This document shows, one piece after another, positions 1 through 40,930 of a stretch of 40,930 bases of DNA (position 1 is its first letter; every line of letters begins with the position of its first letter). Where the stretch lies: assembly GCA_030425505.1 (NCBI GenBank), contig JAUIAB010000025.1, positions 1-40,930 on the forward strand, given 5' to 3'. The stretch comes from Bacteroidia bacterium (GTDB lineage: Bacteria > Bacteroidota > Bacteroidia > Cytophagales > Flammeovirgaceae). A program made the translations under genes and the position numbers. Below the pieces are notes generated by a model. The model was not told the origin of the DNA. It searched no databases and was given only the letters and a program-made list of their open reading frames with translations.

Positions 1-223
1 ATACCCCATTACCCTCCCCATCTACGCTAAAACCTCCACCTATACTTCCAGATACTTCCATAGCTCCTCCCCTATATACATAGCCCAAATCTCCTGGACG
101 CAAAGGCTCACAGTACTCCTGTGAGAATCCAGCACTCTTCGGACTTTGAGAGTAAATCGGAGTTAATGATAATACAGTTATATAGAAAATTAGTGCTAGC
201 TGGGATAATATCCTTCCTTTCAT
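1..223 (-). CDS. Secreted protein of unknown function, N-terminal fragment
   Basis: An open reading frame starts at an ATG at 221-223 (minus strand) and runs off the left edge, so only the first 74 residues are visible. They begin MKGRILSQLALIFYITVLSL and continue to a likely signal-peptidase I site after a YSQ motif around residue 25, so the product is probably exported. The mature part is rich in Gly and Ser. Nothing in it lets me name a family. A good Bacteroidota promoter match lies at 327-357, leaving a leader of about 97 nt, so the gene appears to have its own transcript rather than reading through from the phosphoesterase upstream. Confidence 0.7.
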   Translation of the reverse strand, partial: MKGRILSQLALIFYITVLSLTPIYSQSPKSAGFSQEYCEPLRPGDLGYVYRGGAMEVSGSIGGGFSVDGEGNGV

Positions 224-326
224 AAATTGTGTATTTTGTTTCTCTTTCTTAAGCTGTTATTTAAAAAACTTAGTCTTGGAACTGGTTGAGTCTAATAATT
301 AAAATCTATTTTAAGATTTATTTTAT

Positions 327-357
327 CAAAAGTACAAATTGTTACAGAAATATCAAA
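327..357 (-). promoter_or_regulatory. Bacteroidota-type promoter for the left-edge secreted gene
   Basis: Read on the minus strand the sequence is TTTG (357-354), 19 nt, then TACTTTTG (334-327). This matches the Bacteroidota housekeeping promoter (-33 TTTG, -7 TAnnTTTG, spacing about 19) at every defined position. Transcription would start near 320 and run toward the gene that starts at 223. Confidence 0.6.
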
Positions 358-373
358 TTTTTATTTCTATACC

Positions 374-2257
374 TCACCTTAGCACCAATCGGTCTACTTC
401 TTCCAATGTATCTGGGTTTAATACTTCCATTTCTACTTTATTACCTTCAATATGGAAGAAAACTAGGGCATTTTGAGTGGTAAAACCTGAAACCATTGGT
501 GTCCACGGGGTTTCTTCTTGCGCATAGTAAGGAGCTCCGGCAGCTCCATTATTAATCTGATGTACTGTCCTTTTCAACTTAATCTTTTTATAAGAGTAAC
601 TTTCTGGATAAATGTTAGTCTTAGTACCTATTTCTGTGCGAGCATAGTTATGTTCATCACCGGTCAAAATAGCTACTACTTTATTTGATTTATTTACTAT
701 AAGGTCTAACAGTTGATCCCTCCGTTCAATGATCCCTTTTTCCAGCATTTGACCATTCACATATGGTCTAAAATCGTTATTACCATTGTACCACATGTCA
801 TCCCCTACATGCCCTCCATTAGGGAAAATGGGAGTATGCTGAGTAATAAAGATATGATCTATGTTATTATCTTTTTCGAGTGTTTTGAGTGTTAATTTCA
901 ACCACTCCAATTGCTGATCCATTATATAAGCATGCAAGCCACCACTTGAAAAAGGGATTTGATCTGTACTTGGAGCATAGAGGTAATTTGAATTTAATAC
1001 AACAATAGCAACATTATCGTAGCAGTAATAGTAGACATTTTCTTTATAAGAAGGAAAGTCTATTTCTTTTTTAGAGGGATCATACTTTGAGTCATCTTCA
1101 CTTAAAGGTCCATTTTCAGGAAGCACAAAGTTTTTTGCAAAGATAGCCTCTGTAGACTCCGTGTTAAACGGGAAACGATCTATATATATTCCATGATTTT
1201 CTTTGTCTTTAAACACTCTCATCAGGGACTCGTGATTACCCATACTTTTGTAAATAGGAAAATAATGACCAAAAGGCTCTACTGCCCTTTTCCAGTTGGC
1301 ATATTGCAAATTTATCTCGCCAATGTCTGGCAGATAACCATTTATAAGATCTCCAGAGAACTGAAAAAATGAAGCCTGCTTAAAATTTGCTAGAGCCATA
1401 ATTTTTTTCATTATGTAAAAGTTGGTTCCATAGAGGTTTCTCTCCCCCCCACCCTGTCCATTTCTAGAATCACTTGCATAAGCAAAAGTAAAAGGCATCC
1501 TGCTCCCCAGCTTTGGTGCTGTTTTGAAAGAGTAATTTTGTTCATTTCCAGAGTACTCAACTACATATTCGTATTGAGTATTTGGTGATAACCCATTTAT
1601 TTCTACTTCATGATTTCTGGTAGGCTTTTTACCACTGAAAGTTTTATCTCCAACTTTTACAGATGCTATAATTTTTTGGTTTGTTGTAAAAGAAATTATT
1701 GCTGATTTTGGTGTTACATTATTAACAAATGGCCCTTCCATAATTGTGCAGTCAACAATAAATGAGCTACTCTCAACTTTAAAAGACACTTTTCCATCAT
1801 ATAGCAATGTTCCTTTTTTACTCTGAACACGATAGCCAATTGTCCCTTTCCTCTTCTTTTCCCAACCAACCATATCGTACTTTCCTGCTAACTGCAAAAT
1901 ATCAATCTCAGCAACACCATTTTCAACAATTACTGTTCTTTTAAAATATACAGGTTGAGGATGTTTTGAGTCTCCATAGGGAATAAAACCAAAGTATACC
2001 TTAGCACCCTCCAGTGCTTCTCCAAAGTTTAGGACAATCCCTTTTTGTGTTCCTTTAGGATCACCTGTTAGTTGATCTAAAGTATAATTTGGTGGAGTTA
2101 TTACTTCATCATAACGCTTTCCATCTACTTCGAAGTAAAACTGTCCTTCTTCATTTTTATAAAGATTAGAATACACAGAAGGGACTTCTACTTCTTGTGC
2201 ACTTGATGGAAAATATGTTGCAATACCTAAAAATAAGAAGAAGAAATAGCACTTCAT
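374..2257 (-). CDS. Secreted metallophosphoesterase, purple-acid-phosphatase-like
   Basis: Probable phosphoester hydrolase acting outside the cytoplasm. A signal peptide covers about residues 1-21 (ends SSAQ). Residues ~25-165 form a region I do not recognise. Residues ~170-245 look like an Ig/fibronectin-type domain, as found before the catalytic domain in purple acid phosphatases. The metallophosphatase domain runs from ~255 to 590: ASDSRN (D263), GDLINGY (302-308), GNHE (340-343), QHTP (473-476) and GDEH (533-536). These are the expected metal-ligand blocks, although the first is D-S-R rather than D-x-G or D-x-H and the last is GDEH rather than GHxH. At 627 residues it is within the size range of such proteins. 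It lies 167 nt downstream of nrdB on the same strand. Substrate unknown. Confidence 0.85.
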   Translation of the reverse strand: MKCYFFFLFLGIATYFPSSAQEVEVPSVYSNLYKNEEGQFYFEVDGKRYDEVITPPNYTLDQLTGDPKGTQKGIVLNFGEALEGAKVYFGFIPYGDSKHPQPVYFKRTVIVENGVAEIDILQLAGKYDMVGWEKKRKGTIGYRVQSKKGTLLYDGKVSFKVESSSFIVDCTIMEGPFVNNVTPKSAIISFTTNQKIIASVKVGDKTFSGKKPTRNHEVEINGLSPNTQYEYVVEYSGNEQNYSFKTAPKLGSRMPFTFAYASDSRNGQGGGERNLYGTNFYIMKKIMALANFKQASFFQFSGDLINGYLPDIGEINLQYANWKRAVEPFGHYFPIYKSMGNHESLMRVFKDKENHGIYIDRFPFNTESTEAIFAKNFVLPENGPLSEDDSKYDPSKKEIDFPSYKENVYYYCYDNVAIVVLNSNYLYAPSTDQIPFSSGGLHAYIMDQQLEWLKLTLKTLEKDNNIDHIFITQHTPIFPNGGHVGDDMWYNGNNDFRPYVNGQMLEKGIIERRDQLLDLIVNKSNKVVAILTGDEHNYARTEIGTKTNIYPESYSYKKIKLKRTVHQINNGAAGAPYYAQEETPWTPMVSGFTTQNALVFFHIEGNKVEMEVLNPDTLEEVDRLVLR

Positions 2258-2372
2258 ACACTTTAATCCTATCGTAATGACTTTCTATAAGTTGTACATG
2301 AAATCCATGAGATAATTACATGAGATTCATTTGTAAGAATCTGATTATCCACAACAAAACACATTCTTTGAT

Positions 2373-2391
2373 GAAGTCACTAATTGACTTC
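2373..2391. promoter_or_regulatory. Perfect 7-bp inverted repeat between nrdB and the phosphoesterase
   Basis: GAAGTCA (2373-2379), a 5-nt spacer and TGACTTC (2385-2391) form a perfect inverted repeat 34 nt past the nrdB stop and 116 nt before the phosphoesterase start. No T-run follows on the minus strand, so it is a poor intrinsic terminator. It may be an operator or an mRNA 3'-end stabiliser. Confidence 0.3.
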
Positions 2392-2424
2392 TATATAATT
2401 AGCTTTAGGGTAAAACTTTTTTTA

Positions 2425-3417
2425 TTAAAAATCTTCTTCTAACGAAAACTTTTGAGAATCTTCTTTTTTGTTCATTACCCCTGCTTTTTGATACTCTGAA
2501 ACTCTCTTTTCAAAGAAGTTCGTTTTTCCCTGTAGAGAAATCATTTCCATAAAATCAAAAGGGTTTGTAGAGTTAAACATCTTTGAGCAGCCCAAAGCAC
2601 TAAGTAGCCTATCTGCAACAAACTCTATATACTGACACATTAAATCTGAATTCATACCAATAAGACGTACTGGTAAGGCATCTGTGACAAATTCTTTTTC
2701 AATTTTCACAGCATCAGCAATAATTTCTTTTATTGTGCTTTCTGAAAGCTTGTTGACAACATGATCATTGTATAGTAAACATGCAAAATCACAATGCAAC
2801 CCTTCATCTCGGGATATTAGTTCATTGGAAAAGCTCAAGCCTGGCATTAAGCCTCTCTTTTTAAGCCAAAAAATAGAACAGAAGCTTCCAGAAAAGAATA
2901 TTCCTTCCACTGCTGCAAAAGCCACTAAACGCTCCGCAAAAGAACCGTTCTCAATCCACCTTAACGCCCAGTCTGCTTTCTTTTTTACACAATCAAGTGT
3001 CTCTATTGCATGGAATAGTTTATCTTTTTCTTTTGGGTCTTTAATGTAAGTATCTATAAGCAAAGAATATGTTTCAGAGTGGATATTTTCTATAGTTATT
3101 TGAAAACCATAAAAAAATTTAGCTTCTGTGTATTGAACTTCATTAATAAAATTTTCTGCTAAATTTTCATTAACTATTCCATCGCTTGCAGCAAAAAAAG
3201 CTAACACGTGTGAGATAAAGTGTTTTTCATCGTTACTCAATTTTTCCCAATCTCGCATGTCTTCGCTGAGTGTTATTTCTTCTGTAGTCCAAAAACTTGC
3301 TTCTGCGCGTTTGTAAAACTCCCATATATCATGATGCTCTATAGGAAACAATACGAAACGATCTTTGTTCTCTTTAAGAATGGGTTCGTCAGAATGAGTA
3401 GTTGTAGACATATTCAC
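2425..3417 (-). CDS. nrdB: Class Ia ribonucleoside-diphosphate reductase, beta subunit (R2)
   Basis: Supplies the tyrosyl radical and di-iron cofactor for reduction of ribonucleotides to deoxyribonucleotides, together with the alpha subunit NrdA, in the cytoplasm. All expected residues are present: D79, E110, H113, E171, E205 and H208 as iron ligands and Y117 as the radical tyrosine (E-x2-H-x3-Y, as in E. coli E115/H118/Y122). The C-terminus FSLEEDF is the acidic tail that docks onto NrdA. 330 residues is normal. The start could also be M3. Unusually, nrdA is not in the window on either side: a phosphoesterase follows and otsAB is divergent upstream. A palindrome at 3466-3488, about 50 nt upstream, is a candidate operator. 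Confidence 0.95.
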
Positions 3418-3465
3418 TTTTTTATGATTAGCAATTTAATATAACTGAATAACGAAGTGGTTTAA

Positions 3466-3488
3466 CTAAATTGTTTACACAATTTTAG
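3466..3488. promoter_or_regulatory. Palindrome in the nrdB/otsAB divergent region
   Basis: AAATTGT (3468-3474), TTAC, ACAATTT (3479-3485) is a perfect 7-bp inverted repeat, extended by CT/AG on the outside with one unpaired T. It sits 51 nt upstream of nrdB and about 125 nt upstream of otsAB. It does not match the NrdR box consensus. A second inverted repeat, CCTTA-TC-TAAGG, lies at 3497-3508. Probable regulator site; regulator unknown. Confidence 0.35.
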
Positions 3489-3612
3489 CCTAAAACCTTA
3501 TCTAAGGTAAGGCATATATATTAGATCTTTTTAATGAATTTTGCTTAAATCTTACAATTTTTCATAACTTGTTGAGTGTCTATAAATTCCACTTTTCATT
3601 TTTTTACTCTTT

Positions 3613-5790
3613 ATGTCATCTAGGAAAATCATTGTATCAAATCGGCTACCAGTAACTATCCAACAACAAGAGAACGACTTAATTTTCAATCCCAGTGCCG
3701 GTGGTTTAGCAACTGGGTTAGGATCTATTTATAAAGAAAAAAATAACATTTGGCTAGGTTGGCCTGGCTTCTATAATTATGAAAATCAACAAGTTGGAAA
3801 TATCACTAAAGAGTTAAAAAAACAAAACTTATCTCCTGTATTTTTGACTAAGGAAGATGTTGAGGATTACTACGAGGGTTTTAGCAATAAAGTAATATGG
3901 CCTCTTTTCCACTACTTTTCTGACTATGCCAGGTTTGAATCTCATTTTTGGGAAGCTTATAGGAGAGTTAATCAAACTTTTTGTGATGAGATAGTAAAAA
4001 TTGCTACGGAAGAAGATGTCATTTGGGTTCATGATTATCAGCTTCTCCTTCTACCAAAGTTAATTAGGAGTAGACTACCCAAAGCATCTATTGGTTTTTT
4101 CCAACACATTCCCTTTCCTTCTTTTGAGATTTTTAGGCTACTCCCTTGGAGAGAAGAAATTTTAGAAGGTTTTTTGGGTGCAGACCTTATTGGCTTTCAT
4201 ACCTATGACGACATGCGACACTTTTTGAGCTCAGTAAGTAGAATTCTAGGTTTTCCCCATCAGATGGGAGAGATCAAGGTACAAGGAAGGATTGTTGCTG
4301 TAGACTCATTTCCAATGGGAATTGACTATGATAAGTTCTTCCACGCAAGTTCTTCCAAAGAAACCTTGGCGAAAAGCAAGGATTATAAGAAAATCTTATC
4401 TCCACAAAAAGTGATTTTATCAATTGATAGGCTTGATTATTCTAAGGGAATTAAACACAGGTTAAATGCTTTTGATTTATTTCTAGAAAAGTATCCAGCG
4501 TATATAGGAAAGGTTTCGTTGATACTTATTGTTGTTCCTTCGAGAGCTAAGGTCGACAAGTATCAGCAGTTAAAAGAAGAAATAGATACTATTGTTGGAA
4601 GAATAGAGGGTAAATATAGTCAAATGGATTGGGCTCCTATCCATTACTTTTACAGATCATTTGACTTTCATAGTTTATCTGCTCTTTATTCTAATGCTGA
4701 AGTTGCTATGATTACACCTTTGAGAGACGGGATGAATCTCGTATGCAAAGAGTTTATTGCCAGCAAAAAGACACAAGAAGGTGTTTTAATTTTAAGTGAA
4801 ATGGCAGGAGCTGCAAAAGAGCTCTCCGAAGCTATCTTAGTAAACCCTCATGATGTACATCAGCTCATAGAAGCTATGCGAGTGGCTTTAGAAATGCCTG
4901 CTAAAGAACAAAAAGAAAGAATCTCGGCAATGCAAAAAACCATTAAAAGGTATAGTGTGCATCAATGGGTAAGTTTGTTTATGAATCAACTTTTAAATGT
5001 AAAAAAGAAGCAACAGGAGTTCAATATGAAATTAATATCATCCAATGGGTTAATAAAGATTAAAAATGATTATAGTAAAGCCGAAAAACGAATTCTTTTT
5101 TTAGATTATGATGGCACTCTGGTAGGCTTTAACAAAAATCCTTTAGCTGTAGCTCCTGATGATGGATTAATAAAAATTCTAAAAAACCTAACATCTGATA
5201 AAAAAAATAAAGTAGTGATAATCAGTGGTAGGGATAAAAACATTCTAGAGAAATGGCTTGGAGAGCTCGAGCTAGATATTATTGCTGAACATGGTGTTTG
5301 GCTAAAAGAAAACACCAAAGAATGGGAAATGATTGATGAGCTTGACCAAAGCTGGAAAGGGCATATTAAACATGTCTTAGAAATGTATGTTGATCGTACT
5401 CCTGGTTCTTTTATAGAAGAAAAAGACTTTTCTTTAGCGTGGCACTATAGAAGCGCAGATACTGAATTTGGGGAGATGAGAGCAAGGGACTTAATTAGTA
5501 ACGTTAGCTATCTCATCCTAAATATGGATTTGCAAATGATGGAAGGCAATAAAGTTATAGAGATTAAAAATAGAGACGTTAATAAGGGTAAAGCCGCCCG
5601 AAAATGGCTTCAAAAAGATAGTTATGATTTTGTTTTAGCTATTGGAGACGATGTAACAGATGAAGACACCTTTCAAAATATGCCAGAGTCGGCTCACACT
5701 TTAAAAGTTGGTCTTATAGCTTCTAAAGCCAAATGCAATATCAAATCATTTAAAGAAGTTAGAGATATGCTATCTGCTTTTTCCAATTAA
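3613..5790 (+). CDS. otsAB: Bifunctional trehalose-6-phosphate synthase/phosphatase
   Basis: Makes trehalose from UDP-glucose (or another NDP-glucose) and glucose-6-phosphate in the cytoplasm, for osmotic and stress protection. Residues 1 to ~465 are a GT20 synthase domain with SNRLPVT near the N-terminus, HDYQLLLLP, GFFQHIPFPS, RLDYSKGI and TPLRDGMNLV. Residues ~490-725 are a HAD-family trehalose-6-phosphate phosphatase with DYDGT (498-502), IISGRD and GDDVTDED. Both halves look catalytically intact, so one protein probably carries out both steps, as in other bacterial OtsA-OtsB fusions. It is divergent from nrdB. Its TAA stop shares the palindrome TTAA (5787-5790) with the stop of the convergent TonB-dependent receptor gene. 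Confidence 0.95.
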   Translation: MSSRKIIVSNRLPVTIQQQENDLIFNPSAGGLATGLGSIYKEKNNIWLGWPGFYNYENQQVGNITKELKKQNLSPVFLTKEDVEDYYEGFSNKVIWPLFHYFSDYARFESHFWEAYRRVNQTFCDEIVKIATEEDVIWVHDYQLLLLPKLIRSRLPKASIGFFQHIPFPSFEIFRLLPWREEILEGFLGADLIGFHTYDDMRHFLSSVSRILGFPHQMGEIKVQGRIVAVDSFPMGIDYDKFFHASSSKETLAKSKDYKKILSPQKVILSIDRLDYSKGIKHRLNAFDLFLEKYPAYIGKVSLILIVVPSRAKVDKYQQLKEEIDTIVGRIEGKYSQMDWAPIHYFYRSFDFHSLSALYSNAEVAMITPLRDGMNLVCKEFIASKKTQEGVLILSEMAGAAKELSEAILVNPHDVHQLIEAMRVALEMPAKEQKERISAMQKTIKRYSVHQWVSLFMNQLLNVKKKQQEFNMKLISSNGLIKIKNDYSKAEKRILFLDYDGTLVGFNKNPLAVAPDDGLIKILKNLTSDKKNKVVIISGRDKNILEKWLGELELDIIAEHGVWLKENTKEWEMIDELDQSWKGHIKHVLEMYVDRTPGSFIEEKDFSLAWHYRSADTEFGEMRARDLISNVSYLILNMDLQMMEGNKVIEIKNRDVNKGKAARKWLQKDSYDFVLAIGDDVTDEDTFQNMPESAHTLKVGLIASKAKCNIKSFKEVRDMLSAFSN

Positions 5791-8369
5791 AACTCAATCC
5801 TGTATTTTATGGATGGTCTTATGCCAAAAAGAGAAGCCGTAACTAGTGATACCCCTCCACTTGAGTTTATATCAAAGCTGGTATTATAAGGGTTTCTTTT
5901 ACCATATAAATTGTACAAATTGATAATCCAGGTACGTAACCACCATCTTCTTTTCTTATAAAAATGAATTGCAAAGTCAAGGCGATGACAAGGGTCTAAC
6001 CTATAGTTGTTTACCTTTTCAAAATCTAGAATAGGTTCATCGTCAACTGGGTTTACAGGTGTGTAAATACGAGATGGCACAGTGATGTTCTCCCCATCAA
6101 AATATACCCATGAAAGAGTAATCGTTTTATTTTTTTTAATATCTTGGATAAAAACAAATGAAAAATCGTTTGGCCTGTCAAACTCATAAGGGTGGTATTC
6201 TTTGCCAATTTCCTGATTTAATATTTTTCTAAAGCTTCTTGAGTAAGTATAGTTAATCCATCCCCTTGTTTTACCTTTAGTTTTGCTAATACTAAACTCA
6301 AATCCGTAACCATAACCTTTACTTTTAATATCAAAGACATTTTCAAGGTTTTCTGGGTTGTTTTCGAACCCTATAGTACTCAGTAAAGAGCGGTTTTGAG
6401 ATACTAGGTTTGAAAAATACTTGAAATATGAATTAGCTGAAAAGCTCCATTTTTGCAACTGCCAATCTATTCCCACAGAACTTTCGTAAGCGCTTTGAGG
6501 CTTTAAATCTTTATTCGAGGAAAGCCACATTTCATTGGGCAAAAAGCTATTATTTTGATACGTGATTAGGTGAAAGAACTGGTTCATTTTTGACATACCA
6601 CCCTTTAATGCTACGTTTTTTCTAAGCAAATAAGAAAAAGAAAGCCTTGGCTGTAAGGAAAAGTACTGATACCCCTTTTTAAAGAAACTGTTTACTCTCA
6701 ACCCCGCTGTAACATGAAGTTTATCACTGAAGTCAATTTTATCTTCTACAAAAGCATTCATATCGAAAACCTCTGTGTAAAGCCTTTTTTGGATAAGATT
6801 TTCTTGCTCATCCGATATTCTGGAATCAAACTCAGGTTTTGTTCTATAGTAAATACCTTCCACACCAAACTTCATAGTATGGTTTGGTGAAGGGTATAAA
6901 TCAAAAATAGCTCTTGTGCCATACCCTTTTATATACATGGAGTTGCTTAAAATTATACTATCTCCAAAAAAAATTGACTGAGTCAATCCTTCAGAAACTA
7001 TATAAGAGTTATAGTTGAAATTAATATTCGCAAATAGCTTCTTGGAAAGCTGCTGATCCACTTCAAAAGTTAAAACAGTATTGCGCCAATTATTACTTTC
7101 TTCTGATACAGGAGATAAGTTTATAGTATAGGGCTGTCTTATTCTCTTTGTTTCATCCCCTCCGTGATATAAACTAAAATTAATCTTTGTTTTTACCTTT
7201 GCCTGAAAACTTATTTTTCCAAAAATGTCAAAAAAAGAACTTGTTACGTACTCTTCGCTATAATATTTAGCTAGATTATCAAAAAAATCAGAAATACTTC
7301 TTCTGTAGGAACCCATAAATGAAAGTTTGTCTTTTATTATTGGTCCTTCTAATAGCCCTTTCCCATACCTCTCGCCTACTTCAACACTTCCAGAAAATTT
7401 TCTTTTGTTACCATCTTTTAGAGTAACATCTAGCACTGATGAACTCCTACCTCCATACTGCGCTGGGAAACCACTTTTTATTAACCGAACATTTTTGATA
7501 GCATCGTCATTAAAAACAGATAGAACCCCAAGAGAATGATAGGGCTGATATATTGTCGTTCCGTCAACTAGTATCAGGTTTTGATCCTTACTTCCTCCTC
7601 TCACATGGAGGTAGCCTGTATCATTTCTTCCAGACTGTACTCCCGAAAAAAGTTGTAGCGCTTTCAAAGGATCTGCATCTCCAAAGAGTAATGGGAGTCT
7701 CCTTATTTTTTGTATGGGAAAGTCTACTTCACCAGGAGTTGCGTTTTTTAAAGTCTCGTATTCTTTCACATTTTTTACTTCTATTTCATCTAGTAAAGAT
7801 TGATCCAGATAAATATTTAATTCAATGTCACTCTCTTCAGTATTTTGTTGATCAAAACGGATATATTTTGGTTTGTATCCGACATAAGAAAAGCGTAAAC
7901 TAGTGGTATCAGAAGAAAAAGAAATGCTGTAAAATCCATGATTATTAGAGCATACTCCCTGGCGATTTACTACATCATAGACATTAGCTCTTATCAAACC
8001 TTCTCCAGTTTCTTTGTCTCTAATAATCCCGCTAACAGTAATTTTTTTATTCTTATTAATTTTTCTGGATAAGATTATTTGCTTGTTAACAATCTTAAAT
8101 TCGATAGGTACAACTTTAAAGATTTCTGATAAAAATAAATCTAAACGGAGAGTTTCTTTGGGTAACCTTAGAACCTCTTTTTCCTTAAGTAGCTCATCCG
8201 TGTAAATACAGTTATACTCTGTGTTGCTTTCTATTTTTTTTATCAGTAGTTCAAGAGTTATCTCTTTCTTTTCAAAAAAGTCTACTTTAGGGTAATTTGA
8301 CTCTTGCCCATAAGAATTAAAATAACCCACAAGCAAAAGAATTAGAAATATGAAGGTAATTCTATGCAA
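5787..8369 (-). CDS. TonB-dependent outer-membrane receptor with STN domain
   Basis: Predicted outer-membrane transporter energised by TonB. Domains in order: signal peptide (1-21, ends YGQ), STN-like domain (~30-105), a carboxypeptidase-regulatory-like beta-sandwich (~110-195), a plug domain (~205-330; contains GGSKDQNLILVDG) and a 22-strand-type barrel to the C-terminal residue Phe860. STN domains often relay a signal to a FecR anti-sigma factor, but no fecI/fecR gene lies nearby, and no susD gene follows, so a polysaccharide-utilisation role is unsupported. Substrate unknown; iron chelates, cobalamin, sugars or peptides are all possible. A promoter with exact 19-nt spacing lies at 8420-8449. 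Confidence 0.9.
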   Translation of the reverse strand: MHRITFIFLILLLVGYFNSYGQESNYPKVDFFEKKEITLELLIKKIESNTEYNCIYTDELLKEKEVLRLPKETLRLDLFLSEIFKVVPIEFKIVNKQIILSRKINKNKKITVSGIIRDKETGEGLIRANVYDVVNRQGVCSNNHGFYSISFSSDTTSLRFSYVGYKPKYIRFDQQNTEESDIELNIYLDQSLLDEIEVKNVKEYETLKNATPGEVDFPIQKIRRLPLLFGDADPLKALQLFSGVQSGRNDTGYLHVRGGSKDQNLILVDGTTIYQPYHSLGVLSVFNDDAIKNVRLIKSGFPAQYGGRSSSVLDVTLKDGNKRKFSGSVEVGERYGKGLLEGPIIKDKLSFMGSYRRSISDFFDNLAKYYSEEYVTSSFFDIFGKISFQAKVKTKINFSLYHGGDETKRIRQPYTINLSPVSEESNNWRNTVLTFEVDQQLSKKLFANINFNYNSYIVSEGLTQSIFFGDSIILSNSMYIKGYGTRAIFDLYPSPNHTMKFGVEGIYYRTKPEFDSRISDEQENLIQKRLYTEVFDMNAFVEDKIDFSDKLHVTAGLRVNSFFKKGYQYFSLQPRLSFSYLLRKNVALKGGMSKMNQFFHLITYQNNSFLPNEMWLSSNKDLKPQSAYESSVGIDWQLQKWSFSANSYFKYFSNLVSQNRSLLSTIGFENNPENLENVFDIKSKGYGYGFEFSISKTKGKTRGWINYTYSRSFRKILNQEIGKEYHPYEFDRPNDFSFVFIQDIKKNKTITLSWVYFDGENITVPSRIYTPVNPVDDEPILDFEKVNNYRLDPCHRLDFAIHFYKKRRWWLRTWIINLYNLYGKRNPYNTSFDINSSGGVSLVTASLFGIRPSIKYRIEF

Positions 8370-8419
8370 CCTAACCTATAATTTATTTGTTAACAACGTG
8401 ATTAAACTTGAATCCGTTA

Positions 8420-8449
8420 TAAAAATAAACAGCATTATCCTTAAGACAA
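8420..8449 (-). promoter_or_regulatory. Promoter for the TonB-dependent receptor
   Basis: On the minus strand TTG (8449-8447), 19 nt and TATTTTTA (8427-8420) fit the Bacteroidota -33/-7 pattern, with the last base of TAnnTTTG being A instead of G. Transcription would start near 8413, giving a leader of about 44 nt. Confidence 0.45.
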
Positions 8450-8491
8450 TTGAGATAAAAGGTTTGTCTTTTTTTTATTTATATCAAGTAC

Positions 8492-8499
8492 TAGTTTTG
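8492..8499 (+). promoter_or_regulatory. -7 element upstream of the DksA-like gene
   Basis: TAGTTTTG matches TAnnTTTG exactly. The nearest upstream TTTG (8463-8466) is 25 nt away, longer than usual, so the -33 part is weak. A GAAGGG purine tract at 8511-8516 just before the ATG at 8523 may help ribosome binding. Confidence 0.35.
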
Positions 8500-8522
8500 A
8501 GAAATTTTACGAAGGGTTAGTT

Positions 8523-8900
8523 ATGGACAAAGAAAAAAAAAGTTATTCGAAAGATGAGTTATTAGAATTTGAAGGGTTGCTCAGCTCTAAGCTTGAAAAA
8601 GCAAAAAAAGATTTAGCCCATTTAGTTGACTCTATAAAAAAGAAAGCTAGTGGTCATGATGGCAACTTTTCTAATTACCTCACTATGGACGACGGCGCCG
8701 AAGTACTAGAAAAAGAACACTTAAACCAACTAGCGGCAAGAACCAAAAAGTACATAAATCAGGTAGAAGCTGCTTTAGTCAGAATAAAGAATGGAACTTA
8801 TGGGGTTTGTATAGAATCGGGCAAGCTAATTCAAAAAGAGCGCCTTCGACTTGTCCCTCACACGCAGCATAGTATCGAAGCAAAATTAAATAGAGACTAG
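8523..8900 (+). CDS. TraR/DksA-family RNA polymerase-binding protein
   Basis: Predicted transcription modulator that enters the secondary channel of RNA polymerase, in the DksA/TraR family. The protein is 125 residues: a lysine-rich N-terminal helix, a coiled-coil region with an acidic tip (DDGAEVLEKEH, ~56-66), and the C-terminal GTYGVCIESGKLIQKERL block that aligns with the DksA zinc finger. Only one cysteine of the classical four remains; the second CxxC position reads HSIEA. Bacteroidota members commonly have this reduced form, so it is probably a zinc-independent variant rather than a damaged gene. scpB follows 23 nt downstream and the two could share a transcript. Confidence 0.85.
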   Translation: MDKEKKSYSKDELLEFEGLLSSKLEKAKKDLAHLVDSIKKKASGHDGNFSNYLTMDDGAEVLEKEHLNQLAARTKKYINQVEAALVRIKNGTYGVCIESGKLIQKERLRLVPHTQHSIEAKLNRD

Positions 8901-8923
8901 TACCTTTATGTATTTCTAGTTTA

Positions 8924-9490
8924 TTGGATTTTTTAGAAAGACATATTGAAGCTTTGGTTTTTGCCTCTCCGCAACCGATCAAATTAGAAGAGCTTTGTGG
9001 ATGCCTAGAAGAGCTTTTGGAAGCACAAATTCCACAAGAGGATATTTTTGCATCACTTAATAGCCTAAAAAAAAGATACGAAAGTGATGCATTTTCTTTT
9101 GAGATTATACAAGTTGCGAGTGGATATCAGTTTTTAACAAAAGCTGCTTACCAGAATAGTATTCAACTGCATTTAAAAAACATTTCTAAAAAAAGACTTT
9201 CAAAGTCAATATTAGAAGTTCTATCTATTGTTGCTTACAAGCAACCCATCACAAAAGCTGAAGTTGAAAAGGTTAGAGGTGTTAATTCTGATTATGCTAT
9301 ACGTAGACTTTTAGAAAAGAACTTAATTGAAATTAGAGGTAAAAAAGAGGATATTGGTAGACCTATTATTTATGGTACAACAAACTTTTTCTTAGAGTAT
9401 TTTGGCATTAATCAACTTAGTGACTTGCCAAAACTAGAAGAGCTACAAGAAAAAGAAGTTAGTGAAATTGGCGATGAAGGTAGCCAGTAG
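8924..9490 (+). CDS. scpB: Segregation and condensation protein B
   Basis: Subunit of the SMC-ScpA-ScpB complex that organises and separates chromosomes. The 188-residue protein has the two winged-helix domains of ScpB, including ILEVLSIVAYKQPITKAEVE and a GRPIIYGTTNFFLEYFGI block near residues 145-165. The start used is a TTG (8924) giving MDFLERHIEALVFA, which matches typical ScpB N-termini. No in-frame ATG exists between the stop at 8891 and this point, and the nearby ATG at 8908 is out of frame and stops after three codons. scpA is not in the window. The gene for an HsdR-N-like protein starts 38 nt after the stop. Confidence 0.9.
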   Translation: MDFLERHIEALVFASPQPIKLEELCGCLEELLEAQIPQEDIFASLNSLKKRYESDAFSFEIIQVASGYQFLTKAAYQNSIQLHLKNISKKRLSKSILEVLSIVAYKQPITKAEVEKVRGVNSDYAIRRLLEKNLIEIRGKKEDIGRPIIYGTTNFFLEYFGINQLSDLPKLEELQEKEVSEIGDEGSQ

Positions 9491-9527
9491 TTGTTTTACT
9501 TTTCAGTACTTGCTTAGAAGTATTCAA

Positions 9528-9977
9528 ATGAATTTACTCCCAGAGCTAAACTTTGATAATATAGATATCCCTGTCAAGTGGATCGAAGAGAAACCTCATG
9601 TTTTTGATATAGTCAGAAAAAAGAACATCTCTTTAACCCCAGAAGAGTGGGTTCGACAACATTTTATTCATTTCCTCATTAGAAATGGCTACCCGAAAAG
9701 CTTAATGCTTGTAGAACGATCTCATCAACTAGCTAAGCTTAAAAAAAGAGTAGATATATTGGTTGTAGACAGAGAAACCAATCCTTTTTTGGTAGTAGAA
9801 TGCAAATCTCCTTCTCAAAAAATAGACACCTCAACGTTAAAACAAGCTTCGATTTATAATTATTCGCATAAAGCAAAATATGTCGCTCTAAGTAATGGAA
9901 CTGTCCATTATTACCTTGAGTACTCTGAGAAGGAGAATACACTTAGTCTTTTAAAAAGTTTGCCAGCTTATTTGTAA
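9528..9977 (+). CDS. HsdR N-terminal-like PD-(D/E)XK protein
   Basis: A 149-residue stand-alone protein resembling the N-terminal nuclease domain of type I restriction R subunits (the HSDR_N_2 group widespread in Bacteroidota). The nuclease-fold signature is RVDILVV (D76) followed by VVECKSP (E91, K93), preceded by EEWVRQHFIHFLI. It lacks the helicase and methylation partners of a restriction system, and no hsdM or hsdS is nearby, so a role in restriction is not supported. The frame is open further upstream, but the ATG at 9528 avoids overlap with scpB and gives the usual N-terminus. Function unknown. Confidence 0.75.
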   Translation: MNLLPELNFDNIDIPVKWIEEKPHVFDIVRKKNISLTPEEWVRQHFIHFLIRNGYPKSLMLVERSHQLAKLKKRVDILVVDRETNPFLVVECKSPSQKIDTSTLKQASIYNYSHKAKYVALSNGTVHYYLEYSEKENTLSLLKSLPAYL

Positions 9978-9985
9978 TAGATAAA

Positions 9986-10732
9986 CTAAGTATTCATCCC
10001 CCCGTTGATTTCAACTACCTGCCCAGTAATATACTGGGAGAGGTCTGAGCCTAAAAAGGCTGCTAAATCTGCAACTTCCTCAGAGCTTCCAGCTCTTTTT
10101 AAAGGGATTGATTTTTTCCACTCATCTACTACTTTTTCGTCTAGCTTTCCTGTCATTTCTGTTTCTATAAAACCTGGCGCAATTACATTAGCTCTGATAT
10201 TTCTAGAGCCAAGCTCTAAAGCAACAGACTTTGTAAAACCAATTATTCCTGCCTTTGAAGCTGCATAATTTGCCTGACCAGCATTTCCCCTTACTCCAAC
10301 CACAGAGCTCATGTTTACTATCGAGCCTGAACGTTGTTTCATCAATGTTTTAGTTGCCGCCTTTGTAAGGTTAAAGATAGAGTTAAGGTTTACTTTAATA
10401 ACTTTATCAAACTCCTCTTCACTCATTCGCATAAGCAAATTATCTTTTGTGATACCCGCATTATTTATAATTATATCTAAAGAGCCAAAGTCAGAAGAGT
10501 AATGCTCTATTAGAGCTTGAGCAGAATCAAAGTCAGAAGCATCTGACTGGTAGCTTTTTATTTTTGTACCAAAGCTACCTGCTTCTTTTTCTACTTCTTT
10601 AGCCCCTTCTGGGCTTGATAAGAAAGTAAACCCTACATTAGCTCCATATTCGGCAAATCTTTTTACAATAGCTTTCCCTATTCCTTTTGAGCCTCCAGTT
10701 ATTAAAGCATTTTTTCCTTTCAGTAATTGCAT
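9986..10732 (-). CDS. fabG: 3-oxoacyl-[acyl-carrier-protein] reductase
   Basis: NADPH-dependent reduction of 3-oxoacyl-ACP in type II fatty-acid synthesis. The 248-residue short-chain dehydrogenase has TGGSKGIG (12-19) for cofactor binding, NNAG (90-93), and the catalytic S143, Y156 and K160 with the S-x12-Y-x3-K spacing of FabG. The C-terminal YITGQVVEINGG is typical of FabG. It is convergent with the HsdR-N-like gene (8 nt apart) and divergent from tag. It is not beside other fab genes; another short-chain dehydrogenase role cannot be fully excluded, but the motif set and length favour FabG. Confidence 0.9.
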   Translation of the reverse strand: MQLLKGKNALITGGSKGIGKAIVKRFAEYGANVGFTFLSSPEGAKEVEKEAGSFGTKIKSYQSDASDFDSAQALIEHYSSDFGSLDIIINNAGITKDNLLMRMSEEEFDKVIKVNLNSIFNLTKAATKTLMKQRSGSIVNMSSVVGVRGNAGQANYAASKAGIIGFTKSVALELGSRNIRANVIAPGFIETEMTGKLDEKVVDEWKKSIPLKRAGSSEEVADLAAFLGSDLSQYITGQVVEINGGMNT

Positions 10733-10749
10733 CTTCTAAATTTTTTATA

Positions 10750-10757
10750 CAAATCTA
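10750..10757 (-). promoter_or_regulatory. -7 element upstream of fabG
   Basis: On the minus strand this reads TAGATTTG, an exact TAnnTTTG match 18 nt from the fabG start. No TTG is at the expected -33 distance, so this is a weak call. Confidence 0.25.
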
Positions 10758-10915
10758 AAAATTACACCGGATCTGTGCGATAAATCTTGATACCGTTTTA
10801 ATAATAAAATAATTTTACTCTCTAAAAAGCCTCCACACAAACGAAGTTGTGTTTATAACTAGTCACTATTTTCTTAACTTTTTTTGGCTACTTTTATTAA
10901 TTAAAAAGCAGAAAA

Positions 10916-11491
10916 ATGGCAACAAGATGTGAATGGGTAAAAAGTAATAATGAGCTAGAAATTGAATATCATGATAAAGAATGGGGAGTACCTGTCTATG
11001 ATGATGATACTCTTTTTGAATTCTTACTATTAGAGGGGCAGCAAGCGGGCTTAAGCTGGTCTACAATTCTTGCTAAAAGAGAAAATTATAGAGTCGCTTT
11101 TGATGATTTCAATGCAGAAAAAATAATACAATACGATTCTAAAAAAGTTGATACACTCCTACAAGACAAGGGGATCATTAGAAATAAGCTTAAAATCAAT
11201 TCTATCATTAGCAATGCCAAAGCATTTTTAGATACTAAAAAAGAATTTGGAAGTTTCTCCAACTTTATCTGGAATTTTGTTGATGGCAAGCCCATTCAAA
11301 ATGCATGGAAAACTTCATCAGAAATTCCGACCAATACAGAAGTTTCTGATCTGATGAGCAAAACCCTAAAAAAGAGAGGTTTCAAGTTTGTAGGCACCAC
11401 TATTTGCTACGCATTTATGCAAGCAGTGGGCATGGTTAACGATCATACCACTTCTTGTTTTAGGTATGAAGAAGTTAAAAGCTTAAGCTAG
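10916..11491 (+). CDS. tag: DNA-3-methyladenine glycosylase I
   Basis: Base-excision repair enzyme that removes 3-methyladenine from alkylated DNA. The 191-residue protein starts MATRCEW and has the Tag zinc site: C5, H19, H177 and C181 (HxxxC near the C-terminus), corresponding to C4/H17/H175/C179 of E. coli Tag. It also has the conserved QAGLSW block (43-48) and EWGVP (22-26). It ends 12 nt before the convergent PAS/PP2C gene and is divergent from fabG. No adaptive-response gene (ada, alkB) is adjacent. Confidence 0.95.
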   Translation: MATRCEWVKSNNELEIEYHDKEWGVPVYDDDTLFEFLLLEGQQAGLSWSTILAKRENYRVAFDDFNAEKIIQYDSKKVDTLLQDKGIIRNKLKINSIISNAKAFLDTKKEFGSFSNFIWNFVDGKPIQNAWKTSSEIPTNTEVSDLMSKTLKKRGFKFVGTTICYAFMQAVGMVNDHTTSCFRYEEVKSLS

Positions 11492-11503
11492 ATTTACGCA
11501 CTC

Positions 11504-14500
11504 TTAAATCTTAAAACCAATAACCAAAATATCATCTATTTGCTTATAGGATCCCATCCAGCCCTTTAGCTTAGAAGCTAGAAGACGGTTTTGCTCTTCC
11601 ATGGGATGTTGGTGAATTTCAAATAAAAGGTTTCTAAAGTTCTTTGACATAAACTTTCTATTTTTTTCACCTCCAAATTGATCCTGGTAGCCATCAGAAT
11701 ACAAATAGCATGTTGTCTCCGTAGTTAAAGGCACGATGTGCTTGTTGAAAGTATGATCGCTCTTGTGGTGCTCTCCTCCGATGGGCTCTCTATTACCTTT
11801 GATCACTTTCATTTCATTATTCTGAATGTAAACTAAAGGATTTTTAGCACCTGCAAACTCCAATATGCTATTTCTTTTATCGATTACACAAATTGAAATA
11901 TCCATGCCGTCCTTATTACTGGTAAAATCCTGCCGTAATACTTTCCGTATCCCATTATGCATTTCGTTTAATATAACGTCTGGGGAGGTTACATTTTTAT
12001 CATAAACTATTTCGTTCAAAATAGTATACCCTATCATACTCATGAAAGCACCAGGAATTCCATGACCAGTACAATCTACCGCAGCCATAATTGCTTTTCC
12101 GTGTAATGAACCAAACCAATAAAAATCTCCGCTCACTAAATCTCTAGGCTGGTAAAACACAAAGAAATCATCTACACTGCTTGCCATCTGACCCAAATCA
12201 GGAAGAATAGAAGACTGGATTTTGCTAGCATAAGTCATGCTACTTATCAGATCTTTATGGATTTTTTCAACCTTTATTTTTTCTTCTTGCAACTCCAAGG
12301 TTCTTTTTGCGACCTCTTCTTCGAGCTGATGTTTTTGTTTTGCTTCCTGCTCCCAAATTTGCTTTTCCATTTTTTTCTTTTGAGTTATATCTCTAATAAA
12401 AATAGAATATACATCTCCTTCTTCCAGCTGCAATCTGCTTATGGAGTAGTCCAAGACTACTTTTTCTTCTTTTACTATTACTTCAAGTTCTGACTCATCA
12501 ATTGTAGATGTGCTAAAAATTTGATCCTCAGAAAGAGGAAGTATCTCATTTAGTTTTAAGTAAACTTCATTACTATCCAAATGAAGAATAGATTTAGCAG
12601 CAGAGTTCAGCGACTCAATGACTAAATCTTTGTTGACTATTATAATACCATCTACTGCGCCTTCAATTATAGAGTTTAATCTTTTTTCATTTTCTTCAGC
12701 CAATTTTCTCTGAACAGCAAGCTTTCTCAAAGACAATCTTACTTTTTCTTCTGCTTTCTTAGTTTCTGTTACATCTTGTATAATTCCAACAATTTTTTTA
12801 TCAGCGCTAAAATCTCCTTCTCGTACTACTACTTTATTAAAGAAAACTTTTTTATCTCCCTTATTATCAAATATTTCTGTGTAGAAACCATGATCTAAAC
12901 TTGGAATAGGGTATGATAAAAATCGCTCCATTAAATCACGACCTAGAGTAATATTTTTAGTTAGAGCCTCCTTACTCGGCTTGAATTCCTGGGGTTGAAA
13001 ACCATACATTCTAAATAACTCATCTGACCAGTCTATCTTATTTTCATTAATATGCAGCTCCCAGCTTCCTACATGAGCGAGTGCCTGAGCATCAGATAGT
13101 GTTTTTTGACTTTCCTTTAATTCCTTTTCTGCTCGTTTTCTCTCTGATGTATCTACTACAATGGCAACTATAGCTTCTTCATTTTTAAATTGAGATAGGT
13201 GTAGTAATACCTGAGCAGAATAATAAGAACCATTTTTTCTCCTATGCTCCGTTAAATAATCAATTTTATTCCTTTTACCCTTCCTAAGAATTTTTGAAAA
13301 CTCTTGTAGAAGACTCGCATCCATATCTTTTTGTAAATCATTAAAAGATACAGCGGTTAACTCTGATAGATTATACCCAGAGTTTTCTAAAGCTCCTTTA
13401 TTTGCATATTGAAGTTCGAAACTATCTGGGCTGAAAATATATATTTCATTAACAGATTCATTTAAGATCTTACCAAGTCCATCACCATTATCTTCAAAAC
13501 TCTTTTTATCCGTAATTTCAGTAAGGGTTAGTATAACCTCTTTAGATTCAAACTCACCTTTTCCTACAGGCAAAAAACTGCTTTGTACCCATAAATCATC
13601 TTTCTCCTTACCTCTCTGAACTTCTAGCTTAATTTCACTCTTAACTTTCTCTCCTCTAAGCGCCCTATTAAAACTATTTTCGAATGACATATTATTTTTC
13701 TCTGAAAAAAAAGAAAAGATATTGTCACCTTTTTTTATGGGATGGTCTGTTATTATCCTTAAAAGAGCACTTGCTTTACCGTTAAATATGGATATATCCC
13801 CATTGTAATCCATCAGAAGTACACCTTGCGCTAGGTTATTAAAAGCGCGTTGAACCTTGTTTTTCTCATTATTAAACCTTTTTTCTGTATTTATCTGTTC
13901 TGTAATGTCACTGCTTGTAAGATTCACAGCAACAACATTGTTCTCTTTATCTCTTACTGGAGCATATTTTACTTCATACCAAAACTTATTTATAGAATCA
14001 TACTCAACACTTTTTGTTAGATGAATAACTTCTCCTTTAAGACATCTTTGAAAGTGCTTTTTAAACTCTACAATATCTCTTTCTTTCAAAGCGTCTTCCA
14101 GCATAAAACCTTTTTTTAGGTTATATGCAGAGTTAAGCCAAAGAAGAGAATTACTAGGTTTATTATTACATATAATTCTAGCATTGCTGTCTAGGACAAT
14201 AGTTCCTTCTTGTAGATTATCAAAAATTATTTGATAATCACCCTCGCTTATATCAGAGTAATTAGATGCAGATACCTTAGAAACCCTATCTGTAATATCA
14301 ATAAATAGCCCTAAAACTCTAATGGGCTTACCCTCACTGCTCTTTACAACATTTGCGATTGAGTTTAGGGTTTTATATTTGTTATCACTAAGAATAATTT
14401 TAATATCGATATTATAATCAGTCCCATCAAAAACTGCAGCTTCTAAAGATTCTTTTTGAAGCTGCTTATCTTCACCATGAATAAAAGAGAGTATCTGATC

Positions 14501-15097
14501 TATTGTTGAGACTTCAATGGATGGATTCAAGTCAAAAACATCATACAATTCCTCAGACCAATAGATTTTATTGTTTAATAAATCAAACTCCCAATTACCC
14601 ATCTTTGCTAGTCTTAAAGCATTTCGCAAAGACTTATCTCCAAAAACTTCTTTTTTATCTGGAATGCTTTTTAGCTTATTATCTTTAATTCGAATTAATC
14701 CGTAATCATTATTCTTATGCAAAAACTTAGAGTAGATACTTTTAGTTGGAACAAAACTTCCTTCAGGAATAGAAATAAAGGAGTTTAATTCAATCGATGA
14801 CTCTTTTTCTAGTTTCTTCCAAAATTTTTCAGCCCCTAATCGAGAAAGCTCTGTATCAAAATCCATCAAGGATTTATTAATAACTTCTTTCTCGGAGATA
14901 TTTAAAAGCTCTAAAACCGAATTATTTACCTGTAGTATTTTAAGATCAGAATCTGTTATGAAAAATGGCTCTTCAAGACTTGAAACTGGAATACTTAAAA
15001 ATTCACTTATTTCATTAAGAGTTTTATTTGACTTAAAGTCAATATGCTTATGAACAGATGAACTTGTGTTTCTCACTTTAGTAATGCTTTGCAACAA
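11504..15097 (-). CDS. Multi-PAS sensor with SpoIIE-type PP2C phosphatase
   Basis: Cytoplasmic signalling phosphatase of 1197 residues; no membrane segment or signal peptide is seen. Seven PAS-like units are spaced at about 33-140, 155-275, 285-405, 415-530, 540-655, 668-785 and 803-910. A coiled coil (~905-950) links them to a SpoIIE/RsbU-type PP2C domain (955-1197) with SGDFYW, DCTGHGIPGAF, DGMDIS, SDGYQDQFGG and the C-terminal IDDILVIG, so metal-binding residues look intact. In this family the substrate is usually an anti-sigma-factor antagonist; none is nearby. There is no ATG start: an in-frame stop lies at 15110-15112 and two TTG codons (15097, 15094) are the earliest candidates, with a GTG at about 15079; the first Met is at residue 78, inside the first PAS unit. 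Confidence 0.85.
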   Translation of the reverse strand: MLQSITKVRNTSSSVHKHIDFKSNKTLNEISEFLSIPVSSLEEPFFITDSDLKILQVNNSVLELLNISEKEVINKSLMDFDTELSRLGAEKFWKKLEKESSIELNSFISIPEGSFVPTKSIYSKFLHKNNDYGLIRIKDNKLKSIPDKKEVFGDKSLRNALRLAKMGNWEFDLLNNKIYWSEELYDVFDLNPSIEVSTIDQILSFIHGEDKQLQKESLEAAVFDGTDYNIDIKIILSDNKYKTLNSIANVVKSSEGKPIRVLGLFIDITDRVSKVSASNYSDISEGDYQIIFDNLQEGTIVLDSNARIICNNKPSNSLLWLNSAYNLKKGFMLEDALKERDIVEFKKHFQRCLKGEVIHLTKSVEYDSINKFWYEVKYAPVRDKENNVVAVNLTSSDITEQINTEKRFNNEKNKVQRAFNNLAQGVLLMDYNGDISIFNGKASALLRIITDHPIKKGDNIFSFFSEKNNMSFENSFNRALRGEKVKSEIKLEVQRGKEKDDLWVQSSFLPVGKGEFESKEVILTLTEITDKKSFEDNGDGLGKILNESVNEIYIFSPDSFELQYANKGALENSGYNLSELTAVSFNDLQKDMDASLLQEFSKILRKGKRNKIDYLTEHRRKNGSYYSAQVLLHLSQFKNEEAIVAIVVDTSERKRAEKELKESQKTLSDAQALAHVGSWELHINENKIDWSDELFRMYGFQPQEFKPSKEALTKNITLGRDLMERFLSYPIPSLDHGFYTEIFDNKGDKKVFFNKVVVREGDFSADKKIVGIIQDVTETKKAEEKVRLSLRKLAVQRKLAEENEKRLNSIIEGAVDGIIIVNKDLVIESLNSAAKSILHLDSNEVYLKLNEILPLSEDQIFSTSTIDESELEVIVKEEKVVLDYSISRLQLEEGDVYSIFIRDITQKKKMEKQIWEQEAKQKHQLEEEVAKRTLELQEEKIKVEKIHKDLISSMTYASKIQSSILPDLGQMASSVDDFFVFYQPRDLVSGDFYWFGSLHGKAIMAAVDCTGHGIPGAFMSMIGYTILNEIVYDKNVTSPDVILNEMHNGIRKVLRQDFTSNKDGMDISICVIDKRNSILEFAGAKNPLVYIQNNEMKVIKGNREPIGGEHHKSDHTFNKHIVPLTTETTCYLYSDGYQDQFGGEKNRKFMSKNFRNLLFEIHQHPMEEQNRLLASKLKGWMGSYKQIDDILVIGFKI

Positions 15098-15260
15098 ATT
15101 AAAACTATATCAAGAAGTCTTTTTGTAGATATATGTTTGATTAATCTTTTGTGTAAGATTTGTATAAAAAGAAAAGGGCATTTTTATGCACCTTAGGTAT
15201 AAAGTAGATTACTAAAGCCTAAAGCACTGCTTTTTCATGCTATTAGGTATGTTTCTAAAA

Positions 15261-15292
15261 CAAAAAAGCCCAAGCTTATTCAGCCCAGGCTT
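15261..15292 (-). terminator. Rho-independent terminator of the OmpH pair
   Basis: On the minus strand AAGCCTGGGCT (15292-15282), loop GAATA, AGCTTGGGCTT (15276-15266) form an 11-bp stem with three G-U pairs, followed by a run of Ts (15265-15262). It lies 25 nt past the stop of the second ompH-like gene. Confidence 0.75.
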
Positions 15293-15317
15293 AAAAAAAT
15301 AATCTTAAAACAAAGTA

Positions 15318-15827
15318 CTATTTACTCAGCTTACTGATCAAATCATTGGTAAGATCATCAGCTTTTGCAGAAAAAATGAACATGTTCGATGGCAAAACAT
15401 ATGTATAACTTTTATCTTTTGCCATTGCTTTTATAGCTTCAGATACTTTATTATAAATTGGAGTCAATAAGTCTTGTTGTTTCTTGTTGTAATTCTTTCC
15501 AGAAGTATTTTCAAAATTTGCATAGCTCGACTGAGCTTCTTGTAGCTCCTTCTGTGCAATATCCAGCTTTTCTTTTGTCCATGTATTTTGGTTTTGCAGC
15601 AACTCATTGTATTTCTCCTGCATTCTCTTTTGCATTCCCTGCAACTGCTGATTTATTTCTCCAGCATAGCTTTCTAGCTCTTTTTGTGCAGCTTTAAACT
15701 CACTTAAAGATGCTACTACACTATCTACATTAGCAATAGCAAACTTTTGCCCTTCTTGTGAATAAGCTGAAATACTTAGTATTAAAAAACACAATCCTAT
15801 CAACCCTGTCTTTATTGAATAAAACAT
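15318..15827 (-). CDS. OmpH/Skp-family periplasmic chaperone, copy 2
   Basis: Predicted periplasmic chaperone for unfolded outer-membrane proteins. 169 residues with a signal peptide (1-23, ends AYSQ), then the Skp/OmpH layout: a start strand (KFAIANVDSVVASL), a long Gln/Lys/Glu-rich coiled-coil arm (~40-125) and a C-terminal block (IYNKVSEAIKAMAKDKSYTYVLPS). It is clearly paralogous to the gene 30 nt upstream and probably shares its transcript, which ends at the terminator at 15261-15292. bamA, the usual neighbour, is not adjacent. Confidence 0.85.
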   Translation of the reverse strand: MFYSIKTGLIGLCFLILSISAYSQEGQKFAIANVDSVVASLSEFKAAQKELESYAGEINQQLQGMQKRMQEKYNELLQNQNTWTKEKLDIAQKELQEAQSSYANFENTSGKNYNKKQQDLLTPIYNKVSEAIKAMAKDKSYTYVLPSNMFIFSAKADDLTNDLISKLSK

Positions 15828-15857
15828 ATTTAAAAATTATTAAATGGTATTGTACTA

Positions 15858-16364
15858 CTACTTAACCGTTAGCTTTTTGATTACAGAGCTTGTGAGATCA
15901 TGCTTTTCATTTTTGTAAAGGAAAACGTTTCCAGGAAGAACATGTGTATATCCCTTTTCTTTTGCCACCTTCTCAATTGCAGAAGTGACTTTTGTAAATA
16001 ATGGCTGCAAAAGCTCTTGCTCTTTCTTAGAAATATTCACTCTCGAATTTTGATCAAATTCTTTCAAGTTTTGATCAAGCTGTTGCAATTCTTTTTGTTT
16101 TTGTGATAAAACCTCAGGAATCCATGCAGATTCATTCTTTTGATATGCCTCTAACTTAGCTTGAAAGTCTTTTTGCATGGTTTCAAGCTCTTTATTTAAC
16201 TGTTGACCATAGTCCTGAAGTTCTTTTTGCTTTTGTTTGAATTCAGGTAAAGCCATTGCTATACTATCCGTATTAGCGTAAGCAAACTTTTGATTGCTTT
16301 GAGCAAAACCTTCTAAAGCAAATAAACCAACTAATGCAATCAGCATAAATCTTAAACAACGCAT
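15858..16364 (-). CDS. OmpH/Skp-family periplasmic chaperone, copy 1
   Basis: First gene of the two-gene OmpH/Skp unit. 168 residues: signal peptide (1-21, ends GFAQ), KFAYANTDSIAMALPEF, a coiled-coil arm (~40-125) and LFTKVTSAIEKVAKEKGYTHVLPGN, which aligns with IYNKVSEAIKAMAKDKSYTYVLPSN of copy 2. Trimeric 'jellyfish' chaperones of this family bind outer-membrane proteins between the Sec and Bam machineries. The two copies have diverged most in the arm, so a hetero-oligomer or separate client sets are possible (inference). Confidence 0.85.
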   Translation of the reverse strand: MRCLRFMLIALVGLFALEGFAQSNQKFAYANTDSIAMALPEFKQKQKELQDYGQQLNKELETMQKDFQAKLEAYQKNESAWIPEVLSQKQKELQQLDQNLKEFDQNSRVNISKKEQELLQPLFTKVTSAIEKVAKEKGYTHVLPGNVFLYKNEKHDLTSSVIKKLTVK

Positions 16365-16603
16365 AATATTAAATTATATTAACTTTTTATTTCTGTATAA
16401 AAATCCTAGCTAAAGTAACTCAGGGAAAAATCAAATAAAAGTAATCATCTGTTTTAAAAGTATTAAAAGCAGTTAAAATCACTTTTCGAACTAATACATA
16501 TACGCTTCATGTGAAATCTTATTATTTAATCCCACTAAATATTCGAGTTTAAAAAAGTTAAATTTCTATTTTTAGACCTGCTAAAAGCAAGATTTTTGAA
16601 TCC

Positions 16604-17401
16604 ATGAATGTAACTTTTTATAAATATCACGGTACAGGAAATGATTTTATAATTATTGATGATAGAAGAGATACAGTAGAACCTGAACTATCAGTCGAAA
16701 GAATAAAAAAAATTTGCCAAAGGAGATTTTCTGTTGGGTCAGATGGTCTTATCTTATTAAAAAGCTCTTCAAAGCACGATTTCAAAATGCTCTATTACAA
16801 TTCTGATGGTAAACCATCATCTTTTTGTGGCAATGGAGGAAGATGTATTGTAAGTTTTGCAAAAAGAAAAAACCTATTTCAATCTTTAACAACATTTGAG
16901 GCTACTGATGGGCTACATTATGCGAGTGTTGATAAAAATGAACTTATTTCTTTATCAATGAATGATGTTGAAGAAATTAAGGCTATCGCTAATGGATATT
17001 TTTTGGATACAGGGTCTCCTCATTATGTAGAGTTTGTAAAAAACACAAGTGATACAGACATCATTTCTAAAGGAAGAGAGATAAGAAATAGCAAGTATTT
17101 TAGCCCAGGTGGAACAAATGTAAACTTCGTAGAAATAATCGATCCTAGTACAATAAAAATACGCACCTACGAAAGAGGTGTAGAATCAGAGACGCTTTCT
17201 TGCGGAACGGGGGTAACTGCTGCAACCATAGCATTTTGTCATTCTAACAATTCAAATTCACCTATTAATGTTATCACTGAAGGAGGTAGTCTATCTGTTT
17301 CTTTTGTGAAAAAGAGTAATAATATTTTTACAGACATAAAGTTGATTGGCTCTACAAGCTATGTTTATGAAGGCAAAATAGATCTTAGTGAGATCGCTTA
17401 A
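16604..17401 (+). CDS. dapF: Diaminopimelate epimerase
   Basis: Converts LL-diaminopimelate to the meso form for lysine and peptidoglycan synthesis. 265 residues, with the N-terminal YHGTGNDF (8-15) and both catalytic cysteines: C75 in FCGNGGRC and C200 in SCGTGVTA. A perfect palindrome CAGTT-AA-AACTG (17402-17413) follows the stop directly and could be part of a short 3' hairpin. infB follows 130 nt later on the same strand behind its own -7 element, so the two are probably separate units. Confidence 0.95.
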   Translation: MNVTFYKYHGTGNDFIIIDDRRDTVEPELSVERIKKICQRRFSVGSDGLILLKSSSKHDFKMLYYNSDGKPSSFCGNGGRCIVSFAKRKNLFQSLTTFEATDGLHYASVDKNELISLSMNDVEEIKAIANGYFLDTGSPHYVEFVKNTSDTDIISKGREIRNSKYFSPGGTNVNFVEIIDPSTIKIRTYERGVESETLSCGTGVTAATIAFCHSNNSNSPINVITEGGSLSVSFVKKSNNIFTDIKLIGSTSYVYEGKIDLSEIA

Positions 17402-17488
17402 CAGTTAAAACTGAAAATTTTGCTTAGCTTAAAACAGATTTGCTCCACACTATACCCATCAATTTCAATAATTGCGATAATTATTTAA

Positions 17489-17496
17489 TACCTTTG
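17489..17496 (+). promoter_or_regulatory. -7 element upstream of infB
   Basis: TACCTTTG matches TAnnTTTG exactly, with start expected near 17503 and a leader of about 30 nt. A TTG at 17473-17475 is only 13 nt upstream of it, shorter than the usual spacing. Confidence 0.4.
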
Positions 17497-17531
17497 CACA
17501 TTAAACGTAAAACGACAGCATTACTCGCAAT

Positions 17532-20354
17532 ATGTCAGAAGGAAAAATGGTTCGGCTTAGCCAGGCGGCAAAAAAACTCAATGTTGGTATTGGGACTATA
17601 GCTGAACATCTAAATGCTAAAGGTTTTGATGTAGTAGCAAAACCTAATACTAAAATTACACAAGAGCAATACCAGTTTCTTGAAAAAGAATTTGAGTCTT
17701 CAAAAGCTCTGAAAGAAGAAGCACTTGAGGTTTCAATAGGGGGAGGAAACCATGAATCTCTAGTTCTTAATGCTGATCAAATAAAAAAAGACGACCCTAC
17801 AAGTGAGGAAGATCTAAACTTCGTTCCGTCCTCAGAAGAAGAGGCCGCTGAACCTCCAAAGCAAAAAACTGAAGAAAACAAAAAAGAAAAAGCAGAGAAA
17901 GAAGTTGAAGCAGTTAAGGAAAAGGAAGAAGAAGAGAGCTCATACAAATTAAGAGGTCTTAAAGTCGTAAATAAAATAGATCTTAAACCAAAGAAAAAAG
18001 AGCAAAAGGAAGAAAAGAATAAGAAAGAGGAGGTCAAAAAGAAACCAGAAGCTGTAGAAGAGCCTAAAGTAAAGAAAGAAGAGAAAGATATAAAAAAGAA
18101 GGAAAAGGTAGAGGGAAGCCCTGTAGAAGAGAAAAAAGAAGAAAATACACCCGCTATCAAAGAAGGCAATGCTAAAAAAAATCCTCCAGAAGCTGTAGAA
18201 GAACAAGGTGAAATAGATGAAACAATAGAGGCAAAGGCGGATAAACTCAAAGGTTTGAAGGTATTAGGGAAAATTGAACTTCCTAAAGATAAAGAAAAGC
18301 AAGGACCTGTACCTGTAGCTTCTTCTGACGAAAAGAAGTCTCAGCCCAAGAAAAGGAAGCGAGTTAGAATCTACGATAATAAAAAAGATCCTCGAAAGAA
18401 AGACAATAAAGAGGATAATAAAAAGAATAAGAAAGACGTATCGCAAAAAGAAGTACAACAACAGTACAAAAAAACTTTGGCTAAACTTGGCTCTGGAGGT
18501 GGTAAAACTTCAAAAAGTAAATACAAAAGAGAAAGGAGATCAGCAAGAGCTGAAGAAGAAGCTCAACTTCGCCAAAGGAATCTAGATAATGCAAAAATAC
18601 TTAAGGTAACTGAATTCATTTCAGCAAATGAGTTAGCCACTTTGATGGATACTAACGTAAATAAGGTTATTTCTAAATGTATGTCGCTTGGGTTATTTGT
18701 ATCTATCAATCAACGATTGGACGCAGAAACGATAACCATTATTGCAGATGAGTTTGGGTACAAGGTAGAGTTTACTACTAATGAAGAAGAATCTGAACTG
18801 ATCTTAGAAGAAGAAGATAAAGCAGAAGATTTAAAAGAGAGACCTCCTGTAGTTACTATAATGGGTCATGTAGACCACGGTAAAACATCTTTACTTGACT
18901 ACATTAGAAGCGCTAATGTGGCTGAAGGAGAGGCTGGGGGTATTACTCAGCATATTGGAGCGTATGATGTAACCACAAAAAGTGGCAGAAGAATAGCCTT
19001 TTTAGATACTCCTGGTCATGAAGCGTTTACTGCTATGAGGGCAAGGGGAGCAAAACTAACGGATGTGGCTATCATAGTTATCGCAGCCGATGATAGTATA
19101 ATGCCACAGACTAGAGAGGCAATAAATCACGCACAAATAGCTGATGTTCCGATAGTTATAGCAATCAACAAAATAGATAAGCCAGGAGCAAATCCTAATA
19201 AGATAAAAGAAGAGTTAGCTAATATTAACATCTTAGTAGAAGAATGGGGTGGTAAGTATCAGTCATATGAAATCTCTGCAAAAAAAGGGATAGGAATAGA
19301 TGATCTCTTAGAGGGTTTGCTATTAGAATCAGACGTTTTAGAACTAAAAGCTAATCCTAACAAAAAAGCTAATGGTACCGTTGTAGAAGCTTCTCTAGAT
19401 AAAGGAAGAGGTTATGTTACCACTATGTTGATTCAAACTGGTACTATGCGAGTTGGTGATATTATTTTGGCGGGTCAACATCACGGAAGAGTGAAGGCTA
19501 TGACAGACCATAGAGGCAAAAAAATGAAAGAAGCTGGTCCATCTACTCCAGTACAGGTATTGGGCCTAAATGGAGCACCGCAGGCTGGTGATAAAGTAAA
19601 TGTTCTGGATACTGAAAGAGAAGCTCGTGAAATCGCTAATAAACGTCAGCAGATTACAAGAGAGCAAAGCATCAGGGCTACTAAGAGAACAACACTTAGC
19701 GATATTGGTAGAAGAATTGCTGTAGGTAACTTCCAACAGCTAAAAATTGTTCTAAAAGGAGATGTGGATGGTTCAGTAGAGGCACTAAGTGATTCTTTAT
19801 TAAAACTTTCTACAGAGCAAATAGAAATTGATATTATACATAAAGCTGTAGGACCAATCTCTGAATCAGATGTTCTTCTAGCCTCTGCTTCAGATGCAAT
19901 TATTATTGGATTCCAAGTTAGGCCTACTCCTTCTGCGAAAAAGCTTGCTGAAAAGGAAGAAATAGAGCTTCGCCTCTACTCTGTAATTTATAATGCTATT
20001 GATGAGGTTAAACTAGCAATGGAAGGTATGCTTGCCCCAGAGTTTGAAGAAGTAATTGCTGGTAATGTAGAAATTAGAGAAGTATTCAAAATAAGTAAAG
20101 TAGGCACAGTAGCTGGATGTTACGTTACAGATGGTTACATCAAACGAAACTCTAAAATCCGAATTATCAGGGACGGAATTGTAATCTACGGAGGCGAAAA
20201 ACCAGGAGAGATCGATGCATTAAAGCGCTTTAAAGATGATGTATCAGAAGTGAAGCATGGTTATGAATGTGGGATTAGTATAAAAGGATATAATGATATA
20301 AGAGAAGAAGATGTAATTGAAGTAGTAGAAGAAAGAGAGATTGCTAGAAAGTAA
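17532..20354 (+). CDS. infB: Translation initiation factor IF-2
   Basis: GTPase that brings initiator tRNA to the 30S subunit and promotes 50S joining. 940 residues. An IF2_N-type helical domain is at ~6-50 ([20 protein letters not shown]), followed by a Lys/Glu-rich low-complexity linker (~90-340), a second IF2_N-like domain (~355-405), then the G domain: GHVDHGKT (445-452), DTPGHEAF and NKIDKPG, with translation-factor beta barrels and the C-terminal fMet-tRNA domain to the end. M6 is a possible alternative start. The usual companions nusA and rimP are absent: dapF lies upstream and the convergent lptC-like gene lies downstream. Confidence 0.97.
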
Positions 20355-20393
20355 TTGAGCCTCTCCTTAAAAAAAGTTATGTAATTTCTTTAT

Positions 20394-20933
20394 CTATAAA
20401 GGGATCGCTCCTTCAGGCTCTAAAATCTCATACTCACTAAAATCTTGTTTAGCTTTAAGTCCTTTACCAGTTAAGATTTGGCCATCAGTAATGATTTTTA
20501 CAGGAGCATCTGTATAAATTTCTTCACTATTCTTATCCCAGTTTAGCAAATCACTTTCCAACTGCTTATCTTCCAAAAGGTTTCTGGCAACTACATTACC
20601 CATTACTCTATAGATATTCTCTTTCTGAAGGAAAACTGCACTATCTGCTACAAGAGATGTCTTCTTTACTCCTGTCTCCGTAAACATATCTATTTCAACT
20701 CCATTTGGAAAAACTTCATTACCATCTTCCATCTTATACTGTACAGGAGCTCTCATTTTTAGTAGTATGCTAGTATCTTGGCTGTAGGTAGAGCTAATAC
20801 CAGAAAAAGTGATAAGTGGTTGTCCATCTTCAAGTGTATTTTTCTTTCCTTTTTCTGCAATTCTGGTTTCACCACAAGAAAAAAGAAAAGCAGATACTAA
20901 ACAAGACCACAAAAACTTCCAAATGCAATTCAT
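20394..20933 (-). CDS. lptC: LptC-like LPS-export lipoprotein
   Basis: 179 residues with a lipoprotein signal (lipobox LFSC, Cys ~20). The body resembles LptC/LptA beta-jellyroll segments: FSGISSTYSQDTSILLKMRAPVQYK, FTETGVKKTSLVADSAVFLQKENIYRVMGNVVARNLL and a closing ILTGKGLKAKQDFSEYEI. In LPS export LptC connects the inner-membrane LptBFG complex to the periplasmic LptA bridge. Most LptC proteins have an N-terminal membrane helix; a lipidated form is common in Bacteroidota. No other lpt gene is in the window. It is convergent with infB and 76 nt downstream of the TRAP binding-protein gene. Confidence 0.75.
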   Translation of the reverse strand: MNCIWKFLWSCLVSAFLFSCGETRIAEKGKKNTLEDGQPLITFSGISSTYSQDTSILLKMRAPVQYKMEDGNEVFPNGVEIDMFTETGVKKTSLVADSAVFLQKENIYRVMGNVVARNLLEDKQLESDLLNWDKNSEEIYTDAPVKIITDGQILTGKGLKAKQDFSEYEILEPEGAIPL

Positions 20934-21009
20934 ATTACAAAACTGCGTAATTAATTTTTCTTTAAATAGATTTTAAAATATTTTAATGTATGTTCTATTT
21001 TCTAAAAAA

Positions 21010-22149
21010 CTATAAGTGAGAAATTATAGCTCCTTCTGAAACGTTGTACCAGCTCACAGCCTCTGATCGAAACTTAGAGTAATCTTCATATACCTTCTTC
21101 GAAAAAGAATCTGTAGAGACAATATCTGCAATTACTTCTTTTGTAAATAGCTTAAGCTGCTTTAACACACCTGAAGGAAATACTTCTAGAGAAACATCAC
21201 TTTCTGTTAATATCTTTTGCAGATAAAAGTTATTCTTTGCGATAAAATGAGAAAAGATCAACTGATTGTATTTAACAGCCAACGATTCTAGCATCAACTG
21301 TAAATCTTTCGGTAGTTCCTCCAATGCTTTTTTATTGAAAAAAAGCTCTAGACCTGCCCCAGGCTCATGCCATCCAGGATAATAATAATACTTTGCTACC
21401 TTATGAAATCCCATCAAATAATCATGAAAAGGGCCAATCCATTCTGTAGCATCAATAACACCTCGTTCCAAGTTAGTGTAAATCTCTCCCCCAGCCATTG
21501 TAATAGCTGCACCCCCCGCCTTACTAATTACTTTGCCTCCTAGCCCTGGAATTCGCATTTTCAAACCATTCAAATCAGCAACAGACTCTACTTTCTTATT
21601 AAACCACCCACCCATTTGTGTTCCTGTATTCCCACAAGGGAAAGGTACAAGACCGTAATCTGCATACAACTCTTTCCATAGTTTTAATCCATTCCCATAA
21701 TAAAGCCATGCATTCATCTGCTGAACAGTCATCCCAAAAGGAATTGCACCAAAAAATACAGAAGAAGGGATCTTTCCAGCCCAATAATACGAAACCCCAT
21801 GCCCCATCTGAACTGCCCCTAATGTAACGGCATCAAAAACCTCCAATGCTGGAACTAATTCACCAGCTCCATATACGTGAATTTTTAACCTTCCGCCTGA
21901 AAGAACTTCTGCTTCTTTCGCCAGACTTACAACCGCCTCTCCCAACACTGGAAAATTAGGAGGCCAAACCGTCACTGCTCTCCACTCATAAACTTTTTTG
22001 GATACGTTAACAGAAGAAATATCTGAGCCATCTGACTGGCTTTTATCAGTGCAAGCGCCTAAACTCCCAATACCCAGAGCACCAACTGCTAGACCTGACG
22101 CTTCTATAAATTTTCGCCTTGAGTACTCTTTTGAGTTTTTCTTCTTCAC
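21010..22149 (-). CDS. TRAP-type solute-binding lipoprotein (DctP/TakP-like)
   Basis: Extracytoplasmic binding protein of the DctP family, most like the TakP branch that binds 2-oxoacids. 379 residues. The N-terminus has a twin-arginine motif (SRRKFIEASG, ~10-19), a hydrophobic stretch and a lipobox LGAC (~33), so it is probably Tat-exported and lipid-anchored. Recognisable blocks are GRLKIHVYGAGELVP, GAVQMGHGVSYYWAG, FPCGNTGTQMGGWF and GVIDATEWIGPFHDY. The response-regulator gene ends 3 nt upstream of its start, so the two are co-transcribed. The DctQ and DctM membrane subunits needed for transport are absent from the window, so it either works with permeases elsewhere or serves as a ligand sensor (inference). 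Confidence 0.85.
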   Translation of the reverse strand: MKKKNSKEYSRRKFIEASGLAVGALGIGSLGACTDKSQSDGSDISSVNVSKKVYEWRAVTVWPPNFPVLGEAVVSLAKEAEVLSGGRLKIHVYGAGELVPALEVFDAVTLGAVQMGHGVSYYWAGKIPSSVFFGAIPFGMTVQQMNAWLYYGNGLKLWKELYADYGLVPFPCGNTGTQMGGWFNKKVESVADLNGLKMRIPGLGGKVISKAGGAAITMAGGEIYTNLERGVIDATEWIGPFHDYLMGFHKVAKYYYYPGWHEPGAGLELFFNKKALEELPKDLQLMLESLAVKYNQLIFSHFIAKNNFYLQKILTESDVSLEVFPSGVLKQLKLFTKEVIADIVSTDSFSKKVYEDYSKFRSEAVSWYNVSEGAIISHL

Positions 22150-22152
22150 AAG

Positions 22153-22842
22153 CTAAAGCATATTGAGTTGTTTGTGAAAATCTTCTTTATACGAGGCTCC
22201 TATTGGTATTTGTTGATCCAAAATATCAATCTCCATATCTTCAATAGATGATACTTTACTCAAATTGACAATGTACGATCGGTGGACTCTGGTAAATTTA
22301 TATTTACTCAACTTTTCCTCGATCTTCTTCATAGTTGAGTGAACGATATACTTCTTTCGTTCTGTTCTAAATACTACATAATCTGATAAAGCTTCAATGA
22401 AAAATATTTCGTCAAAATTTAGCTTAATAATCTTTTTTCCCGATTTAATGTAAATAAAATCATCAGAAGTTTGCTCCACTGTATTTCTCTGTGAAACATT
22501 TTTCAGAGCTTTCTCTACTGCTTTCAAAAATCGAGGGTACGTAATTGGCTTTACTAGATAATCTGTTACACTATAATTAAATGCCTCTGCTCCGTAATCT
22601 GTCTTCCCTGTAATCAAAATCACCTCTGGAGGAAACTCTAGTGAATCTAGCAGCTCCATTCCAGTCATTTCTGGCATTTCTACATCCAAAAAAAGAATAT
22701 CTGCCATATCCTCTTTTAGAACATCATATGCTTTTATTGCACTGTCATAAGCCCCTCCCAACTCTAAAGAGCTATGCTTTTTTATAAAATCCTGAACAAT
22801 CTCTCTAGAGAGATCATCGTCGTCTACAACAATGCAATTCAT
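22153..22842 (-). CDS. LytTR-family response regulator
   Basis: DNA-binding response regulator, 229 residues. The receiver domain (1-~120) has the acidic cluster DDDD (7-10), phospho-acceptor D53 (FLDVEMPEMTG), T78 and K98 (LVKPI). The LytTR DNA-binding domain occupies ~130-229 (FTRVHRSYIVNLSKV). LytTR regulators are usually partnered by a LytS/YehU-type histidine kinase, but none is adjacent. It is the first gene of a two-gene unit with the TRAP solute-binding lipoprotein, which suggests signalling linked to that ligand. The gene divergently upstream encodes a glycosyltransferase. Confidence 0.92.
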   Translation of the reverse strand: MNCIVVDDDDLSREIVQDFIKKHSSLELGGAYDSAIKAYDVLKEDMADILFLDVEMPEMTGMELLDSLEFPPEVILITGKTDYGAEAFNYSVTDYLVKPITYPRFLKAVEKALKNVSQRNTVEQTSDDFIYIKSGKKIIKLNFDEIFFIEALSDYVVFRTERKKYIVHSTMKKIEEKLSKYKFTRVHRSYIVNLSKVSSIEDMEIDILDQQIPIGASYKEDFHKQLNML

Positions 22843-23076
22843 AGAATATTCTTTTCTTCCATAACAAAAGAAGCAACTTCAAAAACATAATCCAAGTAGT
22901 ACCAAATAATACTAAAAACATAAAGCAAGCTCATAATCTACTGTCAGTACTTTTTAGTTTAAGTGATTTATAATTTAAAACCACATGATCTACTTATTTA
23001 AAAATATAATACTTTAGTTACTCAAACTGTCAACTTAAAAAAACCTACTTTAACTAGTAACTGTACCCATATAATC

Positions 23077-23955
23077 ATGAAAGCATCAGGCTTCACATTC
23101 ATCAAAAATGCTATTATCTATGATTACCCAGTTGTTGAGGCAATTAAATCAATACTTCCTATCTGCGATGAGTTTGTTGTAGCAGTGGGGAAGTCAGATG
23201 ACGATACTCTGAATCTAATCAAGGAGATTGATACTAAAAAAATTAAGGTCATAGAAACAAACTGGGATGAGAGCCAGCGGTCAGGGGGGAGAGTACTAGC
23301 CCTTGAAACGGACAAAGCATTTACAGGTGTATCCGAAGACTCTGATTGGGCATTTTATATACAGGGCGATGAGGTAGTTCATGAAAAATACCTAGAAGGT
23401 ATTCGTAAAGCTATGACCTGCTACAAGGACAATAGAAAAGTTGATGGATTACTGTTCAAGTATTTACATTTCTATGGATCATATGACTATGTGGGGGCTT
23501 CTTCTAACTGGTATAAACACGAGATTAGGGTTATAAAGAATAATAAATCTATTTATTCATATAGGGATGCTCAAGGATTTAGAAAAGGGAGAAATGAAAA
23601 ACTAAGAGTAGTTCCAATAGATGCCTATGTATATCATTACGGATGGGTAAAAGAACCTAAGGCTATGCAACGAAAACAGGAAAACTTTCACAGGTATTGG
23701 CATGATAACCAATGGATTGAGGAAAACATTAAGGTTGCTGATAAGTTCGATTATGCCAAATTTGTCAAAGAGCTAAAACTATTTGAAGGTGATCACCCAG
23801 ATGTGATGAAAAGCAGAATTCATAATAAGAACTGGAAGTTTGATCATGATATCACATTCAGTAATAGAAGTTTGAAAGATAAGTTTAAAAAGTTTTTAAA
23901 CTTATCTTTTGGAATTGATTTAGGGTATAAAAATTATAAAATTATAAAAGGCTGA
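23077..23955 (+). CDS. Family-2-like glycosyltransferase
   Basis: 292-residue cytoplasmic protein with a GT-A-like N-terminal half: FIKNAIIYDYPVVEAIKSILPICDEFVVAVG, then WAFYIQGDEVVHE (Q96-G97-D98-E99) in the place of the usual DxD metal site. The C-terminal half is rich in aromatic residues (YHYGWVKEPKAM, RYWHDNQW) and ends in a basic tail. Such proteins transfer sugars from nucleotide-sugar donors onto glycans or lipids; the acceptor cannot be told. No other surface-polysaccharide genes are nearby. Divergent from the response-regulator gene. Confidence 0.7.
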   Translation: MKASGFTFIKNAIIYDYPVVEAIKSILPICDEFVVAVGKSDDDTLNLIKEIDTKKIKVIETNWDESQRSGGRVLALETDKAFTGVSEDSDWAFYIQGDEVVHEKYLEGIRKAMTCYKDNRKVDGLLFKYLHFYGSYDYVGASSNWYKHEIRVIKNNKSIYSYRDAQGFRKGRNEKLRVVPIDAYVYHYGWVKEPKAMQRKQENFHRYWHDNQWIEENIKVADKFDYAKFVKELKLFEGDHPDVMKSRIHNKNWKFDHDITFSNRSLKDKFKKFLNLSFGIDLGYKNYKIIKG

Positions 23956-24040
23956 TTATCGTTATCCAAATACAGGACTGTTAGCTCTTCGGTTTTTGTA
24001 GCTTGGGAAGACAATTAGATCATCTATAAAAACTGTATCC

Positions 24041-24763
24041 CTAGTAATTACTAAAATCTATTAAAAATGACTTATGCCTTTTCCACCAATTTATTAAATC
24101 TCCTCTTCCAAAGTAATTTTCTACTAATAAACGAAAATCTTTAGTAAACCACTTTTCTAAAGAATGCTGTACATTTTCAATAGACATAACTTTATTTGGA
24201 ATACAAACAACAACATTAATTTCATCTAATACAATGTGTTTAATTTCTTTTCCATTTCCCTTACAGTAAAAAAAATTCGCTCCTTCCAAACTTGTAGTTT
24301 CTAATTTTGCATCAGTTAGGTCAGCATTACGCAAGTTTGCATGCTTAAGATTTGCTTTACTAAAATCAGATTTACTCATGTAGCCTTGTGAAAGATTTAC
24401 TTTTACAAATTGTGTAAAGTGCAACTTACAACCTTCAAGGTTTGCTTTGTAAAGGTTTGCCTTAGTGAAGTTGTTATTGATCAAGTCTCCACATAAAGTT
24501 ACTGCTTCCAGATTAGCTTCAATAAAAGATGAATTTTCTATTTTACCACTAAAAAATATACTGTTGAGTTCAGCTTTATCTAAATTTATATTATTAAAAG
24601 TGCATTGGTAAAAATCTCCTTCTTCTAAGTTAGACCCAGACAGATCCATATTTTCTAGAACACAATCATATAAACTTAATTTTTCTCCCTTTTCCTCGTC
24701 ATCTAACCACTTATGATGGTCTTCTAATTTTTTAAGAAATTCTATTTTTGAAACACTTTGCAT
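24041..24763 (-). CDS. Pentapeptide-repeat protein
   Basis: 240 residues with about 25 tandem A(D/N)LxX-like pentapeptides between roughly residues 35 and 165 (LENMDLSGSNLEEGDFYQC, FTKANLYKANLEGCKL, FSKANLKHANLRNADLTDAK). These build a right-handed quadrilateral beta helix. Some family members mimic DNA and protect gyrase, but many have no known function and nothing here points to one. The C-terminal ~70 residues are a separate region with Trp-rich segments (LEKWFTKDF, INWWKRHKSF). No signal peptide, so probably cytoplasmic. Divergent from the RsbU-like gene. Confidence 0.85.
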   Translation of the reverse strand: MQSVSKIEFLKKLEDHHKWLDDEEKGEKLSLYDCVLENMDLSGSNLEEGDFYQCTFNNINLDKAELNSIFFSGKIENSSFIEANLEAVTLCGDLINNNFTKANLYKANLEGCKLHFTQFVKVNLSQGYMSKSDFSKANLKHANLRNADLTDAKLETTSLEGANFFYCKGNGKEIKHIVLDEINVVVCIPNKVMSIENVQHSLEKWFTKDFRLLVENYFGRGDLINWWKRHKSFLIDFSNY

Positions 24764-24813
24764 TTAGTTTAAGAAAAATTAGATTGTAGCAACCTGCAAT
24801 ATAGGCACATTCG

Positions 24814-24833
24814 TTTACCTTTGAAAAGGTAAA
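24814..24833. promoter_or_regulatory. Perfect palindrome over the -7 element of the RsbU-like gene
   Basis: TTTACCTTT (24814-24822), GA, AAAGGTAAA (24825-24833) is a perfect 9-bp inverted repeat. The left arm contains TACCTTTG (24816-24823), an exact TAnnTTTG -7 element. The ATG follows at 24850. A protein bound here would cover the promoter; a small hairpin at the mRNA 5' end is the alternative. Confidence 0.45.
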
Positions 24834-24849
24834 TAATAAACCATCAAGA

Positions 24850-26064
24850 ATGGCACTAACTACTGAGTTTCGCTTACGTCAAAAAGAAATAGAGCTCAAG
24901 TCTTTATTTGAAACTATCAAAGCAATTAATGCCAATGTTTCTGAAGAGGATCTTTTTAAGATTTTCAAGTTCTTTGCTCGCTCTAATAACAAAATTACAA
25001 GGTTTACAGTAGCATTAAAAAAGAAGGACAGATGGGTAGTAAAAGCTTCTTTTGGCAGTAACTTAGAGGAAGACCAACAAATTGAAATACCTAATGAAGT
25101 ATTAGAAAATGAAAAGGTAAGCTTCCTAACTTCAAAAGTGGGTATCATGAGAGAGTTTTCTCGGGTAATACCAGCAAAACTTGGCGAAAAACTTATGGCT
25201 TTTGTTTTTTTGGACTCTAAAGGTTTGGAGGACGAAGAGGAACTGGATCTAAGCTTTATAGAAGCTTTTTTTCAGATTTTAATTGTAGCTGTTGAAAACA
25301 AAAGACTAGAAAAAGAAAAGGAAAAACAAAAAGAATACAAAAGGCAATTAGAAATTGCCAGCAAAGTACAAACCTTATTATTTCCCAAGTCTCTTCCCTA
25401 TCGTGATAGAGTATATGTAGAAGCTAGTTACCTCCCCCATCACTCTATTGGTGGTGATTATTACGACGTGTTGAAGCTTGATGATGACAAGCTTTTATTC
25501 TGCATTGCGGATGTCTCTGGCAAAGGAATACCTGCAGCCCTGCTAATGTCTAACTTTCAGGCAGGCATAAGAACTCTTTTTTCATATACTCATGACCTTA
25601 GAGAAAACCTCACCAGAATTAATAAGCTCATTCTGGAAAATGCAGGAGGAGAAAATTTTATTACTGCATTTTTAGCTATTTACAACTTCTCCAACAACTC
25701 GTTTAGTTATGTAAATGCTGGGCATAACCCACCGTTTTTATTTTCTAACGGTGAGTTTATTAAGCTCAAAACAGGGACAACTATTATTGGTGCTTTTGAC
25801 GAGTTGCCTCTATTAGAAATAGGTCAAATAGATAGTTTAAAAAAGTTTTTCCTTTTCTCTTATACAGATGGAGTTATTGAAACCATCAATGAAGAAGATG
25901 ATATTTTTGGCTTTGACAATCTAGTTAACTTTCTCAGAGACAATACAGACCAGGATCAAAAGGTGTTACACAAAAAACTTCTTACTCTGCTAAATGAGTT
26001 TAAAGGTAAAAACGATTTTGATGATGATCTAACTATACTTTCTTGCCAGATTGATAATTCTTAA
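24850..26064 (+). CDS. GAF-like/PP2C (RsbU-type) signalling phosphatase
   Basis: 404-residue cytoplasmic protein. Residues ~15-150 look like a GAF domain, ~150-180 a Lys/Glu-rich coiled coil, and ~185-404 a SpoIIE/RsbU-type PP2C domain with GGDYYDV (201-207), ADVSGKGIPAALL (220-232), NAGHNPPFLF and SYTDGVIE, and a terminal FDDDLTIL. These are the metal-binding and core motifs, so it should be active. RsbU-type phosphatases dephosphorylate an anti-sigma-factor antagonist (RsbV/SpoIIAA); no such gene and no RsbW-like kinase is nearby. A palindrome covers its -7 element (24814-24833). Confidence 0.88.
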   Translation: MALTTEFRLRQKEIELKSLFETIKAINANVSEEDLFKIFKFFARSNNKITRFTVALKKKDRWVVKASFGSNLEEDQQIEIPNEVLENEKVSFLTSKVGIMREFSRVIPAKLGEKLMAFVFLDSKGLEDEEELDLSFIEAFFQILIVAVENKRLEKEKEKQKEYKRQLEIASKVQTLLFPKSLPYRDRVYVEASYLPHHSIGGDYYDVLKLDDDKLLFCIADVSGKGIPAALLMSNFQAGIRTLFSYTHDLRENLTRINKLILENAGGENFITAFLAIYNFSNNSFSYVNAGHNPPFLFSNGEFIKLKTGTTIIGAFDELPLLEIGQIDSLKKFFLFSYTDGVIETINEEDDIFGFDNLVNFLRDNTDQDQKVLHKKLLTLLNEFKGKNDFDDDLTILSCQIDNS

Positions 26065-26227
26065 CTCTAAAAAACGCTTCTTAGTTGTATCATTAAGGGG
26101 ATAATAAGTGTAAAAAAATACACACCTGGATCAAATTCTACCATCTAATACTGCACAGTATATCAAAAATCTACACTGGCAAGCTATTAGATCATTTCAG
26201 ATCAAACAAAAATCAATTATTATTATT

Positions 26228-26854
26228 ATGAAAAGCAATCAATTTAAATTTACAACACTGATTACCCTTTTAAGCTTTTGTTTCTTAACTCCAGTTTTTT
26301 CTCAAAATTTCTCTGCTGGTCTAAAGTCTTCAGTACGATTTAACACCCTGTCTAGATCAGCTTTGGATGGATCAAAGGTAGGTTTTGATGCCGGTATTAG
26401 AACTTTATATAGTAACCATGTCAGAATGGGCGTAGGTATGGATCTACTCTTTAGTAGAACAGGTGGCGATTATGATGCAAGGGAAGGTTTAGAGGTTATT
26501 CAATATGATGTTAGAACAGATTACCTAAGGTTTATTCCAAAAGCTTACCTTTTCTTTAGAAACCTAGAAGACTCGTTTAGACCAAAACTTACTATCGGTC
26601 CATCTTTTGGCTTTTTGATGGGAGCTTATGATAGTGGTATAAATCAATCTAATAAAGATGACTTTGAGTCTTTTGAGATAGGATTAGAGTTTGGAACAGG
26701 TTTTAACTATAAACTAACAGATGTCACCTGGTTAACATTTGATATTGATTACCTTGTCGGCCTTAATTCTATCAACAATGAATCTCTCACAACACCTGAT
26801 GAGTTTAAAACAAATAGCTTAGGAGTTGGGTTGGGAGTCATTATTGGCATATAA
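26228..26854 (+). CDS. Small outer-membrane beta-barrel protein
   Basis: 208 residues with a cleavable signal peptide (1-26, ends VFSQ) and alternating hydrophobic/polar strands with many Gly and aromatic residues (GVGMDLLFSRTGG, GPSFGFLMGAYDSG, LGVGLGVIIGI at the C-terminus), the pattern of the 8-strand outer_membrane_beta-barrel proteins common in Bacteroidota (PorT-like group). A structural or small-molecule-passage role is possible; none can be assigned. The topoisomerase gene follows 15 nt later and is probably co-transcribed. Confidence 0.75.
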   Translation: MKSNQFKFTTLITLLSFCFLTPVFSQNFSAGLKSSVRFNTLSRSALDGSKVGFDAGIRTLYSNHVRMGVGMDLLFSRTGGDYDAREGLEVIQYDVRTDYLRFIPKAYLFFRNLEDSFRPKLTIGPSFGFLMGAYDSGINQSNKDDFESFEIGLEFGTGFNYKLTDVTWLTFDIDYLVGLNSINNESLTTPDEFKTNSLGVGLGVIIGI

Positions 26855-26869
26855 CCCTAACTAATTTCT

Positions 26870-27898
26870 ATGCGTAAAAAACTTATAGTACCTGATGGTT
26901 TACTGTACGTTACTGACGAAAAACCCGGAATAAGGAGGATAAAAAAGAAAACAGTATTTATCTATTTAGACCCTAAAAAAAAGGTAATAAAATCAAATAA
27001 AACTCTAAATAGAATAAATAATTTAAAAATCCCTCCTATTTGGAAGAGTGTTTGGATTTGCATAGAAAGAAATGGTCACCTGCAAGCGACAGGAAGAGAT
27101 CTAAAGAAGAGAAAGCAATATATTTATCATCAAAAATGGAATGAGCACTCTTCTGCCAATAAATTTTCTAAACTTTTAGAATTTGGCAAAGCGCTATCCT
27201 CTATAAGAGAAAAATACAAGAAGGATTTAAATGAAAGTACGTGGTCTCAGAAAAAAGTTCTGGCGCTTGCCGTTGCTTTAATGGACGAGTTACACTTAAG
27301 AATTGGGAACGATTATTATTATCACAAAAACAATACACACGGATTAACCACACTAAGAAGAAAGCACTTAACTTTTGATAATAAAGAAGTCCAAATATCT
27401 TACAAAGCAAAAAAAGGGGTTCATAGAGAGATTGTGCTTTGCGATGAAAAATTATGTGAACTTCTAAAAAAATGCAGCGAACTTCCTGGTTACGAAATTT
27501 TTACGTACAAGGAAAATAATCAAACTAAAAAAATTGACTCTTCAGGTTTTAATAGCTATATAAATGTAAACGCTACACCAAATTTTACAGCAAAAGATTT
27601 TAGAACTTGGGCTGGATCCCTTTATTGTATAGAATTTATAGATGAAGCAGAGCAAATATGCCTGAAAAATAAACGAAGAAAGAAAGAAACTACTCTATTA
27701 AACCTAATAGCTAATAGATTAGGTAATACCATTTCTATATGTAGAGAGTATTATGTTCATCCATACGTTTTAAAGTTTTGCTTGGAAAATAATATGAAAG
27801 AAGTGAAAAAAGCTTTTGGAACAGATAAAAATTCTATGCTAAGTAGCACTGAGCAAATTCTATTGAAAATACTGACTAACCAAAATTTTACTTCTTAA
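26870..27898 (+). CDS. DNA topoisomerase IB, poxvirus-type
   Basis: Relaxes supercoils through a 3'-phosphotyrosyl intermediate without ATP. 342 residues, the size of bacterial TopIB. Signature residues: LRIGN (R144), a basic-hydrophobic KHL (165-167), KDFRTWAGSL (R245) and CREYYVHP with the likely nucleophile Y295 directly before VHP. The N-terminal clamp region (1-~100) contains PPIWKSVWIC and HLQATGRDLKKRKQYIYH. Bacterial TopIB genes are often found in environmental bacteria in accessory positions. It sits just upstream of the photolyase cluster. Confidence 0.93.
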   Translation: MRKKLIVPDGLLYVTDEKPGIRRIKKKTVFIYLDPKKKVIKSNKTLNRINNLKIPPIWKSVWICIERNGHLQATGRDLKKRKQYIYHQKWNEHSSANKFSKLLEFGKALSSIREKYKKDLNESTWSQKKVLALAVALMDELHLRIGNDYYYHKNNTHGLTTLRRKHLTFDNKEVQISYKAKKGVHREIVLCDEKLCELLKKCSELPGYEIFTYKENNQTKKIDSSGFNSYINVNATPNFTAKDFRTWAGSLYCIEFIDEAEQICLKNKRRKKETTLLNLIANRLGNTISICREYYVHPYVLKFCLENNMKEVKKAFGTDKNSMLSSTEQILLKILTNQNFTS

Positions 27899-27926
27899 AA
27901 GATCATCATAAAAATAATCAATTTTA

Positions 27927-27968
27927 AATGAGTATGTATATTCTCTTTTTGTAGAATATTTACTCATT
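27927..27968. terminator. Long imperfect hairpin after the topoisomerase gene
   Basis: AATGAGTA (27927-27934) pairs with TACTCATT (27961-27968), and ATATTCT (27938-27944) with AGAATAT (27953-27959), around an 8-nt loop; the two stems are separated by a TGT/T internal loop. This makes a 15-bp AT-rich stem 28 nt past the stop. No T-run follows, so termination is not certain; an operator is possible. Confidence 0.4.
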
Positions 27969-28058
27969 ATAAATATCTATAAAACACTATTTATCAGTTT
28001 ATTATAATTTAGTCACTCTTTTTGCACTCTTATATACATTAACTAAACATTAAAAGTC

Positions 28059-28223
28059 ATGATACGATTAATCATTATTTGTCTGGTAATTGCTCTTATA
28101 GCTGCAATTTTTGGTTTTGGAGGGTTAGCTGCTAGTGCCGCTGGCATAGCTAAAATCATATTTTATATTTTTGTTGTACTTTTCGTTATATCATTACTTG
28201 TACGTCTCGTTCGAGGAAAATAA
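28059..28223 (+). CDS. Small DUF1328-family membrane protein
   Basis: A 54-residue protein, starting [20 protein letters not shown] and ending VRLVRGK, with two hydrophobic segments around a [15 protein letters not shown] turn. This is the DUF1328 (YtjA-like) pattern, including the AAGIAKI centre. The family is widespread; some members are stress-induced, but the role is unknown. It stands alone between the topoisomerase gene and the DUF2256 gene, and its transcript probably ends at the inverted repeat at 28237-28287. Confidence 0.85.
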
Positions 28224-28236
28224 TTTTAAAATTAGT

Positions 28237-28293
28237 ATAGCTCTTTAGTTTTTTAATTCCCTAAAATTTTTATATCTAAAGAGCTATGTTTTT
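28237..28293 (+). terminator. Terminator of the DUF1328 gene
   Basis: ATAGCTCTTTAG (28237-28248) and CTAAAGAGCTAT (28276-28287) are perfect 12-bp complements around a 27-nt loop, followed by GTTTTTG. It starts 14 nt after the DUF1328 stop. The long loop is unusual for an intrinsic terminator. Confidence 0.5.
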
Positions 28294-28395
28294 GCTTCTA
28301 TTCCTTAACTAAATTTTCTACTTACCTACCTATCTAAGGCTTTATATAAGAGTTTATTAAACAATTTTACTTTAGTCGTGTTCTTTAATAAGCGA

Positions 28396-28536
28396 GTGAA
28401 AAAACAATGCTTCCCATCTAAAATTTGTATGACTTGTGATCGCCCATTTTCGTGGAGAAAAAAATGGAAAAAGTGTTGGAATGAGGTAAAGTACTGTAGT
28501 AAAAAATGCAGAATGCAAAGGAAAAAAGTGGTTTAG
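28396..28536 (+). CDS. Small DUF2256 zinc-finger-like protein
   Basis: A 46-residue basic protein read from a GTG at 28396: it starts MKKQCFPSKICMTCDRPFSW. C-x2-C (C11, C14) and C-x3-C (C34, C38), with the WRKKWKKCW and EVKYCSKKCR blocks, match the DUF2256 family, which probably binds zinc. A GTG at 28378 is an alternative start. The last 31 nt overlap the start of the cryptochrome gene in another frame, indicating translational coupling. From memory, DUF2256 genes often lie beside photolyase/cryptochrome genes, so a role with those enzymes is plausible but unproven. Confidence 0.8.
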   Translation: MKKQCFPSKICMTCDRPFSWRKKWKKCWNEVKYCSKKCRMQRKKVV

Positions 28537-29807
28537 TTTGGTTCACTAATAATCTAAGAGTATACGAAAACCCAGCGTTAAAATATGCAATAGAAGATAA
28601 TGATAGAGTAATAGGAGTATATTTTTTTGATCCGAGGCATTTTGCAGAAACAAAGTTTGGCTTCCGAAAAACGGGTTGTTACCGAGCAAAATTTTTGATA
28701 GAATCTATTAGTCAGCTCAAAAAAAACCTCGAACGCATTAATATTACCCTTCTAGTTTATTTAGGCAAACCTGAAGATCAAATTTCCTTTTTAGTAAAAG
28801 AATTTCAAATTAATGCTGTCTTCTTTCAAAAAGAATGGACGAGTGAAGAAGACGCTGTTATTAGAAATGTAAAGAAAAGTACAAGTCCTACCCTGTCTTT
28901 TAAAGGGTTTTACTCTCAGCTTTTATTCCATCCAGATGATATACCATTTGGAAAGAACTCTATACCTTATGTTTTTACTGATTTTAGAAAAAAATGTGAA
29001 AAGTATTGTGATATAAAGCCATTAGAGGAACTACACACAAAACTTCCTTACGAAAATAATATTGAAAATACTACCTCCATACCCAGCTTGAGAGAACTTG
29101 GCTTCAATGACTTCGAAATAGACAAAAGAACTGCTTTTCCTTTTACAGGAGGTGAAAACTCTGCAAAAAGCAGGCTAGAAGATTATTTTTTTGAATCCAA
29201 AAATTTGGCTATTTACAAAAAAACGAGAAATGGTCTTCTAGGAACAGAATATAGCTCAAAACTATCTGCATGGCTAGCTAATGGAAGCATTTCACCAAAA
29301 TATATTTATTGGAAAGTAAAAGAGTTTGAGGAGAAATACACTAAAAATGAATCTACGTACTGGCTTATTTTTGAGTTGATATGGAGAGATTTCTTTAAAT
29401 ATACTTCTATGAAGTATGGAAATGATTTTTTTAAAATAGGTGGAATTTTAAAGAAAGACTATTCTTGGCACAATAATCAAAAATGGATTGGTCAGTGGAT
29501 TAACGGGGAAACGAAAGAGCCTTTTGTAAATGCAAATATGCTTGAGTTAAAAAATACTGGCTGGATGAGCAATAGAGGAAGGCAAAATGTTGCATCTTAC
29601 TTTGCCAAAGAGTTGCATTTGGACTGGAGAATTGGAGCTGCTTATTTTGAATCTCTGCTGATTGACTATGATGTACATAGCAACTACGGAAACTGGATGT
29701 ATGTAGCTGGTGTAGGTAACGACCCAAGGGACAGGAAGTTTAACGTACAATTACAAGCAGAAAGATATGACCCAGATGGAGAATATCAAAAACTCTGGTT
29801 GAACTAA
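28506..29807 (+). CDS. Cryptochrome DASH
   Basis: Blue-light flavoprotein of the photolyase family; DASH members repair cyclobutane dimers in single-stranded DNA and may have signalling roles. 433 residues. The N-terminal alpha/beta domain starts GLVWFTNNLRVYENPAL (about residues 9-25). The C-terminal FAD-binding helical domain contains GLLGTEYSSKLSAWLANGSISP, WRDFFKYTSMKYG and the DASH-type end GNWMYVAGVGNDPRDRKFN. The start overlaps the DUF2256 gene by 31 nt and the next photolyase-family gene begins 18 nt after the stop, so the three form one unit. Confidence 0.93.
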   Translation: MQNAKEKSGLVWFTNNLRVYENPALKYAIEDNDRVIGVYFFDPRHFAETKFGFRKTGCYRAKFLIESISQLKKNLERINITLLVYLGKPEDQISFLVKEFQINAVFFQKEWTSEEDAVIRNVKKSTSPTLSFKGFYSQLLFHPDDIPFGKNSIPYVFTDFRKKCEKYCDIKPLEELHTKLPYENNIENTTSIPSLRELGFNDFEIDKRTAFPFTGGENSAKSRLEDYFFESKNLAIYKKTRNGLLGTEYSSKLSAWLANGSISPKYIYWKVKEFEEKYTKNESTYWLIFELIWRDFFKYTSMKYGNDFFKIGGILKKDYSWHNNQKWIGQWINGETKEPFVNANMLELKNTGWMSNRGRQNVASYFAKELHLDWRIGAAYFESLLIDYDVHSNYGNWMYVAGVGNDPRDRKFNVQLQAERYDPDGEYQKLWLN

Positions 29808-29825
29808 TAGACTACACTATTTATT

Positions 29826-31357
29826 ATGAAAACGCTTAGGTTAATTTTAGGAGATCAATTAAATATACAACACTCGTGGTTTAAGAATAGTAGCAAGAAG
29901 CACATCTATTGCCTTTTTGAAATGAGGCAGGAGACAGACTATGTAAAGCATCATATCCAAAAAGTAATTGGCTTTTTTCTTGCAATGCGTCAATTCGCAG
30001 AAGATCTGAAAAAGGATGGACACAAGGTAATTTATTTTAAAATTAGTGATGATAGAAATACGCAGAGTCTAGAAGAAAACCTATGCTTGCTCATCGAAGA
30101 AAATAATATAGAAAAGCTGGAATATCAGCTACCGGATGAGTATAGGTTAGACCAGCAATTATCTAAGTTTTGTGAAAAAGTGGATATTTCATCTCAAGCT
30201 TATGACACAGAACACTTTTATACCAAAAGAGAAGAACTAGCTGACTTTTTTAAAGGCAAAAAACAGCTTCTGATGGAAAGTTTCTATCGACATATGAGGA
30301 AAAAGCATGATGTTTTAATGGACGGAGATGAACCTGAAGGAATAAGTGGAATTATGATAAAAGCAATAGAAAAAAGTGGAAAGGAGATACTAAAATTCCC
30401 TATGCATATACCCAAAAAAGAGAAGTATCATCTCTGATTGAGGAGATTAGTAAATCAGGAGTTGATACCATAGGAAAAATAGAAGATACTATTTTCAGCT
30501 TTCCAATTTCCAGAGAAGAAACATTAGAGCAATTGGATTATTTCTGTGAAAACTTGTTAGTGCATTTTGGTGATTTTCAAGATGCTATGCATACTAAGGA
30601 AGTAAACTTATTTCACTCAAGGCTATCTTTTTCTCTAAATACCAAGCTTATTTCTCCTGTAGAAGTAGTTGATAAAGTAATTGGATATTATCGTGCTAAT
30701 AAATCAGATATTGATATTTCTCAAGTAGAAGGTTTTGTAAGACAAATTATCGGATGGCGAGAGTTTATGCGAGGTGTTTACTGGAAAGAAATGCCTGGCT
30801 ATGCTAACCTCAACAAACTGGAAAATTATAATAAGCTACCTGCGTTTTATTGGACTGGAAAAACAAAAATGAACTGTTTGAAAAATGCAATTACCAATTC
30901 TTTAGAAAACGCCTATGCCCATCATATTCAAAGATTGATGATAACTGGCAATTTTGCGCTTCTAATTCAAGTCAACCCTGATGAAGTAGACGAATGGTAT
31001 TTGGGAATTTATATAGATGCTATAGAATGGGTTGAAATCACCAATACGCGAGGGATGAGTCAATTTGCTGATGGAGGCATTATAGGCACTAAACCCTATG
31101 TATCTGCCGCTTCTTATATTAAGAAAATGAGTAATTATTGTTCTGGGTGCAAATATGACAAGAATAAAAGAGTTGGAGAGTCTGCATGCCCATTTAATAG
31201 TCTCTATTGGAATTTTTTAGATGATAAAAAGAAGCACTTTGAAAATAATAACCGTATGTCTATGATGATGAATCTATTAAACAAAATTTCAAAAAGTGAA
31301 CTGCTCGAAATAAAGGAAAGAGCTGCAAAAATCATAGAAAACCCTGATAACTATTAA
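29826..31357 (+). pseudogene. FeS-containing photolyase/cryptochrome (PhrB-like), frameshifted
   Basis: Member of the iron-sulfur bacterial cryptochrome/photolyase family, which includes (6-4) photolyases such as Agrobacterium PhrB. The N-terminal part (29826 to ~30419, ~198 residues, starting MKTLRLILGDQLN) and the C-terminal part (~30419-31357, ~312 residues) are in different frames. Joining them by re-reading one A in the A6 run at 30414-30419 restores a continuous protein of ~510 residues, normal for the family. The frame of the first part otherwise stops at 30435-30437. The four cluster cysteines are codons at 30875, 31139, 31148 and 31187, with spacings of 88, 3 and 13 residues, identical to C350/C438/C441/C454 of PhrB. 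So the break may be a recent mutation, a homopolymer sequencing error or a programmed -1 shift. Confidence 0.8.
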
Positions 31358-31461
31358 GTAAGTATTTTTTTAAACCCCTTCTTTTGCAATAACTTAAGAA
31401 TAATTAGCACAGTAGGTTCGTTTTAGTTATTATTACTCTTGATATTCCAAAAAGTGTGTTT

Positions 31462-32148
31462 ATGAAAAATGTTATTGTTTTAATCTGCTTTCTATTCGTT
31501 TCAACCTTTTCTTTTGGTCAAAGTTTTGAAGGGCATTTGATGTATGACCTCGAGTATGAAGGAGAGTCTTCTTACTTATTTAGTTCTATGTTTCCAGATT
31601 CGTATACTATGAAAATAAAAGAGGACAAGTCAAAACTGCAAATGGAAGGGGGAATGATGTCTTCTTTTGTTGGAAACTTTATTACAAACCAGTCTGAAAA
31701 GAGCAGCTATATGTTAATGCCTTCGCAAAAGAAAGCATACAAAATAAAACACTCAGAAGATGGTTTAGAAAAGGATAGAGGGAAGTTTGAAGTAGTTAAA
31801 ATGGACGGTACTGAGAAGATTGCTGGCTACAACTGTACCAAATATAAAGTAGTAGTTAAAATGAAAAACGAAGAGTTCATTACAAATATTTGGGCTTCTG
31901 AAGATTTAGATATTAAAATGCCTGAGATACAATCGGATCAATCTTTCTTTAAAACGTATGAAGAAATAGAAGGGTTTCCTGTGAAGATAGAACAGGATAT
32001 GGCTAAAATGAATATGCCCTTTTCTCTTACGATTGTATTAAAAGAAGCTAAGGAAACCAGCATTGATGATAGTGAGTTTGAAGTACCTAGTGACTTTGAA
32101 ATTATAGATGGTATGCCCAATTTGAAAAATATGATGATGGGAAAATAG
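31462..32148 (+). CDS. Exported DUF4412-like protein
   Basis: 228 residues from the ATG at 31462 (a GTG two codons upstream is possible). Signal peptide 1-20, ending FSFGQ. The body has alternating strand-like segments typical of the DUF4412/LolA-like exported proteins of Bacteroidota: GHLMYDLEYEGESS, MKIKEDKSKLQMEGG, a central KIAGYNCTKYKVVVK and EFITNIWASEDL. The last ~30 residues are Met-rich. Function unknown. It lies 104 nt after the photolyase gene. Confidence 0.65.
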   Translation: MKNVIVLICFLFVSTFSFGQSFEGHLMYDLEYEGESSYLFSSMFPDSYTMKIKEDKSKLQMEGGMMSSFVGNFITNQSEKSSYMLMPSQKKAYKIKHSEDGLEKDRGKFEVVKMDGTEKIAGYNCTKYKVVVKMKNEEFITNIWASEDLDIKMPEIQSDQSFFKTYEEIEGFPVKIEQDMAKMNMPFSLTIVLKEAKETSIDDSEFEVPSDFEIIDGMPNLKNMMMGK

Positions 32149-32272
32149 TTTTATTCTATTTCCTATTTTGTTTCTTAGAAGATAACTCACATTTAAACCA
32201 GCAACCCATGATAAAAATATTATCATAATTTTTTATAAGCTATAAACTTTCACAACTAAACCCAATTTGACT

Positions 32273-33202
32273 ATGAAAATTAAAAAACTTCACTGTATCA
32301 CTCTTTTTGTTTCACTTTTTTCTTTAGCAGGTTGTGCTTTAAATGACTTAGAAAGCCTAACAGGTGAAACAGTAAACACCCATTCAGACCCTCCCCCTTT
32401 GCATAACTATAGTAGGTTAATAAGCCATATTTCTTATTCTAATGCTAACTACGGGTTTGGGTTTGAATATGATGAAGAAAACAAACTGGAAAGAGTGTTT
32501 AGGGGGCATATTCTTAATGGAGAGTTCAGACATACTCAGCCATGTTTAGAATATGAATATATGAACTTAATGCAAGGTGGAAAAAGAATAATTATCACTA
32601 ATACTTTTTCCGACTTTAATGACCCTAATACTGTTCAATTAAATTATAGTGCACAAAATAAGCTATTAAGTGCACACTATAGTTACTTTGATATTGATAC
32701 GCAAGAGGCAATAAACTTGTGGAGAACTTATATATATCATAGTGAAGGGGCACTAATTAATATACTAGAGAAGAGAAATGGCAGAGACAAGATGTTTGAT
32801 GTAGAAATGCATGAAAACAACTGTTATATGCTTCTTAAAGAGAGGAATGAAGCTTATAATCAAAACGCTGGTTACTGTAATATATATCGATACAATTATT
32901 CCCCTGATTTGCTAAACCCATTTTATAATTCTAAAGTCTTTAATAATTATACTGTAGCAGGAACAGGTCTTCTTTCCATGACTGAGTTTAATAGCTGCAT
33001 CACAGATTTTTATTTTTCTAAGTTTATTTTATCCATTGATGAGATCGACCCTGATGATCTTGCTTCTAGAGAGTTAGTTTCTTATAGAGTTACCTCTAAT
33101 GAGCTAAATGAAATAACCTCCTACAGAATCACCCATCATAGGTTTGATTTTGCAAATAATGATGTGGTTTCACCAGAGTTTTCCATTCACTATCGAGACT
33201 GA
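32273..33202 (+). CDS. Lipoprotein of unknown function
   Basis: 309 residues from the ATG at 32273, with a lipoprotein signal (MKIKKLHCITLFVSLFSLAG, then the lipobox Cys). The mature protein has regular YDEENKLERVFRG- and YSAQNKLLSAHYSYFD-like segments that resemble the beta-strand units of YD/RHS-type or DUF4595-like lipoproteins, but the match is loose. Probably located at the outer membrane or periplasm. It has no clear link with its neighbours. Confidence 0.7.
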   Translation: MKIKKLHCITLFVSLFSLAGCALNDLESLTGETVNTHSDPPPLHNYSRLISHISYSNANYGFGFEYDEENKLERVFRGHILNGEFRHTQPCLEYEYMNLMQGGKRIIITNTFSDFNDPNTVQLNYSAQNKLLSAHYSYFDIDTQEAINLWRTYIYHSEGALINILEKRNGRDKMFDVEMHENNCYMLLKERNEAYNQNAGYCNIYRYNYSPDLLNPFYNSKVFNNYTVAGTGLLSMTEFNSCITDFYFSKFILSIDEIDPDDLASRELVSYRVTSNELNEITSYRITHHRFDFANNDVVSPEFSIHYRD

Positions 33203-33384
33203 CTTTTTGCGGTATTGTTTTTAACAAATATTATCTTATCCAGTGAAAAGGCTTTTGATGAAGCAGGAAGGGTGTATTTGATATTTCTTTCATTCAAAAG
33301 CTAGCCTAAACAATTAACAAACCTCTATTGTTAGTACACTAAATACTTTTATTAATTTAGTCGAAAAAAAAATCAATATAGAAA

Positions 33385-33849
33385 ATGAATAGAATAGGAT
33401 TAGATCAAAATAAGGCGAAAGAGCTCGCTAATCAACTCAATGATTTACTAGCTAACTATCAGGTTTTTTATCAAAATGTGAGAGGGTTTCACTGGAATAT
33501 TAAAGGAGAGAAGTTCTTTGAGCTTCATGTTAAGTTTGAGGAGCTGTATAATGACCTTTTGACCAAAATTGATGAGATTGCTGAACGCGTTCTTACACTA
33601 AGTAATACCCCGGTTCATGCATTTTCAGATTATCTGTCTACTTCTTCTATCAAAGAAGCTAAGAATGTAAGTGATGCTAATGGTACGGTGAAGTCTTTAT
33701 TAGAAGGCTTTGAGGTTTTGCTTTCCAAGCAGCGTACTATCCTTGACTTAAGCGATGAGGCTGATGATGAAGGGACGAATGCACTGATGAGTGATTATAT
33801 CCGCGAGCAGGAAAAGCTGGTTTGGATGTACTCTTCTTTTTTGGATTAG
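33385..33849 (+). CDS. dps: Dps-family DNA-protecting ferritin
   Basis: Mini-ferritin of 154 residues that oxidises and stores iron and protects DNA from peroxide. The ferroxidase ligands are H36, H48, D63 and E67, with the same spacing as H31/H43/D58/E62 of Listeria Dps, within GFHWNIKG and FEELYNDLLTKIDEIAERV. The short N-terminal extension has only a few basic residues, so strong DNA binding is uncertain. Not obviously in an operon: a 228-nt structured spacer follows. Confidence 0.93.
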   Translation: MNRIGLDQNKAKELANQLNDLLANYQVFYQNVRGFHWNIKGEKFFELHVKFEELYNDLLTKIDEIAERVLTLSNTPVHAFSDYLSTSSIKEAKNVSDANGTVKSLLEGFEVLLSKQRTILDLSDEADDEGTNALMSDYIREQEKLVWMYSSFLD

Positions 33850-33883
33850 GTTTAATTTCTTGAAGGCTATTGATCAGGGAAAT

Positions 33884-33908
33884 CTAACAGGTTTTGAAAG
33901 CCTGTTAG
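33884..33908. repeat. Perfect 8-bp hairpin after dps
   Basis: CTAACAGG (33884-33891), nine nt, then CCTGTTAG (33901-33908), extendable inward with A-T and one G-U pair. It is followed after 15 nt by a T-run at 33925-33931 (TTTTTT broken by a G at its end). It may end dps transcription, or be the left part of the larger GC-rich element beside it. Confidence 0.5.
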
Positions 33909-33931
33909 GTCTAGACTTGCTTTAGTTTTTT

Positions 33932-34023
33932 GCACCCTAGGAAAAGAGGCTAAGCCAAAGACCGAGGGGGCTGGTGGGTTTGCTCTGGCTTTGGCAGCCG
34001 GGGTGAGATTTGTGTAAGGGTGC
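33932..34023. repeat. GC-rich structured intergenic element
   Basis: A 92-nt block with clearly higher G+C than its surroundings. Its ends are complementary (GCACCCT 33932-33938, AGGGTGC 34017-34023), and inside it GCCAAAG (33954-33960) pairs with CTTTGGC (33989-33995), with GGCTG/CAGCC (33969-33973, 33995-33999) as an alternative pairing. It has no gene-like translation that I trust. It resembles a short dispersed repeat or a structured RNA more than a decayed gene. Confidence 0.45.
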
Positions 34024-34077
34024 CCATATTTTTTGTTTTTTCTCTTTATTTTTAGACCCAAGTGCTAAATTAGTTTT

Positions 34078-34779
34078 ATGCTAAGTGATTCTCTTCCAAG
34101 GGTTTCCAGACTTGTCTCTATTATTACTTTGCTGCAGTCGAAACGTATGATTACGGCAAGGGAGTTGGCTAATAAGTTTGATGTTAGTATCAGGACAATT
34201 TACAGAGATATTAAAGCTCTAGATCAAGCAGGGATTCCTGTTGCTATCGAAGAAGGGAAAGGCTATTCTCTCGCACAGGGTTTTCAGTTGCCTCCCATCT
34301 CTTTTACGGAAGAGGAAGCCAATGCTCTGGTTACGGTTGAGCAGTTTGTTCTGAGAAATAAAGATTCTTCTCTTATTGAGTCTTATGGGAGTGCTGTTGA
34401 CAAAATAAAGGCTGTTTTAAGCTTTAGGGGAAAGGATAAGGTGGAGTTTCTCTCTCAAAGGGTTGTTTTTAGGCAAAATAAGACTCTGGAAGTTACGAGT
34501 AGGTTTCTCAACCTGGCACAAGTTGCTTTAACCAATTTTCAGCTTGTTAAGGCTAGGTATCAATCGGTCGATGATGTGGTTACAGAAAGGATTTTAGAAC
34601 CGTTTGCTCTGTATAGCACTCAGGAAAATTGGCTGCTCGTTGCTTTTTGTAGGTTAAGAAAGGATTTTAGGTCTTTTCGTCTGGATCGGTTTTTAGAATT
34701 TGTTCTGTTGAATGATTTTTTTGAGCCTCATCCTATTACTCTGAAGGAGTATTTTGAGTCTTGTTCTAGTCTTTTTTAG
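34078..34779 (+). CDS. YafY/YobV-type HTH-WYL transcriptional regulator
   Basis: 233 residues: an HTH_11-type winged helix at ~8-65 (RMITARELANKFDVSIRTIYRDIKALDQAGIPV) and a WYL domain from ~135 (LVKARYQSVDDVVTERILEPFALYSTQENWLLVAFCRLRKDFRSFRLDRF). It ends shortly after the WYL domain, making it shorter than full YobV-like proteins (about 310 residues) that also have a WCX domain. The next gene encodes a GyrI-like effector-binding protein, an arrangement seen in B. subtilis yobV-yobU. A palindrome lies in the gap between them (34816-34838). Confidence 0.85.
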   Translation: MLSDSLPRVSRLVSIITLLQSKRMITARELANKFDVSIRTIYRDIKALDQAGIPVAIEEGKGYSLAQGFQLPPISFTEEEANALVTVEQFVLRNKDSSLIESYGSAVDKIKAVLSFRGKDKVEFLSQRVVFRQNKTLEVTSRFLNLAQVALTNFQLVKARYQSVDDVVTERILEPFALYSTQENWLLVAFCRLRKDFRSFRLDRFLEFVLLNDFFEPHPITLKEYFESCSSLF

Positions 34780-34815
34780 TTTTTTTCAAAAAACTGCTCG
34801 ATGGCTAAGCACCCC

Positions 34816-34838
34816 TGACATAATGTTGTCACCAGGTG
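34816..34838. promoter_or_regulatory. Candidate operator before the GyrI-like gene
   Basis: TGACA (34816-34820), six nt, TGTCA (34827-34831) is an inverted repeat that overlaps a second palindrome CACC-A-GGTG (34830-34838); ACAT-A-ATGT is also nested at 34818-34826. It lies about 35 nt upstream of the GyrI-like start and 37 nt past the WYL-regulator stop, where an autoregulatory or partner-gene operator would be expected. Confidence 0.4.
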
Positions 34839-34872
34839 TGGTTTTCTTTGTTTAAACTTTAGATTATATATT

Positions 34873-35343
34873 ATGGATATTGTTTATTTTGACCCAATAA
34901 ATATTGTTGGAGTTAGTGTTAGAACGATTAATGAAGGCAGTAAAGCTATCGAAGATATTAGTGCCCTGTGGGATCGCTTTATGAGTGAAGATATTTCTTG
35001 TTTGATCACTAATAAAGCAGATGATAACATCTACTGCTTTTATACCGATTATGAAGGGGATCATACCAAGCCTTATACGGTTGTTTTAGGGCATGCTGTT
35101 CACTCTCTAGATGTCATTCCTGATGGTTTGGCTGGGAGGACTTTTGAAAGAGGCAGTTATACTCCTTTTCAGGCTAAAGGCAATATTTTAGAAGGAGCTG
35201 TTGCCAAAGCATGGGGGAATATATGGGAGGCTGATATTCCAAGAAATTACGAGGCTGATTTTGAGGTATATGGAGAAAAAGCTAGTGACCCTAGTAATGC
35301 TGAAGTCGATATTTTTATTGGAGTAAATGAGCTGATACGATAA
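34873..35343 (+). CDS. GyrI-like effector-binding-domain protein
   Basis: 156 residues in one GyrI-like/AraC effector-binding domain: MDIVYFDPINIVGVSVRT at the N-terminus, YCFYTDYEGDHTKPYTVVLGHAV in the middle and EADFEVYGEKASDPSNAEVDIFIGV at the end, which is the characteristic closing block of this fold. It has no DNA-binding domain, so it probably binds a small molecule. It follows the YafY/YobV-type regulator by 93 nt, matching a yobV-yobU-like arrangement. The stop codon is the first unit of a degenerate octamer repeat (35341-35380). Confidence 0.85.
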   Translation: MDIVYFDPINIVGVSVRTINEGSKAIEDISALWDRFMSEDISCLITNKADDNIYCFYTDYEGDHTKPYTVVLGHAVHSLDVIPDGLAGRTFERGSYTPFQAKGNILEGAVAKAWGNIWEADIPRNYEADFEVYGEKASDPSNAEVDIFIGVNELIR

Positions 35344-35380
35344 TGTGGTAATGGGTTAATATGCTGATGTGCTAATCATA
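35341..35380. repeat. Degenerate octamer tandem repeat
   Basis: Forty bases divide exactly into five 8-mers: TAATGTGG, TAATGGGT, TAATATGC, TGATGTGC, TAATCATA. The first unit supplies the stop codon of the GyrI-like gene. Loose TAATGTGC tandem arrays occur between genes in Bacteroidota (recalled, not checked). Confidence 0.6.
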
Positions 35381-35406
35381 TATTTAAAAATGTAGTTTTG
35401 TGTAGT

Positions 35407-35757
35407 ATGAACCTTAAAGCTGTTGACGCTTTTTATGAACAGAAAACAGAGCCTTTGAAAGGTTGCCTCTTAGCATTGAGGTTTTTTATTCTAGACTTTA
35501 ATTCTTTGATCACGGAAGAGTGGAAGTACAGGATGCCTTTCTTTTGTTATAAGGGGAAGATGTTTTGCTATTTGTGGATGGATAAAAAATCTTGTGAGCC
35601 GTATATTGGAATTGTGGAAGGCAATAAGATTGATCACCCTTTACTCGAGCGGGGCGACCGATCTAGGATGAAAATTTTGAGAGTTAACCCTTTAGAAGAT
35701 TTGCCTTTAGAGCGTATAGAGGAGGTTTTTAATCAGGCTCTCTTTTTTTATAAATAA
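35407..35757 (+). CDS. DUF1801-family (YdhG-like) protein
   Basis: 116-residue cytoplasmic protein from the ATG at 35407 (a TTG three codons upstream is possible). The sequence ALRFFILDFNSLITEEWKYRMPFFCYKGKMFCYLWMDKK, followed by EPYIGIVEGNKI and a C-terminal FNQALFFYK, fits the DUF1801 (iron-chaperone/YdhG-like) fold. These small proteins have no firm function. It ends 4 nt before the stop of the convergent AsmA-like gene. G+C in this part of the window is visibly higher than in the first 30 kb. Confidence 0.7.
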   Translation: MNLKAVDAFYEQKTEPLKGCLLALRFFILDFNSLITEEWKYRMPFFCYKGKMFCYLWMDKKSCEPYIGIVEGNKIDHPLLERGDRSRMKILRVNPLEDLPLERIEEVFNQALFFYK

Positions 35758-35761
35758 AGAG

Positions 35762-38700
35762 CTACTTGTTCCATTTTAGCTTCATTTTTTTACCTACTTT
35801 TTTCTCTACTTTGGTTGGCTTATAGTTGGTCTTTATGCCAATACTAGATGTTATTCCTGTTAAAAGGCTTTTTACCCAATAATTGAAGATGTATTTGGAC
35901 GGATCCCTTCTGTAAAATATTTTCCCTTTTCTTAAGAATACTATTTTAGGGTTATCTGATATGATGACGAAATTATTAGCAATAAAGGACATTATGATTG
36001 CCTTCAGATCCCCTCTATTTTTATTTGGGTTTTTTAATACTTCTACTTCAAGGTTCTGATATTTAAATTTCATTCTACCAGTAGAGTAGTCATTATTGGC
36101 TCTTACAATAAATTTCATTCCTTTAGCTCTTCCACTTTTTACTTTTACATATACAGCTGTCTCTAAAAGTGGGTTGAGTACTTCTAAGTCCATTTTCTCT
36201 AAGCGACCTTTGTATTCATAGGCTCCGTTAGGGCTTAATGGGTTTATTTTAAAGTCTATTTCTAAAAGGCTGTTGCTGCCCATAAAGTCCGCTTCTGCTC
36301 TTAGCTTGATTACATCTCCTGCCTCAAGTATTAGTGAGTCATTGGTTATCCCTGTTATTTCAACCCTTAGGTCTTCCAAGCTTACCCTTGCGAGACTGAA
36401 TTGATTGGTAGTATCTGCTATAGAGGTTTGGTATTGCTCGTTGTATTCTATTGCTCCCGTTACATTTATTGTATCTAGTTTTACATAATTTTCTAAATTC
36501 ATTAAAAATACCTGCGGTAATGGGGGAGGTTGCGGATTTTCTGCGTAAGGATATGTTTTATCTCTGGTTATTAAAATTTGTAAATCGTTTACATCAACTG
36601 TATTTGCTACTACCTCTTTTTTATTCAAAAGTGAAAGTACATTTAAGTCCAACACTTTTATTTCTCCACTTTGTAAAGTAATACAGTCTGTTTGGAATTC
36701 TTTTCTAAAAAAATATTCATTTTTTGGCATTGAAGGGGCAAGGTAAAGTGAGTTTAAGGTCATTTTTTTCTGGCTGGAGGAGATATCCAACCCTCTCCAT
36801 TTTAAGATGGAATATCCATCATCTAAGTAGATTTTTGAATCTTCAGAATAGAAGTTTATGCTATCTAAATGAATTTGCTTCTGCTCTGTATTTGCGCTGT
36901 CTTTATCTATTTGCCAACCGTAGATAGTCGTGGAAAAATCATTTATCTGGTTTTCAAGAATCTTACTTTTTGGAATTAAGTCTTCTAACTCGTCTTCACC
37001 ACTATAGACATATTTTTCGAGAGATGGAGCAACTATAGTTTTTTGCTGTTCTTTGAATTGACCATTTTCTACTTTGATTTCTCCAATCTTTATATGATTT
37101 AGTTTATCTAGGATTTTTTCTTCCCATTTTGTAGAATCCTTGTTACTCACCCTATTCTCTGTACCTCCTAAAAGTTCTATAGATGGTCTTTCGATATTAA
37201 TCTTATGGAGGCTTAGTTCTCTGTCTCTTAATATTTTATCCAAATCAAAAGAGGTGATGTTGATTTCTGGTATCTCTATTTTCTTTATTTTTTGCTTTTC
37301 CTTCTGGAGCTTAGACTCATTGCTTCTGAAGGTTGGAAGCACTTTAAGGTTTTTGATTTCTATCTCTTTTTCTGTTGAACCATATTTTGCTTTATCATAA
37401 AAGAAATGATAGTTGCTTTTTGGCGAATAATATGCTCCTTTTTCGAAATTGAGGCTGTATTTTCCTTTGGTTAACAGGTTTAAGACGCTATCCCCTTTTT
37501 GGTAGATGAATGATTGTATCTTTCCAAAAATATTGGAGGATATGTAGTTTTTACCGCGCTCATCAAACACCTCTATTTCTCCATTGTTTATGACTATTTC
37601 GTTAGCTTTAAGACTGCTAAAGCTTTTTAAAGTTGTATCCTTTTCCGTTTGATGGTTAATCCTTTTATCTGACAAGTACCCTTTTAGCATAGGTTTATCT
37701 ACAAAGATTCTCTCCAGCAACCAATGTCCAGTTTTCAGGCTCTTCCATAGGTTTAAAGAGTCTACTTCAGCAAAGTTGATAAAGGCATTAAATTCATTCT
37801 TTTGCCAATCAGATACTCCTCTTTTTACAGGTAAAATTTCTACTTCTTTAGCTCTCAATTTCTTTTCCCTAGTATCAAAGTACCCTTCTCCTATCCAAAG
37901 GTCATGCTCTGTACCTTCTAAATGACGAAACCCTTCTTTAAAGCTTATGGATAATATTTGAGGATGACGATCAAGCCACTCTTCCTTATTTTTTGGAATA
38001 GAGTCTGCTTTCCATTGGTTTACATTGACATCAATCTCTGTTGCTGCAGACTTTAACTGTTTATCATTAAAAAAAGTATATTTTCCACGATATATTTTTA
38101 TATCCTGCAAGTCAAATAATTGAATTAGAGAAGGGGCTGTTTTTTTGTTTTGTTCTATATCTTCCGTTTCAGAGCTATTGCTTCGTACTTCAATGGATGG
38201 ATTTGTTATCTCCAGACTTCTGGATTTTAGTTTTTGATTTTTTACAAATTTTCTAACATCAAATCCTGATAAAGCTATTTTACTAATTGAAGATTTATTT
38301 CTCAAAAAATCACTCCCCTGCATTACTTCTTCATTGGTATTCCATTGAATAAAATTCAAGTCACTCGAGGTAAAAAGGCTATCTGATGTTGAGAAATTGG
38401 CTTTTGTCTTTAGCTTATATCTATCTTTTTTATTCTCAATATCAATAATAAAGCTTCCTCTCCAAGCAGTAGAATTCCATATTTTTCTTGCTTTTTCTCT
38501 TGCACTTAGATCTGAAATATTTAATCCATGCCCAATAAGGTTAAGCTTATTTATTTGAATATTATTCTTTGTTCTCTTATTATCTATTGTAATATCTGCG
38601 CTAAAGATTGAAATTTTATCGAAAATTATTTTTTCAATTTTATCTTTTACAATAGGGTATATATTTCCATCTATTTTAACTAGAGAGAAATTTGCATTTT

Positions 38701-40093
38701 TAGGATAGTATTCAAGTTTAGGACTCTCTAAATAGATCTCTTTTCCAGTAATTATCTTTTCTTTTACTGCTTTTTCTACGTCTATGCTATCTACTTTTAT
38801 ACGTCTTAATTGAAGAGTTATCTCTTCCTTTCGCTTAGTAGAGGCTTGTAAAAAGGGTGTGGCTATTTCGAGATTCTTACTCTTAGTGTCATATGTTATT
38901 TCAGAAAAAGAAAGGCTGTCTTTAGAAGAAAATGTGTAAAACCCGTTTTGTGTTTTTATTTTGACTCTATTGTAAAGAATTTGCTTCCAATCAATTTTAC
39001 CCTTCTTTAATTTTGTTTTAATTTTTGATGCTTCTATCTCAACCCCATTAGCTTTTGCGATAGCTTTTGAAGCTCCAGAGTATTTAGCATCACCATTTTT
39101 AATAGTAAAGTGACCTATTTGAAGAGAGTCTATTGATGAAATTTCATTTCTCTTTCTTGGTTTTTTTGTAGTAATACTAGATGAAAGCTTAACGGAAGGG
39201 TTTGTTAATTGAAGGGAGTCTATCAGCAAAAACCTATTGTCTACTATTTTATCCAGTTGAACTTTTGTGCTTAACGAAGGGATGGCAAGCTGGTATTCTT
39301 GCGTATTTATATTAAGCCCTTGTATTTTAATTAGCTTGTTTGGCCATAAGAAAAGCATGCTGTCTAATGCTGCTTTTCCTCCGTCGGATTCCCAAACAGT
39401 ATTTTTTCCAAAAGAGATTTCTCCTTTTTCTAGTTTGACTCCTTTTTTTGACTCCTGACTAATTTTTTCTGACCAAATACCAAGGTTTGTTAGCTGTATA
39501 TTAATGGTTTGAAGCTTTTTGAAAAAGCCTGAGTCAATATCTTTTATTTTGGCATCATTTATAGTTAAGCTATGGACTATAAGCTCTTTGATATCATTAC
39601 TCAAAAGTTCTTTTGTACCGCCTTCTTGCTGGGTAAACTGTTTTCTTAGTTGATTGAGAGAAAAGTTTACAGAGGGCTTTGAAAGGTACACTTTTTTTAT
39701 AATGATTCTTTGTTGGGTAAATGCTTTCCATAGGTTTAGCTTTTCTACTAAAATATCCGCTCCCTGAAAAAGCTCTTTTACTGTTACATTTTTTTCTTTA
39801 TTTTTTGGAGTGTAAATTATTTTTGTATTTTCCAGTTCCAGTTTATTGAGAAAGAGGTTATAGCTTATTTTAGAGTATAGCAAACGATATTGCCGGTTGG
39901 TTTTTAGGTAAATAAACTCCTGAAGTGTATTACCGAGTATTTCATCTGTATAGAAATAAAGTATAGACTGTATAATAGAAAGAAATAGTAGTAATGTGAG
40001 CGATACCCTGGAAAATCTACGCCATCCCCTACCTTTTCTTTTTAGCTTAGGTTTAGAATCTTGAGGTTCTGTATTTTCTTTTGCTTCATCCAA
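35762..40093 (-). CDS. Giant AsmA-like (DUF748-type) membrane-anchored periplasmic protein
   Basis: 1443 residues. After a basic N-terminus (WRRFSRVS) there is one membrane helix (~30-48, LTLLLFLSIIQSILYF), so most of the protein should face the periplasm. The body repeats a strand-rich module with phrases such as TINDAKIKDID, HFTIKNGDAKYSG, QDIKIYRGKYTFF, NEIVINNGEIEVFD and IGEIKVENGQFKEQ, each an 'I-x-N-G-x-(I/F)' turn preceding short strands. The C-terminal ~180 residues (LNPLLETAVYVKVKSGRAKGMKFIVRANNDYSTGRMKFKYQNLEVEV) are the AsmA/DUF748-type end. Related AsmA/TamB proteins are proposed to carry lipids or assemble outer-membrane proteins between membranes; that is an inference here. A TAGTTTTG -7 match lies at 40116-40123 on the minus strand. 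Confidence 0.8.
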   Translation of the reverse strand: MDEAKENTEPQDSKPKLKRKGRGWRRFSRVSLTLLLFLSIIQSILYFYTDEILGNTLQEFIYLKTNRQYRLLYSKISYNLFLNKLELENTKIIYTPKNKEKNVTVKELFQGADILVEKLNLWKAFTQQRIIIKKVYLSKPSVNFSLNQLRKQFTQQEGGTKELLSNDIKELIVHSLTINDAKIKDIDSGFFKKLQTINIQLTNLGIWSEKISQESKKGVKLEKGEISFGKNTVWESDGGKAALDSMLFLWPNKLIKIQGLNINTQEYQLAIPSLSTKVQLDKIVDNRFLLIDSLQLTNPSVKLSSSITTKKPRKRNEISSIDSLQIGHFTIKNGDAKYSGASKAIAKANGVEIEASKIKTKLKKGKIDWKQILYNRVKIKTQNGFYTFSSKDSLSFSEITYDTKSKNLEIATPFLQASTKRKEEITLQLRRIKVDSIDVEKAVKEKIITGKEIYLESPKLEYYPKNANFSLVKIDGNIYPIVKDKIEKIIFDKISIFSADITIDNKRTKNNIQINKLNLIGHGLNISDLSAREKARKIWNSTAWRGSFIIDIENKKDRYKLKTKANFSTSDSLFTSSDLNFIQWNTNEEVMQGSDFLRNKSSISKIALSGFDVRKFVKNQKLKSRSLEITNPSIEVRSNSSETEDIEQNKKTAPSLIQLFDLQDIKIYRGKYTFFNDKQLKSAATEIDVNVNQWKADSIPKNKEEWLDRHPQILSISFKEGFRHLEGTEHDLWIGEGYFDTREKKLRAKEVEILPVKRGVSDWQKNEFNAFINFAEVDSLNLWKSLKTGHWLLERIFVDKPMLKGYLSDKRINHQTEKDTTLKSFSSLKANEIVINNGEIEVFDERGKNYISSNIFGKIQSFIYQKGDSVLNLLTKGKYSLNFEKGAYYSPKSNYHFFYDKAKYGSTEKEIEIKNLKVLPTFRSNESKLQKEKQKIKKIEIPEINITSFDLDKILRDRELSLHKINIERPSIELLGGTENRVSNKDSTKWEEKILDKLNHIKIGEIKVENGQFKEQQKTIVAPSLEKYVYSGEDELEDLIPKSKILENQINDFSTTIYGWQIDKDSANTEQKQIHLDSINFYSEDSKIYLDDGYSILKWRGLDISSSQKKMTLNSLYLAPSMPKNEYFFRKEFQTDCITLQSGEIKVLDLNVLSLLNKKEVVANTVDVNDLQILITRDKTYPYAENPQPPPLPQVFLMNLENYVKLDTINVTGAIEYNEQYQTSIADTTNQFSLARVSLEDLRVEITGITNDSLILEAGDVIKLRAEADFMGSNSLLEIDFKINPLSPNGAYEYKGRLEKMDLEVLNPLLETAVYVKVKSGRAKGMKFIVRANNDYSTGRMKFKYQNLEVEVLKNPNKNRGDLKAIIMSFIANNFVIISDNPKIVFLRKGKIFYRRDPSKYIFNYWVKSLLTGITSSIGIKTNYKPTKVEKKVGKKMKLKWNK

Positions 40094-40183
40094 TGGATTA
40101 AGAAATCAGCTTTACCAAAACTAAAGCTAATTTCTCAATCTCTGAAATGAACTACCTTTCTTATAGCTCTTTTTTTAGATTAT

Positions 40184-40930
40184 TTATTTGTTAATTACAT
40201 TCTCAATAAAATCAAATAATGGAGCATCACTATCATCTCCACCACTTAAGTAACCTATCCCACCCATACTGTCTCCTGTTGGTATCACTGAGGCTTCAGC
40301 AAAGCTTAACCGCAAAACATATGAATTCCATATCGAATTAACTGATTCATTGGGGCTATTAATCATTAAAGCATTTAAGCCCATTGTTCGCCCTACTGGA
40401 AAAGTATAAACTGAAGCAGATAAAACCTCTATGTCATCAACGCTAGGTATAAATATAATATGCGAGTTAGGAGATGATATCACTCGCCTTCTTGCATCTG
40501 CAATTGCATGACTTAACGGAGTTAAAGCATCAGGACCATAAAATGAAATGCCAACAAAAATTCTTTGATCACCAAAAATTTCTGCACTTATTAGCTCAAT
40601 AGCCAACGCCGTATTGGCTGCTATATCTACATTTCTATTACCTAAGTCAGAGGTATTTACATAAATTTGAATGCGGTGTGGGTATTCATGAGGTTCTTTT
40701 TCTTTCCTATCCCTTCTTCTTCTTCGATTTCTGCTTTCATCCCAATCCTCAAGTCTCGCACGATCTGAGTCATAATCTGGTTCATTTCTAGGATCCCACG
40801 TTTCTCTACCATCTGAATTATTGGCTTCCTTCACAATATCGCTAGCACTAAGCTGCCCTCCTTGTATTGCCTGAAGTCTTGTCATGGCGCGACTCGCAGG
40901 ATTATAACCTTTAGGCACTGAAGCTGGCGT
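40184..40930 (-). CDS. Unrecognised protein, C-terminal part (truncated by window edge)
   Basis: The frame is open to the right edge with codons for TPAS before a possible GTG at 40918, so the gene most likely starts outside the window. About 249 residues are visible. Residues ~30-80 are charged and low in complexity, with an Arg/Lys-rich cluster (RNRRRRRDRKEKEP). The remaining ~160 residues form a compact alpha/beta-looking domain: RIQIYVNTSDLGNRNVDIAANTALAIELISAE, FVGISFYGPDAL and ADARRRVISSPNSHIIFIPSVDDIEVL. This could be a von Willebrand A-like or other Rossmann-type fold, but the MIDAS motif is not present. No family can be named. The stop is 91 nt upstream of the AsmA-like gene's start. 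Confidence 0.75.
   Translation of the reverse strand, partial: TPASVPKGYNPASRAMTRLQAIQGGQLSASDIVKEANNSDGRETWDPRNEPDYDSDRARLEDWDESRNRRRRRDRKEKEPHEYPHRIQIYVNTSDLGNRNVDIAANTALAIELISAEIFGDQRIFVGISFYGPDALTPLSHAIADARRRVISSPNSHIIFIPSVDDIEVLSASVYTFPVGRTMGLNALMINSPNESVNSIWNSYVLRLSFAEASVIPTGDSMGGIGYLSGGDDSDAPLFDFIENVINK

Follow-up and report, generated by a model that had tools for sequence, protein, structure and literature searches.

A small predicted zinc-finger protein, DUF2256, as a conserved member of bacterial photolyase gene clusters and probable helper in light-driven DNA repair

In the photolyase gene clusters of bacteria, the DUF2256 gene is a conserved member which runs in the same direction as the photolyase genes and often overlaps them, and is found almost only in genomes which also carry photolyase-type genes. 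Comparisons among genomes lend strong support to a functional connection between DUF2256 and photolyase genes, with the protein, judging from sequence evidence, probably serving as a helper in light-driven DNA repair. A widespread family of approximately 46-residue proteins without known function, one described in Pfam (PF10013) as ‘uncharacterized’, gains in this association its first strong functional lead. The best explanation, to which a probability of roughly 0.45 may be assigned, is that DUF2256 is a small, basic zinc-finger accessory of photorepair, co-made with photolyases of several classes, which binds nucleic acid or protein.

The window, i.e., the whole stretch of DNA analysed, consists of 40,930 nucleotides from a Flammeovirgaceae genome (order Cytophagales, below simply ‘the order’). 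Open frames and profile matches bear out the existence there of a three-gene unit, as proposed in an initial annotation, consisting of DUF2256, a cryptochrome DASH (Cry-DASH), and an FeS-photolyase-type gene, all on the forward strand. The DUF2256 gene (28396..28536) encodes 46 residues from a GTG start. Another GTG, at 28378, lies further upstream in this open frame, with 28396 taken as the start because it fits the family N-terminus, KK..LP.K, as seen in alignments. The last 31 nt of this gene (28506..28536) are also the first 31 nt of the Cry-DASH gene (28506..29807), and the start codon of the FeS-photolyase-type gene, at 29826, comes 18 nt after the Cry-DASH stop, so both the overlap and the spacing originally claimed are as described. 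Rfam supplied no matches at gathering scores within 27800..31600, and phage records none at E up to 0.01. Scans employing consensus sequences which may not suit this phylum found 17 promoter-like sites versus a mean of 12.2, and 1 terminator-like site versus 1.2.

Cry-DASH proteins bind FAD along with an antenna, and act on DNA or as light sensors. The 433-residue window protein is of a short class. It matches TIGR02765 over model positions 2-428 of 431 (500.5 bits, cut-off 317.05, E 3.9e-150), matches PF00875 as well, and matches FAD_binding_7 (PF03441) over positions 3-150 of 203, that is, without the C-terminal part of that domain. It aligns over residues 9-432 with the solved Cry-DASH proteins 1np7 and 6kii (489-490 residues), the last 57-58 residues of which are without counterpart in the window protein. 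With the C-terminal end of the FAD-binding domain absent, the protein falls outside of the long-form Cry-DASH class.

The third gene had been viewed as one open frame to 31357, which it is not, a frameshift near 30341 having been overlooked. The frame from 29826 ends at a stop at 30437, after 203 residues, and matches PF04244 with 208.2 bits (cut-off 22.1). Positions 1-170 of that model match 29838-30341, whereas positions 171-222 go on in another frame (30341-30490), and it is this second frame which is used also by the C-terminal open reading frame, 30533-31357. The N-terminal part (29826..30437) thus is in frame to about 30341 and then out of frame to its stop, with the continuation spanning 30341..31357, though with a start codon-bearing frame only from 30533. 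The best PDB matches of the continuation are 7ykn/8a1h, 9hnk, and 4dja, and four of its cysteines align with those of 7ykn, cysteines which we take to be the FeS-cluster ligands. Given the frameshift, this is designated here as a broken gene of the FeS (6-4) photolyase type. A programmed frameshift, as conserved across the order, is ruled out, since the PF04244 match, i.e., to a model spanning 224 positions of an approximately 510-residue protein, is unbroken in 102 of the 106 PF04244-bearing genomes. The remaining four are the window genome, G102 (two pieces on one contig), and G138 and G143 (pieces on different contigs). The site corresponds, furthermore, to a PEGGKWNYD stretch of relatives, and a motif of this type lies in a single frame in four of five relatives compared, not being located in the fifth (L074). 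The frameshift reflects either a mutation particular to this genome or a mistake in assembly, with the genus represented in the comparison set by the window genome alone.

Co-occurrence of DUF2256 with photolyase genes is nearly strict, at least in one direction. All 139 of the DUF2256 genomes of the order, a count including one remnant below the PF10013 cut-off (G186; 138 are over it), have a FAD_binding_7 match (E up to 0.001), and DUF2256 occurs in 0 of the 19 order genomes without such a match. Two of those 139 matches are weak, one (G026; 8.0e-5) in a genome in which PF04244 is also present and one (G072; 4.9e-6) as the single match, with no PF04244. Beyond the order, 43 of 44 DUF2256 genomes have a FAD_binding_7 match. 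The counts for the phylum also take in some matches below the cut-offs, which 49 of 50 DUF2256 genomes and 84 of 93 FAD_binding_7 genomes exceed. These genomes are related, so Fisher values overstate the independence of the co-occurrence. In the other direction, DUF2256 is missing from 36 of 175 FAD_binding_7-bearing order genomes (5 of the 175 lying below that family's cut-off) and from 5 of 7 control genomes possessing the FAD_binding_7 family, and photolyases therefore work without DUF2256. PF10013, PF03441, and PF04244 all match in Caulobacter vibrioides and in Synechococcus elongatus, which were among the controls.

Gene neighbourhoods were compared using two samples. The first consists of 139 of 141 order sites outside of the window genome, those dropped being a second copy within the same stretch (G170) and the G186 remnant, and with 15 of the 139 having less than 3 kb of sequence on one side. 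The second consists of named loci, being the best 80 of at least 589 and therefore biased towards the window's DUF2256; the 219 loci referred to below are these two samples together. A photolyase gene lies within 7 kb of DUF2256 at 60 of the 139 order sites, where 1-2 would be expected by chance (this by arithmetic, from about 3 photolyase matches per 4-5 Mb genome), and at 53 of the 80 best named loci; the enrichment which the initial annotation had made the test of its idea thus is seen. A photolyase gene within 250 nt shares the strand of DUF2256 at 49 order sites and 45 named loci, whereas one on the opposite strand occurs at 0 of 139 and 0 of 80. Adjacency extends to the Alpha-, Beta-, and Gammaproteobacteria, with taxonomic groups assigned by hand from the titles of the records. 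It might be argued that these genes are neighbours by chance, as a single overlap in the window alone proves little, but co-occurrence, adjacency, strand, and downstream surveys together refute this, leaving it with practically negligible probability. For the topoisomerase IB and DUF1328 genes of the window, by way of further description, blastp (E up to 1e-4) gives no match among open reading frames of the 219 loci.

Overlap between start and stop is frequent as well. Taking the first in-frame ATG as start, a rule which can overstate overlaps, 15 of 17 directly following FAD_binding_7 genes among the 219 loci overlap DUF2256, as do 32 of 55 directly following FeS-type genes, 15 of the latter by 4 nt, which is the commonest overlap length (genes without an in-frame ATG, 1 of 18 and 2 of 57, respectively, being left out). 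The exact 31-nt overlap of the window is found again in two Polaribacter loci and one order genome (L062, L106, and L151). Such overlaps would be expected were DUF2256 just a leader peptide, that is, a small open reading frame merely coupling or tuning photolyase translation. The protein nevertheless is conserved, with 46-69 percent identity to that of the window, and 14 invariant columns, in 55 loci from several phyla, and is retained where no photolyase gene is nearby, rendering a leader role highly improbable.

The class of photolyase which DUF2256 adjoins is not constant. Directly downstream (within 250 nt) there is an FeS-type gene at 29 of 139 order sites and 28 of the 80 best named loci, and a FAD_binding_7-type gene at 10 and 8, respectively, such that, of 75 directly following photolyases, 57 are of FeS type. 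At least three FAD_binding_7 classes besides Cry-DASH also adjoin DUF2256. The 7-kb surroundings contain no photolyase at 79 of the 139 order sites or at 27 of the 80 best named loci, all 4 cyanobacterial DUF2256 loci being among these, and none is found within the 5-kb flanks of DUF2256 on Pantoea and Spirosoma plasmids. The initial suggestion, that the small protein acts with both of the window's photolyase genes, consequently stands with regard to a functional link, given neighbourhood, strand, overlap, and co-occurrence, but a partnership specific to Cry-DASH is unsupported. An FeS-specific partnership, as a strict rule, is ruled out in turn, as PF04244 is missing from 45 of the order's 139 DUF2256 genomes and DUF2256 from 12 of its 106 PF04244 genomes. 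Photolyases usually are viewed as stand-alone enzymes. Were DUF2256 instead a dedicated subunit of bacterial photoreactivation, a zinc finger which brings to damaged or single-stranded DNA, or keeps there, photolyases of several classes and most of all those of FeS (6-4) type, which we view as unlikely, then light-driven DNA repair would have its first general protein partner.

Other genes also are found in these clusters: flavin reductase, TIGR03643, SDR, and sometimes FolE, using family profiles built from the named loci (E up to 1e-8) and with SDR and ABC1 counts loose, as single-linkage clusters are broad. At 32 of 139 order sites and 18 of the 80 best named loci, DUF2256 has a flavin reductase gene (PF01613) no more than 7 kb away, one lying directly upstream at 24 and 8, respectively, while for FolE (PF01227) the corresponding 7-kb counts are 2 and 8. 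It is from such neighbours, along with the predominance of FeS-type followers, that one might suppose DUF2256 to aid flavin reduction or loading, the antenna, or FeS-cluster assembly of photolyases. The many DUF2256 genomes lacking PF04244 and the adjacency to FAD_binding_7 photolyases speak against such help with cofactors, and to our knowledge the modelled fold, discussed next, matches no cofactor carrier, so this idea is doubtful indeed.

The window DUF2256 protein is a clear member of its family, with the same length and four cysteines, scoring 67.3 bits against PF10013 (cut-off 25, E 1.3e-18), though its 65.8 bits in the comparison across the order rank among the lowest there. The 46 residues originally described are correct, but the cysteines form not two C-x-C motifs but C-x2-C (residues 11 and 14) and C-x3-C (residues 34 and 38). 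Both these cysteines and a PF-x-WRKKW core are present, with these columns showing little or no variation across 56 alignment rows, and with Tyr replacing the first Trp in some members of the order. Across the 219 loci, four cysteines are present in 219 of 219 proteins, 215 have R[KR]KW, 198 have the longer form P[FY]-x-[WY]-R[KR]KW, and net charge ranges from 5 to 14 (median 9), the window protein being at +14. A search for fusions with photolyases came up empty: in each of 10 long open frames PF10013 was the only family present, and no open reading frame of the 219 loci joins DUF2256 with any of eleven family profiles. A structure model (pLDDT 86.7) suggests a treble-clef-like finger which would hold one zinc. 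It resembles solved structures only weakly (Foldseek E 0.75 and Z 3.7 at best), and a PDB search by sequence gave a best E of only 0.26. The first four Foldseek rows are taken up by structures of YacG bound to gyrase, with MYND and FCS fingers in rows 6 and 7.

YacG is described as a stress-induced protector of gyrase for which a Trp insertion is critical (PMC10886550). It is possible, by analogy, that DUF2256 is co-expressed with photolyases under light or UV stress but acts elsewhere, i.e., on gyrase or another DNA enzyme as with YacG, or on RNA. DUF2256 often is found beside TIGR03643 or flavin reductase rather than a photolyase, and on one plasmid adjoins an SOS-response-associated peptidase gene, both of which are in keeping with such a regulon. 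Start/stop overlaps and near-strict co-occurrence are tighter, however, than a loose regulon requires, and PF10013 was the sole family matched by the window protein in profile searches (E up to 0.01). Pfam contains a YacG family model, to which the protein gives no match at this threshold.

An accessory of photorepair which is not restricted to one photolyase class is the explanation preferred here. DUF2256 would be made together with photolyases when light or UV threatens, its conserved PF-x-WRKKW face would bind nucleic acid, whether damaged DNA or a repair complex upon it, or instead a protein on that DNA, and this binding would help more than a single class of photolyase. In the window genome DUF2256 would be read first, ribosomes which end its translation may re-start on Cry-DASH, and the FeS photolyase downstream of both is interrupted.

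Of known systems, both halves of the window's FeS-type gene match the FeS (6-4) photolyases PhrB (4dja) and FeS-BCP/CryPro (7ykn/8a1h), from which it differs in being split by the frameshift. The FCS zinc finger (PDB 2w0t) and ribosomal and pre-60S fingers, the latter probably L24e-type, supply the top VIA-align row (38 residues aligned, Z 3.7), which, with Z below 5, implies only a common small-finger arrangement. The gyrase-binding YacG (PDB 4tma) is a small finger protein as well, and is stress-linked (PMC10886550), but matches the DUF2256 model weakly (Foldseek E 0.75, approximately 20 percent identity over 37-40 columns, Z 3.5). DUF2256 has been placed among TRASH-type zinc fingers (PMC4047054), and in Xanthomonas PF10013 is recorded for 31 percent of pathogenic versus 57 percent of non-pathogenic members (p 0.08 after correction; PMC8612006). 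In the accessible literature on DUF2256 and PF10013, which mostly excludes subscription journals, no photolyase link was found, nor is a photolyase mentioned in the portion available of work on TIGR03643, DUF2805, and DUF3253 (PMC3597751). Synechococcus sp. PCC 7335, lastly, possesses a UV-B-inducible operon in which two photolyase genes overlap by 11 nt, an overlapping of genes as also seen in the window, but with no small zinc protein named in the text available (PMC9649867).

The functional link between DUF2256 (PF10013) and photolyases is real and widespread, and the gene packing seen in the window is part of it; no paper on this link was found in the literature searched. The DUF2256 gene here (46 codons, GTG start, 28396-28536, forward strand; E 1.3e-18) is followed on the same strand by a Cry-DASH gene of 433 codons (28506-29807; NCBIfam TIGR02765, 500.5 bits; best PDB relatives 6kii and 1np7), the first 31 nt of which are the last 31 nt of the DUF2256 open reading frame. 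A PF04244, i.e., FeS-photolyase-type, gene then starts at 29826 on that strand, 18 nt past the Cry-DASH end. The three genes described by the initial annotation are present, that is, with both its 31-nt overlap and its 18-nt gap borne out by these coordinates. This Cry-DASH belongs to a short class, its FAD_binding_7 match covering positions 3-150 of 203, and the solved relatives 6kii and 1np7 extend 57-58 residues beyond it. Upstream of DUF2256, on the same strand, are genes for topoisomerase IB (26870-27898) and for a small DUF1328 protein (28059-28223); blastp at E up to 1e-4 matched neither of them in the ORFs of the 219 loci considered below.

Those loci consist of 139 DUF2256 sites from 194 genomes of the order (Cytophagales) along with the best 80 of at least 589 named loci, a sample biased towards window-like DUF2256. 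A photolyase of either kind is found within 7 kb of DUF2256 at 60 of the 139 and 53 of the 80, versus an arithmetical chance expectation of about 1 percent (given about three such genes per 4-5 Mb genome), rising to a few percent where genomes are smallest, and the neighbourhood enrichment which the initial annotation had proposed looking for thus is found. Among the best 80 these are 38/47 for Bacteroidota, 7/13 for Alphaproteobacteria, 4/6 for Gammaproteobacteria, 2/3 for Betaproteobacteria, 1/5 for Verrucomicrobiota, 1/1 for Acidobacteriota, 0/4 for Cyanobacteria, and 0/1 for Myxococcota. Photolyases within 250 nt on the same strand are seen at 49/139 and 45/80 sites; on the opposite strand there are none in either sample.

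Co-occurrence in genomes also supports the link. DUF2256 is present in 139 of the 194 order genomes, FAD_binding_7 in 175, and PF04244 in 106, all scored at E up to 0.001. All 139 of the former have a FAD_binding_7 match, if a weak one in two (G026, G072), and none of the 19 genomes without FAD_binding_7 has DUF2256 (Fisher 2.9e-12). With PF04244 the division is 94 both, 45 DUF2256 only, 12 PF04244 only, and 43 neither (8e-9). Of 148 genomes drawn from the phylum, six already in the order set, 50 have DUF2256 and 49 of these also FAD_binding_7; the one without (G272) has a partial DUF2256 match, and weak FAD_binding_7 matches here include those of G262, G267, and G328. Outside of the order there are 43 both, 1 DUF2256 only, 44 FAD_binding_7 only, and 54 neither. 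Among 14 control genomes only Caulobacter vibrioides and Synechococcus elongatus have DUF2256, both with FAD_binding_7 and PF04244, and five others have FAD_binding_7 without DUF2256, one of these also with PF04244.

Five plasmid regions were opened as well. In Salinivibrio an annotated photolyase gene overlaps DUF2256, and in Acinetobacter piscicola a cryptochrome/photolyase gene precedes DUF2256, with TIGR03643 then following on the other strand; in those of Pantoea, Spirosoma, and Thioclava no photolyase is annotated within 5 kb. DUF2256 occurs on 132 plasmid records, of which 57 are Pantoea, with the single Pantoea plasmid just mentioned opened. Directly behind the Thioclava DUF2256 is a SOS-response-associated peptidase gene (L259:4989-5785), possibly a second link to DNA repair. 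DUF2256 also occurs in multiple copies, as a pair within a single locus or as three copies across a genome (L108, L196 of G170, and G073).

Which enzyme DUF2256 accompanies varies. Taking ‘directly’ to mean within 250 nt on the same strand, an FeS-type gene is directly downstream at 29/139 and 28/80 sites and a FAD_binding_7 photolyase at 10/139 and 8/80; directly upstream are FAD_binding_7 photolyases (20/139, 14/80) and flavin reductases (24/139, 8/80). By these counts DUF2256 followed by FeS photolyase is the commonest motif, from which the window departs in having Cry-DASH inserted between the two. Other neighbours within 7 kb, under family labels that rest on one member each, are TIGR03643/DUF2805 (36/139, 23/80), flavin reductase (32/139, 18/80), SDR proteins (25/139, 11/80; loose counts) and, more rarely, FolE (2/139, 8/80), DUF2071, and an epimerase-DUF2867 protein. 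TIGR03643/DUF2805, likewise a small uncharacterized protein, recurs beside DUF2256 even without a photolyase near (e.g., L073:9681-9953 and L260:5150-5404, both on the minus strand). The nearby FAD_binding_7 proteins themselves fall into a class of ~498 aa (50 loci), the short Cry-DASH class (28 loci plus the window), a class of ~373 aa (27 loci), and one to which the other photolyase of this genome also belongs (11 loci in addition to it), along with a few more. With several classes beside it, DUF2256 thus goes with a process rather than with a single enzyme, leaning to the FeS type. FAD_binding_7 proteins of ~370-420 aa are repeatedly found inside these clusters (one class of 27 loci, one of 3), and a Pfam match to the N-terminal domain of photolyases is absent from the five that were scanned (L049:10360-11610, L050:11923-13086, L085:3495-4622, L042:10138-11349, and L101:10143-11291).

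As measured from the first in-frame ATG, DUF2256 is overlapped by 15 of 17 directly following FAD_binding_7 genes and by 32 of 55 directly following FeS-type genes, by 4 nt in 15 of the latter 32. An overlap of exactly 31 nt is seen again in two Polaribacter loci and in one order genome. A tree built for the short Cry-DASH class places the window beside Polaribacter (support 96/87), within a set of six (100/99) that also includes Flavobacterium sp. RSP15 and two sampled genomes (G008, G070). In every member of this set DUF2256 runs into the start of Cry-DASH, with overlaps of 25 to 55 nt, so that the window's arrangement is a conserved feature of this clade.

The window's FeS-photolyase gene (29826-31357), however, is not intact. 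Its first frame ends at 30437, with PF04244 positions 1-170 in that frame up to nt 30341 and 171-222 in another from 30341; the C-terminal half, with cysteines aligning to those of solved FeS photolyases, is in the second frame. The break sits within a PEGGKWNYD stretch that relatives carry in a single frame. As PF04244 is unbroken in 102 of the 106 order genomes having the family, a conserved mechanism is ruled out and the frameshift is a defect of this particular genome or its assembly. Two PF04244 pieces on one contig are seen elsewhere in the order only in G102. The window's genome (95.7 percent complete) has one further FAD_binding_7 photolyase, on a different contig, and no other PF04244 gene turned up in it.

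The suggestion that the small protein acts with photolyases is supported as a functional link but not as a specific partnership with Cry-DASH and the FeS protein, the FeS gene being broken here and DUF2256 standing beside other photolyase classes too. The most likely reading, to which we assign a probability of roughly 0.45, is that DUF2256 is a general accessory of photorepair, binding nucleic acid or else a protein that sits on it. Next, and more doubtful, is that it is a regulon companion that acts elsewhere.

Zinc fingers of this type have protein or nucleic acid as their binding partners, and the fold of DUF2256, as modelled, would take its reading no further than that. The protein has a C-x2-C plus C-x3-C cysteine pattern, a net charge of +5 to +14 (median +9 over 219 proteins), and a PF-x-WRKKW face, R[KR]KW being present in 215/219 and the fuller form (Trp or Tyr) in 198/219. 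It is placed with the TRASH group in PMC4047054. For an AlphaFold2 model (56-row alignment; pLDDT 86.7, pTM 0.57) the best Foldseek row, a weak one (E 0.75), is YacG bound to gyrase, and the best Z, also weak (3.7), is to an FCS finger, with ribosomal, pre-60S, and MYND chains ranking behind; most of these rows are small zinc fingers built in the same style. The YacG finger itself, as stated in PMC10886550, works through the binding of GyrB.
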